From a virus: a stretch of DNA of 53,195 nucleotides. Under the pieces are notes generated by a model. That model had not been told where the DNA came from and made no database searches. It worked only from the letters and a program-made list of their open reading frames with translations. Positions 1 to 53,195 of the stretch are shown piece by piece. The stretch covers positions 1 through 53,195 of IMG/VR virus record IMGVR_UViG_3300046499_000271. One strand, 5' to 3'. The position numbers and the translations under genes are program-made. How positions within the stretch are numbered: position 1 is the stretch's first letter; each line of letters begins with the position of its first letter.

Positions 1-75
1 CTCGCCGATCTTTCCATGCGTGGTCATATCGCTACCGATATTCAGGAGTCGCAGACAAATTTCTTCAAGGTTCAT
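1..75 (-). CDS. Truncated variant of the gene at 52756-53076
   Basis: This is the first 25 codons of a minus-strand gene whose remainder lies outside the window. It begins MNLEEICLRLLNIGSDM, whereas the complete copy at the other end begins MNLEQICLRILDIGSDM. Four of 25 residues differ, so it is a diverged allele or paralogue of the same protein. Function is unknown. It lies 25 bases downstream of the gene at 101-340, the same arrangement as at the right end. Confidence 0.7.
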   Translation of the reverse strand, partial: MNLEEICLRLLNIGSDMTTHGKIGE

Positions 76-194
76 GACGCGCGTCCTCGGTGTCTGCGGG
101 TCAGTCGCCCGCGTAGTTGCTGCGCATGCAGGTCACGCGCAACTTGTGCTGGTCGACCGGAGTAATGGATTCGACGGTGAACATGTGCTCGTAC
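1..194. repeat. Left copy of terminal direct repeat
   Basis: These 194 bases match the last 194 bases of the window. Positions 78-194 are identical. Positions 1-77 differ at nine places (24, 40, 42, 48, 55, 63, 64, 70 and 77). Genes on the minus strand run across the junction, so joining the ends restores intact genes. The simplest reading is a circular or circularly permuted phage genome read slightly past one full turn, the mismatched part coming from a second strain variant. A real duplication with a diverged second gene copy is the alternative. Confidence 0.9.
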
Positions 195-340
195 ATCTGG
201 GTCGTACCGTTGAGGTTGTCAGCCACAGCGACGATCACGGCATCTCGCGGGCCTTCATAGGTCAGGCGCGTATATGTCCCGTCAAGACGGTCCTGCTGGA
301 TCTGGACCTTTCCCCACCGTGTTTCGCGTTCGTAGTTCAT
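101..340 (-). CDS. Hypothetical phage protein, 79 aa
   Basis: This is a small soluble, charged protein with no recognised domain, beginning MNYERETRWGKVQIQQ. Its last 30 codons are repeated at 53102-53195, so this is the complete version of the gene cut by the right end. It belongs to the leftward operon starting near 800, downstream of 366-575. The ribosome site is weak (GGAAAG about 10 bases upstream). Being complete, and conserved without change in the terminal repeat, supports a real gene. No function can be assigned. Confidence 0.65.
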   Translation of the reverse strand: MNYERETRWGKVQIQQDRLDGTYTRLTYEGPRDAVIVAVADNLNGTTQMYEHMFTVESITPVDQHKLRVTCMRSNYAGD

Positions 341-365
341 AACTGCTGGCTTTCCGAACTGTAAG

Positions 366-575
366 TTAGGCCGCGACTTGGATCAGGCCCATGCGAATCG
401 TGGTCTCGCATACGTCCCGGTCCATGACCGTCTGACCAAGAAATTCGTGAGTGGCGGCGTAGCGCACTTGGACCAAATCGAAATTGGAGTTGTAGGTTCT
501 GAGGATGTCCGTCACCGTGCAGAGCTTCGGGTGCTTGCCGCGGGTCTTGAACTGCGTGCCTATTTGAAAGCTCAT
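366..575 (-). CDS. Hypothetical phage protein, 69 aa
   Basis: The start at 575 (MSFQIGTQFKTRGKHPK) is chosen because GGAGG lies five bases upstream; an in-frame ATG pair 12-15 bases further up has no such site. The protein is small and basic at the N-terminus and has no recognised domain. It is the second gene of the leftward early operon controlled by the operator-bearing promoter at 798-826, between the 49-residue gene at 601-750 and the gene at 101-340. The function is unknown. Confidence 0.6.
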   Translation of the reverse strand: MSFQIGTQFKTRGKHPKLCTVTDILRTYNSNFDLVQVRYAATHEFLGQTVMDRDVCETTIRMGLIQVAA

Positions 576-600
576 GTCACCCTCCATCATCAGCTAACAG

Positions 601-750
601 TTAAGCCGCACGCGCCAAAGTGGCGGGCTGGGCGTACATGGGATCGCGCTTACGGCGCAGCTCGACGAAGAGGGCTTGGATGCGGGCGTCATTCGCCGAG
701 CGGTTGCCCGAGGCAGACCAGGTGGTCTTGGAAGTCGCTTGGGTCCGCAT
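601..750 (-). CDS. Small basic protein, first gene of leftward operon, 49 aa
   Basis: This 49-residue frame starts MRTQATSKTTWSASG, three bases after a purine-rich ribosome site (GGGGAGAGG), and ends at TAA. It is rich in Arg, Ala and Thr, with a helical stretch ARIQALFVELRRKRD in the middle. As first gene after an operator-controlled promoter it holds the position of an early regulator, such as lambda N, which is also small and basic. That link rests on position and composition only; no arginine-rich N-type motif can be claimed. Confidence 0.5.
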   Translation of the reverse strand: MRTQATSKTTWSASGNRSANDARIQALFVELRRKRDPMYAQPATLARAA

Positions 751-797
751 CGCCTCTCTCCCCTTTCGCTCGCCGGTATTGGCGTCTCGATGGGAGG

Positions 798-826
798 ATC
801 ATAGGACTATCTGTCCAGCATTGCAA
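798..826 (-). promoter_or_regulatory. Leftward early promoter (PL-like)
   Basis: On the minus strand TTGCAA (821-826) and TATGAT (798-803) are separated by exactly 17 bases, a good sigma-70 match. One GGAC-N5-GTCC operator fills most of the spacer and a second abuts the upstream side of the -35 box, so bound repressor would block polymerase. The predicted start, near 791, leaves a leader of about 40 bases before the first gene. This promoter should drive the whole leftward operon across the sequence ends. Confidence 0.75.
804..816. promoter_or_regulatory. Repressor operator, copy 1 (left promoter spacer)
   Basis: Perfect half-sites GGAC/GTCC with spacer TATCT form a 13-bp palindrome lying between the -35 and -10 boxes of the leftward promoter. 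It is one of four such palindromes in the immunity region, which fit GGAC-RRATW-GTCC in one orientation. Confidence 0.75.
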
Positions 827-839
827 GGACTATTTGTCC
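827..839. promoter_or_regulatory. Repressor operator, copy 2 (upstream of left -35)
   Basis: GGAC-TATTT-GTCC, 23 bp centre to centre from copy 1 (just over two helical turns), lies directly beside the leftward -35 box. The spacing suits cooperative binding of two dimers on one face of the helix. Confidence 0.72.
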
Positions 840-850
840 AGCATGCGGAC

Positions 851-879
851 AAAAAAACGGCGCAGTGTTTGCTGCGCCG
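851..879 (-). terminator. Rho-independent terminator after repressor/outer-membrane gene transcript
   Basis: A perfect 8-bp stem (CGGCGCAG with CTGCGCCG) and a 6-base loop are followed on the minus strand by seven T residues. It lies about 30 bases beyond the stop of the outer-membrane protein gene and upstream of the leftward early promoter. It should therefore end the repressor transcript before it can enter the lytic operon. Confidence 0.9.
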
Positions 880-907
880 CTTCTTAGTGGGTCTTTAAAG
901 ACTGGCT

Positions 908-1453
908 TTAATTAAAAAGCCATGAAAATCCCAGGGAAATCATCCGAAAATCAGTCCCATCGACGTCGGCACCCTCGAACTCAAGTCGGGCTTTTGCGCT
1001 GGGATTGATACTCAATTCCAGGCCCAGGCCCCACGAAAATTCGTTTCCGCTGTCTTCTGCGGAGACGAAATTAAGGCCGCTGGAGGCCGTGATGGTGCTA
1101 TCCCAGAATAGGATTCCAGCCTTGGCAAAGCCGGCCAAACTCGCATTAAAGGGCACCTTACCGAGCAGGGCGGCTTGAAAGGCTGTGGCGTCTAATTCCA
1201 CGTTGATCCCTTGGATTTTATCGTCTGGCGCCCCTACGTCGATATATGCGCCTTCCACGGAAAAATTAGTGTTTATCTGATAGCCACCGAAGATCCGGAA
1301 GGCCGTATCAGTGCCGTCGAATGACAGCCCAGCTTCGCTGTCGCTGACTTTAGATTGTCCAATGCCGACACCGGCATAGAACCCCTTATCATCCGCTGCG
1401 TATGTAGCCGTGCTCGCACCCAGAATGGCGAGAGCGATTGTCTTTCTCAACAT
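908..1453 (-). CDS. Outer-membrane beta-barrel protein, likely lysogenic conversion factor
   Basis: This 181-residue protein opens with a signal peptide (MLRKTIALAILG, cleavage probably after ATYA). Repeated amphipathic strands of the OmpA-like/OMP_b-brl type follow (GFYAGVGIGQ, FRIFGGYQI, SWGLGLEL), and it ends in an aromatic-containing C-terminal strand (FSWLFN), as outer-membrane proteins do. The start at 1453 has AAGGAG eight bases upstream; a longer in-frame start would destroy the signal peptide. It follows the repressor by 37 bases on the same strand and is closed by a terminator, so it is probably transcribed with the repressor in the lysogen. By position it resembles Lom- or Bor-type surface genes of lambdoid phages. 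Its role (surface change, receptor masking, serum survival) is inference. Confidence 0.82.
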   Translation of the reverse strand: MLRKTIALAILGASTATYAADDKGFYAGVGIGQSKVSDSEAGLSFDGTDTAFRIFGGYQINTNFSVEGAYIDVGAPDDKIQGINVELDATAFQAALLGKVPFNASLAGFAKAGILFWDSTITASSGLNFVSAEDSGNEFSWGLGLELSINPSAKARLEFEGADVDGTDFRMISLGFSWLFN

Positions 1454-1490
1454 TTCCTTAGCTCCTTTTGTGATTTTTCGACTCAACCCT

Positions 1491-1760
1491 TTATGAGGCG
1501 TGTAGATCGCCTGCTGTTTTCTTGTTGCGGAGCGACATTTCGCCATACAGGTATGACATATCTACGCCAAGGAATGTACAGGCCGCAGGAATAAGGTGGT
1601 GGGGCATTAGCGTGCGGCTTTCATATTTACTATAGGTATTTGGCGTAATTCCTAGCGCCTTCGCGATCTCGGCCTGCTCCTTTCCGGCTACGAGGCGGGC
1701 CGCCGCTAGCCTTTGGCAGAATCCCTTCTTGAATTGTGTGGGCGTGTTGACTCGGCTCAT
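1491..1760 (-). CDS. CI-like prophage repressor with XRE helix-turn-helix
   Basis: This 89-residue protein contains one XRE-type helix-turn-helix: RLAAARLVAGKEQAEIAKAL, then GITPNTYSKYESRTLMP as turn and recognition helix. It has no C-terminal LexA-like protease domain and is much shorter than lambda CI, so induction would not go through RecA-stimulated self-cleavage. The start MSRVNTP at 1760 sits directly beside an operator and about seven bases after a -10 box, suggesting a leaderless message as for lambda cI from pRM. It faces the Cro-like gene across a 90-bp control region and is followed by the outer-membrane protein gene. Assignment as repressor rests on fold, position and operators. 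Confidence 0.82.
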   Translation of the reverse strand: MSRVNTPTQFKKGFCQRLAAARLVAGKEQAEIAKALGITPNTYSKYESRTLMPHHLIPAACTFLGVDMSYLYGEMSLRNKKTAGDLHAS

Positions 1761-1761
1761 G

Positions 1762-1774
1762 GGACAGATTGTCC
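1762..1774. promoter_or_regulatory. Repressor operator, copy 3 (at repressor start)
   Basis: GGAC-AGATT-GTCC overlaps the putative -10 box of the repressor promoter and ends one base from the repressor start codon. Binding here would shut off the repressor gene, giving self-limitation or Cro-type control. Confidence 0.75.
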
Positions 1775-1796
1775 GTTCAGCCCCCTTTGCCGTCAC
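1768..1796 (-). promoter_or_regulatory. Repressor maintenance promoter (PRM-like)
   Basis: On the minus strand GTGACG (1791-1796) and GACAAT (1768-1773) lie 17 bases apart, each matching four of six consensus positions. The predicted start falls at or within a base or two of the repressor ATG. A weak promoter with a leaderless message is what lambda pRM shows. The call is moderate because both boxes are imperfect. Confidence 0.5.
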
Positions 1797-1815
1797 TGGA
1801 ATTATCGTCTGCCAC

Positions 1816-1844
1816 TTGTTGGACGGATAGTCCAGTGGTATATA
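1816..1844 (+). promoter_or_regulatory. Rightward early promoter (PR-like)
   Basis: TTGTTG (1816-1821) and TATATA (1839-1844) have a 17-base spacer containing operator copy 4. The expected transcription start is about 1851, which is the A of the Cro-like start codon, so this message also appears leaderless or nearly so. It should drive the rightward early operon. Confidence 0.68.
1821..1833. promoter_or_regulatory. Repressor operator, copy 4 (right promoter spacer)
   Basis: GGAC-GGATA-GTCC overlaps the end of the rightward -35 box and the spacer. It is 59 bp centre to centre from copy 3. Occupancy would block rightward early transcription. Confidence 0.75.
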
Positions 1845-1850
1845 GGGCCG

Positions 1851-2096
1851 ATGAAAACCCTTGATGACGTCTTTTCGTGCTGGGGCACCCTCGGGGAAAT
1901 GTCCCATGACACCGGCATTGGCGAATACGCCCTGCAGAAGTGCAGGCAACGGGGTCGAATCGCTCATGACCACTGGGGAGCTGTAATCGATGCGCTCCAG
2001 AGGAAAAACAAGAAGTTGACTGTTGAGCAGCTTCTTACGATGCACGGCTCTGCGCTTCCGGCGCGCACTAATGTTTCGCGCGCTGCCTGTAGATGA
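1851..2096 (+). CDS. Cro-like regulator, carph-isopro/YdaS-type, 81 aa
   Basis: The protein begins MKTLDDVFSCWGTLGEMSHD and continues with a short helix-turn-helix-like core (IGEYALQKCRQRGRIAHDHW) and VIDALQRKNKKLTVEQLL. This layout (TLDDVF, R-rich turn, I-x-x-x-HW) is that of small Cro-like proteins with the carph-isopro domain that sit opposite phage repressors. The ATG at 1851 coincides with the predicted transcript start; an in-frame start farther up would overlap the operators and the repressor gene. Its stop overlaps the next possible start (ATGA). A role in switching to lytic growth follows from position; I do not see a stronger family assignment. Confidence 0.72.
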   Translation: MKTLDDVFSCWGTLGEMSHDTGIGEYALQKCRQRGRIAHDHWGAVIDALQRKNKKLTVEQLLTMHGSALPARTNVSRAACR

Positions 2097-2179
2097 CTGT
2101 TCAACAGAAATTCCACCGATGGTTGCGAGGCGTAAACGCCCCTGCTTCTTCTTGGTGCTCATTTTGCCCAACCCCTTAG
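2093..2179 (+). CDS. Possible 28-aa peptide coupled to the Cro-like gene
   Basis: The start codon overlaps the Cro-like stop as ATGA, and the frame encodes a 28-residue basic peptide (MTVQQKFHRWLRGVNAP) ending at TAG. Overlap coupling is the rule in this operon, which is the main support. There is no independent ribosome site and no recognisable domain, so it may not be a gene. Confidence 0.25.
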   Translation: MTVQQKFHRWLRGVNAPASSWCSFCPTP

Positions 2180-2328
2180 CAACCGCAAGACAGAAAGTTG
2201 TGGAATCCAAACCCAGTCGCACTGCAATACTTTTTATGGCAAATCCTATTGACCGGGACCGTCGAGCCTGCGCTGCGTCTACAAGAAATGCAATTGCGAT
2301 TGCACCTGAATTGCACCTAAGGAATTGG
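2180..2328. other. Probable non-coding control segment after Cro-like gene
   Basis: This stretch has an open forward frame but no good start, and its reverse frames are shadows of the repressor strand. It holds clustered TTGC repeats (2289-2318). In lambdoid phages this position carries the antitermination and CII-promoter signals. I see no clear CII-type gene or terminator here. Confidence 0.4.
2289..2318. repeat. TTGC direct and inverted repeats
   Basis: An inverted repeat TGCAAT-TGCG-ATTGCA (2289-2304) runs into two direct copies of ATTGCACCT (2299-2307 and 2310-2318), 11 bases apart. Direct TTGC repeats about one helical turn apart resemble activator sites such as that of lambda CII, although CII repeats are 10 bases apart. 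The factor that would bind here is not identified. Confidence 0.4.
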
Positions 2329-2412
2329 ATGAACGGCGTTGCTGCGCTCCTACTTTTGTGCGGTACCGAACATAACGCATGGGAAACCGTGATTCATGGA
2401 GTCCGCGCGTGA
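2329..2412 (+). CDS. Possible 27-aa hydrophobic peptide
   Basis: The frame MNGVAALLLLCGTEHNAWE has a good ribosome site (AAGGA five bases upstream) and a short hydrophobic stretch. It is not overlapped by another gene. At 27 residues the coding case depends almost entirely on the ribosome site. Confidence 0.28.
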   Translation: MNGVAALLLLCGTEHNAWETVIHGVRA

Positions 2413-2418
2413 TCTGCC

Positions 2419-2574
2419 ATGCAAGTCGCCAGCTGCCAAATCCCGCCGATTGCACTCGGCCTACTGAACAAAGTGGGGGAGCTGATCGTGTTTGACGATA
2501 CGAGGGGGCCGCAACTTTTGGCGCTCGTGATGGCTAAGGCAGCGAACGATAGACGGGCGAGGGCGGCCGCATGA
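2419..2574 (+). CDS. Small hypothetical early protein, 51 aa
   Basis: The protein begins MQVASCQIPPIALGLLNKVG and ends in a basic alanine-rich tail (DRRARAAA). A stop lies just upstream in frame, so the start is fixed. Its stop overlaps the next gene start (ATGA at 2571), placing it in the chain of coupled early genes. No ribosome site is obvious and no domain is recognised. Confidence 0.45.
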   Translation: MQVASCQIPPIALGLLNKVGELIVFDDTRGPQLLALVMAKAANDRRARAAA

Positions 2575-2819
2575 TGCGTGAACAGGTGACTGAAGGAATG
2601 AGCAGCGTGGAATCCATAGACACGCAATACAGGTGCGCGGGAGAGACAAGCGCTCCCAGGTCGAAAGACCTTAAGTCTTTGTCTGGAGCACCGGCCTTAT
2701 CGGCCGTAAGGGCGGACAACCAGCACAGCAAGGCGGTCGCGATAGAGCCGCTGCGCCGGAGTAATGACCGGCCTCATTCCTTCAGTCACTTGATCCCTCA
2801 ACACCAGGCCACGTCATGA
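2571..2819 (+). CDS. Hypothetical early protein, 82 aa
   Basis: This gene overlaps its upstream neighbour by four bases and its downstream neighbour, the SpoU-type methyltransferase, by four bases (ATG at 2816), a strong sign of a coupled gene. The protein is polar and low in complexity, with Ser, Arg and Ala enriched; residues 30-45 are SAPRSKDLKSLSGAPA. It has no recognised domain. The coding region contains a GAAA-loop hairpin at 2658-2671 that may have its own role in the RNA. Confidence 0.5.
   Translation: MMREQVTEGMSSVESIDTQYRCAGETSAPRSKDLKSLSGAPALSAVRADNQHSKAVAIEPLRRSNDRPHSFSHLIPQHQATS
2651..2680 (+). promoter_or_regulatory. Possible nut-like site (boxA/boxB-like)
   Basis: CGCTC (2651-2655) precedes a perfect 5-bp hairpin AGGTC-GAAA-GACCT (2658-2671). 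Lambdoid nut sites consist of boxA (CGCTCTTA) followed by a small hairpin with a purine tetraloop-like cap. The boxA match covers only its first five bases and no N protein is identified, so this is a weak candidate. Confidence 0.22.
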
Positions 2820-3256
2820 GAGGTTATGCCGCTATCGGTCTACACATGCCCAAGACGCCGGCCAACGTCGGCAGCGTTCTGCGTGCCGCGCATTGCTATG
2901 GCGCCGCGATGATTGCCATGACCGGCCACCGTTACAAAGGATCGCCCACCGATCCGCAGAAGGGTTACAGGCATATCCCACTGATTCGCTGCGAGGATCT
3001 TCAGTCCGTCGTCCCATTCGATTGTGTGCCCGTCGCAGTTGATTTGCTCGACGGTGCAATTGAACTGCAAAAGTATGCTCACCCTGAGCGCGCGTTCTAC
3101 ATTTTTGGCCCCGAAGACGGAACACTTGGCAGTGCCGTAACTGACTGGTGTCGGGACAAGGTCTACGTGCCGACTAAGCACTGCATGAACCTCGCGGCCA
3201 CCGTCAACGTTGTCCTGTACGACAGACTCGCCAAACAACTGAGGGCAGCGGCATGA
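2816..3256 (+). CDS. SpoU/TrmH-type RNA 2'-O-methyltransferase
   Basis: This is a 146-residue SPOUT-fold methyltransferase of the TrmL/SpoU size class. Motif 1 is PANVGSVLRAA with the conserved Asn17 and Arg23. Motif 2 is FYIFGPEDGTLG (around residues 97-108). Motif 3 is MNLAATVNVVLYDRLAKQL near the C-terminus, forming the knot that binds S-adenosylmethionine. Family members methylate ribose 2'-O in tRNA (TrmL at position 34) or rRNA. It lies in the early operon, overlapped by four bases on both sides. The target could be host tRNA, a phage transcript or rRNA; sequence alone cannot tell. Confidence 0.9.
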   Translation: MRGYAAIGLHMPKTPANVGSVLRAAHCYGAAMIAMTGHRYKGSPTDPQKGYRHIPLIRCEDLQSVVPFDCVPVAVDLLDGAIELQKYAHPERAFYIFGPEDGTLGSAVTDWCRDKVYVPTKHCMNLAATVNVVLYDRLAKQLRAAA

Positions 3257-3315
3257 AAGCACCACTGTCAGTTACGGAGCGAGTCAAAACCACACAGTCG
3301 GAGCAAACCCTATGA
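3253..3315 (+). CDS. Micro-ORF, 20 aa, coupled to SpoU gene
   Basis: The ATG overlaps the stop of the methyltransferase gene (ATGA). The frame reads MKAPLSVTERVKTTQSEQTL and its stop overlaps the next micro-gene (ATGA at 3312). It is a link in an unbroken chain of four-base overlaps from 2571 to 3592. A 20-residue product may have a function or may only carry ribosomes along. Confidence 0.4.
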   Translation: MKAPLSVTERVKTTQSEQTL

Positions 3316-3395
3316 ATTACGGTATTTGCACCTCGTCCTCATTATCAGCGGAATCTGTACAACAAACAATATCGAAGGTAGGTTGCGCAGCATGA
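3312..3395 (+). CDS. Micro-ORF, 27 aa
   Basis: The frame begins MNYGICTSSSLSAESVQQ and ends CAA before a stop overlapping the ATG at 3392. Both ends use the ATGA overlap. There is no strong ribosome site of its own, so re-initiation after the preceding frame is the likely mode of translation. The function is unknown. Confidence 0.4.
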   Translation: MNYGICTSSSLSAESVQQTISKVGCAA

Positions 3396-3592
3396 GCCCA
3401 TCTGCCGAACGCCGCCAGCTCGCACTCCAGCTTCGCGCCAATGCACGTCGCATCGAGCGCGCATCGCCGGACGTGCTGTGTATGGCCGAGATTCGCCAGC
3501 GCGAAGTCAGTTCGTCGTTGATACGTATCGCTCAGTACCTAGAGGATGTGGACGGCCTACACAGCCGCATGGTGTTTGGGGAGGCGGCGTGA
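3392..3592 (+). CDS. Small helical protein, 66 aa
   Basis: The product MSPSAERRQLALQLRANARR continues with a second amphipathic helix (IRQREVSSSLIRIAQYLEDV). It is Arg- and Leu-rich and predicted to be largely alpha-helical. Starting at 3392 keeps the ATGA overlap with the preceding micro-gene. The stop overlaps the GTG at 3589. No family is recognised. Confidence 0.55.
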   Translation: MSPSAERRQLALQLRANARRIERASPDVLCMAEIRQREVSSSLIRIAQYLEDVDGLHSRMVFGEAA

Positions 3593-3783
3593 ACCATTTA
3601 TGGCGCGATCCACGTCGGGACATAACACCTAACCCGTGCCCGATATCGCAGCTAGCAGCGCGGCGCGCCGCCCTTACCCAGGAGTCGATTACGTGGGACT
3701 CATTATTTCGTTCGAGTACTGGCTGCCGTTTGGCAATCCAACGTGGCTCTGGCTTTGGCTATGGACACGCACCGATGAACTGA
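3589..3783 (+). CDS. Hypothetical protein with GTG start, 64 aa
   Basis: The GTG start overlaps the previous stop (GTGA) and has GGGGAGG four bases upstream. The product begins MNHLWRDPRRDITPNPCPIS. The 3' half overlaps the gene starting at 3693 in another frame, so either the overlap is real or this frame is spurious in its second half. No domain is recognised. Confidence 0.4.
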   Translation: MNHLWRDPRRDITPNPCPISQLAARRAALTQESITWDSLFRSSTGCRLAIQRGSGFGYGHAPMN

Positions 3784-3848
3784 CGAGCGCACATCTGCGA
3801 ATTGCCGGACTTGGCGTAACCATAACTGCTATCGGGGAACAAAAATGA
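3693..3848 (+). CDS. Small tryptophan-rich membrane-associated protein, 51 aa
   Basis: The GTG start is preceded by AGGAG at eight bases. The product MGLIISFEYWLPFGNPTWLW is unusually aromatic (four Trp within eight residues, WLWLWLW) and has a second apolar stretch near the C-terminus, suggesting membrane contact. Its stop overlaps the MT-A70 methyltransferase start by ATGA. A longer frame starting at 3636 lacks a ribosome site. The function is unknown. Confidence 0.5.
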   Translation: MGLIISFEYWLPFGNPTWLWLWLWTRTDELTSAHLRIAGLGVTITAIGEQK

Positions 3849-4900
3849 GTCAGCTTGCGACGGTGGATGTGGAGACGGGGGAGATTGTCGGCACGTCTCT
3901 TGACGTAGACCATGACGCGAAAGAATTAGCCACTATCGACCAAGGCGCGCGCTACGTCAGTGCATTCCATCAAGCAGTCGCCTTAGCCAAGGCCGCAAAC
4001 AAGGATCGGGCGACCGTCAACCGTTATGCCGAGCAGCTTGTTCGGCATGTGCGAGAGACTGGCCGACTCATTACGGACTTGCCCCGCAAGCGCGGAAAGA
4101 GAACCGATATTCAACCTGGTGAAACCGATTTCACCAGGTTCATAGGGGTAAGTGGATTGGACAAGCGGACCGCTATGAACTGGCAGTCCCTCTACACCTA
4201 CATAACCGAGCAGACCTTCGACGAGACAATCGAAGCCATCAAGGCTGACGATGAAGACATTATTGCGCTGTCGCACTTCTATGGGCTGGTGAAGAAGGCT
4301 ACGCGATCACTGAAAGAGCAGAAGCGGCAAGCGACGCGGGATGAGAACGCCAGAGTCATCGAAACTATCCCGTCGATTGAAGCCGTTACTGCATGCTTCA
4401 GCACCATCTTGATTGATCCGCCATGGGATTGGGGCGATGAGGGCGACGCGGACCAATTAGGCCGAGCACGCCCCACCTATGCAACCATGTCGATTGACGA
4501 ACTTCTTGCGATGAAAGTCGGGGAGAAGGCGGCGAAAGATGCGCATATCTATCTGTGGATCACCAATAGATCGCTGCCAAAGGGATTTTATTTGTTGGAT
4601 ACATGGGGCTTCCGCTATGTGACCTGCATCACGTGGGGCAAGCCCCATTTCGGCATGGGCAATTACTTCCGCGGACAGACTGAACAATGCCTGTTCGGTG
4701 TTCGTGGTTCCTTGCCGCTAGCGCGGAAGGATGTCGGGACTCTGTTTCTCGCGCCTCGAGGTCCGAACGGCCACAGCAGCAAACCGCCTAAATTTTACGA
4801 TCTTATCGAGTCATGCAGTCCCGGCCCGTACCTAGAGATTTTCTCGCGAACGGACCGTGCAAATTGGAAGCATTGGGGGGAATCCTCCAGTGTCGCGTGA
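3845..4900 (+). CDS. MT-A70 family adenine-N6 DNA methyltransferase
   Basis: The 351-residue protein has two parts. Residues 1-170 form a helical region with a DNA-binding look (DKRTAMNWQSL, KKATRSLKEQKRQA), common in phage members. The C-terminal part is the MT-A70 catalytic domain with the DPPW motif (residues about 190-193) and downstream ITNRSLPKGFYLLDTWGF and FYDLIESCSPG. Such enzymes transfer methyl groups from S-adenosylmethionine to adenine N6. It sits in the early operon with no restriction partner beside it, so protection against host restriction or control of expression is more likely than a restriction system. It overlaps both neighbours. Confidence 0.88.
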   Translation: MSQLATVDVETGEIVGTSLDVDHDAKELATIDQGARYVSAFHQAVALAKAANKDRATVNRYAEQLVRHVRETGRLITDLPRKRGKRTDIQPGETDFTRFIGVSGLDKRTAMNWQSLYTYITEQTFDETIEAIKADDEDIIALSHFYGLVKKATRSLKEQKRQATRDENARVIETIPSIEAVTACFSTILIDPPWDWGDEGDADQLGRARPTYATMSIDELLAMKVGEKAAKDAHIYLWITNRSLPKGFYLLDTWGFRYVTCITWGKPHFGMGNYFRGQTEQCLFGVRGSLPLARKDVGTLFLAPRGPNGHSSKPPKFYDLIESCSPGPYLEIFSRTDRANWKHWGESSSVA

Positions 4901-5435
4901 GTATGAATTCCATGAGCGAATGACGATGTCGGCCGGAAAGGCCGCATCAAGCGATGTCGCTCAGATTCTGGTTGCAGAGATACCTGGGGCGGTTAGCGCA
5001 GTATGTGCATCGCCGATCAATGACCGTCAAGGCGTGGATTGGTGGGTGGAGATGTCTACGGCCCGCCACCTTGCTGTGGATTGCAAAATTCGTGAAGAAG
5101 ACTGGGCCGCATCGCATCCTGAAGATGATGACCTTGCGCTGGAGACATACTCGGTAGTTGAGCGTGACATTCCAGGATGGACGAGAGACGGCAATAAGCG
5201 TTGCGACTACATATTGTGGTTGTGGATGGACACTCGCCGATTCTGTCTTGTGCCATTCCCAATGCTGTGCCGGGTAATGCAACGCAATTGGAGAGCATGG
5301 AGAGAAAAATACAAAACGTGCCGGCAATTCACGCCCGGGCGAAATTATCACAGTGAATGCGTGTTCGTACCGCGTCGTGAGTTGTGGGCCGAGATATATC
5401 GCCATTATGGCGGCCATGTTCGGAGCGCAGCGTGA
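4890..5435 (+). CDS. Putative PD-(D/E)XK-like phage protein, 181 aa
   Basis: The start is taken as GTG 4890 (MSREYEFHERMTM), preceded by a G-rich ribosome site; the longer frame would sit deep in the methyltransferase gene. Around residues 48-70, GVDWWVE followed by LAVDCKIREEDW resembles the D...(D/E)-x-K core of the restriction-endonuclease-like fold, with CDYILWLW as a following strand. The C-terminus holds CRQFTPGRNYHSECVFVP. The fold is inferred from this motif alone. Similar proteins often accompany MT-A70 genes in phages, which would fit DNA processing, but the activity is unproven. Confidence 0.55.
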   Translation: MSREYEFHERMTMSAGKAASSDVAQILVAEIPGAVSAVCASPINDRQGVDWWVEMSTARHLAVDCKIREEDWAASHPEDDDLALETYSVVERDIPGWTRDGNKRCDYILWLWMDTRRFCLVPFPMLCRVMQRNWRAWREKYKTCRQFTPGRNYHSECVFVPRRELWAEIYRHYGGHVRSAA

Positions 5436-6109
5436 GTCGCCCCTGGTTCCGCATGTACGCCGAATTCGCCTCAGACCCAAAAGTGCAGCTACTGGCGTTC
5501 GACGACCAGCGGCATTTCATCATGCTGCTTTGCCTGAAATGCAATGGCACGCTGGACAGCCAAGCGCCAAGTCCTGAGTTCTTTGACCGCATGATTGCGA
5601 AGTCATTGGGGATGGATACCACGACCGCACTGGAAGCCAGACGGCGACTCAAGGAAGTTGGGCTGATCGATGATAACTGGCAGCCCATTAAGTGGGAAAT
5701 TCGCCAGTACGACAGTGACTTATCTACTGGAAGAGTGCGCAAACACCGGATGAAACGGCAAGGAAACGTTTCTGAAACGGATGAGAGTAGAGAAGAGGAG
5801 AGTAGAACAGAACAGAACAGAACAGAGGGAACTGCACCCCCCGACGGATTGAATCTCGACGCGTGGATTGCTTGGACTGTTTACCGCAAGCAGATTGGCA
5901 AACCTGTGAAGCCGGCTTCGATACCGGCCGCCCAGCGCAAGCTGGCCGCACATGGCACTAGCCAAGCCGCCGTCGTTGAGCAGTCCATTGCGAACGGCTG
6001 GCAAGGGTTGTTTGAGCTGAAGTCCGACATTCCGCAACGAAACCAACAAACCAAGTTTGAGCGCGCAAAAAAGGCGCTAGGAGAGACGCAAGATGTCGGC
6101 TTCGGCTAA
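5432..6109 (+). CDS. Phage replication initiator-like protein (lambda O position)
   Basis: The GTG start overlaps the previous stop (GTGA). The N-terminal half, SRPWFRMYAEFASDPKVQLL followed by RRRLKEVGLIDDNWQPIKWE, is the winged-helix region typical of phage replication proteins and DnaT-like primosomal proteins. A charged linker (DESREEESRTEQNRTEG) follows, then a C-terminal helical domain (AWIAWTVYRKQIGKPVKPA). It should bind the origin and recruit the helicase loader encoded next. The DNA for the linker is a purine-rich tract with four AGAAC repeats, a possible origin as in lambda O. The stop overlaps the following gene by 17 bases. Confidence 0.72.
   Translation: MSRPWFRMYAEFASDPKVQLLAFDDQRHFIMLLCLKCNGTLDSQAPSPEFFDRMIAKSLGMDTTTALEARRRLKEVGLIDDNWQPIKWEIRQYDSDLSTGRVRKHRMKRQGNVSETDESREEESRTEQNRTEGTAPPDGLNLDAWIAWTVYRKQIGKPVKPASIPAAQRKLAAHGTSQAAVVEQSIANGWQGLFELKSDIPQRNQQTKFERAKKALGETQDVGFG
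5804..5823 (+). repeat. AGAAC pentamer repeats inside replication gene, candidate origin
   Basis: Four head-to-tail AGAAC copies lie inside a nearly pure purine tract (about 5783-5830) in the linker part of the replication initiator gene. Lambdoid phages place origin iterons inside the O gene, so an origin is possible. Repeat slippage within a disordered linker would look the same. Confidence 0.4.
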
Positions 6110-6578
6110 ACCGTCTGCGCGTGCAAAACGCGTATGGGATCGATTGCAAGACTGGTACGGCGTACGGCTAACCGAGCAGTTCGGACCCGAGCCGCCGAAG
6201 GACTGGTGTGACGTGGTGGACCGTTCGGACAACGAGCAAGTGAAACGCGCGCTGTCGGTGGTTCGTTCGGACTACACGAACTTCCCGCCGACGTTCATGC
6301 AGTTCGAGAAGGCCTTCAAACCTGCGGTAAAACCGTATGGCCAGAAGGTTCCGAGCAACGCAGAGCGGCTATCCAATTTCGTGACAGCGAACTATCGGCT
6401 GACGCCGAAACAACTGCGCGGACCTTGGAAATATCTCAGTCGTGAGTTCGACGCGCCAGACCATAGCGGGAAAATCCGCGAACGGAATGGCGTAGAGATA
6501 ACCGGCGTTGTGATTGCAGCGGACGAACAAAGTCCCGGCTATCGAGTCATGTTGATTGATATGGAAGCAGCAGCATGA
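6093..6578 (+). CDS. Helicase-loader-like replication protein (lambda P position)
   Basis: This 161-residue protein begins MSASAKPSARAKRVWDRLQD and continues WYGVRLTEQFGPEPPKDWCD and then NFPPTFMQFEKAFKP. This succession (aromatic helix, Phe-Gly-x-x-P-x-x-W, then PPT-x-x-x-F) is the pattern of lambda P/G39P-like loader N-termini. It lies directly downstream of the initiator, the expected order. Its predicted job is to bring host DnaB helicase to the origin. The C-terminal half (RLTPKQLRGPWKYLSREF) is not recognised. Overlaps with both neighbours support a coupled operon. Confidence 0.55.
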   Translation: MSASAKPSARAKRVWDRLQDWYGVRLTEQFGPEPPKDWCDVVDRSDNEQVKRALSVVRSDYTNFPPTFMQFEKAFKPAVKPYGQKVPSNAERLSNFVTANYRLTPKQLRGPWKYLSREFDAPDHSGKIRERNGVEITGVVIAADEQSPGYRVMLIDMEAAA

Positions 6579-6787
6579 GCGCCGAGCAGCAACTAAAAAC
6601 CCTGCAATCGTTGCTGACGCATTACGCCAAGAACGCAGGTCCGCGCAGGGTGCCTACGAGTCTCGACAGATCGGAGCTGATGGCGCTAGTCGGCGCGCGT
6701 CCAGGCATGGGTTTTGTCGCATACCCGCATAGGTGGCACGACGGCAAGGATTGGACAACGACGACGTTTGAGTTGATAGCGAAATGA
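6575..6787 (+). CDS. Hypothetical early protein, 70 aa
   Basis: Coupled by ATGA overlaps at both ends. The product MSAEQQLKTLQSLLTHYAKN begins with an amphipathic helix and continues with a short mixed region containing PGMGFVAYPHRWHDGKDW. No family is recognised. Its place between replication and recombination nuclease genes suggests a DNA-metabolism accessory role, but nothing in the sequence proves it. Confidence 0.6.
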   Translation: MSAEQQLKTLQSLLTHYAKNAGPRRVPTSLDRSELMALVGARPGMGFVAYPHRWHDGKDWTTTTFELIAK

Positions 6788-7185
6788 GCCTGCGCTACGC
6801 ATCGCTGAAAGACATACCGGCTCATCTGCTGCGAGAGCGTGGGTTGACGCGAGTTGAGCCGATAGAGCGCCCGAAGCGCCCTAAATATGGCAACCGCGCA
6901 GCATGGCGGGACGGCAAGCGTTTCGATTCAGAGCTTGAGGCGCGTTGCTATGACTTGCAGGTCCTGCGCTGGAAGGCTGGCGAAATTTTATGGTTTACGC
7001 GCCAGTGTCCGTTCGAGCTACCTGGGGGCGTCAAGTATCGCGCTGATTTTGTCGTTGCGCTGAAAGCTGGCGGTGTCGAAGTGATCGACGCGAAAGGCAA
7101 GGACACGCGCGAGTCTATAAACAAACGTAAGCAGGTGAAGGCTCTCTATGGAATCGACGTCCAACTATGGGCGGACAAAGCATGA
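6784..7185 (+). CDS. DUF1064 PD-(D/E)XK nuclease
   Basis: The 133-residue protein matches the DUF1064 pattern: KYGNRAAWRDGKRFDSELEA with the motif Glu, then WFTRQCPFELPGGVKYRADF (Asp), and VEVIDAKGKDTRE with the D-x-K core. These form a restriction-endonuclease-like active site. Family members sit in replication/recombination clusters of phages and are thought to act as Holliday-junction or flap-type nucleases, in place of RusA. Four-base overlaps on both sides. Confidence 0.82.
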   Translation: MSLRYASLKDIPAHLLRERGLTRVEPIERPKRPKYGNRAAWRDGKRFDSELEARCYDLQVLRWKAGEILWFTRQCPFELPGGVKYRADFVVALKAGGVEVIDAKGKDTRESINKRKQVKALYGIDVQLWADKA

Positions 7186-7349
7186 CAACAAACGGCCACA
7201 CCCATCACGAACCCAAGCCCACTCAAGCCGAATTCGACGCCGGCCGCGCGTTGATGGACGAGTTCCAAGTACGTCTGATGCGTATGTCCGATGCGTACGA
7301 AGGTATGGCCGATTGCGTGGCACGGATGAAACAGGCGTTTCGACTTTGA
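7182..7349 (+). CDS. Small acidic hypothetical protein, 55 aa
   Basis: The start at 7182 preserves the ATGA overlap. The sequence MTTNGHTHHEPKPTQAEFDA is followed by one long helix (GRALMDEFQVRLMRMSDAYE), consistent with a small coiled-coil or adaptor. No family is recognised. Confidence 0.55.
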   Translation: MTTNGHTHHEPKPTQAEFDAGRALMDEFQVRLMRMSDAYEGMADCVARMKQAFRL

Positions 7350-7546
7350 TGTGCGCTAAATGCCTAAAGCCACTGGAGAGAATTCACGGCACGGCCTACA
7401 AGCAGTGCTGCTCGCGCGCATATTGGATGGAGGCTGAGCCATTGGCGCGAGATGTATGGTGGGGAGCGCGTCGCCATCGCGGGATGACGCTATATACGCC
7501 TGCGCCGAGCGAGATGGACTATGACGGCAGGCTGGTGCCGGTATGA
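7349..7546 (+). CDS. Small zinc-ribbon-like protein, 65 aa
   Basis: The start overlaps the previous stop (TGATG). The N-terminus MCAKCLKPLERI and a later QCCS can supply four cysteines for zinc. An aromatic basic tail follows (RDVWWGARRHRG). Such tiny Cys-rich proteins are frequent in early phage operons, but none has a clear function here. The end overlaps the DUF1367 gene. Confidence 0.55.
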   Translation: MCAKCLKPLERIHGTAYKQCCSRAYWMEAEPLARDVWWGARRHRGMTLYTPAPSEMDYDGRLVPV

Positions 7547-8001
7547 GCAAAGTCAGGGTCACAAAAACCTTGAGCGGCTGGTCGCCATGCGATGACTACA
7601 GCCGTGACCATTGGCGCAAATCGAAGATGGGCATTGAGTATCGCGCCGAGATCGTCAAGCCGCGGGCAAGTCGAACGCTGAAAATGTGGTGGATACTTTG
7701 CAATCTCATCTACGAGAACAGCGACAAGTTCAAGTCGCCGGATCAAGTTCACCAGTACTTGAAGATTTTGGCTGGCCACACGACGGTCATCGTCAGTGAG
7801 AGCACGGGCGAAATTTACCACCTTGCAGACAGTATCGATTTTGCCACGCTCGATGAGGACGCGTTTCTTGATGTCTTCAAGCGCACCGTAGCGGCCGTCT
7901 GCGAGCACATCATGCCAACGGTCAAATCCTATGAGCTGCGGCAGGAAATCGACAAGCTCATGGCATGCGTTCCGGACCCGCGCTCGGTGGTAGCGGCATG
8001 A
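7543..8001 (+). CDS. DUF1367 family protein (NinB-like recombination cluster)
   Basis: This 152-residue protein carries the DUF1367 signature: KPRASRTLKMWWILCNLIYE, then LKILAGHTTVIVSESTGEIY and SIDFATLDEDAFLDVFKRTV with a closing C-terminal helix. The family is common in the nin-like regions of lambdoid and related phages, and some members are linked to NinB-type recombination functions; the biochemical role is not settled. It is placed between DUF1064 and Ref-like nuclease genes. Confidence 0.75.
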   Translation: MSKVRVTKTLSGWSPCDDYSRDHWRKSKMGIEYRAEIVKPRASRTLKMWWILCNLIYENSDKFKSPDQVHQYLKILAGHTTVIVSESTGEIYHLADSIDFATLDEDAFLDVFKRTVAAVCEHIMPTVKSYELRQEIDKLMACVPDPRSVVAA

Positions 8002-8372
8002 AGCACAGCACCGGCAAGTTCACCAAAGCAGAGTCAGAGCGCGTTGTGCGTATGAAGGCATTGGGCTGTTGCTGCACGCCTTGCGATGAGCCGCCAGAGG
8101 TGCACCACATTATCGAAGGCAACCGCCGTTTGGGTCATTTGTGGACGCTCCCCATTTGCGCCGGCCATCACAAGGGCGATTGGACCGATCGACAGCGCGC
8201 GCACTACGCCGAGCGAGGGCTTTTGTTGCCGCCGCATGTCCATGGCGGCAGTAAGACATTTGCGCGTCACTACGGCAGCGAGAAGGAACTGTATATGCGA
8301 GTGCAGGCGTGGCTTGGGCTGCCGCTCACTTGGCCGGCGTCGAAGATCCTGCCGCGCAGGTTCGTCGCATGA
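7998..8372 (+). CDS. Ref-like RecA-dependent nuclease (HNH type)
   Basis: The start at 7998 gives an ATGA overlap. Key elements are CCCTPCDEPPEVHHIIEGNR, then GHLWTLPICAGHHKG with the His-rich metal-binding centre, followed by TFARHYGSEKELY. This is the pattern of P1 Ref-type nucleases, which cut DNA at RecA-formed displacement loops. In phages the gene sits in the recombination/late-early cluster, as here. The 124-residue length fits the catalytic domain. Confidence 0.78.
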   Translation: MKHSTGKFTKAESERVVRMKALGCCCTPCDEPPEVHHIIEGNRRLGHLWTLPICAGHHKGDWTDRQRAHYAERGLLLPPHVHGGSKTFARHYGSEKELYMRVQAWLGLPLTWPASKILPRRFVA

Positions 8373-8551
8373 CAGAACCAGACCGCCACGACCCACTACG
8401 CGCAGCTTCAGACGCCCGCCAGTTCCCACGCGAGAAAGGCGCACCCCCGCATTATTTGAGATGTGATTGGTATCGAGCAAAACAACGTTGCCTGCTGGGC
8501 GAAAGCCATCCCGGCGCGCACAAGTATGGGGAGGACGTACATGGCGGGTAG
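8369..8551 (+). CDS. Hypothetical early protein, 60 aa
   Basis: ATGA-coupled to the Ref-like gene. The product MTEPDRHDPLRAASDARQFP ends LLGESHPGAHKYGEDVHGG, with a single CDWYRAKQRC pair of cysteines. No domain is recognised. Its stop overlaps the ribosome site and start of the next gene. Confidence 0.5.
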   Translation: MTEPDRHDPLRAASDARQFPREKGAPPHYLRCDWYRAKQRCLLGESHPGAHKYGEDVHGG

Positions 8552-8810
8552 ATACGGCAAGGGGGTTGGATTCGATTGGCCCTCGCATATCCGGGAAAAG
8601 AACGACCTGAAACAGCGTAGTCGCGACCGCGACATTGCCCGTACTCAACGCCAGCAGGACGCACGGGATAAGGCTGCCGAGCTTAAGGCCAGTTCAGACG
8701 AGATATTGCGCACATCGCTCAATGGCGATCCGGTAGACCTAGCGCGGCTTGAGCAGGAGCGCCGGCGCATCCAGGGCGGGCGTGTTTACTGGCGAGGAGG
8801 GTGGAAATGA
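8541..8810 (+). CDS. Small basic helical protein, 89 aa
   Basis: The start at 8541 is chosen for GGGGAGG six bases upstream. The product has a long charged helix (KNDLKQRSRDRDIARTQRQQ) and ends GGRVYWRGGWK. Such Arg/Lys/Gln-rich helices suggest nucleic-acid contact, but there is no known family. It overlaps both neighbours. Confidence 0.5.
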   Translation: MAGRYGKGVGFDWPSHIREKNDLKQRSRDRDIARTQRQQDARDKAAELKASSDEILRTSLNGDPVDLARLEQERRRIQGGRVYWRGGWK

Positions 8811-8899
8811 GGCTTAAAACGATCATCTGCGCCGGCTGCAAGCTGTTACAGGTTTGGCGTTCAAAGTGTTCGCGATGTGGGAGGTGCCATGCGTCGTAA
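8807..8899 (+). CDS. Cysteine-rich micro-protein, 30 aa
   Basis: ATGA-coupled frame MRLKTIICAGCKLLQVWRSK with two Cys pairs (C-x-x-C, then C-x-x-C-x-x-C), enough for one zinc knuckle. It also carries the ribosome site of the next gene (GGGAGG). The Cys spacing makes it look purposeful. Confidence 0.45.
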   Translation: MRLKTIICAGCKLLQVWRSKCSRCGRCHAS

Positions 8900-9140
8900 T
8901 GCAACGTCCTGTCGGCCGCTGAAGCTCACGGAAGGCAAAATCCATGGGCTGCTGCACTGGTATACCGTTGAAAGAACGTTCGCCCACAAGGCTAAGGAGC
9001 TTGGCATCAGCGAGCGCACGTTGTTTCGATATCTCCGTGGTGAGCACAGCCCGCGGAAGGAAGCCATCGACATTGATGCTCTTGCTAGGGAGCTAATGTC
9101 AGTTGCCACTGACGTTCCACTTGAAACCATGGAGCATTAA
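8889..9140 (+). CDS. Helix-turn-helix DNA-binding protein, 83 aa
   Basis: The start at 8889 has GGGAGG four bases upstream. The core is FAHKAKELGISERTLFRYLR, a clear helix-turn-helix, followed by GEHSPRKEAIDIDALARELM. It sits directly upstream of the Q antiterminator, so a regulatory role at the early/late transition is plausible. No specific family was recognised. Confidence 0.6.
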   Translation: MRRNATSCRPLKLTEGKIHGLLHWYTVERTFAHKAKELGISERTLFRYLRGEHSPRKEAIDIDALARELMSVATDVPLETMEH

Positions 9141-9764
9141 ATGAATCCATCCGCAGCGTGGGCAATGCTCACAGCTCGTTCGGCCGCTTTTCCCCGAAGT
9201 CCTGGGGGACACAATAGCCTCAGTCGAGAGGACGTTGAGGCGATGCTAGGCGGTTTAGGCCGAAATGCTTTCTTGATGGGCATGGCGTATGAGTGCCACG
9301 ACCTGAAGGCGCTGGAGGACTTGGAGCGGCGTCTTTGGCAGATCGTCATCGGCATGTCCCAGGCTGAGCACTGGAAGCTACCCAAAGGTGAGTTCGTTAC
9401 GCGCAGGCTTGCGGCCTTGGCGCTTTATGAGTCCATGGACCCGCTGATTTGCCCGCAATGTAACGGCAAGGGTACTACGACGTTCGATCTGCGGCGGGAG
9501 CCAGGATTGATGATGTCGCAGTATTACAGCCAGCTCAGCGAACGCGAGGGCAGAATCAGGTGCCAAGGGTGTCAGGGTAGTGGCAAGGTCAAACTTTCCG
9601 CCAGAAAGCGGGCTGATTTGGCCGGCATCAACAAGGACACTTGGCTGAGGTATTGGGCGTCAAGGTATGAGGCGGTATTTGCGCTGACCAGAGAGTGGCT
9701 GACAGAGGCACGTTCTCATCTTGCGCGAGCCCTGCGTAAAAACTCTGAAGAAGAAGCCGCTTGA
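9141..9764 (+). CDS. Q-type late antitermination protein
   Basis: The 207-residue protein holds a DnaJ-like double zinc motif, CPQCNGKGT and CQGCQGSGK (around residues 105-155), within helical flanks (WLRYWASRYEAVFALTREWL). This matches the phage Q antiterminator family that binds DNA near the late promoter and loads onto paused polymerase. The late promoter begins at the last codons of the gene (9761) and a terminator follows, exactly the lambdoid layout. It should allow read-through of the several terminators in the late operon. Confidence 0.82.
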   Translation: MNPSAAWAMLTARSAAFPRSPGGHNSLSREDVEAMLGGLGRNAFLMGMAYECHDLKALEDLERRLWQIVIGMSQAEHWKLPKGEFVTRRLAALALYESMDPLICPQCNGKGTTTFDLRREPGLMMSQYYSQLSEREGRIRCQGCQGSGKVKLSARKRADLAGINKDTWLRYWASRYEAVFALTREWLTEARSHLARALRKNSEEEAA

Positions 9765-9789
9765 CCCAAGGTATACAAAGCCCTATAAG
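9761..9789 (+). promoter_or_regulatory. Late promoter (pR'-like)
   Basis: TTGACC (9761-9766) and TATAAG (9784-9789) are 17 bases apart, the best promoter match in the window. It overlaps the end of the Q-like gene. The start is expected near 9796, about 30 bases before a strong terminator, as in lambda pR'/tR'. The spacer would hold the Q-binding element. Confidence 0.82.
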
Positions 9790-9823
9790 GTTTTCCTAGT
9801 GTTGGGTATCTATCTCAGCACAT

Positions 9824-9858
9824 AAAAACCCTCAGTCTCCACGCGTCTGGGGGTTTTT
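9824..9858 (+). terminator. Terminator downstream of the late promoter (tR'-like)
   Basis: A 12-bp stem (AAAAACCCTCAG with CTGGGGGTTTTT, one G.T pair) and an 11-base loop end in a T-run. Without Q, late transcripts would stop here after roughly 60 bases. Confidence 0.9.
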
Positions 9859-10179
9859 CGTTATCAGCCCGAAATTATCCGCGGGGCTCAGTTGCCGCCT
9901 AACCAGCGGCTTTACAGTCCAGGGTGGTTCCTGGCCGGCCCGGGTTGATCTTCGGGCCGTGATACTTGCGAGTCAGAGGTCGCCTCGTCGACCGCTCGGA
10001 TTTTCAGCCGACTGATTCGCCCCTATTTGAAATGTCGGCAAGGAATTGTGCGACAGCCCAGAGTGAATATCTGGGGCTAATTGAGCGCCAGAGAGCTTCC
10101 AGAATTGGCCAATTTGGAGGACGACGCTCAATTGGTTGTGGGCCATTTGAATCCCCTGTCAGGTCCATCGACCTGCTTC
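9859..10179. other. Untranslated late leader
   Basis: About 320 bases without a convincing gene. A forward frame is open into the signal-peptide gene at 10218 but lacks a start with a ribosome site, and including it would bury the signal peptide. A short GC hairpin, GGCCCG with CGGGCC, lies around 9935-9957. Tests for a tRNA cloverleaf failed. Confidence 0.5.
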
Positions 10180-10201
10180 GCCGGCCCAGTGCCGGCTTTT
10201 T
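10180..10201 (+). terminator. Terminator before first late gene
   Basis: Stem GCCGGC/GCCGGC with a 5-base loop and five T residues. It precedes the gene at 10218 by 16 bases. Together with the hairpins at 13381, 24747 and 34331 it would cut late transcription unless Q-modified polymerase reads through. Confidence 0.68.
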
Positions 10202-10217
10202 ATACCTTGAGGTCTCC

Positions 10218-10799
10218 ATGAAACGCCTGCTACCCGCAGCTCTGGCCCTGTTCGCCCCTACTATCTGGGCCGCGTCCGTAACGATCAGCGTCACCCCTAC
10301 CACAGGGATCGAGAGCGTTACGCCGACCGTCACTTGGTCGAGCTCTGGCGTCACGACCTGCACGGCAACTGGCGGCTGGATCGGCGCTAAGGCAATCAGC
10401 GGCAGTGAGACCCTGCCATCCATCGACCGAGCTGCCAGCTATGGGCTGATCTGCACGGACCCCAACGGGAATTTGATTATCTCCTGGACGCCGCCGACCC
10501 AGAACACCAATGGGACTCCGCTGACTGATCTGGCGAAGTATCGAATCTATGTTGCCGCGACCATATCGGCATTGCAGACTGCTACCCCGGTCGAAATCAG
10601 TGCTCCAGCGACGACTTATACGGTCACGAACGTTGCGCCGGGAACCAAGTTTGTGGCCGTCACGGCGGTCAGTTTGGCCGGTGTTGAATCCGCCTTTTCC
10701 AACACCCCCTCGAAGAACGTGACAGGGGATACCGCAACGGCTCAAGCGGCTGTCTCGGTGACGCCGCGCCCAAAAGCGGTGGCGGTCAGTCTGCAATAA
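10218..10799 (+). CDS. Secreted/surface protein with fibronectin type III-like domain
   Basis: The 193-residue protein starts with a signal peptide (MKRLLPAALALFAPTIWA, cleavage after WAA). Residues 90-170 resemble a fibronectin III fold (LIISWTPPTQNTNGTPLTDL, then VAPGTKFVAVTAVSLAGVES). The region before it is Ig-like (VTPTVTWSSSGVTTCTATGG). The ribosome site is GAGG five bases upstream. It is the first gene of the late operon. A cleavable export signal is unusual for a virion protein; surface display or a periplasmic role is possible. Confidence 0.65.
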   Translation: MKRLLPAALALFAPTIWAASVTISVTPTTGIESVTPTVTWSSSGVTTCTATGGWIGAKAISGSETLPSIDRAASYGLICTDPNGNLIISWTPPTQNTNGTPLTDLAKYRIYVAATISALQTATPVEISAPATTYTVTNVAPGTKFVAVTAVSLAGVESAFSNTPSKNVTGDTATAQAAVSVTPRPKAVAVSLQ

Positions 10800-10817
10800 G
10801 TCGGCTGATCGCGGCGG

Positions 10818-11039
10818 TTATTCGTTGGTTGGAGAAGGTGTTTTAGGCGGATTTCCGCCCTGCTTATTCCACTGATATTCCTGGCGCGTTTGATCCGTAT
10901 TTCCCTCACGGTCATCTAGCCACATCCAGACGGATACAGCCGCAGCGATAAGTCCGATCAGGCACGCGAGCGACATTATGTTAGCTACGAGTTGGGTTTT
11001 GACGGGCGTTTCTTGGCTGACGCTAATCTCACGATCCAT
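10818..11039 (-). CDS. Single-pass membrane protein, opposite-strand moron, 73 aa
   Basis: Read against the late operon. A hydrophilic N-terminus (MDREISVSQETPVKTQ) precedes one transmembrane helix (MSLACLIGLIAAAVSVWMWL) and a polar C-terminal tail rich in Gln, Asn and Pro. AAGGA lies seven bases before the ATG and its own promoter is at 11076-11104. A small independent gene inserted in a late operon on the other strand is the hallmark of a moron expressed from the prophage. Exclusion of superinfecting phage is one possible function; this is inference. Confidence 0.72.
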   Translation of the reverse strand: MDREISVSQETPVKTQLVANIMSLACLIGLIAAAVSVWMWLDDREGNTDQTRQEYQWNKQGGNPPKTPSPTNE

Positions 11040-11075
11040 ACAAGCATCCTTGAGTAGTTTTTATTAGAGCAAACG

Positions 11076-11104
11076 ATATTACGCCGCTATGTGTAACCAG
11101 GCAA
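11076..11104 (-). promoter_or_regulatory. Promoter of the membrane-protein moron
   Basis: On the minus strand TTGCCT (11099-11104) and TAATAT (11076-11081) are separated by 17 bases. The predicted start leaves about 30 bases to the ATG at 11039, including an AAGGA ribosome site. No repressor operator overlaps it, so expression in the lysogen is expected. Confidence 0.65.
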
Positions 11105-11115
11105 TTCCTAACAAT

Positions 11116-11129
11116 GTGACCGCGGTCAC
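11116..11129. repeat. Perfect 14-bp palindrome upstream of tail-spike gene
   Basis: GTGACCGCGGTCAC is a perfect inverted repeat, centred on CCGCGG. It lies between the moron promoter and the spike gene at 11133, and AGTGTCACT follows directly. It could be an operator for either gene. No second copy was noticed. Confidence 0.4.
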
Positions 11130-11132
11130 TGA

Positions 11133-12620
11133 GTGTCACTAATCATTTTTGCCCGCGCTCGTGCGGGCACTTCATCTGGTTCTGGCGGGGGTGGCGGTAG
11201 CTCGTTTTTAGATGATCCCTATCCTGCCTATACGACCAGGTTAGTCGATCCAGCGATTGCCTCGGATGTCTCTGGCGGGACGACTGCAACCCGTACATGG
11301 AATGGCGTCAGTAGCAGCTATCAGGTCTACAAAACGATCCAATATGCCTGCACAGATTTCCTAACGTCTGGCGGACGCAGAGTCGGGCTACTAAGCACCG
11401 ATACGGTATCGTCATACCAGTTGAGTGCAGATTTATATCTGCCAAACTCAGGCTCCAGCGCTAGTGCCCGCGTAGTGATCCAAGGCGATCCTGCGGCAAC
11501 AGCCGCCAAGATGCCGGTGATCGACCTTAACGGTCAGCACAGCATTATCCCCAACAAGAACAATGATCTTGACTGGGCGACGCTGCGCAAGTTTGCGCTG
11601 ACCAATACCGGGACTCAATCCAACGGGAATGGCGGCATCGCGCTCAATCAGGGCGCTTCAGCGCAGACCTGCGATGGTTTGATTCTTGAGTATCTTGACA
11701 TTGGGAATTTCGGCGAGACGGTCTCCGGCCAGAATTGCGGAGGCATGACCTTCGCGCAGAAGCCGGGAAGCTGGTGGCCGACGGTCACGCCGATCGTTCG
11801 CTACTGCAAGTTTCACGATTGCTACGCTCCGGGTAGTGGTACTCCATGGTTCGATTTCCAGAATGTCTCTGGGCTATATCTTGGTAAGTTCTGCGCGCTG
11901 GAAGTTCATAACTGTGAATTCCTGAAATGCGCTATGTCCTTCTTCCAGAAGGACTCGTCAACTGAAGGCAGTCTGGCTCATCCGAACAGCGTCAATTTAC
12001 ATCACAACATCATAGCGACGAGCTACGGCGGAATTCGCTTCTTAGGTGCTGGAGCTTCTGCGCCCGCTGGAATATTCAGTGCCGTTATTGATTCCAATCT
12101 CGTCTACGACACTTTTACCGCATTCGACTTCGAGCAGGTAGATGGCGGTGCGCAGTCAGATGTTCTGACATTCAAGAACAACACGCTGTCAGCAGACTCA
12201 GGCCAGGTCTCTGGATTGCTCTCCGGCGGGCTTACGAATTTAACTCTATACGATAATGTTGTATTGGGAAGTAACGGTTCCGGGTCAATTCATAATTTAT
12301 ACGTTATAGCTATTAGTGGCTGTACTAACAGCGTTGCATACAGCGATTACAACAGATGGAAAGTGACATCGTTCCGGGCTGAAGGCACGACGTATTCAGC
12401 CCTTTCTAATTGGCAAGCAGCCAATACCGCAATCGTTTCTTTGCCAGATGCGCATAGCGCGACGACCACGGAATCTGCTGCATTTAATAGCGCCGGCACA
12501 CGTGACTACTCCCCCAAGGCAGCGGGTCCATTGGTTGCCACAGGACGCTTCGGCGGAAACATTGGCTGCTATGACGCAACTTCTATCGCTGGATCAACTT
12601 TGGTAGGGGCGGGCTGGTAA
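11133..12620 (+). CDS. Parallel beta-helix tail spike/fibre protein
   Basis: The 495-residue protein has an N-terminal glycine/serine hinge (GTSSGSGGGGGSSFLDDPYP). It then shows successive short beta-strands with Asn and Gly turns, including the NxxLY/NNxxxF ladder of right-handed parallel beta-helices (NSVNLHHNIIATSYGG, VIDSNLVYDTFTAF, LTFKNNTLSAD, LTLYDNVVLG). This fold is used by phage tail spikes and polysaccharide lyases. The start is GTG with a poor ribosome site. It is separate from the second spike at 34374, so the virion may carry two receptor-binding proteins. Confidence 0.7.
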   Translation: MSLIIFARARAGTSSGSGGGGGSSFLDDPYPAYTTRLVDPAIASDVSGGTTATRTWNGVSSSYQVYKTIQYACTDFLTSGGRRVGLLSTDTVSSYQLSADLYLPNSGSSASARVVIQGDPAATAAKMPVIDLNGQHSIIPNKNNDLDWATLRKFALTNTGTQSNGNGGIALNQGASAQTCDGLILEYLDIGNFGETVSGQNCGGMTFAQKPGSWWPTVTPIVRYCKFHDCYAPGSGTPWFDFQNVSGLYLGKFCALEVHNCEFLKCAMSFFQKDSSTEGSLAHPNSVNLHHNIIATSYGGIRFLGAGASAPAGIFSAVIDSNLVYDTFTAFDFEQVDGGAQSDVLTFKNNTLSADSGQVSGLLSGGLTNLTLYDNVVLGSNGSGSIHNLYVIAISGCTNSVAYSDYNRWKVTSFRAEGTTYSALSNWQAANTAIVSLPDAHSATTTESAAFNSAGTRDYSPKAAGPLVATGRFGGNIGCYDATSIAGSTLVGAGW

Positions 12621-13358
12621 ATGGCATATGCATTCGTCGCGGCCTCAGATGCGGCGACACTAACCGACGGCCCATCGATATCGCAATCGATCACGTGCGT
12701 GGCTGGCGAGAATGTAATCGTACTGCTCAATTCTTTCGGCTCTGCGCAAGCGAGCAGTGTTTCAGATGGGACGAATACTTACGCGAGATGCGGAACGGCC
12801 TATACCGATACCGTAGTTTCAAACATCTGGGAAATCTGGATGGCGAAGAATGTTGCTGCCGTTACTGGCGGAACATTGACTGCCACCTTTGGTGCGCCTG
12901 ATTTTGGATATGCGGCAATTGCATATCTGCGTTACACCGGACTTGATACGACAGCCAATGTCCAGACCACTTTAGGAAGCACGCAAAACCCCGGATCGGC
13001 CACAACGGATGCAATCACGTCAGGGAACATGACGCCAACATCGCAGCCGGCGATGGTACTCGGATTTACGGTGGATATGACCGGCAATGCCGGAACGATA
13101 TCGGCAGGGACCGGATTCACGTCTCGTTCGACACTGGCAAACTGGGCATCGACTTTGGGGTTTCTTTGTCGCGCAGAAGATAAGCGCATTACTAGCACCT
13201 CAGCCGTTGCGGCGACCTTCACCGCATCGAGCGGGGCGAGCGGCGCATTCATGACTTTCGGCGCGGTATTCACCGAGGCAGCGGCTGGCGGTGGTGGCGC
13301 TGTCATTCAGAACCGCCTACATGGCGGACTAAAAGAATTCAGTGGCGGACTCGCCTAA
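12621..13358 (+). CDS. Beta-rich virion-associated protein, 245 aa
   Basis: The start codon follows the previous stop directly. The product MAYAFVAASDAATLTDGPSI is Thr-, Ala- and Gly-rich with alternating hydrophobic strands (AMVLGFTVDMTGNAGTISAG) and ends with a glycine patch and QNRLHGGLKEFSGGLA. Such small beta-sandwich proteins commonly accompany tail fibre genes. No family is recognised. A terminator follows. Confidence 0.55.
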   Translation: MAYAFVAASDAATLTDGPSISQSITCVAGENVIVLLNSFGSAQASSVSDGTNTYARCGTAYTDTVVSNIWEIWMAKNVAAVTGGTLTATFGAPDFGYAAIAYLRYTGLDTTANVQTTLGSTQNPGSATTDAITSGNMTPTSQPAMVLGFTVDMTGNAGTISAGTGFTSRSTLANWASTLGFLCRAEDKRITSTSAVAATFTASSGASGAFMTFGAVFTEAAAGGGGAVIQNRLHGGLKEFSGGLA

Positions 13359-13380
13359 ACACAAACATATGAATATCCAT

Positions 13381-13403
13381 AACCGGCCTAGCGCCGGTTT
13401 TTT
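13381..13403 (+). terminator. Terminator between fibre cluster genes
   Basis: Perfect 7-bp stem AACCGGC/GCCGGTT, 5-base loop, then a six-T run. It separates the gene ending at 13358 from the repeat protein at 13423. Confidence 0.82.
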
Positions 13404-13422
13404 CGTTCTGGAGCCTTAAGAA

Positions 13423-15921
13423 ATGTACAGCTTTAAGCTCGGCCAAGGCAGCATTATCCTGCGGGTGAAGCTCCTGGATTCTGCCGTTACGACAGGTGCC
13501 GGCAAGACTGGCCTGACCTCATCGTCGAGCGGCCTGATTATCTCAACCATTGCCGACAATGAAGCGACTGCCACGGCCTATACGCAGGCCGGCAGTACAG
13601 TCGAGACGATCACCACGCTTGGAACTTTCGCCGCACCTACCGCCACGAAATGCCGCTTCAAGGAAGTCGATGCTACAAACCACAAGGGACTGTACGAAAT
13701 ACAGATCGCGGACGCCCGCTATGCGGTATCCAGCGCTAAATCGATCATTGTCAGTATCTCAGGCGTATCTGGCGTTGCAGAACAAGATATCCATATTCCG
13801 CTGACCAGCCTTGACCAGTACGATGGTGTGCATGCAGGGCTTACGGCTTTGCCGAACGCTGCCGCTGCTGCATCTGGTGGATTGCTCATCTCTGGCTCTA
13901 ACGCTGGGACTACGACGCTCGGCGCGCTCACCGTGACTGGCGCGACAACGTTGACGGGTAACGTCGCTGCTGCTGCTGGTATCACGATCACGCAGAGCAC
14001 GACTAACGGCCACGGCATCACGACAACCGGCAACGGTACTGGCTCAGGTTTGCGTGTTGTGGGTGGCGCTACCGGAAACGGACTTGCTGCTGTCGGCGGA
14101 TCGACCAGTGGGGATGCGATTATCACGAGCGCAACGTCGGGCCATGGCGCGACTTTTGCGGGCGGCGGAACCACGAAGCACGGTGTTAATGCTGTTGGCG
14201 GAGCCACAACGAGCGCAGGTATTGCGGCAACAGGCGGCTCAACCTCTGGCGATGGCATCCTTACCGCAGCTACTTCTGGCCACGGCATCGTTGCTGCTGG
14301 AACGGGCACGACCAAGCATGGCATCCATGCGACTGGCGGCTCTACAACGAGCCACGGCATCAATGCGCTGGGCGGTGGCGTCGGGCATGGCATTCTCGCG
14401 ACTTCTGGCGGTGGTTCTACCGGGGATGGCATTAAGGCTATCGCGGCATCCACGAACGGAAACGGTATCAATGCTGCTGGTGTCGGGACTGGCGCGGGCC
14501 AGCTCAATACGGGCGGAGCAACCGGTGCTGGCCTTTCTCTGGTTGGCGGGTCGACCTCCGGAAACGCTTTGGGGACGACCTATACGGCCCCCATCGGGCC
14601 TGTTAAGCAATTCGGTATCGTTGAATCCGGAACTCTCCAGTCAGCCACTGGGACGACGGCAGTCCTTCGGTCTGCCACATCATTTGCCGACAATATGCTT
14701 ATCGGTGCCGCGCTGGTTATCACTGGCGGGACTGGTGTCGGGCAGCAGCGCGTCATCACGGCCTGGACGAACTCCAGCGATACAGCCACGGTCGATACGT
14801 GGACGACGACTCCCGATAGCACTTCAACCTATGAGGTGTACGGCAGTCCGCCGTTCAGCGCCGCTGCTCCAATCACTGCGGATGTTACGAAGTGGAACGG
14901 CACAGCGGTCTCTACGCCAGCGACTGCTGGCATCCCGGACGTAAACGTCAAAAACATCAACAACACGGCCGCGGCTACCCCCGGAGCTTCGGGAGGTGTC
15001 CTCATATCTGGTTCTAACACTGGCACCGTGACGCTCTCCGATGGCTTGGTCGTCAACCGCAGTACGTCCAACACTTCTGCAATTGTGGCGACCGGCAACG
15101 GAACTGGCCACGGTATTGCGGCTGTCAGCGGCTCTGGCGCTACCGGAAATGGCATCAACGCATCGAGTGCAGCGACGAACGGCGATGGCATCAAGGCTGC
15201 TGGCGTAGGAACTGGCCATGGCATCGATTCTGTTGGTGGAGCGACAGGACATGGCGTGAAAGCCTTGGGCGGCGCAACCTCTGGCGACGGAATCAATGCC
15301 ACGGCAGCGACATCCGGCATCGGTATCACGGCATCGGGTGCGGGTACGACAAAAGCCGGTATCGCGGCAACGGGCGGTGCTACGACCTCTGCTGGCATCA
15401 GCGCAACAGGCGGATCAACTTCTGGCGATGGCATTCTGGTATCGGGACCAACCTCTGGTAACGGCATCGCAATCACTGCGACGGGCGCGAGTAAGCATGG
15501 CATTACGGCAACAGGCGGCACGAGCGGAACGAGTGACGGCGTGAAGGCTGTGGCTGGAAGTGGCGGAGTGGATATCCGCGGAGCCATTACCGGGAACATT
15601 ACTGGCAATCTTTCTGGTTCCGTGGGCTCACTGACCGGCGGACAGGATCGATACCAGAAGAATGTGGCTGCAAGCGATATCCCCTTCGTGTTTGTCGATA
15701 GTACGGACCACGTGACGCGCAAGACCGGCATCACAGCGACGGCGACAAGAAGTCTTGATGGAGCTGCTTTTGGCTCAGCTACCGGCTCTGTCACCGAGAT
15801 TGGCAATGGCGCTTACGGATTCGATGCCAGCCAGGCGGACATGAACGCTAACAGCATTGTGTTGCGCTTCACGGGTACGGGCTGCGATCCGGTTGAGCTG
15901 CATATCAAGACCTATACCTGA
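13423..15921 (+). CDS. Glycine-rich repeat tail protein, 832 aa
   Basis: Residues 1-140 form a non-repetitive N-terminal domain (MYSFKLGQGSIILRVKLLDS). Two blocks (roughly 185-385 and 545-700) consist of about 11-13-residue repeats of the type HGIxATGGSTTS and GDGIxAxAATSG, with almost invariant Gly-(His/Asp/Asn)-Gly-Ile. An intervening domain (about 390-540) holds QRVITAWTNSSDTATVDTWT. The C-terminus (YQKNVAASDIPFVFVDSTDH) looks like a separate folded cap. Regular Gly-Ile repeats suggest a stacked beta-solenoid shaft. It lies in a fibre gene cluster, so a tail-fibre or appendage shaft is the likely role. Confidence 0.6.
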   Translation: MYSFKLGQGSIILRVKLLDSAVTTGAGKTGLTSSSSGLIISTIADNEATATAYTQAGSTVETITTLGTFAAPTATKCRFKEVDATNHKGLYEIQIADARYAVSSAKSIIVSISGVSGVAEQDIHIPLTSLDQYDGVHAGLTALPNAAAAASGGLLISGSNAGTTTLGALTVTGATTLTGNVAAAAGITITQSTTNGHGITTTGNGTGSGLRVVGGATGNGLAAVGGSTSGDAIITSATSGHGATFAGGGTTKHGVNAVGGATTSAGIAATGGSTSGDGILTAATSGHGIVAAGTGTTKHGIHATGGSTTSHGINALGGGVGHGILATSGGGSTGDGIKAIAASTNGNGINAAGVGTGAGQLNTGGATGAGLSLVGGSTSGNALGTTYTAPIGPVKQFGIVESGTLQSATGTTAVLRSATSFADNMLIGAALVITGGTGVGQQRVITAWTNSSDTATVDTWTTTPDSTSTYEVYGSPPFSAAAPITADVTKWNGTAVSTPATAGIPDVNVKNINNTAAATPGASGGVLISGSNTGTVTLSDGLVVNRSTSNTSAIVATGNGTGHGIAAVSGSGATGNGINASSAATNGDGIKAAGVGTGHGIDSVGGATGHGVKALGGATSGDGINATAATSGIGITASGAGTTKAGIAATGGATTSAGISATGGSTSGDGILVSGPTSGNGIAITATGASKHGITATGGTSGTSDGVKAVAGSGGVDIRGAITGNITGNLSGSVGSLTGGQDRYQKNVAASDIPFVFVDSTDHVTRKTGITATATRSLDGAAFGSATGSVTEIGNGAYGFDASQADMNANSIVLRFTGTGCDPVELHIKTYT

Positions 15922-16919
15922 TGAGCGCAGTTCGAGCCCTAAAGCCGACTAGCTATGGCCAGTCGGTAGATAGGCTTTATCCGTTCCTCATCGTGGCAGG
16001 AGGTGGCGGACCTGATACCACACCTGATGCCTTTAGCTTCACTGACCAGACAAATGTAGCGCTATCGACAGTCATCACCAGCGCTTCGATCACAGTCTCT
16101 GGTATCGACACTGCCACCGATATCTCTGTCACCGGAGGTCAGTACAGCATCAACGGTGGAGTTTTCACCAGCTCTCCTGGTATTGGCGCCGTAGTCAACG
16201 GAGATCAGATCCAGGCACGCAATACTTCGAGCGGGAGTTATTCGACCGCAGTAGACACGGTCGTTACGATTGGCGGGGTATCGGACACCTTTACCAGTAC
16301 CACTCTGGCCGCAGACACGACACCCGATGCATTCAGCTTTGTGGATCAGACGAATGTCGCGATTTCCAGCACGATCACGAGTGCGGCAATCACAGTTTCT
16401 GGCATCAACTCCCCCGCAACCATTACGGTTAGCGGTGGCACTTACAACATCAATGGCGGCTCTTTTACCGCAAGCTCCGGATCAGTCAGCAACGGCGATA
16501 CGGTCCAGGCCAGGAACACGAGTAGCGGTAGCTACAGTACTGCGGTCAATACCGTGGTCACCATCGGTGGCGTATCGGATACATTCACGAGTACGACCAC
16601 GAACGGCTATCCGGTCCTGGTCGGCCAGCTCCCAAACATTAGCGCTGCATTCAACAGCAGCACGCATCAATACGATCTAGGCTTCTACTTCAGCGGCGCC
16701 ACCAGTTACGCGATCAGCCCGGCAATAGAGCCCGGCTGGAGCTTCAACACCTCCAGCGGCCTGCTCACCATCGACACGGACGATGCAAACACGTTTGGGC
16801 CGTACACGGTCACGGCTACGAATGCCAATGGCAGCACGCCGGGGAATGCGTTTACGGTGAAGGTGTCAGACGCTCACGGCGGCGGTGGTTTTATTTTCGA
16901 CTTCGGCTTCAGACTTTAA
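15921..16919 (+). CDS. Tandem Ig-like repeat virion protein, 332 aa
   Basis: After about 30 residues come two near-identical modules of roughly 100 residues, each starting DTTPDAFSF-x-DQTNVA and containing ITVSGI, INGG and TVVTIGGVSDTFTSTT. A different C-terminal domain follows (YDLGFYFSGATSYAISPAIE; putative-Ig-like) and ends GGGGFIFDFGFRL. Ig-like modules on phage proteins help weak attachment to cell surfaces or glycans. The start overlaps the previous stop (TGATG). The module duplication is visible in the DNA (about 16009-16300 and 16316-16600). Confidence 0.65.
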   Translation: MSAVRALKPTSYGQSVDRLYPFLIVAGGGGPDTTPDAFSFTDQTNVALSTVITSASITVSGIDTATDISVTGGQYSINGGVFTSSPGIGAVVNGDQIQARNTSSGSYSTAVDTVVTIGGVSDTFTSTTLAADTTPDAFSFVDQTNVAISSTITSAAITVSGINSPATITVSGGTYNINGGSFTASSGSVSNGDTVQARNTSSGSYSTAVNTVVTIGGVSDTFTSTTTNGYPVLVGQLPNISAAFNSSTHQYDLGFYFSGATSYAISPAIEPGWSFNTSSGLLTIDTDDANTFGPYTVTATNANGSTPGNAFTVKVSDAHGGGGFIFDFGFRL

Positions 16920-16928
16920 GGATCAGAT

Positions 16929-17276
16929 ATGACCATAGGCACACAAGTCGTTGAGGATTTGGGTCTTGCTGTGCGGTATACCAATACCTCAACGGCTGAC
17001 AACGAAGCGGTGATCGTGACGGGCGATATTGGTCGCTACGACGCATTTACTCTTATGAGCGTGACAGGAACAGTTGACGTCTACCCATCGCTGGACGGCA
17101 CCAATTTCGCAACATCAGCCTTATCACTCTCCGACCTGGGAGCCACTACGCTTGATCCAGTCGTGGTGACAGCAGCGGGACGCGTTTACGGATTTCGCGG
17201 GCCATACTCAAAAATCAAAGTATTGCAGGCCGGCGCTACAGGTGTGGCGGTTACGCTGCGCTGCGGGAATATGTAA
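16929..17276 (+). CDS. Hypothetical beta-rich protein, 115 aa
   Basis: AAGGA lies six bases before ATG. The protein (MTIGTQVVEDLGLAVRYTNT) has a pattern typical of small phage structural sandwiches, with YDAFTLMSVTGTVDVYPSLD and a C-terminal VAVTLRCGNM. It sits between the Ig-like fibre gene and the DUF5681-type gene. No known family. Confidence 0.55.
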   Translation: MTIGTQVVEDLGLAVRYTNTSTADNEAVIVTGDIGRYDAFTLMSVTGTVDVYPSLDGTNFATSALSLSDLGATTLDPVVVTAAGRVYGFRGPYSKIKVLQAGATGVAVTLRCGNM

Positions 17277-17306
17277 TGCTCCTGAGAACAGAACAGAATC
17301 AGGCTC

Positions 17307-17636
17307 ATGGCTAAGTTCGTAAAAGGCCAGTCAGGCAATCCCGGGGGCCGGCCTAAAGCCGTTCACGACCTTAAAGAGTTAGCCCGTGAGCGTACCTTGC
17401 AGGCGCTTGAGACCCTAACTCAGATCATGGAGAGCGTCGAGGCGCCATCTGCTGCGAGAGTTCAGGCGGCTTGCGCTCTGCTCGATAGGGCGTATGGCAA
17501 GCCCGTACAGACCACGGAGCTGTCTGGTCTTGATGGAGGCCCCATCACCGTCAATCTCAGCCACAAAGAACGATTGCAGCGCATCGCCTTTGCGCTTCGT
17601 AAGGGGATGGACAAGCCCGCGGATACGATTCAATAA
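17307..17636 (+). CDS. DUF5681-type protein, candidate small terminase subunit
   Basis: The N-terminus KFVKGQSGNPGGRPKAVHDL is the DUF5681 signature. A helical region (ELARERTLQALETLTQIMES) and RVQAACALLDRAYGKP follow. Proteins with this start often sit just upstream of the large terminase and are treated as small-terminase or packaging proteins that recognise phage DNA. Here the large terminase follows after one structural gene. The assignment is positional plus motif. Confidence 0.6.
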   Translation: MAKFVKGQSGNPGGRPKAVHDLKELARERTLQALETLTQIMESVEAPSAARVQAACALLDRAYGKPVQTTELSGLDGGPITVNLSHKERLQRIAFALRKGMDKPADTIQ

Positions 17637-17728
17637 CCAGTGACCGGTTGATAGGCACATAGCAGGGGTTCGGACGCCTCACAAGCAGCGATTAACGCAC
17701 AAGCAGATTCACTTCTGAGGAGATTCTC

Positions 17729-18565
17729 ATGTCTAGAGTAGTTCGCTCAATTCACGGCAATGATGTGGCTGGTTTTGATATTGCAAACCGGCTTATCAGC
17801 GCCAAGGGTTTTGTAGCCGGCAAGCACGGAACGCAGATTGCGTTTCCCAGCCCGCTGACGGTTGCGTTCTTTGATGACTTCCTGGGTGGCGGTCAAGCCT
17901 TCTCGACTACGGTTGCCGATGGCTGGAGGTCTCGTAAGGGCTCTGATGGCGCATGCGTAGACTGGACTGTCACGCCTGCTATAAACGGCACGGTTGTAGG
18001 TACCATTGGTAACACCACCGCATCGATGGCGGTTTCTGGTACTCAGTTAGACCGCGGTCTTAGCTACAAGGCCAATCAGGGCGGCGTGGCCTTTGAGGCG
18101 CGTGTGAAGATGTCGGCAATTACTAATATTGCCGTATTCATCGGTTTTACGGATCAGACCGCCGCGCTTGAGATGCCGATAAATTCTGCTGCTGGCTCCC
18201 ACACTGTGACAACCAACGCGACGGATGGCTGTGGATTCCTGTTCGATACGGCCGATACCGGAACCGATCAGTGGCTGCTGACTGGTGTTGCGAACGATGT
18301 AGATGCGACGGTGCAGTCTGGGATCGGTCGCTCAAGCGCTACAGTCCTTCCGGTCGCCGACACCTATGCGACTTTCCGCGTAGAACTCGGGGCCGATGGC
18401 TCGGCAACGTACTACTACAACGGTGATGTGGTTGGATCAAAGATGTCTGGGGCTGTCACGGCTACAGTCGCTTTGACGCCGGTCATTGCTGGCTTTAATC
18501 GAACGACCTCTGGTGCACCGACGATCACGGCCGACTATGCGGTGATTGAAGCGACTCGTGTCTAA
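17729..18565 (+). CDS. Lectin-like (jelly-roll) structural protein, 278 aa
   Basis: GAGGAG lies a few bases before the ATG. After MSRVVRSIHGNDVAGFDIAN, residues 45-275 read like a concanavalin A-like beta-sandwich: LTVAFFDDFLGGGQAF, GGVAFEARVKMSAITNIAVF, YATFRVELGADGSATYYYNG and ADYAVIEATRV. Such domains occur on head-decoration and fibre proteins and bind sugars. It is unusual to find it between packaging genes. The stop overlaps the terminase start (TAATG). Confidence 0.58.
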   Translation: MSRVVRSIHGNDVAGFDIANRLISAKGFVAGKHGTQIAFPSPLTVAFFDDFLGGGQAFSTTVADGWRSRKGSDGACVDWTVTPAINGTVVGTIGNTTASMAVSGTQLDRGLSYKANQGGVAFEARVKMSAITNIAVFIGFTDQTAALEMPINSAAGSHTVTTNATDGCGFLFDTADTGTDQWLLTGVANDVDATVQSGIGRSSATVLPVADTYATFRVELGADGSATYYYNGDVVGSKMSGAVTATVALTPVIAGFNRTTSGAPTITADYAVIEATRV

Positions 18566-20145
18566 TGAGGCTGGAGGGGGTCCTTTCTGACCTTGAATTA
18601 GTTCTTGAAGGACTTCCTCCTGAAACTCAGCGCCAGATCGATGAGGATGCACTAGAACTTACCCGCGCTATGCGGTTCGTACCGTTGCCGGGGCCGCAGA
18701 CTGATGCTTACCTGAATCCGGCTGACATTCTGCTCTACGGTGGGCAGGCCGGAGGTGGAAAAACGGGCCTTCTGGTTGGCCTAGCGCAAGAGCACACCAG
18801 TTCAATTCTCTTTCGCCGGGAAGCGAGCCAGACAGACGGACTGGAGAAATTCGGCAAACAAGTGTTTGGCTCCGAGGGATTTAACGGAAAGGATACGGAA
18901 TGGACTTTCGAGGACGGAAGTTCTCTCAAGCTTTCCGGGATGAAGGAGCCTGATTCTTGGAACAAGCACGCTGGTCGTGAACGCGATTACTTTGGCTTTG
19001 ATGAGGCGGGAGAATTCCTGCTGGAGCAGGTGGCTTCGCTCATCGGGTGGAATCGCGGTCCAGAAGGACAGCGTTGCCGAGTGATTCTCGCGAGCAATCC
19101 GCCCCGCACTGCGGATGGCGCCTGGATGATGGAATGGTTTGCGCCATGGCTGGATGAAAACTGGCCAGACAAAGCCAAGCCCGGCGAACTGCGCTATGCG
19201 GTGCTGAATCCGGATACGTCGTTGCCGATATGGCAGGAAGGTCCAGAGGAAGTGACCATCGGCGGTGAACTCTACAAGCCGTTGTCGTTTACGTTCATTC
19301 CCGCCTCACTTGAGGACAATCCGTATCGAAACACGCCAGAGTATCGAGCGAGGCTGAACTCGTTGCCTGAGCCGCTGCGCTCGCAGTTGCTAAAGGGAAT
19401 TTTTACGCTGGGCGGTGAGGATGATCCTTGGCAGGCAATTCCAACCGCTTGGCTAAATGCAGCGATCAGCAGATGGATGCCTACGCCCCCACAGGATGTG
19501 CCGATGTGCTGCATTGGCGCGGACGTAGCGCAGGGCGGAGCCGATCAGACCGTGCTCGCGATTCGCCACGATGGCTGGTATGCCCCGCTGGTAGCGGTCC
19601 CAGGTGTCCAAACGCCTGGCGGTACAGATGTAGCGGGTCTACTCATTGCCAAGCGGCGTGACAACGCCATGGTGGTGATCGACATCGGTGGTGGGTGGGG
19701 CGGGGATGCTTATGCCCATTTGAGTAGCAATGGCGTCAAGTGCATGGGGTATCTCGGAGTGGATACCAAAGTCAGCGGGCGCACGTCCGACAAGCAATTG
19801 AATTTCTTCAATACGCGCGCCAAGGCCTACTGGAAGTTTCGTGAGGCGCTGAATCCCGACCAGCCTGGTGGGTCTAGGATTGCGCTGCCGAATGATAAGC
19901 AGTTGATGGCCGATCTATCTGCGCCGCATTTCGATGTAGTTAGCAACGGTATCAAGTTGGAACCGAAAGACGCCATCGTGAAACGGTTGGGACGATCCCC
20001 TGATAGGGGCGATGCAGTCGTGATGGCGTGGTATTCGGGAGCCAAGATGGAAGACTCATATCGCAAATGGTCCACCGAACCCGGCGGCCGAAAAAGATCA
20101 ATCAGCGTGGACTTAGGTCCGCGCAGAGCAAATGGCAGGAGATGA
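18565..20145 (+). CDS. terL: Large terminase subunit (DNA packaging ATPase/nuclease)
   Basis: The 526-residue protein has Walker A GGQAGGGKT at residues 59-67, Walker B and catalytic Glu in DYFGFDEAGEF (141-151) and the motif ILASNPP. The C-terminal RNase H-like nuclease has its first Asp in GADVAQGGADQT (about residue 320), then VVIDIGGGWGGD and a late acidic cluster DRGDAVVMAW. It pumps DNA into the procapsid and cuts concatemers. The nuclease type and neighbours resemble podoviruses such as BPP-1. It overlaps the upstream gene by one base. Confidence 0.95.
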   Translation: MRLEGVLSDLELVLEGLPPETQRQIDEDALELTRAMRFVPLPGPQTDAYLNPADILLYGGQAGGGKTGLLVGLAQEHTSSILFRREASQTDGLEKFGKQVFGSEGFNGKDTEWTFEDGSSLKLSGMKEPDSWNKHAGRERDYFGFDEAGEFLLEQVASLIGWNRGPEGQRCRVILASNPPRTADGAWMMEWFAPWLDENWPDKAKPGELRYAVLNPDTSLPIWQEGPEEVTIGGELYKPLSFTFIPASLEDNPYRNTPEYRARLNSLPEPLRSQLLKGIFTLGGEDDPWQAIPTAWLNAAISRWMPTPPQDVPMCCIGADVAQGGADQTVLAIRHDGWYAPLVAVPGVQTPGGTDVAGLLIAKRRDNAMVVIDIGGGWGGDAYAHLSSNGVKCMGYLGVDTKVSGRTSDKQLNFFNTRAKAYWKFREALNPDQPGGSRIALPNDKQLMADLSAPHFDVVSNGIKLEPKDAIVKRLGRSPDRGDAVVMAWYSGAKMEDSYRKWSTEPGGRKRSISVDLGPRRANGRR

Positions 20146-20147
20146 CG

Positions 20148-20441
20148 ATGGGAAAGCTTGTCGATTGGGGGAAGGATGTTGCGCATGGAGCGGGGGATGT
20201 CTTCAACAGCATGAAGAGCGGCTCCAAGAAAATAGCCCGCAAGTTAGGCTATGGCGCTGTTGTTAGCAGCTTAAACCCGTCTCCACAAACTCCTCCTGCA
20301 CAACCGGTAATTCCATTGCCTGACGAGGAAGCTATTGCGCGTATTCGTCGGCGGCGTGCAGCTCAAAGAGGTGTAGGTCGCTCCTCAACAATATTGGCCT
20401 CTGACGGTAGCGCTAATAATTCAGATACGTTTGGTCCCTAA
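20148..20441 (+). CDS. Small conserved head protein between terminase and portal, 97 aa
   Basis: The start at 20148 has AGGAG six bases upstream. The N-terminus MGKLVDWGKDVAHGAGDVFN is helical. A proline linker follows, then EAIARIRRRRAAQRGVGRSS and TILASDG. The basic R-x-G-R-S/A-STIL tail is seen in small proteins encoded next to the portal in several podoviruses. A head assembly or portal-associated role is suggested by place only. Confidence 0.55.
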   Translation: MGKLVDWGKDVAHGAGDVFNSMKSGSKKIARKLGYGAVVSSLNPSPQTPPAQPVIPLPDEEAIARIRRRRAAQRGVGRSSTILASDGSANNSDTFGP

Positions 20442-22075
20442 TGGACAGCAGGGCGAAGCAGCTCTTAGCGCAGGGCGAGGAACTGTTCGGAAAGCGTCAG
20501 AACTTAATGACGTTCTGGCAGTGCGTGGCGGAGCAGTTCTATGTGGAGCGCGCCGACTTTACGGTCAAGCGTTCTCTTGGTGAGAACTTCGCCGATAATC
20601 TATATGACAGTTATCCGCTGATTATCCGTCGAGAACTGGGAGACTTTCTTTCTACCTTGCGGCGCAAAGATCAGGATTGGTTTGAGGCTACAGTTGAGCG
20701 AGAGGACCGGCTTGACGATGCGGGCCGAAAGTGGCTCGAATATGCCAGCAAGGTACAGCGTCGGGCGATGTACGACAGGAGAGCCCAGTTCTCCAAGACA
20801 ATGAAAGAGGCCGACCACGACTTTGTGACATTCGGCCATCCGGTACTGACCATTGAGGCGAATCCGGTAACGAATACGCTGCTTTATCAGTGCTGGCATC
20901 CGAGAGATGTGGCTTGGCAGTTCACGGCAGATGGCCGGCTCTGCGAGGTGCATCGCAAGTGGATGCCGACATGCGGGCAACTCTGTGCGATGTTCGCCAA
21001 GAAGCCAGGCGCATCCCTGCATAAAAACGTGACGGATATGCTGGAGAAGCAGCCATTCGCTGAAGTGGAATGCCGGCATATCGTGATCTCGGTGGAGAAC
21101 TACAACGTCGAGAAACCGATTCATGGTCAGACCCATGCCGAACTGTACGTTGATGTGCATAACCAGCAGGTCATTTACGAGGCGCCACTTAGGAACTCAA
21201 AGTATGTGATTCCGCGCTGGAAGACGATTTCCGGGACTCAATACGGATGCTCTCCAGCGGTCACCGTGGGATTGCCGGATGCTCGATTGATACAGGCAAT
21301 GTCACTGACGCTCCTGGAGGCCGGTGAAATGGCTGTACGGCCCCCAATGGCAGCCAAGCTCGATGTAATTCCTGATGGGGCGAAACTCTTCTCAGGAGGC
21401 ATGACGGCGATTGACTCTGATTTCGATGGGCGCATTGACGAGGCAATCGGAGCGATCACGAGCGATCACCGTGCTTTACCCTTTGGGCGCGACCTGCTGC
21501 AAGACAAGCAATCGATGCTGGCGCAGGCGTTCTACATCAACAAGTTGAACCTACCGCAGTTCGATCACGAGATGACGGCATTTGAGTTTAATCAGCGTCT
21601 ACAAGAATACATCCGCAACGTGATCCCGCTCTTTGAGCCGATTGACAGCGAGTATCACTCGCAAGTGTGCGATCTGTCATTTTCCGTACTGATGGATAAC
21701 AACGCCTTCGGCGATCCGCGAGAGTTTCCGCAAAGCGTACGGGGTGATGAGACTGTGTTTCGGTTCGACAATCCATTAAGCGAGGCTCTGGAGCGTCAGA
21801 AGGGCCAGCAGTTCATGGAGGCCAAGTCCCTGGTCGAACAGGCTGTTGCGTTTGATCCTGCCTGTGCGGCGACCGTGGATTGGCGCGTTGCTATACGGGA
21901 TGCCCTGGACGGGAAGCGTACGCCGACTAAATGGCTGCGATCCGAGGCTGATGTTGAGCAGCATGCGCAGGAACTGGCTCAACAGCAGCAGCAGCAGCAG
22001 ATGATCCAACAGGCAGCTGCCGCAGGAGATGCGGGTAAGCAGGTCGGTGATGCAGCTCAGGCGTTAGGAGCATGA
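20441..22075 (+). CDS. Portal (head-to-tail connector) protein
   Basis: The 544-residue protein is of the podoviral head-tail connector family. Marks are the N-terminal FWQCVAEQFYVERADFT, ENFADNLYDSYPLIIRRELG, MKEADHDFVTFGHPVLTIEA, the YGCSPAVTVGLPDARLIQAM segment with the following long helix, and the Gln-rich C-terminal tail. Twelve copies form the ring through which DNA enters and leaves. It directly follows the terminase cluster and overlaps the next gene by four bases. Confidence 0.92.
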   Translation: MDSRAKQLLAQGEELFGKRQNLMTFWQCVAEQFYVERADFTVKRSLGENFADNLYDSYPLIIRRELGDFLSTLRRKDQDWFEATVEREDRLDDAGRKWLEYASKVQRRAMYDRRAQFSKTMKEADHDFVTFGHPVLTIEANPVTNTLLYQCWHPRDVAWQFTADGRLCEVHRKWMPTCGQLCAMFAKKPGASLHKNVTDMLEKQPFAEVECRHIVISVENYNVEKPIHGQTHAELYVDVHNQQVIYEAPLRNSKYVIPRWKTISGTQYGCSPAVTVGLPDARLIQAMSLTLLEAGEMAVRPPMAAKLDVIPDGAKLFSGGMTAIDSDFDGRIDEAIGAITSDHRALPFGRDLLQDKQSMLAQAFYINKLNLPQFDHEMTAFEFNQRLQEYIRNVIPLFEPIDSEYHSQVCDLSFSVLMDNNAFGDPREFPQSVRGDETVFRFDNPLSEALERQKGQQFMEAKSLVEQAVAFDPACAATVDWRVAIRDALDGKRTPTKWLRSEADVEQHAQELAQQQQQQQMIQQAAAAGDAGKQVGDAAQALGA

Positions 22076-22380
22076 CGAAAGCCAAGCCTTGGGCTACCGA
22101 TCCGCGCGTCATCCGTCAGCCGGCTTTGCCGTGCATCGTGGCGGTCAAAGCGGTGGCGCAAGGTACTGCGACTGAAGATCAACAGCGGAGATTCATGGCC
22201 TGGTTGATTGACGAAGTATGCGGGTATCACGACCGCATGGCGTACTTTGGGGAAGATGCAGCATTCATGAGCTACTTTGCCATGGGCCGAAGACGTGTAG
22301 CCGAACTATTGAAGATGTACATCGAGACACCGATTCAGAAGTTCAAAGACGATGGAAAACCAAGCGAACAAGTTACCTAG
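22072..22380 (+). CDS. Bbp19-like head protein, 102 aa
   Basis: The protein MTKAKPWATDPRVIRQPALP has the pattern DQQRRFMAWLIDEVCG, then AAFMSYFAMGRRRVAELLKM, which matches the small Bbp19-type proteins encoded after the portal in BPP-1-like phages. Its role in head assembly is not established in the family. ATGA overlap with the portal supports co-translation. Confidence 0.7.
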   Translation: MTKAKPWATDPRVIRQPALPCIVAVKAVAQGTATEDQQRRFMAWLIDEVCGYHDRMAYFGEDAAFMSYFAMGRRRVAELLKMYIETPIQKFKDDGKPSEQVT

Positions 22381-22396
22381 CAAACTGGAGATGTAA

Positions 22397-23374
22397 ATGC
22401 CTGATGAAATCCAAGCCCCGGCCCCGCAATCTGCGGCCATCCCGGCAAATGGAGCCGACTGGCGAGCCACGCTGGTTGGTGATGATGCGACCGCTTTTGA
22501 ATCCCTGAAAGGATTCGAGGCCCCTACGGACTTCTTCAAGTCCTATCAAACTACAGCCGCGGAGCTGAAGGCGCTGAAGGAAACGCCGACGACCTTTGAC
22601 TGGCGCAAGGAAATTGCTGGCGAAGATGAAAAAGCCGCAAAACTCCTGGAGCGCTATAGCTCGCCGAAGGATTTCGGTAAAGCGTACTTAGAAGCGCAGA
22701 ACAAGATCCGAACTGGAGAACTGGCTAAGCCTTTACCCAAGAATGCCACGCCAGAGCAGATCACAGAATGGCGCGCGGCTAATGGCATCCCGGAGAAACC
22801 CGAGCAGTATTTCGAGAAGCTGCCAAACGGGCGGGTAATCGGCAAAGATGACTTGCCGCGGTTTACTGAGGTCGCAGCCAAGATCCATGCGGCCAATGCC
22901 TCTCCGGAGGTGATGAACAACCTTGTCGAGTGGTATTACGACATGGCCGACAAGGAAACTGCTGCGCTCTCGGAATCAGAGAAGCGCGATGCGCGGACTG
23001 CCGAGGATGCGCTGCGTGAGGCATGGGGAAATGATTTCCGCGCCAATGAGAATCATCTGAGCAATTACATGGAAGGATTACCCGAAGGGTTAAAGAACGC
23101 GTTCGGAGAAGGCTTCGGCCCCGATGGACGTAAGCTCATGCACAACCCGGAGTTCAAGCAATGGCTCTCTAACATTGCTCGCGAATTCAATCCTCTGGGT
23201 ATGGTGACGCCGGGTGGGAATGAGTCCGCAATGGCCTCGCTGCATGATGAGATCGCCAAGCTCTCGGCGATGTCCGCCAAGAATCCGAAGGAATACTGGG
23301 GAACTAAGAATGAGGCCCGGCACAAGGAACTGATTACGCAGCGCGAGAAGCTCAAGCCTAGGATGGCTCAATAG
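22397..23374 (+). CDS. Scaffolding (capsid assembly) protein
   Basis: The 325-residue protein is acidic, Ala/Glu/Lys-rich and largely helical, with conserved-looking blocks DWRKEIAGEDEKAAKLLERY, KDFGKAYLEAQNKIRTGEL, RAANGIPEKPEQYFEKLPNG and DMADKETAALSESEKRDART. It has the position and composition of podoviral scaffolds, directly before the major capsid gene. GGAG precedes the start by six bases. It should drive procapsid formation and then leave. Confidence 0.85.
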   Translation: MPDEIQAPAPQSAAIPANGADWRATLVGDDATAFESLKGFEAPTDFFKSYQTTAAELKALKETPTTFDWRKEIAGEDEKAAKLLERYSSPKDFGKAYLEAQNKIRTGELAKPLPKNATPEQITEWRAANGIPEKPEQYFEKLPNGRVIGKDDLPRFTEVAAKIHAANASPEVMNNLVEWYYDMADKETAALSESEKRDARTAEDALREAWGNDFRANENHLSNYMEGLPEGLKNAFGEGFGPDGRKLMHNPEFKQWLSNIAREFNPLGMVTPGGNESAMASLHDEIAKLSAMSAKNPKEYWGTKNEARHKELITQREKLKPRMAQ

Positions 23375-23391
23375 TTCGTATCAATCAGTTA

Positions 23392-23419
23392 TTGATTTTC
23401 GATAGATTTTGTGTATCGT
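23392..23419 (+). promoter_or_regulatory. Possible internal promoter before capsid gene
   Basis: TTGATT (23392-23397) and TATCGT (23414-23419) are 16 bases apart in an A+T-rich patch. Both boxes are imperfect. An extra promoter for the most abundant virion protein would be useful, but the evidence is weak. Confidence 0.3.
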
Positions 23420-23443
23420 AGTACTTGAGTCGAAAACCGGCCA

Positions 23444-23528
23444 CCCCGTAAGGCCCCGGTAATCGATGTATCGCTACTCGCAAGGCCCCGCCTTGTTTGA
23501 ACCTGGCCCCGCAAGGCCAACCCAGGTT
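23444..23528 (+). promoter_or_regulatory. Structured 5' leader of the capsid gene
   Basis: Three copies of a CCCCG(T/C)AAGGCC-like motif occur here (about 23444, 23478 and 23507). The RNA can form CAAGGC-CCC-GCCTTG (23481-23495) and a nested stem AACCTGG/CCAGGTT (23500-23506 with 23522-23528) enclosing GGCC/GGCC. It follows the scaffold stop and ends about 60 bases before the capsid start. A role in message stability or processing is likely but unproven. Confidence 0.5.
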
Positions 23529-23587
23529 TGAGCGCTCAGCGGCAATCCCAAGCGGAAGCACCCTAATGCTTTCATTTGGAGATCGTC

Positions 23588-24439
23588 ATGAGCGAAAACG
23601 CTCCACAAATTCATTACCGCGATACATTCATCGCGGGTTTCGAGCAGCGACAGACTTTATTGCGTGAGTCCGTCACGACAGAAGCTGTCATCAAAGGCAA
23701 TCAGGCCATCTTCCTGGTAGCTGATACTGGCGGTGCTACGGCAACTACGCGTGGTTTGAACGGCAGGATTTCCGGTCGCGCAGACAGCAACACGCAGAAC
23801 ACCTGCACGTTGGCCGAGTATCACGATAAACCGGAGAAGACAGGCTTCAACATTTTCGAGTCGCAGGGAAACCAGATTCAGATCATGCAGATTGGCACCA
23901 TGGGTGTGCTGAACCGCACGATTGACTCTCTGATCCTGACGGAACTGGCGACTGCAACAGTTACCACCGGGGCAGCGGCTCCGCTCAACGTGGGTCTGTT
24001 TTCAAAGGCTCAGGCCACGCTGGGTGCCGCGAAAGTTCCGTGGGACGGAAATATCACGTTGATATGCTCTCCGGCCGCCCTCGGCGTGCTCCAGCTGGCG
24101 CCGGAATTTTCCAGCGCGGACTTCGTGGGCAGCAAACCAAACGTCGATGATCCGGCCTGGCGCGATAAGCCGCAGGCGTATCGATGGCGCAACGTGCTGA
24201 TTATTCCGCATCCGGCTCTGGCTAACACCAGTTCACCGGCCTCGGAATATGCGTACATGTTCCACAAGAGTTCCATCGGTCATGCGACGGACTTGGCGGG
24301 AATCAAGATGTACACGGGCTACAACCAGGAAGAAGACTACTCCTACGCGCATGCCTTTGTCTACATGGGTTCAAAACTCCTGCAGAACGCAGGTGTGGTG
24401 AAGATTCCCCATGACGCCACTGGCCTTTACGGCTCTTAA
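23588..24439 (+). CDS. Major capsid protein
   Basis: The start at 23588 (MSENAPQIHYRDTFIAGFEQ) has GGAG six bases upstream. The 283-residue protein shows capsid-like features: an N-terminal arm (LLRESVTTEAVIKGNQAIFL), IQIMQIGTMGVLNRTIDSLI and the C-terminal DYSYAHAFVYMGSKLLQNAG. Length, place after the scaffold and partner decoration gene downstream all fit the HK97-fold capsid protein of BPP-1-like podoviruses. It forms the icosahedral shell. Confidence 0.9.
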   Translation: MSENAPQIHYRDTFIAGFEQRQTLLRESVTTEAVIKGNQAIFLVADTGGATATTRGLNGRISGRADSNTQNTCTLAEYHDKPEKTGFNIFESQGNQIQIMQIGTMGVLNRTIDSLILTELATATVTTGAAAPLNVGLFSKAQATLGAAKVPWDGNITLICSPAALGVLQLAPEFSSADFVGSKPNVDDPAWRDKPQAYRWRNVLIIPHPALANTSSPASEYAYMFHKSSIGHATDLAGIKMYTGYNQEEDYSYAHAFVYMGSKLLQNAGVVKIPHDATGLYGS

Positions 24440-24454
24440 TAGGAGGATATTAAA

Positions 24455-24712
24455 ATGGCTTATGCAACTACTCTTCCTCCGCGCAAGGTGTCCAGCGGGA
24501 TCGGTAACGGTCCGAATATCTGGCACTACTCCAGCGCGGATGCGAAAGCGACCGTCGTTGGTGCGGCATACATCACTAATGCTGTGCAGCTGGGCATGAA
24601 AGTCGGCGACATGGTTTTCGTCTTCGATACCGCAACGCCTGGAGGTGCGCTGATGTGTGTTCTGACGTTCACCGCTAATGCGGCCAATCTTGGCTATGTA
24701 GCCGTGGCTTAA
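24455..24712 (+). CDS. Small capsid-associated (decoration-like) protein, 85 aa
   Basis: A strong AGGAGG ribosome site precedes MAYATTLPPRKVSSGIGNGP. The small beta-rich product (GDMVFVFDTATPGGALMCVL) follows the capsid gene by 15 bases and is closed by a terminator. High expression and place suggest a decoration or capsid-stabilising protein. No family is recognised with certainty. Confidence 0.6.
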   Translation: MAYATTLPPRKVSSGIGNGPNIWHYSSADAKATVVGAAYITNAVQLGMKVGDMVFVFDTATPGGALMCVLTFTANAANLGYVAVA

Positions 24713-24746
24713 ACATTCCTGACTGATATTTTCTTCAACCAACCAG

Positions 24747-24776
24747 AGGGCCAGCCTAAAAAACTGGCCCTTTTTT
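24747..24776 (+). terminator. Terminator after capsid/decoration genes
   Basis: Stem AGGGCCAG/CTGGCCCT (8 bp), 9-base loop, then a six-T run. It lies just before the gene at 24790 and would set apart the highly expressed capsid segment. Confidence 0.9.
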
Positions 24777-24789
24777 ATTGGAGCTGCCT

Positions 24790-25209
24790 ATGTCAATTGC
24801 GCAAAGCCCTCGATACAACACTGATTTTTTCTCCGCTCAGTACAAGAGCAATCGGTTCGTCTTTGAAGCTCCTTACGATTTATCGCTTGATGAAATGCTG
24901 AAGCCATCATTCTGGTCGCACGTCGCGAACCAACTTCACCAATGGGATGTGATCCAGATTCATCCCCAGGGCGCTGCGTACAAAGCTGAATTGGTGGTAG
25001 TTGAAGCAGGGCATCTATTCGCCAAGGTCGCCGTATATCGGATGGTGAAGCTTGAAGTGAAAGAGGATGATGCCAAAACGCTAGATATTGAGCAGATCGG
25101 AAACAAGTTCCGGGTGCGTCGTGGGCCGGATGTCATGAAAGACAATCTCGCCACGAAGAAGGATGCGGAACGCTGGATTGAGGATTACGCTGGACGGAAA
25201 GCTGCGTAA
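24790..25209 (+). CDS. Hypothetical virion-region protein, 139 aa
   Basis: The start at 24790 has GGAG eight bases upstream. The protein (MSIAQSPRYNTDFFSAQYKS) includes WDVIQIHPQGAAYKAELVVV, VYRMVKLEVKEDD and a charged C-terminal part (KFRVRRGPDVMKDNLATKKD). It sits between the capsid genes and tail tube A. Homologues by position in podoviruses are unnamed head-tail proteins. The stop overlaps the next start. Confidence 0.55.
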   Translation: MSIAQSPRYNTDFFSAQYKSNRFVFEAPYDLSLDEMLKPSFWSHVANQLHQWDVIQIHPQGAAYKAELVVVEAGHLFAKVAVYRMVKLEVKEDDAKTLDIEQIGNKFRVRRGPDVMKDNLATKKDAERWIEDYAGRKAA

Positions 25210-25820
25210 TGCCGAGCAAGTTGTCGGTTTACAACTCTGCGTGTCTCGCGCTAGGGGAGCGAAAGCTATCCTCGCTTTCCGAGAACGTCGTGATGCGCCG
25301 GCGTCTCGATTCTGCTTGGGATGATGATTTCGTCGAAGCCTGCCTGTCCAGAGGACTTTGGAATCACGCGATCCGCGTGGTGCAGCTCGATTACTCTCCT
25401 TCTGTAGAGCCTGAATTTGGCTACCGGCGCGCATTCGATAAGCCAACGGACTGGGTGCGTACCGCGATTGTGGCCAATGATGAATATTTCAGGTCAGCCA
25501 TTACGCGCTATGACGATACATCGGCGTACTGGTTTACTGACATAGACACGATCTATGTCAAGTACGTAAGCAACGATGTTGAGTACGGTCTTGATTATGC
25601 GAATTGGCCAGCGAATTTCAGTGAGTTTGTCGGCTACTCACTGGCCCTTAAAGTCGTAAAAGCCACTACCGGGAGCAACACGGACGAGGATGACTTAGAG
25701 GCCCGCGTCAAGCGCAAGCTCATTCGCGCCCGTTCAACCGACGCCATGGATGAGCCGACGCAGTTTCCCCCTAGGGGTTCGTGGGTGTCGGCGCGTTCTG
25801 GCAGTAGTCGAGATCGATAG
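25209..25820 (+). CDS. Tail tubular protein A (T7 gp11-like adaptor)
   Basis: The 203-residue protein has the gp11/Gp4-like signature: SVYNSACLALGERKLSSLSE, RRLDSAWDDDFVEACLSRGL, FDKPTDWVRT, then a long C-terminal helix region (FSEFVGYSLALKVVKATTGS). It forms the ring joining portal to tail nozzle. One-base overlaps with both neighbours. Confidence 0.88.
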   Translation: MPSKLSVYNSACLALGERKLSSLSENVVMRRRLDSAWDDDFVEACLSRGLWNHAIRVVQLDYSPSVEPEFGYRRAFDKPTDWVRTAIVANDEYFRSAITRYDDTSAYWFTDIDTIYVKYVSNDVEYGLDYANWPANFSEFVGYSLALKVVKATTGSNTDEDDLEARVKRKLIRARSTDAMDEPTQFPPRGSWVSARSGSSRDR

Positions 25821-28522
25821 TGCCGAAGGAAGTCAGGGCTATCCTTAGTTTGAACCGAGGGATTCTCTCCCGTCTCGCATTAGCCCGTATCGACCTTAGC
25901 CGTACTGCCATGGCGGCAGAGGTTATGACCAATTGGCGTCCTAGAGTTTTGGGATCGATGTCTATTCGACCAGGATCTCAATATCTTGGGACTACGCGCA
26001 GCAATCTGCTCTCGAAGACTTTCCCGTTTATCTACACTGACACGGACAGTGCGCGCCTAGAGGTGACGACGGGTAAGCTCAGGGTATGGGTAGATGACGC
26101 GTTGGTTACGCGCCCCGCAGTGACTGCGGTAGTGGCCAATAGCGCATTTACAAGCGATGTCACGAGTTGGACCGACAATGATGAATCCGGCGCGGCTTCA
26201 GCCTGGCAGGCAGGAGGCTATCTAGCGCTACTGGGGACCGGCAGCACCGCGGCGATCCGCGATCAGACCGTTACGGTCAACGAACCTAATACAGTCCATG
26301 CACTGCGCATTATCGTTCAGCGTGGGCCTGTCATCGTACGTATCGGCTCTACCAGCGGTGGAGATGAGTATGTTAGCGAGACGACGCTTGGGACAGGGCA
26401 GCATTCTCTAGCCTTTACGCCCACGGGTAACTTCTATATCCGGTTGATGAATCGCAGGCTTTTTACCTCTCTAGTGGATTCAGTGGCGATTGAGACGGCA
26501 GGTACGTTGGAGCTGGATGTTCCTTGGCTGGAAGCCGACCTTCCTAAGATTCGCATGCAGCAGGAATCCCAGTCGGCAGACGTGATCTATGCCGCTTGCT
26601 CAGGCTATCAGCAGCGAAAGATCGAACGCCGCTCAAATCAATCCTGGTCTGTGGTGCTGTATGAGCCTGAGAATGGTCCATTTCGTATTCAGAACACCAG
26701 TCCAATCACGCTCACTCCTTCTGCGATTAACGGCGACATTACCATTACTGCCAGCAAGCCGTTATTTAGGACGACTCACGTTGGGGCGTTATTCAAACTT
26801 CCATCAACTGGCCAGCTTGTTTCGGGATCTCTGTCCGGCGAGGATCAATTCACAAATACAATTCGGGTTACTGGTGTAGGGGCTCAACGTAGCTTTCAGA
26901 TATCAATAGCAGGAACGTGGACCGCCACAGTTACCCTACAATACTCGGTTGGCGAACCTGGAAGCTGGGTTGATGTTGTAAGTTGGACGGCAAACGCAAC
27001 CGGACCATACAACGATACTCTAGATAATCAGATCATTTTCTATCGCATAGGGATAAAGTCAGGAAATTACACTAGCGGAACATCGGTAGTGTCATTGAGT
27101 TTTGCTTCCGGAAGTATTACCGGAATTGCCAGAATCACCGCATGGACTAGTTCTACAGTAGTGAGTGCCGTAGTTCTCATTTCTATGGGAAATACGACCA
27201 GCACGAGCGACTGGTCAGAAGGGGCTTGGTCTGATCGTCGCGGCTGGCCATCAGCGGTTTGTCTCTATGAAGGCAGGCTATGGTGGGCTGGGCAGGATAA
27301 GATTTATGCCTCCATTGTCGATGCGTTCGAGGATTTTGACGAGGAATTCATTGGGGACGCCGGCCCGATCTCTCGGAGTATCGGTGAAGGTCCGATTCAA
27401 ACGATCAATTGGCTGCTTCCTTTGAGTCGTCTCATGCTTGGAACGCTATCGAATTCTGCATCTATCCAGGCATTGAAGCTCGCTGGAAATAATGTTCTAT
27501 CGGGCCGCTCCAGCAGCTTCGATGAGCCGCTTACGCCAACTAACTTTAACTTGAAAAATTCGGCCGCTCGCGCTGCATTCGTTCAGCGATCAGGCCAACG
27601 ACTGATGCTAATCAGTCTGGACGTTAATGAAGGGGATTATAAGCCAGACGATATGACGACTGCGGTTCCTGATTTGTGCGAGGCGGGGATCACGCATATT
27701 GCGGTGTCGTACCAGCCCGATACGCGTATCTATTGCCGGCGTGCGGATGGAACCACGGCGCTGATGGTTATGGATAGCGCCGAAAACGTGGTTTGCTGGG
27801 TGGAGGAGGAAACTCTTGGGGAGATAGAAGACTACAGCGTTCTTCCGGGAACCTCTGAGGATCAAGTTTATCTGACGGTCAAACGAACGATCAATGGCGC
27901 GACAGTGCGCTATCACGAGAAGTTCTCGATGGAATCAGAATGCCATGGACAACCTTCTGCCTATCTCGCCGACGCGCACTATCGGTATTCAGGCGCAGCT
28001 ACAACCACGATCACGGGACTTTCCCACCTTGAGGGCGAAGAGGTTGTGTGCTGGGGCTGGAACACCGTGACGCCCTTTACTGATGAGGATGGCAATGTCA
28101 TTGGCCGTGACTTCGGGACGTTTACCGTAAGCGGGGGACAGATCACCGGGATTTCTGATGCCATCACGAATGCTTGCGTTGGTCTTGCATACACCGCAAG
28201 CTTCAAGAGCGCAAAACAGGCGTTTGCTGCTGCAATGGGTACGCCGCTTAATCAACCAAAGCGGATCGATCACTTAGGCCTTATCTTGGCAGACACTCAT
28301 GCAAAAGGCGTGCGCTTCGGTCCTGATTTCGACCATTTGGATGACTTGCCGGACGATGAGGATGGACCAGTCGATCCCAATACTGTGCATCGATCGTACG
28401 ATGAAAACATGCACCCGTTTGACGATGTGTGGAGCACCGATAGTCGTGTGTGTTTGGAGGGCGCCTCTCCGCGGCCGGCCACTGTTCTGGCATTCACCGT
28501 GGCCATGACAACGCACGGATGA
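25820..28522 (+). CDS. Tail tubular protein B (tail nozzle)
   Basis: The 900-residue GTG-start protein begins with LSLNRGILSRLALARIDLSR and WRPRVLGSMSIRPGSQYLG, the usual opening of podoviral nozzle proteins (variants are often annotated with an E1-FCCH-like domain). The middle contains GGWPSAVCLYEGRLWWAG-type propeller strands (RRGWPSAVCLYEGRLWWAGQ). The A+T-richer segment around 26800-27200 (residues 330-460) may be an inserted domain. It forms the terminal part of the short tail. It overlaps the next gene by four bases. Confidence 0.85.
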   Translation: MPKEVRAILSLNRGILSRLALARIDLSRTAMAAEVMTNWRPRVLGSMSIRPGSQYLGTTRSNLLSKTFPFIYTDTDSARLEVTTGKLRVWVDDALVTRPAVTAVVANSAFTSDVTSWTDNDESGAASAWQAGGYLALLGTGSTAAIRDQTVTVNEPNTVHALRIIVQRGPVIVRIGSTSGGDEYVSETTLGTGQHSLAFTPTGNFYIRLMNRRLFTSLVDSVAIETAGTLELDVPWLEADLPKIRMQQESQSADVIYAACSGYQQRKIERRSNQSWSVVLYEPENGPFRIQNTSPITLTPSAINGDITITASKPLFRTTHVGALFKLPSTGQLVSGSLSGEDQFTNTIRVTGVGAQRSFQISIAGTWTATVTLQYSVGEPGSWVDVVSWTANATGPYNDTLDNQIIFYRIGIKSGNYTSGTSVVSLSFASGSITGIARITAWTSSTVVSAVVLISMGNTTSTSDWSEGAWSDRRGWPSAVCLYEGRLWWAGQDKIYASIVDAFEDFDEEFIGDAGPISRSIGEGPIQTINWLLPLSRLMLGTLSNSASIQALKLAGNNVLSGRSSSFDEPLTPTNFNLKNSAARAAFVQRSGQRLMLISLDVNEGDYKPDDMTTAVPDLCEAGITHIAVSYQPDTRIYCRRADGTTALMVMDSAENVVCWVEEETLGEIEDYSVLPGTSEDQVYLTVKRTINGATVRYHEKFSMESECHGQPSAYLADAHYRYSGAATTTITGLSHLEGEEVVCWGWNTVTPFTDEDGNVIGRDFGTFTVSGGQITGISDAITNACVGLAYTASFKSAKQAFAAAMGTPLNQPKRIDHLGLILADTHAKGVRFGPDFDHLDDLPDDEDGPVDPNTVHRSYDENMHPFDDVWSTDSRVCLEGASPRPATVLAFTVAMTTHG

Positions 28523-28863
28523 AGCTCACATGGGGCTATGCTACTGCTCGCGATATTGACGCCTTCTATGAAGGTCGTCCGCGAGAGACTATCCGTGCTG
28601 TGGTGGTTCGCATGGACGAAGATCCTGTTTGCTTGATCGGGCTTGCGAAGGACTCTAATTACGACAAGGCTTTTTCTGAATACAAGCCTTCACTTGAGCC
28701 TTATTTGAAGTCAATAACCGTCATGCGGGCTATAAAACAATTCATGAAATGGGTTCAAGACTCTAAAGTTCCGGTCTACGCGATGTGCGTTACTACGAGC
28801 GGAATTTTGGACAAGCTCGGTTTTGTGCAGGTCGAAGGGGAACTGTACCAATGGCCACAGTGA
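28519..28863 (+). CDS. GNAT-fold virion assembly protein (T7 gp13-like)
   Basis: The start at 28519 is coupled to the nozzle gene. The 114-residue protein has an acetyltransferase-like layout: MKLTWGYATARDIDAFYEGR, VVRMDEDPVCLIGLAKDS, then SKVPVYAMCVTTSGILDKLG followed by FVQVEGELYQW. T7 gp13 and relatives share this fold and place and are needed for virion assembly; acetyl transfer has not been shown for them. The glycine-rich acetyl-CoA loop is not evident. Confidence 0.68.
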   Translation: MKLTWGYATARDIDAFYEGRPRETIRAVVVRMDEDPVCLIGLAKDSNYDKAFSEYKPSLEPYLKSITVMRAIKQFMKWVQDSKVPVYAMCVTTSGILDKLGFVQVEGELYQWPQ

Positions 28864-28877
28864 GCGGAGCATAGCGC

Positions 28878-29339
28878 ATGGCATGGCTTCAATATGCCGC
28901 CACGGCAATCAGCGCAGTCTCGTCTCTTAAGCAAGGTAATGCTGCAAATCAGCAGATGCAGCAGCAGGCGCTGCAAGACGAGGCGGACGCAAATTCAGCT
29001 CAGGCACAATCTCAGGAGGCAGCGGCCAATGAGCGCAAGAGAGCTAAAATTGTAAGGTCTCGCGCATTGTCGGTAGCTGGGGCTTCAGGTGCCGGGGTCA
29101 GCGATCCTACCGTGGTTGACATTCTGTCAGGCATTGATACCGAGGGGGAGGTCAGGGCTCTGAATGCGTTATACGAAGGAGATACACAAGCGGCCGGGTT
29201 AAGGTCGGCAGCGCAGATTCACCGCAATATGGGAAAAGCATCAAAGACGGCCGGATACCTAGATTCCGCTTCCAGTATTGCCGGCGGCATTGGAAAGTTC
29301 GCCCAGAACAATCCCAGCTTCTTTGCCAAGTATGGATAA
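28878..29339 (+). CDS. Internal virion (ejection) protein, gp14-like
   Basis: The 153-residue protein begins with a hydrophobic helix (MAWLQYAATAISAVSSLKQG). A long Gln/Ala-rich coiled region (NQQMQQQALQDEADANSAQA) and RSRALSVAGASGAGVSDPTV follow, then a glycine-containing C-terminal helix pair. This matches T7 gp14-type proteins, the first ejected subunit, which inserts into the outer membrane. Place between nozzle and larger ejection proteins agrees. Confidence 0.8.
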   Translation: MAWLQYAATAISAVSSLKQGNAANQQMQQQALQDEADANSAQAQSQEAAANERKRAKIVRSRALSVAGASGAGVSDPTVVDILSGIDTEGEVRALNALYEGDTQAAGLRSAAQIHRNMGKASKTAGYLDSASSIAGGIGKFAQNNPSFFAKYG

Positions 29340-29345
29340 ACAATA

Positions 29346-30827
29346 GTGGCAAAAATTCCAGACGCAACAGCGCTCGGTGAGCGGCCGATTCCGCAAGCAA
29401 GATCGACTCGGATCGTCGATCAATCTTCCGCAATCTTAGGGCAAGCGACAGACCGACTGGCCGGGACGGTATCGAATATCGGCGAGCGTATTGTGCAGCA
29501 GCGCGCGCAGTACGATGTAGCTAATGCTAGAACTGGTCTACTCTCAGCTGATATCAATACGCGCAGTGAACTCGATAAAGATGACAACTGGCAAACCTAT
29601 GAGCAGCGCTATACCGAGGCGATGACTAAGGCGCTGAGCGCGGTATCTGCCAACATCAAGAATGGTGCTGCAAGAGCCGCATTTGAGCAGGACGCGAAGC
29701 TTGATATCACCCGTGGAATGGGTCAGATCAGGGAAATGGCGCGCGCCAAGGAAGTCGATACTGGGCGTGCCGATTTAACCGCGTTGGGCGATACTAATCG
29801 CGCGCTATTTCTACAAGCGGCCGATGAGCCTACTCGTGCCGCGATTCTCAAGAATCAGCAAGCCGCACTCAGTGGGGCTACGGAGAAAGGCTATATATCG
29901 GAATCTGAGCGTGTCGCTCATTCGCGCGCTTGGGCAGAGAATGCGGCGGAAGGATGGGTATCAATGCAATCACCCTCCAAGCAACTTGACGTGCTGGCTA
30001 ACCCCAAAGGAACTGTCGCTGACTATATACCAGCCGATAAGCGAGTAGAGATCGCCGATGCTGCGCAACGAAAACGGGTAGCTGATGAAAATATGCGCTA
30101 TCAGCTAAATGAACGAGCGCAAAAGGCCTCTAGCGATGCCGCGTCAAAAGACGGAGATCGATTACTGGCTCAAGGTCAGATGACTTCCGGCTGGATAGAA
30201 AAAAACCGCAATCGTCTCGATCCGAGCGACTACCGTTATTTCTATAAAGCCATGTCCGGTGCTGGCGATGCACCGCGTAATCCGATGATCTATGCGGATT
30301 TGAGGGATCGTTCAGGTCGTGGTGAGGATGTCAGGGACGAGGCACGAAATGCACTGAAACTCGGCCAGATTGGCACAAGTGATTATGATCGCGTGGTAGG
30401 TGAGGTCGAGCAGGAACGCCCCGGTTGGTACAAGCGTGGCGTGGACTTTATCTCGACCAGTGCGGCGGTATCTCAACTTAACCCCTATCCTGCCGCAGCT
30501 CAGCGCAAAGCTGCGATGTTAGATGACTGGCAGACTTGGGGTAAACAGAATCCAAAGGCAACGGATGAGGAAGCGCAACAATCCTACAGGCGGCTTGTTT
30601 CTGAATACGCGCTTATCAACTATAACCAGTTAACGCTGGTCAAGCGTCAGCCTCAATTCCTAGTCGGAAATCGAACGACTCCTGATCTGCATGCTACAGC
30701 GGAAGCGACAGTCAACGCGTTTAGGGATGGCAGAATAAATCGCGCAGAATTCGACAAGCAAGCTGCCCTCATCAAGGAATGGGAAGACGCTTACCACCCA
30801 ATACAGAAGCCTAAGCCAGCCAAATGA
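29346..30827 (+). CDS. Internal virion (ejection) protein, gp15-like
   Basis: The 493-residue protein has a GTG start six bases after the upstream stop. It is almost entirely helical and charged (SSAILGQATDRLAGTVSNIG, NWQTYEQRYTEAMTKALSAV, EQDAKLDITRGMGQIREMAR). T7 gp15 relatives form the periplasmic tube for DNA entry. No enzymatic motif is seen. The stop overlaps the large internal protein start (ATGA). Confidence 0.72.
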   Translation: MAKIPDATALGERPIPQARSTRIVDQSSAILGQATDRLAGTVSNIGERIVQQRAQYDVANARTGLLSADINTRSELDKDDNWQTYEQRYTEAMTKALSAVSANIKNGAARAAFEQDAKLDITRGMGQIREMARAKEVDTGRADLTALGDTNRALFLQAADEPTRAAILKNQQAALSGATEKGYISESERVAHSRAWAENAAEGWVSMQSPSKQLDVLANPKGTVADYIPADKRVEIADAAQRKRVADENMRYQLNERAQKASSDAASKDGDRLLAQGQMTSGWIEKNRNRLDPSDYRYFYKAMSGAGDAPRNPMIYADLRDRSGRGEDVRDEARNALKLGQIGTSDYDRVVGEVEQERPGWYKRGVDFISTSAAVSQLNPYPAAAQRKAAMLDDWQTWGKQNPKATDEEAQQSYRRLVSEYALINYNQLTLVKRQPQFLVGNRTTPDLHATAEATVNAFRDGRINRAEFDKQAALIKEWEDAYHPIQKPKPAK

Positions 30828-33800
30828 CAGATCCCGCTAATAACGACCTATCTGCCGGATACATGGATCATCGTATTATGCTGGCTAGTGTGTCTGCTGG
30901 TGACGAACTGCTTTCCAGATTCGCGCCTTCTGCTGCGACTAAGGCAGAGACTCCTGGAGCTGCGGCGACTCCGGCAACATTGCCTAATCAAGTCGCAGAT
31001 GCCGCGCTTTCAGACACGGGTTCTCAAGCTAGCATAGTTGGCCGTGTAGCAAAGGATGTCGGCATTGGCATGGTGGAGATCCCGCGTTCCGTAGTTAAGG
31101 GAGTGCGCGATGCCTATCAAAATACTATAGACGTTGCCAATGAATTTGGCGGATGGGTTGAAGACAAATTAAATCTTCCAGTTTTGCATGTAGGCTCTGA
31201 TGGTATTAGCGTTCAAAGTCATGAAGAGGCTCTTAATTATCCGCGTTTGGCGGATAAGGCAAAACTTCCAGATATTAATGCTCCTAAAACTGTCACTGGC
31301 GGGATTATAAAAGGCATCACCCAGTTTCTGGTTGGCATGAAGGGCGCAGGAAAAGTGCTCGATGTTGCCGGGATACCGGAATCCGTTGGTGCTTTAGGAT
31401 ATAGCCGTTCTGCATTGCAGGGGTTCATAGCAAATTTTGCCGCGTTCGATTCGCATCAGCAGAGGCTATCGAATCTAGTTGAGAAATTTCCTGCCTTGCA
31501 GAATCCAGTAACGAAATTCCTATCGTCAACTCCTGGTGACAATGCCGCAGAAGGTCGATTCAAAAATGCTTTAGAAGGTCTCGGACTTGGCCTTATTACC
31601 GATGGATTTTTCAAGGGCGTTAAGCTGCTTCGGGATGCTTCTATCGCGAAGAAGGCTGCGCAGGGAGCGGATGAGGCGGCTTCGGCAGCCGAGATAGCAG
31701 CTAAGCCTCCTGAACTCCCGCCTGATGCGTTCAAAGACTTGGGCAGCGAAGCGCCGAATGCTCCGCTTGTTAAATTGCAAAGGTCTAATGCCACACTTAC
31801 TGATGTTACCGACGCTATGGGAGCAGGTGGAGCGCCACAAACCGCAGCGTCTTCCGCGGCGGGGAGAGCATCCGAGCCGCAGAAGGCATTCATCAACTTT
31901 GCTCGTATTGACGCGCCGGAGGACGTGCAGCGTGTGATGCAGAAACTGGCTGATATTGGCTCACCTGCCAAAGATTCAGCTAAAGCCAGTGTACGTGGGT
32001 TCGAGCAGGTCAAACTCGATGCCGCACATCAGGACGCTTGGGACATCCTTGTAAATCGCAGGGCAGGACAGCCATTAGGTGATGCGGAATCCCTTGCGGC
32101 TCGTGAACTGTGGGCCGCCACAACCCAAAAGGTAACACAACTGGCAGAGGCGGCCGCAACTTCACCATCAGAAGCGAATCTCTTTGCCTTCCGCAAGATG
32201 CTCGATGTACATGACATGGTGCAGCGGGAAGTATTGGGTGCTCGCGCATCCACAGCGCGAGCTTTGGCATCTTGGCGCATCCCAGCCGGTGGACCGGCTG
32301 AGCGTATGCGAAATGTATCGGATGTCCTGAACGCTACGGGAGGATCTGAAGTTTCTCGCGAATTGGCGGCTCGCGTGGCTGCGTTAGGTAAGGCCGGCAT
32401 GATTTCCGAGATGGGGGCGGTGGCTGAGAAAGGCGCTTATGCGACCTCTCGCGATGCGGTATTGGAAGCATGGATCAATGGCCTCTTATCGAATCCAACG
32501 ACTCACGCCGCAAACACGATCAGCAACAGTTCGGTTGTTTTCTTGCGGATGGGAGAGCGCAAGGTTGCTTCCAAAATCTCCTCCTTGCTAGGCAGCGATG
32601 AAGGTGTTGCGGCTGGTGAAGCGACTTCACAATGGTTTGGCATGATGCAGGGATTGAAGGATAACTTTCGCTATTATGGAAAGCTTGGCCGAGCTTTCCT
32701 CAATGAGGATGTCGAAGGATTCCAAGCGGCGCGTGCCGAGAAGCCTGTACAGCAACTGGGTATTTCTGGGACTAAGCTAGAGCATCCTCCGTCTATTTCT
32801 AGCGATGCTTTCAATATCTCTAGCTCTAGTTGGCTGGGCCGAACTGCCGACTACGGCGGGATGGCGATTCGCACACCCGGCAAGGTATTACAACTCTCCG
32901 ACGATTTTTTCAAGACGCTTGGCTATCGGATGGAAGTCTCAGCCCAAGCCTTACGGCAGGCTACATCAGAAGTCCATGCGGGAAATATCACGGAGGATGG
33001 ATTAAAAAGTCGCGTGGCTGAATTGATTGCCAATCCTCCAGAGAACATCAGATTAGCCGCGATAGATTCCGCCACCTACCAAACTTTCACGAATGCTCCT
33101 GGTTTGTTGGCCCGATCTATCGGAAAACTCACGAATCACTATCCTGCGCTAAAAGTCATTCTGCCGTTCACTAGAACTCCCGCGAACATCATGAAGTTCA
33201 CCTTTGAGCGCACTCCTTTGGCTCCATTGATGTCGCAAGTTCGGGCAAATATTGCAGCTGGAGGTGCTCGACGTGATCTCGCTCTGGCGCAAATCGCTGT
33301 CGGTACTGGCGCGATGATGACGTTTGCCGATATGACGATGAACGGCCAGGTGTCGGGGCGTGGCCCGGTCGAGAAAGGCCAAAAACAGGCGATGTCCCGC
33401 GAAGGATGGCAACCATATTCCATAAAACTTGGTGACCGTTGGGTGAGTTACAACCGCCTAGATCCGGTTGGCTCGCTTATTGGAATGTCAGCCGATGCGA
33501 CAGAAATGCTGATGCAGGCGCAACATGATGCGCTGGATGATGCGGATACGGAAAAGCTGGCCGTGGCTGGTGCGCTGGCGTTCGCAGGAAACATCACGAA
33601 CAAGACTTACCTGTCTGGCCTCTCAAGTGCAATTGAAGCCCTGAACGATCCACAGAGAGCCGCTGAATCTTGGACACAGCGCTTAGCTGGGTCGATTATT
33701 CCTTCTGGCGTTGCGCAGATCGAGCGACTGGATGATCCGACAGTCAGGGAAGTATATTCCATGATGGACGCTATCCGCGCCAGAACGCCTGGATTATCCG

Positions 33801-34309
33801 ACTCTCTCGCGCCGAGATTAGATATGTGGGGCGATCCTTTGAAAACTGATAGCGGCCTCGGTAAACCATTCGATGCGATATCGCCAGTCTCGACTCGCAA
33901 CCCTACTCCGGAACCTATCGACAAAGAGATTGAGCGGATCGACTCGAATGTCGCCATGCCGTCGCGCCGAACTTCTTTCAATGGCGCAACCATTGACTTG
34001 TCACAGTATCCTAAAGCCTATTCGCGTTACGTTGAATTGGCTGGCAATGAGCTGAAGCATCCTGCCTGGGGTCTTGGGGCTAAGGATTTACTGAATAAGA
34101 TCGTTACAGATCAGCATCCACTGTCTGCTATCTACAACCTAAAATCAGATGGGCCGGAAGGCGGAAAAGATTTATTCATTCGCGACATCGTGAATCAGTA
34201 TCGCGAAATGGCGCGACGTCAGTTGCTCACTGAATTCCCTGATCTCAATCGCAAGGTTGAAGAAATTCAGGCGCATCAGCGCGAATTAAAGATGCCTGTT
34301 CTGAACTGA
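30824..34309 (+). CDS. Large internal virion (ejection) protein, gp16-like position
   Basis: The 1161-residue protein is Ala-rich and mostly helical, with apolar segments (GGIIKGITQFLVGMKGAGKV, LIGMSADATEMLMQ) that could cross or line membranes. Its size and place as last of the three ejection proteins fit the channel-forming subunit that follows gp14 and gp15 into the cell. I saw no lysozyme or transglycosylase active site, unlike T7 gp16. A terminator follows. Confidence 0.7.
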   Translation: MTDPANNDLSAGYMDHRIMLASVSAGDELLSRFAPSAATKAETPGAAATPATLPNQVADAALSDTGSQASIVGRVAKDVGIGMVEIPRSVVKGVRDAYQNTIDVANEFGGWVEDKLNLPVLHVGSDGISVQSHEEALNYPRLADKAKLPDINAPKTVTGGIIKGITQFLVGMKGAGKVLDVAGIPESVGALGYSRSALQGFIANFAAFDSHQQRLSNLVEKFPALQNPVTKFLSSTPGDNAAEGRFKNALEGLGLGLITDGFFKGVKLLRDASIAKKAAQGADEAASAAEIAAKPPELPPDAFKDLGSEAPNAPLVKLQRSNATLTDVTDAMGAGGAPQTAASSAAGRASEPQKAFINFARIDAPEDVQRVMQKLADIGSPAKDSAKASVRGFEQVKLDAAHQDAWDILVNRRAGQPLGDAESLAARELWAATTQKVTQLAEAAATSPSEANLFAFRKMLDVHDMVQREVLGARASTARALASWRIPAGGPAERMRNVSDVLNATGGSEVSRELAARVAALGKAGMISEMGAVAEKGAYATSRDAVLEAWINGLLSNPTTHAANTISNSSVVFLRMGERKVASKISSLLGSDEGVAAGEATSQWFGMMQGLKDNFRYYGKLGRAFLNEDVEGFQAARAEKPVQQLGISGTKLEHPPSISSDAFNISSSSWLGRTADYGGMAIRTPGKVLQLSDDFFKTLGYRMEVSAQALRQATSEVHAGNITEDGLKSRVAELIANPPENIRLAAIDSATYQTFTNAPGLLARSIGKLTNHYPALKVILPFTRTPANIMKFTFERTPLAPLMSQVRANIAAGGARRDLALAQIAVGTGAMMTFADMTMNGQVSGRGPVEKGQKQAMSREGWQPYSIKLGDRWVSYNRLDPVGSLIGMSADATEMLMQAQHDALDDADTEKLAVAGALAFAGNITNKTYLSGLSSAIEALNDPQRAAESWTQRLAGSIIPSGVAQIERLDDPTVREVYSMMDAIRARTPGLSDSLAPRLDMWGDPLKTDSGLGKPFDAISPVSTRNPTPEPIDKEIERIDSNVAMPSRRTSFNGATIDLSQYPKAYSRYVELAGNELKHPAWGLGAKDLLNKIVTDQHPLSAIYNLKSDGPEGGKDLFIRDIVNQYREMARRQLLTEFPDLNRKVEEIQAHQRELKMPVLN

Positions 34310-34330
34310 ATTATTAGCAAGACTCTACCG

Positions 34331-34355
34331 AACCACCCTTTGAGGTGGTTTTTTT
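34331..34355 (+). terminator. Terminator before tail-spike gene
   Basis: Perfect 7-bp stem AACCACC/GGTGGTT, 6-base loop, seven-T run. It separates the ejection genes from the spike at 34374. Confidence 0.88.
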
Positions 34356-34373
34356 ATTCCTGGAGATTACTGA

Positions 34374-36362
34374 ATGCCAAGCACCGCAACCGATAGGTTG
34401 AACGGGTTAACGACCTCGCTTGCCGTAAAACCGCCGTGCCGGGTTGCCACCACGGCCAACATCACGCTGTCCGGATTGCAGACCATCAACGGCGTAGCGC
34501 TGGCCGAAGATGATCGCGTGCTTGTCTGGCAGCAGACCAGCCAGTCTGAGAACGGAATCTATATCGCAAGTACCAGCGACTGGACGCGTGCAAAAGACTT
34601 CGATGGCAACCGAGATGTTGTGCAGGGCACGCGTGTACTGGTCGCCATGCCAAATTCCATGCATGCAGAAGAGTACGAAGTCACAACGGCCAACCCGATC
34701 ACCATCGATACCACCAGTATCACGTTCGCTCTGCGATATGGGGCGAATGCGACGTACGACCGCACCGCCGCCGAGATCGCCGCCGGGGTGACGCCGACGG
34801 ATTATGCAATACCCAGCGATGCGATTGGCGGAGTTATTGTGGATCGTTATGGGACAAACATAACTCCTGGATCAACGTCTATGTTCGCGCCTATCAGAAA
34901 TGCGATGAAAATTGCATATACAGGTAGCAGCGTGTCAGGGATAGGAGATCATTCCAGAGTTGAATTCTTGCGTAATATATATCGCATTGATTCAGATACT
35001 GTATTTAATGATAGTGGTGGCTTGAATCGCGGAATGGTGTTTCGCGGACAAGGAATGAATTCAACTAAATTAAGACTGATTACAGGTGGGTCCGCTAAAT
35101 ATTTCTATAAGAATAACTTAGCCGGAACTCAGCAATATATTTTCATAACATTTGAAGACTTAATGTTTACTACGGATAGTAACTCTAATGGCAATGGATT
35201 TTATATGCAGGCAGATCAGGGATTCAGATTTTCCCGATGCCATTTTCAGGGTATGGCTAGAATGCTAGAAGGAAATGGCAATTTGAACGGCTCTGAGCAT
35301 AAGTTCTATGCGTGCAAGATTACTGATGTTTATGATCGCGTGATTAGTTTTGATAATGAACAGATGCTCAATATTGAGTTACATGGTTGCGATGTTGAAA
35401 CTATATATGGACATATTTTTTATATCGATGATGGTGGTGGAGGAGCACTCTCCGTATTTGGTGGCTCATACATAATGGATGACGGCGGATCACCGCATTA
35501 CCTCTTATATATTCATGGAGCTGGTACAGGAGGAAACAACAATAGGTTTACCTTTAATGGTATTCAGACAGAACTGCATAGCACCAATAACGCCTTGGTC
35601 TATAAGGGTACTTCAAGTACGGCAGCATTAATTACATTCAATGACTGCAATCTAACGAGTACACAAGGAGGTGTTAGGAATCTCGTGGATATCACTGGAG
35701 GCCGAGTTACCTTTAATCGTTGCAATATGCCAGCAGCAGATACATATCTGATACGCACGGGAGAAGACGGTGTTTCCTCTGAACGTCATGGTGATCCTGG
35801 CTCAATAATATTTGATGAATGCAATGTCCCTTCTGGTCTGTCATATCTAATTACGACCGGAAATTATGGTTTTGCTTCTGCGCGCGATTGTTTTAACAAT
35901 GACTATACGCCGGGAACAAATACCAATATCAAGGAAGCAATGGATTTTGATCTTAATTGGCAGAACGGCGGTCGTGCAAGCAACTTTCCAGGATTAAAAA
36001 CAGTTTGCTTTAAAAATGAACTTGGAAATTGGCCATATACTGGAGATAGTGATGATAACGATTGGACGGTTCTGCTGCCAAAGAATGCATTAATTAAAAA
36101 TATATATGTTTACCGCCCTGCAAATGCAGGTGGTGGTGCCGGAAATATTCAATTGGCAGTCGGTAATGGAGATAAGACTACGACCTATGCAAGTAGCACA
36201 TTGGCCGCCGGTACTTCTGCCCATGTAATTACTATCGAAAAGACAATTGATAGTTTGATTGCTGGTGGCGCAACAAGTCCCAATAACAAAGTCAGGATAT
36301 GGGGATCGACAAAAAATAGTTCTGTCATAAGCGGCGGGTATTCAATAGTCCAATATTATTGA
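34374..36362 (+). CDS. Tail spike/fibre with pectate-lyase-like beta-helix
   Basis: The 662-residue protein has a virion-binding N-terminal domain (residues 1-130: TDRLNGLTTSLAVKPPCRVA, then ADDRVLVWQQTSQSENGIYI), common to many phage fibres. A parallel beta-helix follows with ladder-like strands (FRFSRCHFQGMARMLEGNG, MLNIELHGCDVETIYGHIFY, ITFNDCNLTSTQGG, VTFNRCNMPAADTYLI), then a C-terminal sandwich (IKNIYVYRPANAGGGAG). The DNA after about 34830 is clearly A+T-richer than the N-terminal part and neighbours, marking a swapped receptor-binding module. It probably binds or cleaves host surface polysaccharide. Confidence 0.78.
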   Translation: MPSTATDRLNGLTTSLAVKPPCRVATTANITLSGLQTINGVALAEDDRVLVWQQTSQSENGIYIASTSDWTRAKDFDGNRDVVQGTRVLVAMPNSMHAEEYEVTTANPITIDTTSITFALRYGANATYDRTAAEIAAGVTPTDYAIPSDAIGGVIVDRYGTNITPGSTSMFAPIRNAMKIAYTGSSVSGIGDHSRVEFLRNIYRIDSDTVFNDSGGLNRGMVFRGQGMNSTKLRLITGGSAKYFYKNNLAGTQQYIFITFEDLMFTTDSNSNGNGFYMQADQGFRFSRCHFQGMARMLEGNGNLNGSEHKFYACKITDVYDRVISFDNEQMLNIELHGCDVETIYGHIFYIDDGGGGALSVFGGSYIMDDGGSPHYLLYIHGAGTGGNNNRFTFNGIQTELHSTNNALVYKGTSSTAALITFNDCNLTSTQGGVRNLVDITGGRVTFNRCNMPAADTYLIRTGEDGVSSERHGDPGSIIFDECNVPSGLSYLITTGNYGFASARDCFNNDYTPGTNTNIKEAMDFDLNWQNGGRASNFPGLKTVCFKNELGNWPYTGDSDDNDWTVLLPKNALIKNIYVYRPANAGGGAGNIQLAVGNGDKTTTYASSTLAAGTSAHVITIEKTIDSLIAGGATSPNNKVRIWGSTKNSSVISGGYSIVQYY

Positions 36363-36447
36363 TGCCTGGTATTACAGCGCATTTGGCATGTCTCACAGCT
36401 GGCACGGTAGAAGGTCATTAATCTCATGAACATTTCTGGAGGCAATG

Positions 36448-37008
36448 ATGCCATCCAACACCGAGCCGTATGAGCAGTTAATTAGCCAGGAAGAAGCAGA
36501 GCTTGCGAATCGCCTTCGTAAGCAGCGCGAGCGCCACAATAAGCAGCGTTATAGCCGTAGCGATAAGAAATCCTCGAAGAATTGGCCAGAAAGTCCACCG
36601 TGCGACTATGCACCAGAATTCCCTGATCCGTCCCATGGAGCGCCCTTTGTGAAGCGTTTTATCGAGTTTCTACTTAGTACATCAGACCCATGGCGACTTG
36701 CAATAGGCTGTGCAGTCATCTTTATGATGCTGAACACCGGAGCCAGTCGCGGTTGGATAAGCATACCGGGATTGCCGCCGCTTGCCGAGGCCGCAAGTGT
36801 GACGGAAGTCCGGTCAGATCAGTTGGATGGGCAGATCGAGAGCACAGTTCGCGAACATTGTTCGGCCAATACCAGTAAGGCCAAGACCTATTACTGGAGT
36901 AAGTTGAATGATCTATCCGACAAGTTCCAGAAGGCCACTAAAAAACAAGCCAAGATTCCCACCTGCAAGGACTTAGGCGTGTTGGAAGTCGTGGTGAATG
37001 AGCCCTGA
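36448..37008 (+). CDS. Membrane protein of lysis region, 186 aa
   Basis: Of two adjacent ATG codons the second is better placed (five bases after GGAGG). The N-terminal third is highly charged (EEAELANRLRKQRERHNKQR). One transmembrane helix lies at about 84-106 (WRLAIGCAVIFMMLNTG). The C-terminal part has two Cys and many Lys. It heads the lysis cassette. A role in lysis control or as inner-membrane spanin partner is possible, but no family is recognised. Confidence 0.5.
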   Translation: MPSNTEPYEQLISQEEAELANRLRKQRERHNKQRYSRSDKKSSKNWPESPPCDYAPEFPDPSHGAPFVKRFIEFLLSTSDPWRLAIGCAVIFMMLNTGASRGWISIPGLPPLAEAASVTEVRSDQLDGQIESTVREHCSANTSKAKTYYWSKLNDLSDKFQKATKKQAKIPTCKDLGVLEVVVNEP

Positions 37009-37267
37009 ATTCTGGCTCGGCGTCGCCGGCATAGTCGTGACGCTGACTCTCGCTATAGGCGGCGGACTGATCGCTCATGTGCGTCATGACGAGCGGCGCG
37101 AATCGCGACTGACGCAGGTAGAGCGTGAGATCGGCGATCACGATTCTGGGATACGCGGCGAGTTACACAAGCAGGTCAATTTGCTCAGCCGATTGCGCGC
37201 CGTGGTCTACTTTATTGGGCGAGCGCTCAAGCTCGATGTTATGAAAGATTTGGACGATGACAAATGA
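36998..37267 (+). CDS. Small membrane protein with coiled tail, 89 aa
   Basis: An N-terminal transmembrane helix (FWLGVAGIVVTLTLAIGGGL) is followed by a charged helical tail (RHDERRESRLTQVEREIGDH). This anchor-plus-coil shape occurs in inner-membrane spanin subunits and unnamed lysis proteins. It overlaps the upstream gene by 11 bases and the endolysin by four. Confidence 0.55.
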   Translation: MSPEFWLGVAGIVVTLTLAIGGGLIAHVRHDERRESRLTQVEREIGDHDSGIRGELHKQVNLLSRLRAVVYFIGRALKLDVMKDLDDDK

Positions 37268-37749
37268 CGCCAAACCTGAAGGCGTTCTTGCATATGCTCG
37301 CGGTCAGTGAGGGAACCGCATCTATTGGCGACAGCGGCTATAACTGTCTCGTCGGTAGCCATGCATCCATGCCGATCCTTTTCGGTAATTACTCGGATCA
37401 CCCGAGAGTCCGCATCCAGCTCCGCGCCGATGACAAGAAGACGCCACAGAATGAGGAATTGACTTCAACCGCTGCCGGTCGATATCAAATCCTTGCTCGC
37501 TATTTCGATGCTTATAAGGCGCAGCTTCATCTTCCAGGATTCGGCCCAGCGGCACAGGATTCAATTGCGATACAGATGATTCTGGAACAGAAGGCCCTGC
37601 CTGATATTGAGGCTGGACGGTTCGATATCGCTGTCGAGAAGTGCAAGAACATATGGGCCAGTTTGCCTGGAGCAGGATACTCACAGCATGAAAATAAATT
37701 GGTAGATCTGCGTACCGCCTATGTCAATGCTGGCGGTTCGCTTGCTTAA
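37264..37749 (+). CDS. Endolysin, lambda R-type transglycosylase
   Basis: The 161-residue protein closely follows lambda R: FLHMLAVSEGT with catalytic Glu16, YNCLVG, FGNYSDHPRVRIQLRAD, STAAGRYQILARYFDAYKAQ, SIAIQMILEQKALPDIEAG and NIWASLPGAGYSQHENKL. These enzymes cut peptidoglycan glycan strands without water, leaving 1,6-anhydro ends. There is no signal peptide, so export needs the holin. It overlaps the upstream membrane protein gene by ATGA. Confidence 0.93.
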   Translation: MTPNLKAFLHMLAVSEGTASIGDSGYNCLVGSHASMPILFGNYSDHPRVRIQLRADDKKTPQNEELTSTAAGRYQILARYFDAYKAQLHLPGFGPAAQDSIAIQMILEQKALPDIEAGRFDIAVEKCKNIWASLPGAGYSQHENKLVDLRTAYVNAGGSLA

Positions 37750-37774
37750 TTTTGTTTGTTAAATAGGAGATAAT

Positions 37775-37990
37775 ATGAACGACGAAACCCCGAAACCGAA
37801 ACTCGATCTTAAACCCTCCACCTCGACTGTAGGCAGTGCCGTAGGGGGCATGGCTGCAACGGTCCTTATTCTGCTATTGCAGAAATTCAAGGTCGATATC
37901 GATGCCGTTTCGGCCGCCAGCATCGGTGGCGGTATGGCGGCTCTATTGGGTTGGTTTTTTACCGGCGGCAGGGCGAGCGATACGGAGTGA
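37775..37990 (+). CDS. Holin-like protein, two transmembrane segments
   Basis: AGGAG precedes MNDETPKPKLDLKPSTSTVG. Two hydrophobic helices (VGGMAATVLILLLQKF and AASIGGGMAALLGWFFTGG) with a short polar turn give a class II-type holin, 71 residues. It follows the endolysin by 25 bases. It should make inner-membrane holes that release the endolysin. Confidence 0.72.
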   Translation: MNDETPKPKLDLKPSTSTVGSAVGGMAATVLILLLQKFKVDIDAVSAASIGGGMAALLGWFFTGGRASDTE

Positions 37991-37992
37991 AT

Positions 37993-38391
37993 ATGAAAAC
38001 CATTCGACCCCTTAACCATGCCTTCCTGGCGCTTCTGCTACTGGCCTTGGCCGGCTGCCAGACCAATCCAGTAAGCGAAGCAAAATCACCGGAACAGCGC
38101 GCCTATGCTATCGCCGGAACCTACGCCATCAGCCAGTCCCGCGTGCTCGACATCCTGGCCCAGCCGCAGACTTCCGACGCGCTGAAGTCCGCGCTGAAAC
38201 AGGCTGATGCCACAGCAAGCCCGGTTGTCTTGCAGCTGATCGACGCGACCAAGTTGTATGCAAACGTCAAGGCCGAACTGGCCGGTACGGAAGGCGACGC
38301 CCGCTTAGAAACAGCCGCAGCCAACCTCGAAACATGGCTGACTCGCGCCAAGCCTCTCGTCGATAACCTAATCGCCACCCTGGAGCATTGA
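37993..38391 (+). CDS. Lipoprotein of lysis cassette, possible outer-membrane spanin
   Basis: The product has a lipoprotein signal with lipobox LALAGC (Cys about residue 21). The mature part is helical (AKSPEQRAYAIAGTYAISQS, DALKSALKQADATASPVV). Rz1-type spanins are lipoproteins of lysis cassettes but are usually shorter and proline-rich, so spanin function is uncertain. The start at 37993 lies just after the holin stop. Confidence 0.6.
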   Translation: MKTIRPLNHAFLALLLLALAGCQTNPVSEAKSPEQRAYAIAGTYAISQSRVLDILAQPQTSDALKSALKQADATASPVVLQLIDATKLYANVKAELAGTEGDARLETAAANLETWLTRAKPLVDNLIATLEH

Positions 38392-38392
38392 T

Positions 38393-38668
38393 ATGAGCAC
38401 GACCGTACAAGGCTGGACCGACTTTATCGCCGCTCTGGCGGCCTCTGCGGCCAATCCTGCGCTCGGAGTGGTCAATCCTGCCGTCGCAGCTTATCTCACG
38501 CTGGCAGCCTCCCTGGGCAAGCTGGTGACGGCTACGGATGCAGACCTGAAAGCATTGGCCGATGAGATCAAGGCAATGAATGCCGAAGGACGGGAGCCGA
38601 CGGATACGGAGTTCGATTCGCTGGCTTCACGCATTCAGGCGAACAGCGCGGCGATTGCTGGCAGTTAA
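38393..38668 (+). CDS. Hypothetical alanine-rich protein, 91 aa
   Basis: Last gene of the rightward late operon. The product [20 protein letters not shown] continues [20 protein letters not shown] and [20 protein letters not shown]. It may be a small helical membrane-interacting protein. Its stop overlaps the stop of the convergent csrA gene (shared TTAA). Confidence 0.5.
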
Positions 38669-38847
38669 GTCATCCCACCGGCGGGATTTCTAAGCTTCGC
38701 CTCCCGTATTTCCTCCCTATCGACAGCAACCTCCTTGGGCGCTAACACACCTATCCTGACCTGCCCGCCTTGGATTCCAACCACTGTAACGGCCACATCG
38801 TTTCCGATCATGATCGTTTCTCCCGCCCGACGCGTCAAAATCAACAT
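38665..38847 (-). CDS. csrA: CsrA/RsmA RNA-binding regulator, copy 1
   Basis: The 60-residue protein matches CsrA along its whole length: [56 protein letters not shown]-contact parts are kept: the N-terminal LILTRR strand and the VRIGV...REEI segment with the key Arg. CsrA dimers bind GGA in loops near ribosome sites and change translation or message life. It is last in the leftward operon. Its own leader contains AGGAAGGAG, two overlapping GGA motifs at the ribosome site, so self-control is possible. A second copy lies at 50290-50463. Confidence 0.93.
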
Positions 38848-38968
38848 CGCGATCTCCTTCCTATGTGAGTTCGATTCGATAATCCTGCCAGCTCAATAGA
38901 TCATTGCGTCTGCGCAGTTCGGGCCTATTATTAGGACGGACACTCGACAGGCCTACTCAATTGATGTT

Positions 38969-38992
38969 CCCATCTATTATAAAATATATGGG
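38969..38992. promoter_or_regulatory. A+T-rich imperfect palindrome upstream of csrA
   Basis: CCCAT (38969-38973) and ATGGG (38988-38992) flank an A+T core that contains TATAAT on the minus strand (38976-38981). A promoter reading into csrA is possible, but no fair -35 box is at the right distance. It may be an operator. Confidence 0.3.
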
Positions 38993-39006
38993 GTTATGTT
39001 CCGCTA

Positions 39007-39117
39007 TCAGTGCTTCGATCTAAGCCACAAGTCCCAAGCCTTACGCTCGTGAACTCCGCCGAGCACATACCCACCCAAGAAACACGCAGCTGGGATCGCT
39101 GCCAGTAGCCAAATCAT
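39007..39117 (-). CDS. Tiny membrane protein, 36 aa
   Basis: The frame MIWLLAAIPAACFLGGYVLG is one transmembrane helix followed by a short basic tail (GVHERKAWDLWLRSKH). The start overlaps the previous stop (ATGA) with GGAG upstream. A very similar design occurs at 47078-47188. About 160 non-coding bases separate it from csrA. The function is unknown. Confidence 0.5.
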   Translation of the reverse strand: MIWLLAAIPAACFLGGYVLGGVHERKAWDLWLRSKH

Positions 39118-39302
39118 CGACGCTCTCCTCGACGCTCAACAGTTCGAATTGCATCCGCCACGATCTCATCAAGCATGGCCTTCATTTCGGCCGATACGGG
39201 CTTGTCGTCGAACCACATGCGCGAGATTCTATACAGGCTGTTGCGGTCGCCTGCGCGGCACCATGGGCACGGACAAGGCGCTTGCTCAATATGCGGGTTC
39301 AT
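39114..39302 (-). CDS. Small Cys-containing hypothetical protein, 62 aa
   Basis: The N-terminus has C-P-C-P-W-C (MNPHIEQAPCPCPWCRAGDR), a compact metal-binding candidate. The rest is helical (AEMKAMLDEIVADAIRTVER). Coupled by ATGA to its downstream neighbour. Such CPWC starts are common among unnamed phage proteins. Confidence 0.55.
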   Translation of the reverse strand: MNPHIEQAPCPCPWCRAGDRNSLYRISRMWFDDKPVSAEMKAMLDEIVADAIRTVERRGERR

Positions 39303-39634
39303 GTAGGGTCCGCTCCGGTTCTCGCAGGTAACTCTCCGAGTGCTTCAAGACAGGTGCGGGCGTTAAAGCTCTTTCCCCACTGGGGCCGACATATCATCAG
39401 CGCCCTGCGAAGACCGGCGATTTCACCTTTTAGGCGCTCAATCTCAGGCTCTGCTGCCGGTTCGTCAGCGAGTACTTCCACTTCGATGGCCGGCAAGTAG
39501 GCATTGTCAATTTCCGCTCTGCGTCGCTCGCATGCGATAGCGAGCTTGCGCACTCCATCCAGTTCAGCTTCTGTAAGATCGAGTTCGACCTCGCTAGAGC
39601 CATCTGCTGTAATGCTAATGCGCGTTTTTGTCAT
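39299..39634 (-). CDS. Coiled hypothetical protein, 111 aa
   Basis: The start at 39634 keeps the ATGA overlap. MTKTRISITADGSSEVELDL opens with a small beta-hairpin, then comes a long helical part (VRKLAIACERRRAEIDNAYL, EPEIERLKGEIAGLRRALMI). It may be an oligomer-forming adaptor. No family. Confidence 0.5.
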   Translation of the reverse strand: MTKTRISITADGSSEVELDLTEAELDGVRKLAIACERRRAEIDNAYLPAIEVEVLADEPAAEPEIERLKGEIAGLRRALMICRPQWGKSFNARTCLEALGELPARTGADPT

Positions 39635-39861
39635 GAGTGCTCCTGCGGCAGGACTATTCGAGAACCTGCTTTTACAAATCGATCTCGCTCCCATGTTCCA
39701 GTCTTCAGGAAATCAAGCAGGGTTCGCCAGATCGATTTTCCTTCAACCGCTCGCTTTAAACTTCGGTACGGATGCTGAATAGAGCCGTCCTCAATAAGAT
39801 CGGCCTTGTCATGCAGGGGGTCAACATACCTCGTGGCGTATTCTGAATGGTCGTTTGTCAT
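39631..39861 (-). CDS. Paralogue of upstream gene, IEDG-HPYRSL protein, 76 aa
   Basis: The product has MTNDHSEYATRYVDPLHDKA, then LIEDGSIQHPYRSLKRAVEG. The block IEDG-x3-HPYRSL-x2-A also occurs in the neighbouring gene at 39861-40202 (IEDGTYEHPYRSLDKAMEL), so the two arose by duplication. The C-terminal parts differ (FLKTGTWERDRFVKAGSRIV). The function is unknown. Confidence 0.55.
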   Translation of the reverse strand: MTNDHSEYATRYVDPLHDKADLIEDGSIQHPYRSLKRAVEGKSIWRTLLDFLKTGTWERDRFVKAGSRIVLPQEHS

Positions 39862-40202
39862 CAGCGCCACTCCGATAGCTTTTTGAATAACTTCTGCGAC
39901 ATGGATTTAATCGGCCGCCAGCCCATCACGTTGAAACAATTGCCGGCGGGCGTCAGCTCCATAGCCTTATCAAGGGAACGATAGGGATGCTCATAAGTGC
40001 CGTCCTCAATCGTGTCCTTTGGATTGTGCGTAGGATTAACCCAAACGTGCTTGTAGTCTGCGTATGGGTTCTGGTCCGGGGCGATTTCATTTGTCATAGG
40101 CATGTCTCTCGGATAATCCTGTGGCGTCGGTCCATATGGGCACTGCATTCCTTCCTGCGGTTGGCAGTGGCATTGACCTTTCGTATGCGGGCAGATGCTC
40201 AT
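39861..40202 (-). CDS. IEDG-HPYRSL protein with Cys-rich start, 113 aa
   Basis: The N-terminus MSICPHTKGQCHCQPQEGMQ offers several Cys/His for metal binding. The central IEDGTYEHPYRSLDKAMELT block is shared with 39631-39861. The C-terminus is basic (KSMSQKLFKKLSEWR). The start overlaps the upstream stop. Of unknown function. Confidence 0.5.
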   Translation of the reverse strand: MSICPHTKGQCHCQPQEGMQCPYGPTPQDYPRDMPMTNEIAPDQNPYADYKHVWVNPTHNPKDTIEDGTYEHPYRSLDKAMELTPAGNCFNVMGWRPIKSMSQKLFKKLSEWR

Positions 40203-40594
40203 TTCACTTTATCCCACGGCTCCCAATTACCACTCTTCATAAGTTCCTGAGCGCGGCGGTAGAGGGCCTCCAGCAATCGGAAATGCTTGCGATAATCATC
40301 AGGCCCGCACCAATGCGGACAGCCTATATTTAGTTCCGAGCAGCCATCCCACTTAATATAGCCGGTGAGATATGGCTCGGCTTCTTCCATGACATAAACG
40401 GCATCTGGGCTATAACTCGAATCTTTCCGATTGAAGAACTTTGGCCCGTCAGTGCCATCCTCGTTGACATCATTGCCAATATATTCGAATGCCTCGACGT
40501 CAGCCCAGTGAGGCAAGTAACTCCAACGGACACGGAAGCCAAAACCCGTATTGGCGAGCATATCTTCAATCAGTTCTGTTTTTGACTCGGTCAA
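40199..40594 (-). CDS. Hypothetical acidic protein, 131 aa
   Basis: The protein begins MTESKTELIEDMLANTGFGF and is rich in acidic and aromatic residues (SYLPHWADVEAFEYIGNDVN), with Cys/His pairs in CSELNIGCPHWCGPDD. No domain is recognised. ATGA-coupled to 39861-40202. Confidence 0.5.
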   Translation of the reverse strand: MTESKTELIEDMLANTGFGFRVRWSYLPHWADVEAFEYIGNDVNEDGTDGPKFFNRKDSSYSPDAVYVMEEAEPYLTGYIKWDGCSELNIGCPHWCGPDDYRKHFRLLEALYRRAQELMKSGNWEPWDKVK

Positions 40595-40600
40595 ACTGAG

Positions 40601-40822
40601 TTATCCGGTGATCCATAGATTCAGAAAGTCACGGAGCGCGCGGGCCGTTTCCATGTCAACGCTTATCTCGCACTTTCTCCCAAATCCAGTCTCGCTATCG
40701 CCAGCAAAAGGCTCGTCAACGATGACCCGAAGGCCGCCGTTCGTTGCGATTACTTCTAATTCATCGCTTGTACTGCTAATGCCATCAGCATGAAACTTGG
40801 CGTCGTCGATTCTGACCGTCAT
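40601..40822 (-). CDS. Small beta-rich hypothetical protein, 73 aa
   Basis: The product MTVRIDDAKFHADGISSTSD shows alternating strands (ELEVIATNGGLRVIVDEPFA) and a final helix (ETARALRDFLNLWITG). ATGA overlap with the gene before it. The C-terminal helix resembles that of the preceding product (ARELEKAVSALIALALE). Confidence 0.5.
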   Translation of the reverse strand: MTVRIDDAKFHADGISSTSDELEVIATNGGLRVIVDEPFAGDSETGFGRKCEISVDMETARALRDFLNLWITG

Positions 40823-40995
40823 GCGTCACCGTTTTGGTTATCCGGCTCCAATGCTAATGCTATCAGTGCCGACACCGCCTTTTCGAGTTCTCGCGCCTTA
40901 TCACCCCTGAGCGTGATACTTTTTGACCGCTCGACCTTGCCATCGAAGGCGCGGATCATATCGACCGTGACGACGGGGATGTAGGGCTTAGCCAT
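40819..40995 (-). CDS. Small hypothetical protein, 58 aa
   Basis: The start at 40995 has AGGAG six bases upstream. MAKPYIPVVTVDMIRAFDGK continues with VERSKSITLRGDKARELEKA. It overlaps its upstream neighbour by eight bases and its downstream one by four. Function unknown. Confidence 0.5.
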   Translation of the reverse strand: MAKPYIPVVTVDMIRAFDGKVERSKSITLRGDKARELEKAVSALIALALEPDNQNGDA

Positions 40996-41179
40996 AGGCG
41001 TCTCCTGGCTGTTGCAGAGAAGAGTCCTTCCATTTCCCCAGCATAACGTCCCTGCTATACGCTTGAAGCAGCCCGCGCAACCCGCACTCAGCGACGCCAA
41101 TTATCCCGTCATATGGGCGCTCGCCTTCTGGGCGACTGCGCAGGTAGGCGCAGACATCCTCGATTTGATCGTTTGTCAT
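40988..41179 (-). CDS. Hypothetical protein, 63 aa
   Basis: ATGA-coupled start at 41179. MTNDQIEDVCAYLRSRPEGE is helical and followed by DGIIGVAECGLRGLLQAYSR. No known domain. Confidence 0.5.
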   Translation of the reverse strand: MTNDQIEDVCAYLRSRPEGERPYDGIIGVAECGLRGLLQAYSRDVMLGKWKDSSLQQPGDAYG

Positions 41180-41331
41180 TTGATCTCCTGAACCGCCGAT
41201 ACCTGAGGAGCGAGTATGTACCGCTTTACGACGACGCGACATTTGCTCTCATGATATGGATAATCCACGGTCGTCTTTGTCGCTGGCTGTACGAAGTATT
41301 CTGAACGCAGCCAAAGTTCTTTGTGCGTCAT
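41176..41331 (-). CDS. Small hypothetical protein, 51 aa
   Basis: ATGA overlap with the HNH gene upstream and with the gene downstream. The product MTHKELWLRSEYFVQPATKT continues with basic beta-like stretches (CRVVVKRYILAPQ). The double overlap is the main support. Confidence 0.5.
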   Translation of the reverse strand: MTHKELWLRSEYFVQPATKTTVDYPYHESKCRVVVKRYILAPQVSAVQEIK

Positions 41332-41990
41332 GGCTCTGTTGTCACGGTTGACCCGGAGCCTTCCGTCGAAAGTGACTTCCTCCGACGTCGATATTCTCGG
41401 TTCCGGGCGTTATGGAATTCTCGGTTCTCATGGTACTTCCGGCGTTGACGTTCGCGCTGGCACGCTCTGCAAGCCCGCAGTCCGAACGAGGGGCCTGGAG
41501 TTTTAATGTAGTAGGTGTTGGCGTCGTTGAACTCGTGACCATTCTTGCAATGCGTCAGGTTCGCGTAGTAGTACCTGCCCTTTGCTCGACATTCAGACAT
41601 GTTGTCGAGGTGGGTTCCTAGTCGAAGATGCGCAGGGTTGCAGCAAGGCGGATTATCACACGCATGCATAACGACCATTCCCTTCGGAATCGGCCCCTTA
41701 TGAAGGGCGTACGATAGACGATGCGTTCGCCAATTCTTACCACGATAGGACATCTCTCCATAGTTCCGCGGCGGCTTATGAACGAAGCCGGTATAAAGCC
41801 AGCAGCCATTCGGCTGCGTTATGCATAGCGCTTTGAGCCGTTCGATATATTCCGCGTCCGTCACTCTATCGCTCAGCTTAGGCCGGGGTCCGGTGCGACC
41901 AGTGCGCCGGCACAGATAAGGAGGCTGGCCCGTTGGGCCGTACTTCTCTCGCCTCTTTTCCCATCCTTTGAGCCTGGCCTCACTTGTCAT
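41328..41990 (-). CDS. HNH endonuclease, homing-type
   Basis: The start at 41990 (MTSEARLKGWEKRREKYGPT) overlaps the previous stop by 11 bases. Core residues are CWLYTGFVHK, then THRLSYALHKGPIPKGMVVM and HACDNPPCCNPAHLRLGTHL with DNMSECRAKGR, the His-Asn-His zinc-supported fold of freestanding phage HNH homing nucleases. A second Cys/His knuckle (HCKNGHEFNDANTY, RACRACQRER) and a basic tail probably help DNA binding. Such genes spread by cutting related phages and are often selfish insertions. Confidence 0.85.
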   Translation of the reverse strand: MTSEARLKGWEKRREKYGPTGQPPYLCRRTGRTGPRPKLSDRVTDAEYIERLKALCITQPNGCWLYTGFVHKPPRNYGEMSYRGKNWRTHRLSYALHKGPIPKGMVVMHACDNPPCCNPAHLRLGTHLDNMSECRAKGRYYYANLTHCKNGHEFNDANTYYIKTPGPSFGLRACRACQRERQRRKYHENREFHNARNREYRRRRKSLSTEGSGSTVTTEP

Positions 41991-42273
41991 GACGCGCCTC
42001 TGCGCTGAGAGAGTGCCGCTTCGCCAGTTCAATGGCATCGCGTCGCGAAATTGATGTGGTGCCGTTGGGGCTCACATCTATTTTCGTCCCGCGCCTGAAT
42101 AGACGATCCCAAAGCGAGCGGCGCAATGGCGTCCTCCAGCGGTCGCCCTCGGTGAGCTTCAGCCATTCTTGTGCCAAGGCCTTAACGTGCCACGGCTCAA
42201 TGGGGCGCTCCCCATAAACACTCACACCACAGCAGCCTTTGGCGAGAATCTCCGCAGCTTCTTCAAGCGTCAT
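41980..42273 (-). CDS. Hypothetical protein, 97 aa
   Basis: MTLEEAAEILAKGCCGVSVY starts with a helix and is followed by EPWHVKALAQEWLKLTEGDR. The C-terminal part is basic (RRSLWDRLFRRGTKIDVSP). The HNH nuclease gene overlaps its 3' end. No known family. Confidence 0.5.
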   Translation of the reverse strand: MTLEEAAEILAKGCCGVSVYGERPIEPWHVKALAQEWLKLTEGDRWRTPLRRSLWDRLFRRGTKIDVSPNGTTSISRRDAIELAKRHSLSAEARHDK

Positions 42274-42291
42274 ACGTCACCGTTTCCATTG

Positions 42292-42525
42292 TCAGTTGGT
42301 TGGCACATGGAACTGTCCTATGGCGGCGACCACGCCCTGAAGTACAACAACTGCGTCACCCTTGCCCAGATCGTGAGCCATCGCCCCGGCCGCAGAGGCA
42401 AGAAATCCCGCCCAGATACGCGCCTTCTGCGTATGGGTCAGTTCCAGATTTCCGCTAGCCGTATCAGTGAAGACCTGCTCGACGACATTCCACATTTCCT
42501 GACCGAACCGCACCTGCTCATCCAT
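42292..42525 (-). CDS. Hypothetical helical protein, 77 aa
   Basis: The start at 42525 overlaps the previous stop. MDEQVRFGQEMWNVVEQVFT leads into ARIWAGFLASAAGAMAHDLG, an apolar helix that might touch membrane. No known domain. Confidence 0.48.
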   Translation of the reverse strand: MDEQVRFGQEMWNVVEQVFTDTASGNLELTHTQKARIWAGFLASAAGAMAHDLGKGDAVVVLQGVVAAIGQFHVPTN

Positions 42526-42745
42526 TGCCGTCACCCGTCGCACTACGTGCGAAGTACGCGCGCATGGCTTTTCGACCCGCTCGGAGGGCCGAGACTTGTG
42601 CCGACCAGCCCATAAGATCCTCGTTGTCGCCGCGATAGCAGAAACCGTGGACTGTATCGAGCTGCCAGTGCCACCGCTCCACGTGTCCGCTCCGTGACCT
42701 GTGAGTGACTAGATAGGCGTGCAGATTCTTGATGTCAGTTGCCAT
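42518..42745 (-). CDS. Hypothetical protein, 75 aa
   Basis: MATDIKNLHAYLVTHRSRSG is followed by VERWHWQLDTVHGFCYRGDN. GGGGG lies a few bases before the start. The internal position in a coupled series supports coding. No family. Confidence 0.48.
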   Translation of the reverse strand: MATDIKNLHAYLVTHRSRSGHVERWHWQLDTVHGFCYRGDNEDLMGWSAQVSALRAGRKAMRAYFARSATGDGNG

Positions 42746-42759
42746 GCTAACCCCCGTCT

Positions 42760-43083
42760 CTAAACTGTTGCCGCGCCGGCCAGAACCTTGATCTTCCAGC
42801 GTAGCCAGCTCTGCACCTTCTTCCAGCGTTCCTGCGGCGTAGCTGTTGGTGGCACCGAATCGTTCACCGCGGCAACTTCGTCGATCAGGCTGGAGTTGAG
42901 GGTTGCACCTGGGTTGTCGGTCCAGAACGCACCAATGGCGCAATGGTGGCCCCGGTTATCGTGCAGCCTCCCGTGGATCAACGTGCGCCGGCGAGCCACG
43001 GAATCCCTAATCAGGAACAGCGCCGTGTCGTCTGGAAGGGCAGGCGAAGTTGAGGTTTTGCATTCAGGGCGTAGCTTGGTCAT
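42760..43083 (-). CDS. Paralogue of the gene at 46564-47055, 107 aa
   Basis: The protein contains GHHCAIGAFWTDNPGATLNS, then EVAAVNDSVPPTATPQERWK and VQSWLRWKIKVL. The pattern C-A-(I/L)-G-A, EVAA-x-N and TP-x-x-RW-x-x-V-x-x-W is shared with the larger protein at 46564-47055 and looks like a common domain seen in unnamed phage proteins. Coupled by ATGA. Confidence 0.55.
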   Translation of the reverse strand: MTKLRPECKTSTSPALPDDTALFLIRDSVARRRTLIHGRLHDNRGHHCAIGAFWTDNPGATLNSSLIDEVAAVNDSVPPTATPQERWKKVQSWLRWKIKVLAGAATV

Positions 43084-43268
43084 TTCGCCTCCGTTGTAGA
43101 TGCTGTTGGTTTAAGAGTGAACGGCTCCGGCACCTCTACCCACCGCCCGCCGGGCACGCTCCAGTCAATCCGGTACAGCACGCCGTCGTCATCGCGCGCG
43201 TTCATGTTGCGGAAGACCTCGGGTATCCAGTCGAGGGGAGGACGCGGCTCGATGTCGGCGGCGCTCAT
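43080..43268 (-). CDS. Hypothetical protein, 62 aa
   Basis: The start at 43268 overlaps the previous stop by ATGA. MSAADIEPRPPLDWIPEVFR continues NMNARDDDGVLYRIDWSVPG. Proline- and acid-rich, no known domain. Confidence 0.5.
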   Translation of the reverse strand: MSAADIEPRPPLDWIPEVFRNMNARDDDGVLYRIDWSVPGGRWVEVPEPFTLKPTASTTEAK

Positions 43269-43594
43269 GGATGGCCACCGGAGGATGTATCCGGGCGCTC
43301 CCCGACGCAGGGCAGGCATTCGCCGCCTTGCTCTGGCTTGATCCAGCCGCCGCAGCTTATGCAGCTAGGTAGGGCACCGCGGCGAATACGGACGTTCTCC
43401 GTGCGCAGAAAATTAATTGTCGTTTCGGCCTCCGCAATCCTGGCTTCCAACTGCGCGACCAACTGGCTGACCGGATCAGTCTCGTCAGAGACAGCATCCA
43501 AGACCTTGCCGATGAATTTACTGCCACCTAATTTGCGGTACTTCTTGCGTTGATCGAGGGTTAGGCGGCCCATGAAGCATGACACCGTCTTCAT
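43265..43594 (-). CDS. Coiled zinc-ribbon hypothetical protein, 109 aa
   Basis: GGAGG stands seven bases before ATG 43594. A basic start (LTLDQRKKYRKLGGSKFIGK) is followed by a coiled helix (SQLVAQLEARIAEAETTINF) and two Cys pairs (CISC, CLPC) for zinc. It is first after the integration module, possibly with its own promoter in the attP region. Confidence 0.52.
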   Translation of the reverse strand: MKTVSCFMGRLTLDQRKKYRKLGGSKFIGKVLDAVSDETDPVSQLVAQLEARIAEAETTINFLRTENVRIRRGALPSCISCGGWIKPEQGGECLPCVGERPDTSSGGHP

Positions 43595-43633
43595 ATCCGC
43601 ACCTCCGCTGTGGAATCAGCCGGTGGGCCGAGG

Positions 43634-43650
43634 ACACCTATATAAGGTGT
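43634..43650. repeat. 17-bp inverted repeat beside attP
   Basis: ACACCT-ATATA-AGGTGT, a perfect 6-bp inverted repeat around an A+T centre, lies about 90 bases from the tRNA-like core. It could be a recombination arm or excisionase site, or an operator with the TATATA as -10 box. No matching -35 box was found. Confidence 0.4.
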
Positions 43651-43740
43651 GCAACATTTGTGCGTCTGGTAGGCTCCATTACCGTCTTTTAGAGTGTATG
43701 TGACGATCCTAAGTCTTTGATTTAACTGGAGTGGATGGCG

Positions 43741-43785
43741 TTCGCAATGCGAAGGTCGGGAGTTCGATCCTCCTCCGCTCCACCA
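43741..43785 (+). other. attP core: 3' end of a tRNA-Ala(CGC)-like sequence
   Basis: Starting at the anticodon loop TTCGCAA, the segment contains the 3' anticodon strand, variable region AGGTC, a complete T-arm (GGGAG-TTCGATC-CTCCT), the 3' acceptor strand CCGCTCC and ACCA. The D-arm and 5' acceptor are absent, so it is not a gene. Loop anticodon CGC, U70 (compatible with G3.U70) and A73 point to alanine tRNA. It lies 30 bases beyond the integrase stop. On integration it would rebuild the host tRNA 3' end. Confidence 0.8.
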
Positions 43786-43814
43786 ATTATTCACTACGTT
43801 TACCGGCATTTGCG

Positions 43815-44837
43815 TTACTTTCGCTTTCTCGCCTTCGATCTCGACTGTGCTACAAGTGTGCCCACCTTTTCGGCCGCTGTGGCTAAATGATCGGGTGCCA
43901 GGTGCGCGTAACGCAGCACCATCGCATAGCTTTTCCATCCGCCGTACTCCATCAGTTCTTGCAGCGTCACGCCGCTCTGTACGAGCCAGGACGCGCCCGT
44001 GTGCCTCAAGTCGTGCCATCGGCACGGCGCAACCTTCGCCCGTATAACGGCTTCCTGGAAGGCCAGCGTGTTGCAGTCGTCGACCTTCCGGCCGTTCCAC
44101 TGAAAGACATGCGTCCCTTCGGGGTTGAGCGTCTTTAACTCGCGCAGAATCCTCACCGACTCCCTCGACAACGGAAGGCCATGTGACCGCTTGCCCTTCA
44201 TCTGCGTTCCAGGAATCCACAGCCGGCGCTGTCGCAGGTCGATGCGGTCCCATGTAAGACTCAGCATCGAGCGCATGCGCAGCAGGGACGACACGGCGAA
44301 GCGCGCCGCCAACCGCAGGTGCTTGGTCGATAGTTCGTTGTGCAACCGGCCAAACTCGTCCTGGGTCAGCCACCGCGGTTCCGGTGGAGGCGGACGGAAC
44401 ATCGGCACCTTGGGCGCATACTCCAGATATCTCCACTCGTCGGCGGCCATCTTCAGAATGGCGCGTATCACCGCCATGAAGCGGTCCACGGTCGCCTGAC
44501 TCTTCCCCTCGTCCAGCGCAATCTTCCGAAGCTCCTCGATTGCATCCCGGTCGATAGCCGATAGCGGCTCCTCGTCCAGGTGTGGTGCAAACCACCTCAA
44601 GATGTCCCTCTCGCGACGACCGATCGATTGGGCGCATTCGGTCAACCATCGCTGCGAGACTTCCTTCCATGTAACTGCACCACGGTCGCCGAGCTTATTG
44701 AGGCGCCAGATTCGTTCGCGCAGACGGTGCTCGAACTCTTCCGCCTCTGCTCGGTCAGACGTGCCCGTCGAGCGGCGAGTCTTGCGGCCAATCCGGACGT
44801 GCCAATGGGCAGACCCGGAACGCTTGTAGAGCGGCAT
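43815..44837 (-). CDS. int: Tyrosine integrase next to attP
   Basis: The 340-residue protein starts MPLYKRSGSAHWHVRIGRKT (arm-binding N-terminus), has a core-binding domain (VTWKEVSQRWLTECAQSIGR) and a catalytic domain. The first Arg is in SSLLRMRSMLSLTWDRID, HxxR is RWHDLRHTGASW (His275, Arg278), and the nucleophile Tyr310 is in MVLRYAHL. It cuts and rejoins attP and attB. It lies 30 bases from the tRNA-like core, so it is the likely cognate enzyme. Its first 156 bases overlap the excisionase-like gene in another frame. Confidence 0.93.
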   Translation of the reverse strand: MPLYKRSGSAHWHVRIGRKTRRSTGTSDRAEAEEFEHRLRERIWRLNKLGDRGAVTWKEVSQRWLTECAQSIGRRERDILRWFAPHLDEEPLSAIDRDAIEELRKIALDEGKSQATVDRFMAVIRAILKMAADEWRYLEYAPKVPMFRPPPPEPRWLTQDEFGRLHNELSTKHLRLAARFAVSSLLRMRSMLSLTWDRIDLRQRRLWIPGTQMKGKRSHGLPLSRESVRILRELKTLNPEGTHVFQWNGRKVDDCNTLAFQEAVIRAKVAPCRWHDLRHTGASWLVQSGVTLQELMEYGGWKSYAMVLRYAHLAPDHLATAAEKVGTLVAQSRSKARKRK

Positions 44838-44992
44838 TTTGAATCAATCCATTCTTGTAGTAATTGTTCCGAGAATACCCAGGATCGGCCAACCTTCGTA
44901 GCGGGCACTTCGTGTTCGCGAGCGAGCTTGCGCGCGGTGTTTGGATGGCACTTCATGCGCTGCGCAGCTTCAACGATATCCAACGTGCTCAT
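44642..44992 (-). CDS. Excisionase-like HTH_17 protein overlapping the integrase
   Basis: The N-terminal 50 residues form a MerR/excisionase-type winged helix: STLDIVEAAQRMKCHPNTAR, then KLAREHEVPATKVGRSWVFS and EQLLQEWID. This DNA-bending fold is used by directionality factors. The C-terminal half is basic and low in complexity because it is read out of frame within the integrase gene; similar overlaps occur in related integration modules. It starts one base after the stop of the other integrase, so all three genes are coupled. Confidence 0.72.
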   Translation of the reverse strand: MSTLDIVEAAQRMKCHPNTARKLAREHEVPATKVGRSWVFSEQLLQEWIDSKCRSTSVPGLPIGTSGLAARLAARRARLTEQRRKSSSTVCANESGASISSATVVQLHGRKSRSDG

Positions 44993-44993
44993 G

Positions 44994-45896
44994 CTATACT
45001 TCCAATGCGTCGACTCTCTCTACGCCTCTTCGATATACGCGCATCGTCATGGCCAAGGTGGTATGGCCTAACAAGCGCATTGCGATTTCTGGAGTCTTGC
45101 ATTTTGTGGCGGCCAAGGCGCGGATATCGTGGTAATGGAAATTTTCTCCGCCGATACTCATCCAAAGACGCATGCATCTTTGCCAGCCGGCCCTGAAGCC
45201 TTCCGAAGTATAGCGACGTCCTTTCTTTGTTGGGAGTATGAATTCGCTCCCCTGGTGTCCACCATTCTTCAGCATCCAGCACTCGTCCAAAACTTTCTCC
45301 AGCTTCGGCGTGACACGGATAGCCAGCCGCTTTCTGGTCTTTGATTGATAGATGTTCAGCTCGGTAATAGTGATCTTCTTTCCGGGATTCTCCGGATCGT
45401 CGATCTCCACTTCCCGTAGGTCCGACCACCGAAAGCTCAGGATGTCGCCTTGTCGCTGGCCCGTGTATAGCGCCAGCCGCATAGCTAGGCGAACACGTGT
45501 TTGCGCCATAGCCGCTAGTTGCTCGAACTCCTCGTCCTTGATTAACCGATCCCGTGGAAAGCTCTTCGGCCTCTTTACGTCCCGTAGGGGATTGGCCCGA
45601 ATCCAAAACCAGAATGAGACAGCTTGGGTGAAGGCGGCCGATAGGACGGCTAGTTGCCGAACCTTTTGTATTCGTCCGCGGATTTTTCCGTTGTTGTGAA
45701 GGAACGCCGCGAAGTCCTTTGGGACCATTTCGTCGGCTACGTAGTGCCCGAATATCTGTCGGAGCGTAGCCAGATGCCGCACGTAGTCCTTGCGAGTTCT
45801 TGGGGCAAGCTGAGGAAGGCAGTCTACCTTGTATCGGTCGAGAATGTCCGCGACCGTCGGAGCGTTGTTTGTTTGCACGCTCACTATTGTCTTCAC
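44994..45896 (-). CDS. Second tyrosine recombinase/integrase
   Basis: The 300-residue GTG-start protein has a core-binding domain (DILDRYKVDCLPQLAPRTRK, VRQLAVLSAAFTQAVSFWFW) and a full catalytic set: Arg in LYTGQRQGDILSFRWSDL, HxxR in FHYHDIRALAATKC and Tyr288 in MTMRVYRRG. It is unlike the neighbouring integrase in sequence and lacks its N-terminal arm-binding start. It is first gene of the three-gene module. It may serve a second site, act as excision partner, or be a captured integrase. No inactivating change is seen. Confidence 0.9.
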   Translation of the reverse strand: MKTIVSVQTNNAPTVADILDRYKVDCLPQLAPRTRKDYVRHLATLRQIFGHYVADEMVPKDFAAFLHNNGKIRGRIQKVRQLAVLSAAFTQAVSFWFWIRANPLRDVKRPKSFPRDRLIKDEEFEQLAAMAQTRVRLAMRLALYTGQRQGDILSFRWSDLREVEIDDPENPGKKITITELNIYQSKTRKRLAIRVTPKLEKVLDECWMLKNGGHQGSEFILPTKKGRRYTSEGFRAGWQRCMRLWMSIGGENFHYHDIRALAATKCKTPEIAMRLLGHTTLAMTMRVYRRGVERVDALEV

Positions 45897-46010
45897 ACAG
45901 AAGAACTACGCAAGCAAACCGATTTGAACCTGAGTTACCGCAAGTCGTTGTTTTCTTATGAACAGTCCGTCGCACACCTGCTACCACATGCTGAAATATT
46001 TTTGCATGCA

Positions 46011-46370
46011 TTAGATATGACTCCCCGGAACCTGCTCAATACGGACTCCGATTGGAGCAAGCAACAAAGCGCACTGCTCGACGAGTTCTATCGTTGCGGG
46101 CCATCGCATCGTGAACCACTCACTAGCGAATCGATTACCTGGATCTTCATACCCAGCTTTCCGAAGCGCCCGATGGACAAAAAACTCTAGCGCCATACTT
46201 CCGCCCAAGTCTCCGCACGAGTGTATATTCCAGCATGTTTTCAGACTGATGCTGTCGTCCTTCTTTTCCCTTCTTAGCTGGCTGGCTCTAGCATGAGGTG
46301 AAAAAGCCAGCCCAACTTTTGAGAGTTGCTTTTTCCCGGACCACATTACGTAGATGCTATCTGTGCTCAT
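46011..46370 (-). CDS. T5orf172/MUG113-like GIY-YIG superfamily protein, 119 aa
   Basis: The protein starts MSTDSIYVMWSGKKQLSKVG, then LAFSPHARASQLRREKK, and ALEFFVHRALRKAGYEDPGN followed by FASEWFTM. The order YV...KVG...R...L, E-x3-H-x-x-(L/F)...EWF is the layout of T5orf172/MUG113 domains, relatives of GIY-YIG nucleases. Such small proteins occur singly in many phages; nuclease activity is not proved. It lies upstream of the integration module. Confidence 0.6.
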   Translation of the reverse strand: MSTDSIYVMWSGKKQLSKVGLAFSPHARASQLRREKKDDSISLKTCWNIHSCGDLGGSMALEFFVHRALRKAGYEDPGNRFASEWFTMRWPATIELVEQCALLLAPIGVRIEQVPGSHI

Positions 46371-46381
46371 CTGTTCAATTC

Positions 46382-46567
46382 TCAGATATCCATCACTTCA
46401 CGAATGGCCGCATCGCTCGGAGATAATCCCCCGGCGTAGTGAGCCACCGAAGCTTCATAGAACTCACCACGGAACCGCATGGCCTGGCGCTCGGGCATTC
46501 CGCACTCGATGAGTGTCTTTTCAAACTCCACTAGCCATGTAGTGAATTTGTGGTTGTCGAAACTCAT
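46382..46567 (-). CDS. Small helical hypothetical protein, 61 aa
   Basis: MSFDNHKFTTWLVEFEKTLI is followed by MRFRGEFYEASVAHYAGGLS and ends SDAAIREVMDI, three predicted helices. Coupled to its upstream neighbour by ATGA. No family recognised. Confidence 0.52.
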   Translation of the reverse strand: MSFDNHKFTTWLVEFEKTLIECGMPERQAMRFRGEFYEASVAHYAGGLSPSDAAIREVMDI

Positions 46568-47055
46568 TTGGCGTCACCGTCCTTGCCCACCGGTTGCCAT
46601 GCCTGCCACTTCGCCACGGCCTTTTGGTGCCACTCATCGGAGGCGTAGTCCTTCCGATCAGGTGGCGCCAACTGCTTTTCAACCCATGCACGGACACGCG
46701 TCCATCGCTTCTCCGGTGTTTCTTTGTGGCTTCCGCAGTCGTCGTTTATGTAGACGATCTCACGTGCGAGCTGCTCGGCAACGTTGAATGCTGCGGCCAC
46801 TTCCTCCGGCTCGTCGGGATCAATGTTTGTCATGTCGATGCCACGGTGGACACCAACCGCACCCAGTGCGCAGACCGCGCCCTCTGCAATTAGCTCATGC
46901 GCGATCAAACACTTCTGCGGCATAGCGTCTAACGCTGCCAAGAGGTCGCGTAGCAGTGCCTGCCCGCGTTGCCCGCGCATTGCACTCGTTACCTGTCCGC
47001 GCCAGCGTCCCATGGCTAAGTCGTCCAGATCGTCTACATATCCTGATCTACTCAT
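46564..47055 (-). CDS. Conserved phage protein, MSRSGY...RGQ type, 163 aa
   Basis: The start at 47055 (MSRSGYVDDLDDLAMGRWRG) follows the usual opening of a widespread unnamed phage family, continuing QVTSAMRGQRGQALLRDLLA and CLIAHELIAEGAVCALGAVG. The second half (EEVAAAFNVAEQLAREIVYI, TPEKRWTRVRAWVEKQL) recurs in the small protein at 42760-43083. A longer frame starting at 47091 is possible. The function is unknown. Confidence 0.65.
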   Translation of the reverse strand: MSRSGYVDDLDDLAMGRWRGQVTSAMRGQRGQALLRDLLAALDAMPQKCLIAHELIAEGAVCALGAVGVHRGIDMTNIDPDEPEEVAAAFNVAEQLAREIVYINDDCGSHKETPEKRWTRVRAWVEKQLAPPDRKDYASDEWHQKAVAKWQAWQPVGKDGDAK

Positions 47056-47077
47056 GAGGTACTTCCTCGCTCGGCGG

Positions 47078-47188
47078 TTAGTCTTCGTCATCTTCAGCAG
47101 CCATCCGGCCGTCTCGATAGCCCTTGAAGTAGCACCACACACTGACGCATATCGTCGCTGCTAATATCACCAAATCCCAAACGATCAT
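47078..47188 (-). CDS. Tiny membrane protein, 36 aa
   Basis: MIVWDLVILAATICVSVWCY forms one transmembrane helix, followed by a charged tail (FKGYRDGRMAAEDDED). The start overlaps the previous stop (ATGA). Its design parallels 39007-39117. The function is unknown. Confidence 0.5.
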   Translation of the reverse strand: MIVWDLVILAATICVSVWCYFKGYRDGRMAAEDDED

Positions 47189-47991
47189 TCCGCTCTCCCG
47201 TTCTCGGCTGGCACATCGCAGTTAGGACACCCGGCATATGGGACAAGGTCTTTCCCGCATTTACACTTGAGAGGCACCGTCGCTTTCTCAGGAGGTGCCG
47301 CCGTCACTAAATCCGGCCATTCCATTTTTTGAGAAGCGCAGTCCGGGTGGTGCCCCATATGCATTGGATATAGGTCCGGACAAGTGCAGTAAGGTTCTGG
47401 CGCTTTCACGGAGAAGTAGCAGTCCTGACACTCAGGATCGACGTTAGGGCCATGCTTCGGGCACAAAGGTACGTCGAACGCTTTCTCAGGCGGCCCGTCC
47501 AGCACTCTTCCAGAAAATAGCGCCGCACTCATGCCTTGAGGAATTGAGTCGTCCCGAATCAGCTCAAGCGCGCGTTCATAATCTTTCATCGCCAAATGTG
47601 AAACGCAGGGGTCTGACTCGTCGGACGTCTCGTCAGCGGGGCGGAGTGCGCCACGCATAACATCAAGCCCAGCTTCGTAACCGGCGGCGAACGCATCGAA
47701 TGCAAGCCACTGCCGTCGCTGCGGGTCTCCTTGCTTGGTCTGCTCGCGCCACCAATGGTCATACAAGGCGCGCACGCTGACGTTGCGGACAAAATCGACG
47801 CCATGATTTGAGGTGGGAGAAGTTTGGGCGACAGACATCTTTTCGCGTATGCGAGCATACTGACAATAATTGCAGGGACACCGCTCCCACCCATTAATAA
47901 GGCCGCGCGCCGGGTATCCGAATTGGCGGTCGGCGATCTCCAGCGCCTGGCTCATAAGATCTGTAGAGAGCGTGGCTTCAGGCGAGGTCAT
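47185..47991 (-). CDS. Multi-cysteine hypothetical protein, 268 aa
   Basis: The start at 47991 is six bases after GGAGG. The central region (RALYDHWWREQTKQGDPQRR, FDAFAAGYEAGLDVMRG) resembles small EAA-type segments found in unnamed phage proteins. The N-terminal third has CPCNYCQYAR, and the last 80 residues carry several Cys/His clusters (LCPKHGPNVDPECQDC, YCTCPDLYPMHMGHHPDC, KCKCGKDLVPYAGCPNC). Several zinc sites are likely. The function is unknown. Confidence 0.55.
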   Translation of the reverse strand: MTSPEATLSTDLMSQALEIADRQFGYPARGLINGWERCPCNYCQYARIREKMSVAQTSPTSNHGVDFVRNVSVRALYDHWWREQTKQGDPQRRQWLAFDAFAAGYEAGLDVMRGALRPADETSDESDPCVSHLAMKDYERALELIRDDSIPQGMSAALFSGRVLDGPPEKAFDVPLCPKHGPNVDPECQDCYFSVKAPEPYCTCPDLYPMHMGHHPDCASQKMEWPDLVTAAPPEKATVPLKCKCGKDLVPYAGCPNCDVPAENGRAE

Positions 47992-48238
47992 CATCAGCCT
48001 CCCAATAGGACATTTCATCGTCCGCGCAATGCTCTGGATCGTCTTCAATGTTGTAGCCGTTTGGGCCTAATCCGCAGGCATCAAAGCAGGCCGCTGCGCT
48101 TTCCTCATCCACTCCAGCCGCTACCATGCGGGCGATATACAGCCGTCGCCATGCAGCCTCTCGGTCTTGCAGCGTTGGCATGGGCGGGAAATCGGTGCAG
48201 ATGACGGACGGGCTATCGTCTGCCGGATCGTTAGTCAT
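47978..48238 (-). CDS. Hypothetical acidic protein, 86 aa
   Basis: ATGA-coupled start at 48238. MTNDPADDSPSVICTDFPPM continues EAAWRRLYIARMVAAGVDEE with a Cys pair (ACFDAC), and ends in an acidic tail (EDDPEHCADDEMSYWEADDD). The WRRLYIARMVAAG-type helix is frequent in unnamed phage proteins. Confidence 0.55.
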   Translation of the reverse strand: MTNDPADDSPSVICTDFPPMPTLQDREAAWRRLYIARMVAAGVDEESAAACFDACGLGPNGYNIEDDPEHCADDEMSYWEADDDLA

Positions 48239-48543
48239 GATTGCACCAGCCTGCGAGCTGCGCCCCACGCTTTTGGCTTGCGCCGGTCATACTCTTCCGC
48301 CATGGCGGCCATCTCTTGCGTACTGCCAGCCTCCCAACCGTCAAGGCGATCTTTCAGGTCTTTGCATTCGACCAATTCGCGCACGATGCCGAGAAGGTGC
48401 TCGACCTGAGCGTAAAGAGATCGGACCGTTACGTCGTAAAGCTTCTGCGCCCCGCAAGTCGTACACTTAAACGGTTGAACGAACTCGTTACGGCAGTCCG
48501 GGCATTTATGTAAGCTCGTTTCAGTGGGGAGCGGAGCATTCAT
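48235..48543 (-). CDS. Zinc-ribbon and coiled-helix protein, 102 aa
   Basis: CPDCRNEFVQPFKCTTC forms a short zinc ribbon near the start. A long helix follows (LYAQVEHLLGIVRELVECKD), then AAMAEEYDRRKPKAWGAARR. It sits directly after the cytosine methyltransferase with an ATGA overlap. No known family. Confidence 0.55.
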   Translation of the reverse strand: MNAPLPTETSLHKCPDCRNEFVQPFKCTTCGAQKLYDVTVRSLYAQVEHLLGIVRELVECKDLKDRLDGWEAGSTQEMAAMAEEYDRRKPKAWGAARRLVQS

Positions 48544-49802
48544 GCGGCAATCCTCCGCTCGATCGCGGCATCAACGGCCACAATTCTTTGTCCGATCCAA
48601 CGCATAACCGGCACGGCCATTGAGTTTCCCAGCGCCTTGTACCGTGGCGAATCTTTCGCTGGTTTTCCGTTGTATGGCACGAGCGTGTAATCGTCTGGAA
48701 ATCCCTGGAGACGTTCGCATTCGCGAGGGGTGAGGCGTCGCACATGGCGCGTCACTAAGGTTGGCGGGCGAGCTCCGGCTGCCAGCGGATGACATGGGTC
48801 ACCAGACTTGGGCTGGCTGCGATTCGTGGCGCTCGTGATTTGCGTCTCGTCGAAAACGAGGTTGGTGTCATCTTCGCGCCGGCGGCCGGCATGGCGACTG
48901 TTGGCACCGTTGCCGGCCGACAGAGGCGCGGCAACAGCTACGAGCGGGGTTCCTCGACCGGTGCCATCTTCACTGGCATCAAAGCCATCAGCACGCAAAG
49001 AGTGCGCTATGAGGGTATCGCTGTCGTCACGGTGGCTCAGATTCGCCTTGGCCAGCAGCGGATTCGCGATGGGTTTCCCAGTCCATGCGTCCTGTCCGGA
49101 GACTCCGCGAGCGGCGTGCGCGTCAAGGGTGCCCGCTATGAGGTTGTTTCCGTGAGCCTCTCTGTGTTCACCACCTCGATCAACGCGGCATGTAAGCGGG
49201 AGGGCAACGTCTTGCCCCGCTTCTCTGCTCGGCGCAAGATCCCCGCGCAGGCTCGCGCGCTCAAAAAGTACCGCTGCGGCACTGGGCCATCCTCTAGAAC
49301 TTGCGACAACGAACACACGCTCGCGTCGCTGTGCCAGGTTGAAGTATTGAGCGTCAAGGCTTCTGTAGGCCCACCCATACCCGAGTTTGCCCAGCGCCCA
49401 CATAAAGGCTCCAAAGTCTCGCCCTTCGTTGGTAGACAGGACGCCGGGGACGTTCTCCCATACCAGCCAGTCGGGGCGATAGCGTGAAGCGATGGCAAGA
49501 TAGACGAGGAGGAGGTTGCCACGCGGATCAGCCAATCCTTTTCGGAAGCCTGCGACGCTGAAGGATTGGCACGGGGTTCCACCGACAAGAACATCGAACT
49601 CTGCATCTTGCCACCTGCTGAACTGAGTCATGTCGCCGAGGTTAGGGGTGGGGTAGTAGTGCTCCAATAACGCGCACGGGAACTTGTCGATCTCGGAGTA
49701 CGCGATCGCTTTCAAACCCAACGGTTCCCACGCGACAGTGGCCGCTTCGATGCCGCTGCACACGCTCAGATAGGTCATCGTTTCTTTTGTCGGGTGACTC
49801 AT
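48540..49802 (-). CDS. C5-cytosine DNA methyltransferase (Dcm type)
   Basis: The start at 49802 (MSHPTKETMTYLSVCSGIEA) overlaps the previous stop by ATGA; the longer open frame upstream belongs to the neighbouring gene. Motif I is SVCSGIEAATVAWE, motif IV GGTPCQSFS with catalytic Cys78, motif VI WENVPG (116-120), motif VIII AQRRERVF, motif IX RRLTPRECERLQGFPDD and motif X YKALGNSMAVPVM. The target-recognition part is about residues 190-340. It methylates cytosine C5 in a specific site. No restriction enzyme is next to it, so it probably protects phage DNA. Confidence 0.94.
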   Translation of the reverse strand: MSHPTKETMTYLSVCSGIEAATVAWEPLGLKAIAYSEIDKFPCALLEHYYPTPNLGDMTQFSRWQDAEFDVLVGGTPCQSFSVAGFRKGLADPRGNLLLVYLAIASRYRPDWLVWENVPGVLSTNEGRDFGAFMWALGKLGYGWAYRSLDAQYFNLAQRRERVFVVASSRGWPSAAAVLFERASLRGDLAPSREAGQDVALPLTCRVDRGGEHREAHGNNLIAGTLDAHAARGVSGQDAWTGKPIANPLLAKANLSHRDDSDTLIAHSLRADGFDASEDGTGRGTPLVAVAAPLSAGNGANSRHAGRRREDDTNLVFDETQITSATNRSQPKSGDPCHPLAAGARPPTLVTRHVRRLTPRECERLQGFPDDYTLVPYNGKPAKDSPRYKALGNSMAVPVMRWIGQRIVAVDAAIERRIAA

Positions 49803-50293
49803 GCCGCTTGCGCCTCGCGAATTTCTTCTACGCTGTCGATGGCATCGGCATTCCAGATGCAGCCTGAAGCGCAATCCCAGCCGTAGTACCAATTCATATC
49901 CATTCGGCAGGACCACTGGTATGGCGCGATTATGATGCCGCTGTACTTTGCAGCCACAGAAGGCCATTCGATATATTTTTCATTCCATCGACCGCAGTCG
50001 CGACCATATTCGTGCTGAAAATCGTCAAGGTCGCAATGGCTGCTAAGAACAAGAATTCTTGGCGTTTCAGCGAGAATGACTCGGTAGCGTTGCTTATGCT
50101 CAATCCAACCGGTCATTTCCGACCGACACCACGACTCCCAATCGTCCTCCCCATCGACTGACACCCACAGTCCTTTCGGCTTTTCGAACTCAGACTTGTA
50201 ATCACCCTGTAGGCGCTGCTCGACCGAGCGAATCTCGCCCAGCGTCTTTTCCGAAAAGTGACTGAGCTGAAGATCGGCCATCCGGTCACTCAT
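49799..50293 (-). CDS. Conserved phage protein with KPxGLWVSVDGEDDW motif, 164 aa
   Basis: The protein starts MSDRMADLQLSHFSEKTLGE and contains FEKPKGLWVSVDGEDDWESW, a block found in unnamed proteins of many phages. Then come YRVILAETPRILVLSSHCDL and AAKYSGIIIAPYQWSCRMDM, with WYYGWDCASGCIWNADAI near the end. The order of blocks suggests a single enzyme-like fold, but I cannot name it. It lies between csrA copy 2 and the cytosine methyltransferase, overlapping both. Confidence 0.58.
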   Translation of the reverse strand: MSDRMADLQLSHFSEKTLGEIRSVEQRLQGDYKSEFEKPKGLWVSVDGEDDWESWCRSEMTGWIEHKQRYRVILAETPRILVLSSHCDLDDFQHEYGRDCGRWNEKYIEWPSVAAKYSGIIIAPYQWSCRMDMNWYYGWDCASGCIWNADAIDSVEEIREAQAA

Positions 50294-50463
50294 CGCGCTT
50301 GCTCCGCCTTAATTCGCTCGAAAACTTCTTCCCTATGAACTGGCAATTCCCTCGGCGCATCCACTCCGATCCTGACTTGTCCGTTCTGTATCCCCGCGAT
50401 GCAAACGACAATGTTGTCCCCGATCATGATCTTCTCACCAGCCTTGCGACTTAGAATCAACAT
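50290..50463 (-). CDS. csrA: CsrA/RsmA RNA-binding regulator, copy 2
   Basis: This 57-residue frame reads MLILSRKAGEKIMIGDNIVV, CIAGIQNGQVRIGVDAPREL, PVHREEVFERIKAEQAR, a full CsrA. The RNA-binding edges (LILSRK; VRIGV with APRELPVHREE) are kept. It is closer to typical bacterial CsrA than copy 1 in having the PVHREE segment. Its leader contains AAGGAGAACAGG just before the start, a ribosome site with GGA, allowing self-control. The stop overlaps the next gene (ATGA). Having two diverged copies in one phage suggests different RNA targets or mixed dimers. Confidence 0.93.
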   Translation of the reverse strand: MLILSRKAGEKIMIGDNIVVCIAGIQNGQVRIGVDAPRELPVHREEVFERIKAEQAR

Positions 50464-50614
50464 ACCTGTTCTCCTTAAATGAAAGGCCCTGACGCAGACG
50501 TATCGGGCTTACGCCTCTGTTACGCTGTGCCGGGCCACTGACAAGGGCGGCGCGCATCCGAGTGCTCTTAGTTTCTCCCACAAAAGTTAGTGGAATTTCC
50601 CGGATGCACGCCAT
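50435..50614 (-). CDS. Possible small protein between RecT and csrA, 59 aa
   Basis: The frame MACIREIPLTFVGETKSTRM spans the gap between the annealing protein and csrA copy 2 and runs 29 bases into the latter. It has no good ribosome site and ends in a basic stretch. The csrA ribosome site (AAGGAG) lies inside it. It may only be an untranslated leader. Confidence 0.28.
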   Translation of the reverse strand: MACIREIPLTFVGETKSTRMRAALVSGPAQRNRGVSPIRLRQGLSFKENRYVDSKSQGW

Positions 50615-50616
50615 AG

Positions 50617-51504
50617 TCAAACCGGTGCCTTGATGTTTAGGTACTTCCTATAGTTCGCCTTGGTGATGATTTTCATCTCGGCGAGCTTGTCGAATACGAC
50701 GCAGGCCAATTCAGCATTCTTTGATAGCTCGATGTCGTGGTCGCGAAGATCGCTGGCAATCTCATGCTCTTCCTTGTCCTGATTCAGGATGCCGTTAATT
50801 GCGGAGACGTGTTTGTTAGCCAGCTCGAAATCAACATTCTCAACGTCGCCGCGCGGGTCGATCTTGATGCCGGGCGTAACGTCGATGATCTTGTCTTGGC
50901 CTTCCATCTCTTCGGCTGTATGCGTGCCACCGAGTTCATCGGGGAATGCCTCGCGCAGTGCTGCGGCCTCAGTGCATTTCGTGAGCATCTGCTGCTTGGC
51001 GGTTGACCAGCGATCATTCAGATAGAATTTGCCAGTCTGCTTGTCCTTTCGAGTGCCGGCGCATTCGGAGAATCTCAGCTGCACTGGATACTCAGCCTTC
51101 ATCGCGGCCTGGACGTTCCAGCGGTACACAGTTATTTCGCACCACTCCGGCACCTGCTCGCCTAGGAACTCAACCAGCGGCCCGTAGGCAGGCTTGGAGT
51201 GACCCAGGTAAAGCCCCGTACGCGTAGCCGTCGTTCGGTACTCATAGATGCCTGGCATTACCACGTCGCGCCAAACGTAGTCTCCAGACTTTGCGTCTTT
51301 GACCTTCATCGGCACGATGTGACACGGCTTCTTGAGCGGATCGAGCTTTCGAGCTGCACAGTAGTCGAACACCATCAGCACCGACTCAGCCTTGGCTCCG
51401 GGGAATAGGCTGCTCATCGCGGTACGCCATGCGGCCTCCGATATGTTTCGGCGAGCCACTGGGGCAGGAAGATTGAATTCTTCGGACTGGACTATTGCGT
51501 TCAT
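50617..51504 (-). CDS. RecT/Bet-type single-strand annealing protein
   Basis: The start at 51504 (MNAIVQSEEFNLPAPVARRN) excludes an upstream extension that overlaps the neighbour. The 295-residue protein has the conserved Bet core: VLMVFDYCAARKLDPLKKPC, HIVPMKV, WRDVVMPGIYEYRTTATRTG, LYLGHSKPAYGP and STAKQQMLTKCTEAAALREA. These proteins coat single strands and anneal them for recombination and repair. No exonuclease partner lies beside it. Confidence 0.88.
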   Translation of the reverse strand: MNAIVQSEEFNLPAPVARRNISEAAWRTAMSSLFPGAKAESVLMVFDYCAARKLDPLKKPCHIVPMKVKDAKSGDYVWRDVVMPGIYEYRTTATRTGLYLGHSKPAYGPLVEFLGEQVPEWCEITVYRWNVQAAMKAEYPVQLRFSECAGTRKDKQTGKFYLNDRWSTAKQQMLTKCTEAAALREAFPDELGGTHTAEEMEGQDKIIDVTPGIKIDPRGDVENVDFELANKHVSAINGILNQDKEEHEIASDLRDHDIELSKNAELACVVFDKLAEMKIITKANYRKYLNIKAPV

Positions 51505-51505
51505 A

Positions 51506-51700
51506 TCAATTCGCCTGTAAATGGAAGGTGCTCGGCGCCGCCTTAGCGGCACGCCATACCTGCATCCGCTTCTCGCCATATCGCAGCCAACTGCGGGCGT
51601 GATCCATTGAGTGCTCAATGAATGCGGATTGCTTTGGATCGGGCGATACGCCGCCGATCCATGTGGCAAGGCGAACGCTTCTGTTATGTAGGGTCTTCAC
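51506..51700 (-). CDS. Hypothetical protein, 64 aa
   Basis: The GTG start overlaps the previous stop (GTGA). MKTLHNRSVRLATWIGGVSP continues DPKQSAFIEHSMDHARSWLR. One stop base apart from the annealing protein start. No family; a cofactor of the annealing protein is possible by position. Confidence 0.5.
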   Translation of the reverse strand: MKTLHNRSVRLATWIGGVSPDPKQSAFIEHSMDHARSWLRYGEKRMQVWRAAKAAPSTFHLQAN

Positions 51701-51852
51701 GCTTGTCTCCTTCGATCATCTCGCCGACGTCGGTAGTGACGGTGTCCGTGACGCGCAATAGCGCGATTCACGAGTTCCCATGTCCATATCGGTCTACGGG
51801 GTTGAATGGTTGCTCCGACGATTGGATCGCTTGCTCTACGAAAACGGGTCAC
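51697..51852 (-). CDS. Arginine-rich small protein, 51 aa
   Basis: The GTG start overlaps the previous stop (GTGA), with GGAG six bases upstream. MTRFRRASDPIVGATIQPRR ends with a strongly basic tail (RHGHRHYRRRRDDRRRQA), likely to bind nucleic acid. The double overlap supports translation. Confidence 0.48.
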   Translation of the reverse strand: MTRFRRASDPIVGATIQPRRPIWTWELVNRAIARHGHRHYRRRRDDRRRQA

Positions 51853-52139
51853 GCTGCTCTCCAAAAGTCAGGTTCTTGTTCGTTGTCCAAATGAAACTCG
51901 ATTTCAGCCTGTAGCTCGTTCGCGAGGCAGCCAGCGCACACATCGTCGTCAGTTAGCGCGGGCTCTTTCTCGCAAGTCGTGCAGGCAATGAACTCCTGTA
52001 TCTTGGTAGACTCACAATGTGGGCACAGTTCGACGGTCACGTAGACCGCCTGTCGTACACCGAACGCATGGTCATAGCCATCGAACTCGTCGCGGCCGGC
52101 CGGCTCTTTGAAAGTCTCACCACACTCCAGGCAGCGCAT
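51849..52139 (-). CDS. Tandem zinc-ribbon protein, 96 aa
   Basis: Four C-x-x-C pairs (CLEC, CPHC, CTTC, CAGC) over residues 3-76 make two zinc ribbons. The tail is acidic (QAEIEFHLDNEQEPDFW). The start at 52139 overlaps the previous stop (TGATG). Such proteins may bind DNA, RNA or partner proteins; the target is unknown. Confidence 0.58.
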   Translation of the reverse strand: MRCLECGETFKEPAGRDEFDGYDHAFGVRQAVYVTVELCPHCESTKIQEFIACTTCEKEPALTDDDVCAGCLANELQAEIEFHLDNEQEPDFWRAA

Positions 52140-52357
52140 CACGAGTCGAACTCCTGTTCTGCCAGGAACTGCATGTGGCAGTAATCGGCCCATTCACCAG
52201 CAGAGGCTTCGGAGCGCTGGTAACAGAACATGAACCACTCAATCAGTTCCTGGCGGTACTTGGCCAGCCAGTCGGCATACGTTAGTTTTCCGACAGGCAT
52301 ACAAGGACGGGTAGGGCGTACTGGCATTACGTGTACCTTTTCAAGTACGGGAATCAT
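52139..52357 (-). CDS. Hypothetical protein, 72 aa
   Basis: MIPVLEKVHVMPVRPTRPCM starts at an ATGA overlap; an internal ATG (MPVRPTRP) with AAGG upstream is the alternative start. A helical segment, LTYADWLAKYRQELIEWFMF, and AGEWADYCHMQFLAEQ follow. No family. Confidence 0.5.
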   Translation of the reverse strand: MIPVLEKVHVMPVRPTRPCMPVGKLTYADWLAKYRQELIEWFMFCYQRSEASAGEWADYCHMQFLAEQEFDS

Positions 52358-52545
52358 GACTGTGACCCTCGTTTATCAGCACGGCGAAGCACGGTCTCGC
52401 CGGCAATGGATTTCTCGCACCGCTTGCATCGCAAATTCGGAAGTTCCTTAGAGAACTCTTCCGGGGACACTCCGTAGGCCACCACGACCGGAACGCTACC
52501 GCAGACAATGTTGCCGAACACTTTCAGATGGGTTTTTGCGCTCAT
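52354..52545 (-). CDS. Small C-x-x-C protein, 63 aa
   Basis: MSAKTHLKVFGNIVCGSVPV is followed by SKELPNLRCKRCEKSIAGET, with one Cys pair plus one upstream Cys. ATGA overlaps at both ends. The function is unknown. Confidence 0.5.
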   Translation of the reverse strand: MSAKTHLKVFGNIVCGSVPVVVAYGVSPEEFSKELPNLRCKRCEKSIAGETVLRRADKRGSQS

Positions 52546-52766
52546 GACGCACTCCCTGACTCATCCGCGTGGGCTAACGATTGCCGCGGGAACGTTAAGT
52601 AATCCCATCGGTTGCAGAAGTCGCAGAGGCGCACCTTCCCGTCATTTCCATCGCGCGGCGGGTTGACGGTGACGATCCACTTCGCTTCTCCGCGACATGG
52701 GACATTCTTGCGAATGGCCTGCGTGAAATACGCCAAGACATCTGAGATGGTGTTTTCACACTGCAT
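52542..52766 (-). CDS. Hypothetical protein, 74 aa
   Basis: AAGGAG lies eight bases before MQCENTISDVLAYFTQAIRK. The product has CRGEAKWIVTVNPPRDGNDG and CDFCNRWDYL, so Cys residues may hold a metal. It overlaps the preceding gene by 11 bases. Confidence 0.52.
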   Translation of the reverse strand: MQCENTISDVLAYFTQAIRKNVPCRGEAKWIVTVNPPRDGNDGKVRLCDFCNRWDYLTFPRQSLAHADESGSAS

Positions 52767-53076
52767 CTGAGCTGCTCCTTGCTGCTGAGGTGAGCGAGCA
52801 TGTTTCCGCGTCTTTTTTCGTAACGCGGCCCGCGCTCACTCCGGGATTGGCCCCCACACCGGAATTGGTGCCCGAGGGAACATCGTCAGCGTCTGACTGC
52901 CTCAACCGCTCAGGCAGACACTCTACGGGCAGTTCTTTTTCTATCTCCTTCGCCTGGAGTGTCAGGAGAATTTTGTCGGTCAGTTGGCAAAGCTCGGTGC
53001 CCTCGCCGATCTTTCCATGCGTGGCCATATCGCTACCGATGTCCAGGATTCGCAGGCAAATTTGCTCAAGATTCAT
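52756..53076 (-). CDS. Hypothetical protein with variant at the left end, 106 aa
   Basis: MNLEQICLRILDIGSDMATH begins a helical domain (ELCQLTDKILLTLQAKEIEK). A low-complexity Ser/Gly/Ala tail follows. The left end of the window carries a diverged copy of its first 25 codons. It follows the 79-residue gene across the circular junction. The function is unknown. Confidence 0.55.
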   Translation of the reverse strand: MNLEQICLRILDIGSDMATHGKIGEGTELCQLTDKILLTLQAKEIEKELPVECLPERLRQSDADDVPSGTNSGVGANPGVSAGRVTKKDAETCSLTSAARSSSDAV

Positions 53077-53195
53077 GGCGCGCGTCCTCGGTGTCTGCGG
53101 GTCAGTCGCCCGCGTAGTTGCTGCGCATGCAGGTCACGCGCAACTTGTGCTGGTCGACCGGAGTAATGGATTCGACGGTGAACATGTGCTCGTAC
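53002..53195. repeat. Right copy of terminal direct repeat
   Basis: Match of the first 194 bases of the window, with the last 117 bases identical and nine mismatches before that. Overlap of the ends gives a circle of 53,001 bp and restores continuity of the leftward operon. Confidence 0.9.
53102..53195 (-). CDS. 3' part of the 79-aa gene completed at the left end
   Basis: This is the last 30 codons and stop of the gene whose complete copy is at 101-340 (ends EHMFTVESITPVDQHKLRVT...). It is cut by the window end, not by a mutation. Confidence 0.85.
   Translation of the reverse strand, partial: YEHMFTVESITPVDQHKLRVTCMRSNYAGD

Follow-up and report, generated by a model that had tools for sequence, protein, structure and literature searches.

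The window, by which we mean the whole stretch of DNA analysed (53,195 nt), is a complete IMG/VR virus record, in which a gene for an outer-membrane protein lies directly behind an immunity repressor gene. The features of this region, together with the integrase gene, are as follows.

804-839, minus strand: OL, two GGAC-N5-GTCC operators (804-816 and 827-839), 23 bp apart
826-798, minus strand: leftward promoter PL, TTGCAA-17-TATGAT, strong, overlapping the OL operators
851-879, minus strand: intrinsic terminator of the putative repressor-barrel transcript, a stem-loop (858-879) with seven T (851-857)
908-1453, minus strand: gene for an OmpA-type eight-strand outer-membrane barrel, 181 aa with signal peptide, from Pfam and profile matches
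1462-1466, minus strand: ribosome-binding site AGGAG of the barrel gene, 8 bases before its ATG (1451-1453)
1491-1760, minus strand: immunity repressor, 89 aa, HTH only with no S24 peptidase domain, from domain search and family alignment
1762-1774, minus strand: OR site adjoining the repressor start and overlapping the putative PRM -10 region, in the same register in relatives
1796-1768, minus strand: putative PRM, GTGACG-17-GACAAT, a weak sigma-70 match
1798-1810, minus strand: degenerate middle OR site AGACGATAATTCC, weak and recognised by eye, in the register seen in relatives
1821-1833, plus strand: OR site inside the rightward promoter PR (extended -10 TGG-TATATA, 1836-1844)
1851-2096, plus strand: Cro-like 81-aa protein, the first rightward gene, its start roughly 7 bases beyond the PR -10
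43815-44837, minus strand: tyrosine integrase (PF00589, 9.4e-27), indicating a temperate life style

The product of 908-1453 carries a signal peptide together with above-cutoff matches to OMP_b-brl (PF13505, 4.7e-24) and OmpA_membrane (PF01389, 4.1e-16), which place it in the OmpA-type barrel class and bear out the first-pass annotation of this DNA, where a beta-barrel outer-membrane protein gene had been proposed. A profile built from the barrel and its relatives matched the solved OmpA structure at 2e-19 and, more weakly, the OmpX/Ail structures at 4e-9; PF13505 and PF01389 were the only Pfam models hit up to an E value of 0.1, the Ail_Lom model (PF06316) being unmatched. The domain search found no C-terminal peptidoglycan-binding domain in the protein, which stops with the barrel; it is without the OmpA periplasmic domain and hence is not OmpA proper. 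An AlphaFold model made from the single sequence only was unusable (pLDDT 31). PADLOC and PHROG searches returned no match for the protein, and scanning viral and genome contigs by pattern yielded no close relative of it; the nearest sequences are chromosomal gammaproteobacterial barrels, which are ordinary OmpA-type proteins. Relatives at E 1e-12 or better were found in 53 of 196 genomes in the order of an uncultured 'Chromatiales' bacterium and were rarer in the wider class (22 of 369), an excess that only suggests a gammaproteobacterial source.

The barrel gene had been described as following the repressor by 37 bases on the same strand, with a ribosome site of its own and a strong terminator at its end, and the reading frames, the gap (1454-1490) and the AGGAG all agree with this. 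The hairpin, 28 bases beyond the end of the gene, has an 8-bp GC stem and, read on the minus strand, a U7 after it; a 65-base segment here folds at -25 kcal/mol. There is no terminator between repressor and barrel. A consensus terminator scan listed the 858-879 hairpin on the plus strand only, and its T-run is able to pair with upstream A's. It had further been held that no promoter is evident in the gap; the top promoter-like minus-strand score within the repressor and gap (1440-1760) is 4.5, as against a genome-wide mean of 6.8 for the maximum over 320 bp, a comparison which fits that claim and which neither proves nor excludes a promoter, the weight-matrix scan being without power here, as the proposed PRM itself reaches 6.6 and is no better than background.

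Perfect GGAC-N5-GTCC palindromes occur four times in the 53 kb (at 804, 827, 1762 and 1821) and nowhere else in the window; shuffled sequence gave 0.65 such sites on average and never reached four in 100 shuffles. From their placement the four palindromes are read as an OL/OR layout, between the two halves of which lie only the repressor and barrel genes. The transcript from PRM probably starts at or beside the repressor ATG. On the rightward side, the Cro-like protein had no Pfam and no PHROG match, and it aligns with the divergent small proteins of three related loci (L096, L105 and L116). As the repressor is without an S24 peptidase domain, RecA-stimulated self-cleavage is unlikely.

Using the paired-operator pattern and repressor alignments we recovered from viral contigs a family of 50 distinct repressors, the window included, with roughly 27-53% identity to the window repressor. 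A perfect operator was present upstream of the repressor (OR) in 44 of the 50 and downstream (OL) in 49, and of 36 OL operator pairs 33 had a spacing of 23 or 24 bp, that of the window being 23. Many members, again including the window, have one operator some 15 bases ahead of the repressor start, and in several relatives a -10-like CATAAT or CATACT lies inside that operator and ends 6-7 bases before the ATG, a position which suggests a leaderless repressor transcript.

The distance from the repressor stop to the first OL site is bimodal across 49 loci, being 0-123 bp in 34 and 237-1711 bp in 15, and the window, at 652 bp, is among the long ones. The slot between repressor and OL is thus empty in 34 of 49 related immunity regions and holds different genes in the others. 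A terminator stands just before OL in eight of the 19 empty slots of at least 55 bp, and likewise in the window, in L137 and in further loci; among random 120-bp stretches the rate is about 1%. In L125, L137, L176 and L180 the start of the cargo gene overlaps or abuts the repressor stop. The slots of the relatives contain the following.

L125, co-directional: protein with a single membrane span
L137, L169 and L176, co-directional: lipoproteins
L134, co-directional: exported VasI-like protein
L172, co-directional: two-span protein
L180/L182, co-directional: protein with an N-terminal membrane anchor; similarity to SieB at E 0.03 is sub-threshold and a lead only
L178, 4325-5035, co-directional: DUF3800 protein, non-envelope, matching the PADLOC candidate defence family PDC-M04A (1.1e-19)
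L170, co-directional: second HTH gene
L133, L147, L148 and L174: genes on the opposite strand
L160 and L179: nothing convincing

Envelope-type products are encoded by eight of ten co-directional slot genes (window included) versus 66 of the 639 other ORFs in these loci (Fisher 7e-7, or 5e-6 without the window). The count is small, and it depends on slot genes picked by inspection and on a crude predictor. Nor is the slot reserved for envelope cargo, as the opposite-strand genes of L133 and L147 and the non-envelope protein of L178 demonstrate. Exported proteins of phrog_2320 occur in two slots in opposite orientations (L169:4305-4742 and L133:4311-4721), and the slot of L147/L149 holds an opposite-strand MT-A70-type methyltransferase, recognised by eye (L147:3694-4692).

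An alignment search with the barrel family recovered a single viral contig, L195, from an unrelated phage, whose immunity region is laid out as follows.

3408-3944: repressor, 178 aa, with weak PHROG matches only
4001-4666: barrel, 221 aa, OmpA_membrane at 6e-19, 27% identical to the window barrel
4673-4701: hairpin with a perfect 12-bp stem, without a T-run
4779 and 4802: OL sites, 23 bp apart, within a TTGACA-17-TATCTT promoter
OR: three ACAAGCCCGCTTGT-type sites

The opposite flank carries a YdaS-type Cro and CII, and the record also contains an integrase. The order of repressor, barrel, hairpin and OL is that of the window, and the repressor and operators are unrelated to those of the window. 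Since the same order has been put together from unrelated parts, finding a barrel within a repressor operon cannot be put down to an accident of the window contig. Cyanophage and Halomonas plasmid barrels (H1, H3), by comparison, have no annotated phage repressor as a neighbour.

The first-pass annotation had also argued that the gene is made in the silent prophage and is a lysogenic conversion gene. The comparison supports this: the gene lies in a slot ahead of a terminator and OL, relatives carry cargo at the same place, L195 has its own barrel there, and the phage encodes a tyrosine integrase. On these grounds we consider it quite probable that the barrel gene is the lysogenic-conversion cargo of a temperate podovirus-like phage, placed in the immunity region where lambda has rexAB; lysogens most likely express it. 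The repressor would bind GGAC-N5-GTCC at OL and OR, shut off PL and PR and limit its own promoter by autoregulation. A single leftward transcript of about 0.9 kb would start at or beside the repressor ATG and run through repressor and barrel to the hairpin before OL, so that a lysogen would steadily make the barrel protein and insert it in its outer membrane. There the most likely role of the barrel would be to shield or alter the surface so as to hinder adsorption or injection by competing phages, which would amount to superinfection exclusion.

This position has well known parallels. The cargo of lambda cI-rexA-rexB and bstA of BTP1 lies between the repressor and N/OL and is expressed in lysogens, bstA from the cI promoter; accessory loci are described as commonly sited in this region of lambdoid phages (PMC7067206, PMC8585504). 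The window barrel is likewise downstream of the repressor, on the same strand and ahead of the leftward lytic operon. RexAB and BstA, on the other hand, are not outer-membrane barrels, and the window's HTH-only repressor of 89 aa would act through a different operator. In Streptococcus thermophilus phage TP-J34, Ltp is an envelope protein transcribed from the prophage which excludes superinfecting DNA (PMC3952083), and it resembles our case as an envelope protein encoded in the lysogeny module and on the repressor strand; it differs in being a lipoprotein of a Gram-positive host, unrelated in sequence. The defence genes gp43/gp44 of Gordonia phage CarolAnn are cotranscribed with the repressor and one encodes a membrane protein (PMC6426606), although they form a two-gene Rex-like system of an actinobacterium and include no barrel. 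Our partial literature search found no description of an outer-membrane protein downstream of a repressor. The slot and its logic were already known, while the barrel in it and the envelope bias of this operator family look new.

Whether the barrel serves superinfection exclusion specifically is close to an even question, and we would put it slightly below that. Exclusion is favoured because the known genes with the same position and expression logic all act against other phages; the protein family itself does not indicate a defence role, because neither PADLOC nor PHROG recognised the barrel and the related proteins encoded on chromosomes are of the ordinary OmpA type. The main rival is that the gene is expressed in the lysogen for another surface benefit to the host, whether through resistance to complement or antimicrobials, adhesion, biofilm or permeability, as with Lom, Bor and Ail. 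Such functions are found for OmpX/Ail-class eight-strand barrels in pathogens, and the phage-encoded Lom, which lies in the late region of lambda, belongs to the Lom/Ail-OmpX family of eight-strand outer-membrane barrels. The window gene, too, encodes an eight-strand outer-membrane barrel on a phage, and unlike lom it sits in the repressor unit. Lom is expressed in lysogens (PMC7067206). The profile match to OmpX/Ail structures and the chromosomal nearest sequences speak for host benefit; but the Ail_Lom model is unmatched, OmpA is matched better than Ail, and the unrelated envelope proteins and candidate defence protein in relatives' slots fit phage competition at least equally, and we regard host benefit as rather unlikely.

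Morons often carry their own promoter, and a promoter inside the repressor gene would make the barrel independent of the repressor transcript, as with genes 30/31 of Sbash (PMC6426606). The separate ribosome site and terminator would suit such an arrangement. We nevertheless think it improbable, given the low minus-strand score across 1440-1760 relative to the genome mean maximum, for what that scan can tell, and given the several relatives in which cargo start and repressor stop overlap or abut, which implies one transcript. Still less probable is a recently captured host gene with no selected function in the phage: its relatives are chromosomal and the contig scans gave no close phage relative, but GC and GC3 (0.524 and 0.577) match those of the repressor and phage (0.53 and 0.589), the frame, signal peptide and ribosome site are all intact, and the L195 slot independently holds a barrel. 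Lytic expression, for instance as a guard against re-adsorption to debris or secondary infection, has in its favour only that in known temperate phages the repressor transcript is also made transiently early in infection. It is very improbable, as the gene shares the strand of the repressor, comes before the terminator that stands between it and PL, and is read by no lytic promoter.

Returning to exclusion by repressor-coupled cargo, we tentatively propose that GGAC-N5-GTCC marks an undescribed and widespread immunity family with a short HTH repressor and an interchangeable, mainly envelope-type slot, into which barrels may have been recruited repeatedly, forming a new class of repressor-coupled surface-exclusion proteins. 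Given the operators, the slot gene of any member can be located by a mechanical search, and its product is predicted to be what a lysogen displays externally, which turns a single guess about the window barrel into a testable rule for an immunity family. The slot genes, most of them without annotation, are thereby candidate superinfection-exclusion or surface-conversion proteins from uncultured phages.

As to the phage itself, TerL is related to that of the temperate Bordetella phage BPP-1 and the portal belongs to PF12236. Neither barrel nor repressor was found in the examined records of TerL relatives (39-62%), several of which are fragments, and named phages gave no DNA match to window positions 1-25000. 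The first 194 bases (1-194) and the last 194 (53002-53195) are about 95% identical, the final 117 being identical, and since the ends match over this length the map is probably circular, in which case the leftward operon (1-752) would cross the junction and take in recT, the integrase and a cytosine methylase, all encoded at the far end. The repeat may reflect a circular molecule whose overlapping ends differ by strain variation, or else a small gene that is duplicated and at which the assembly stopped. In the early rightward region there is a SpoU-type RNA methylase (2816-3256; PF00588, 3.7e-12), unusual in a phage, and the window has an MT-A70 gene of its own at 3845-4900.
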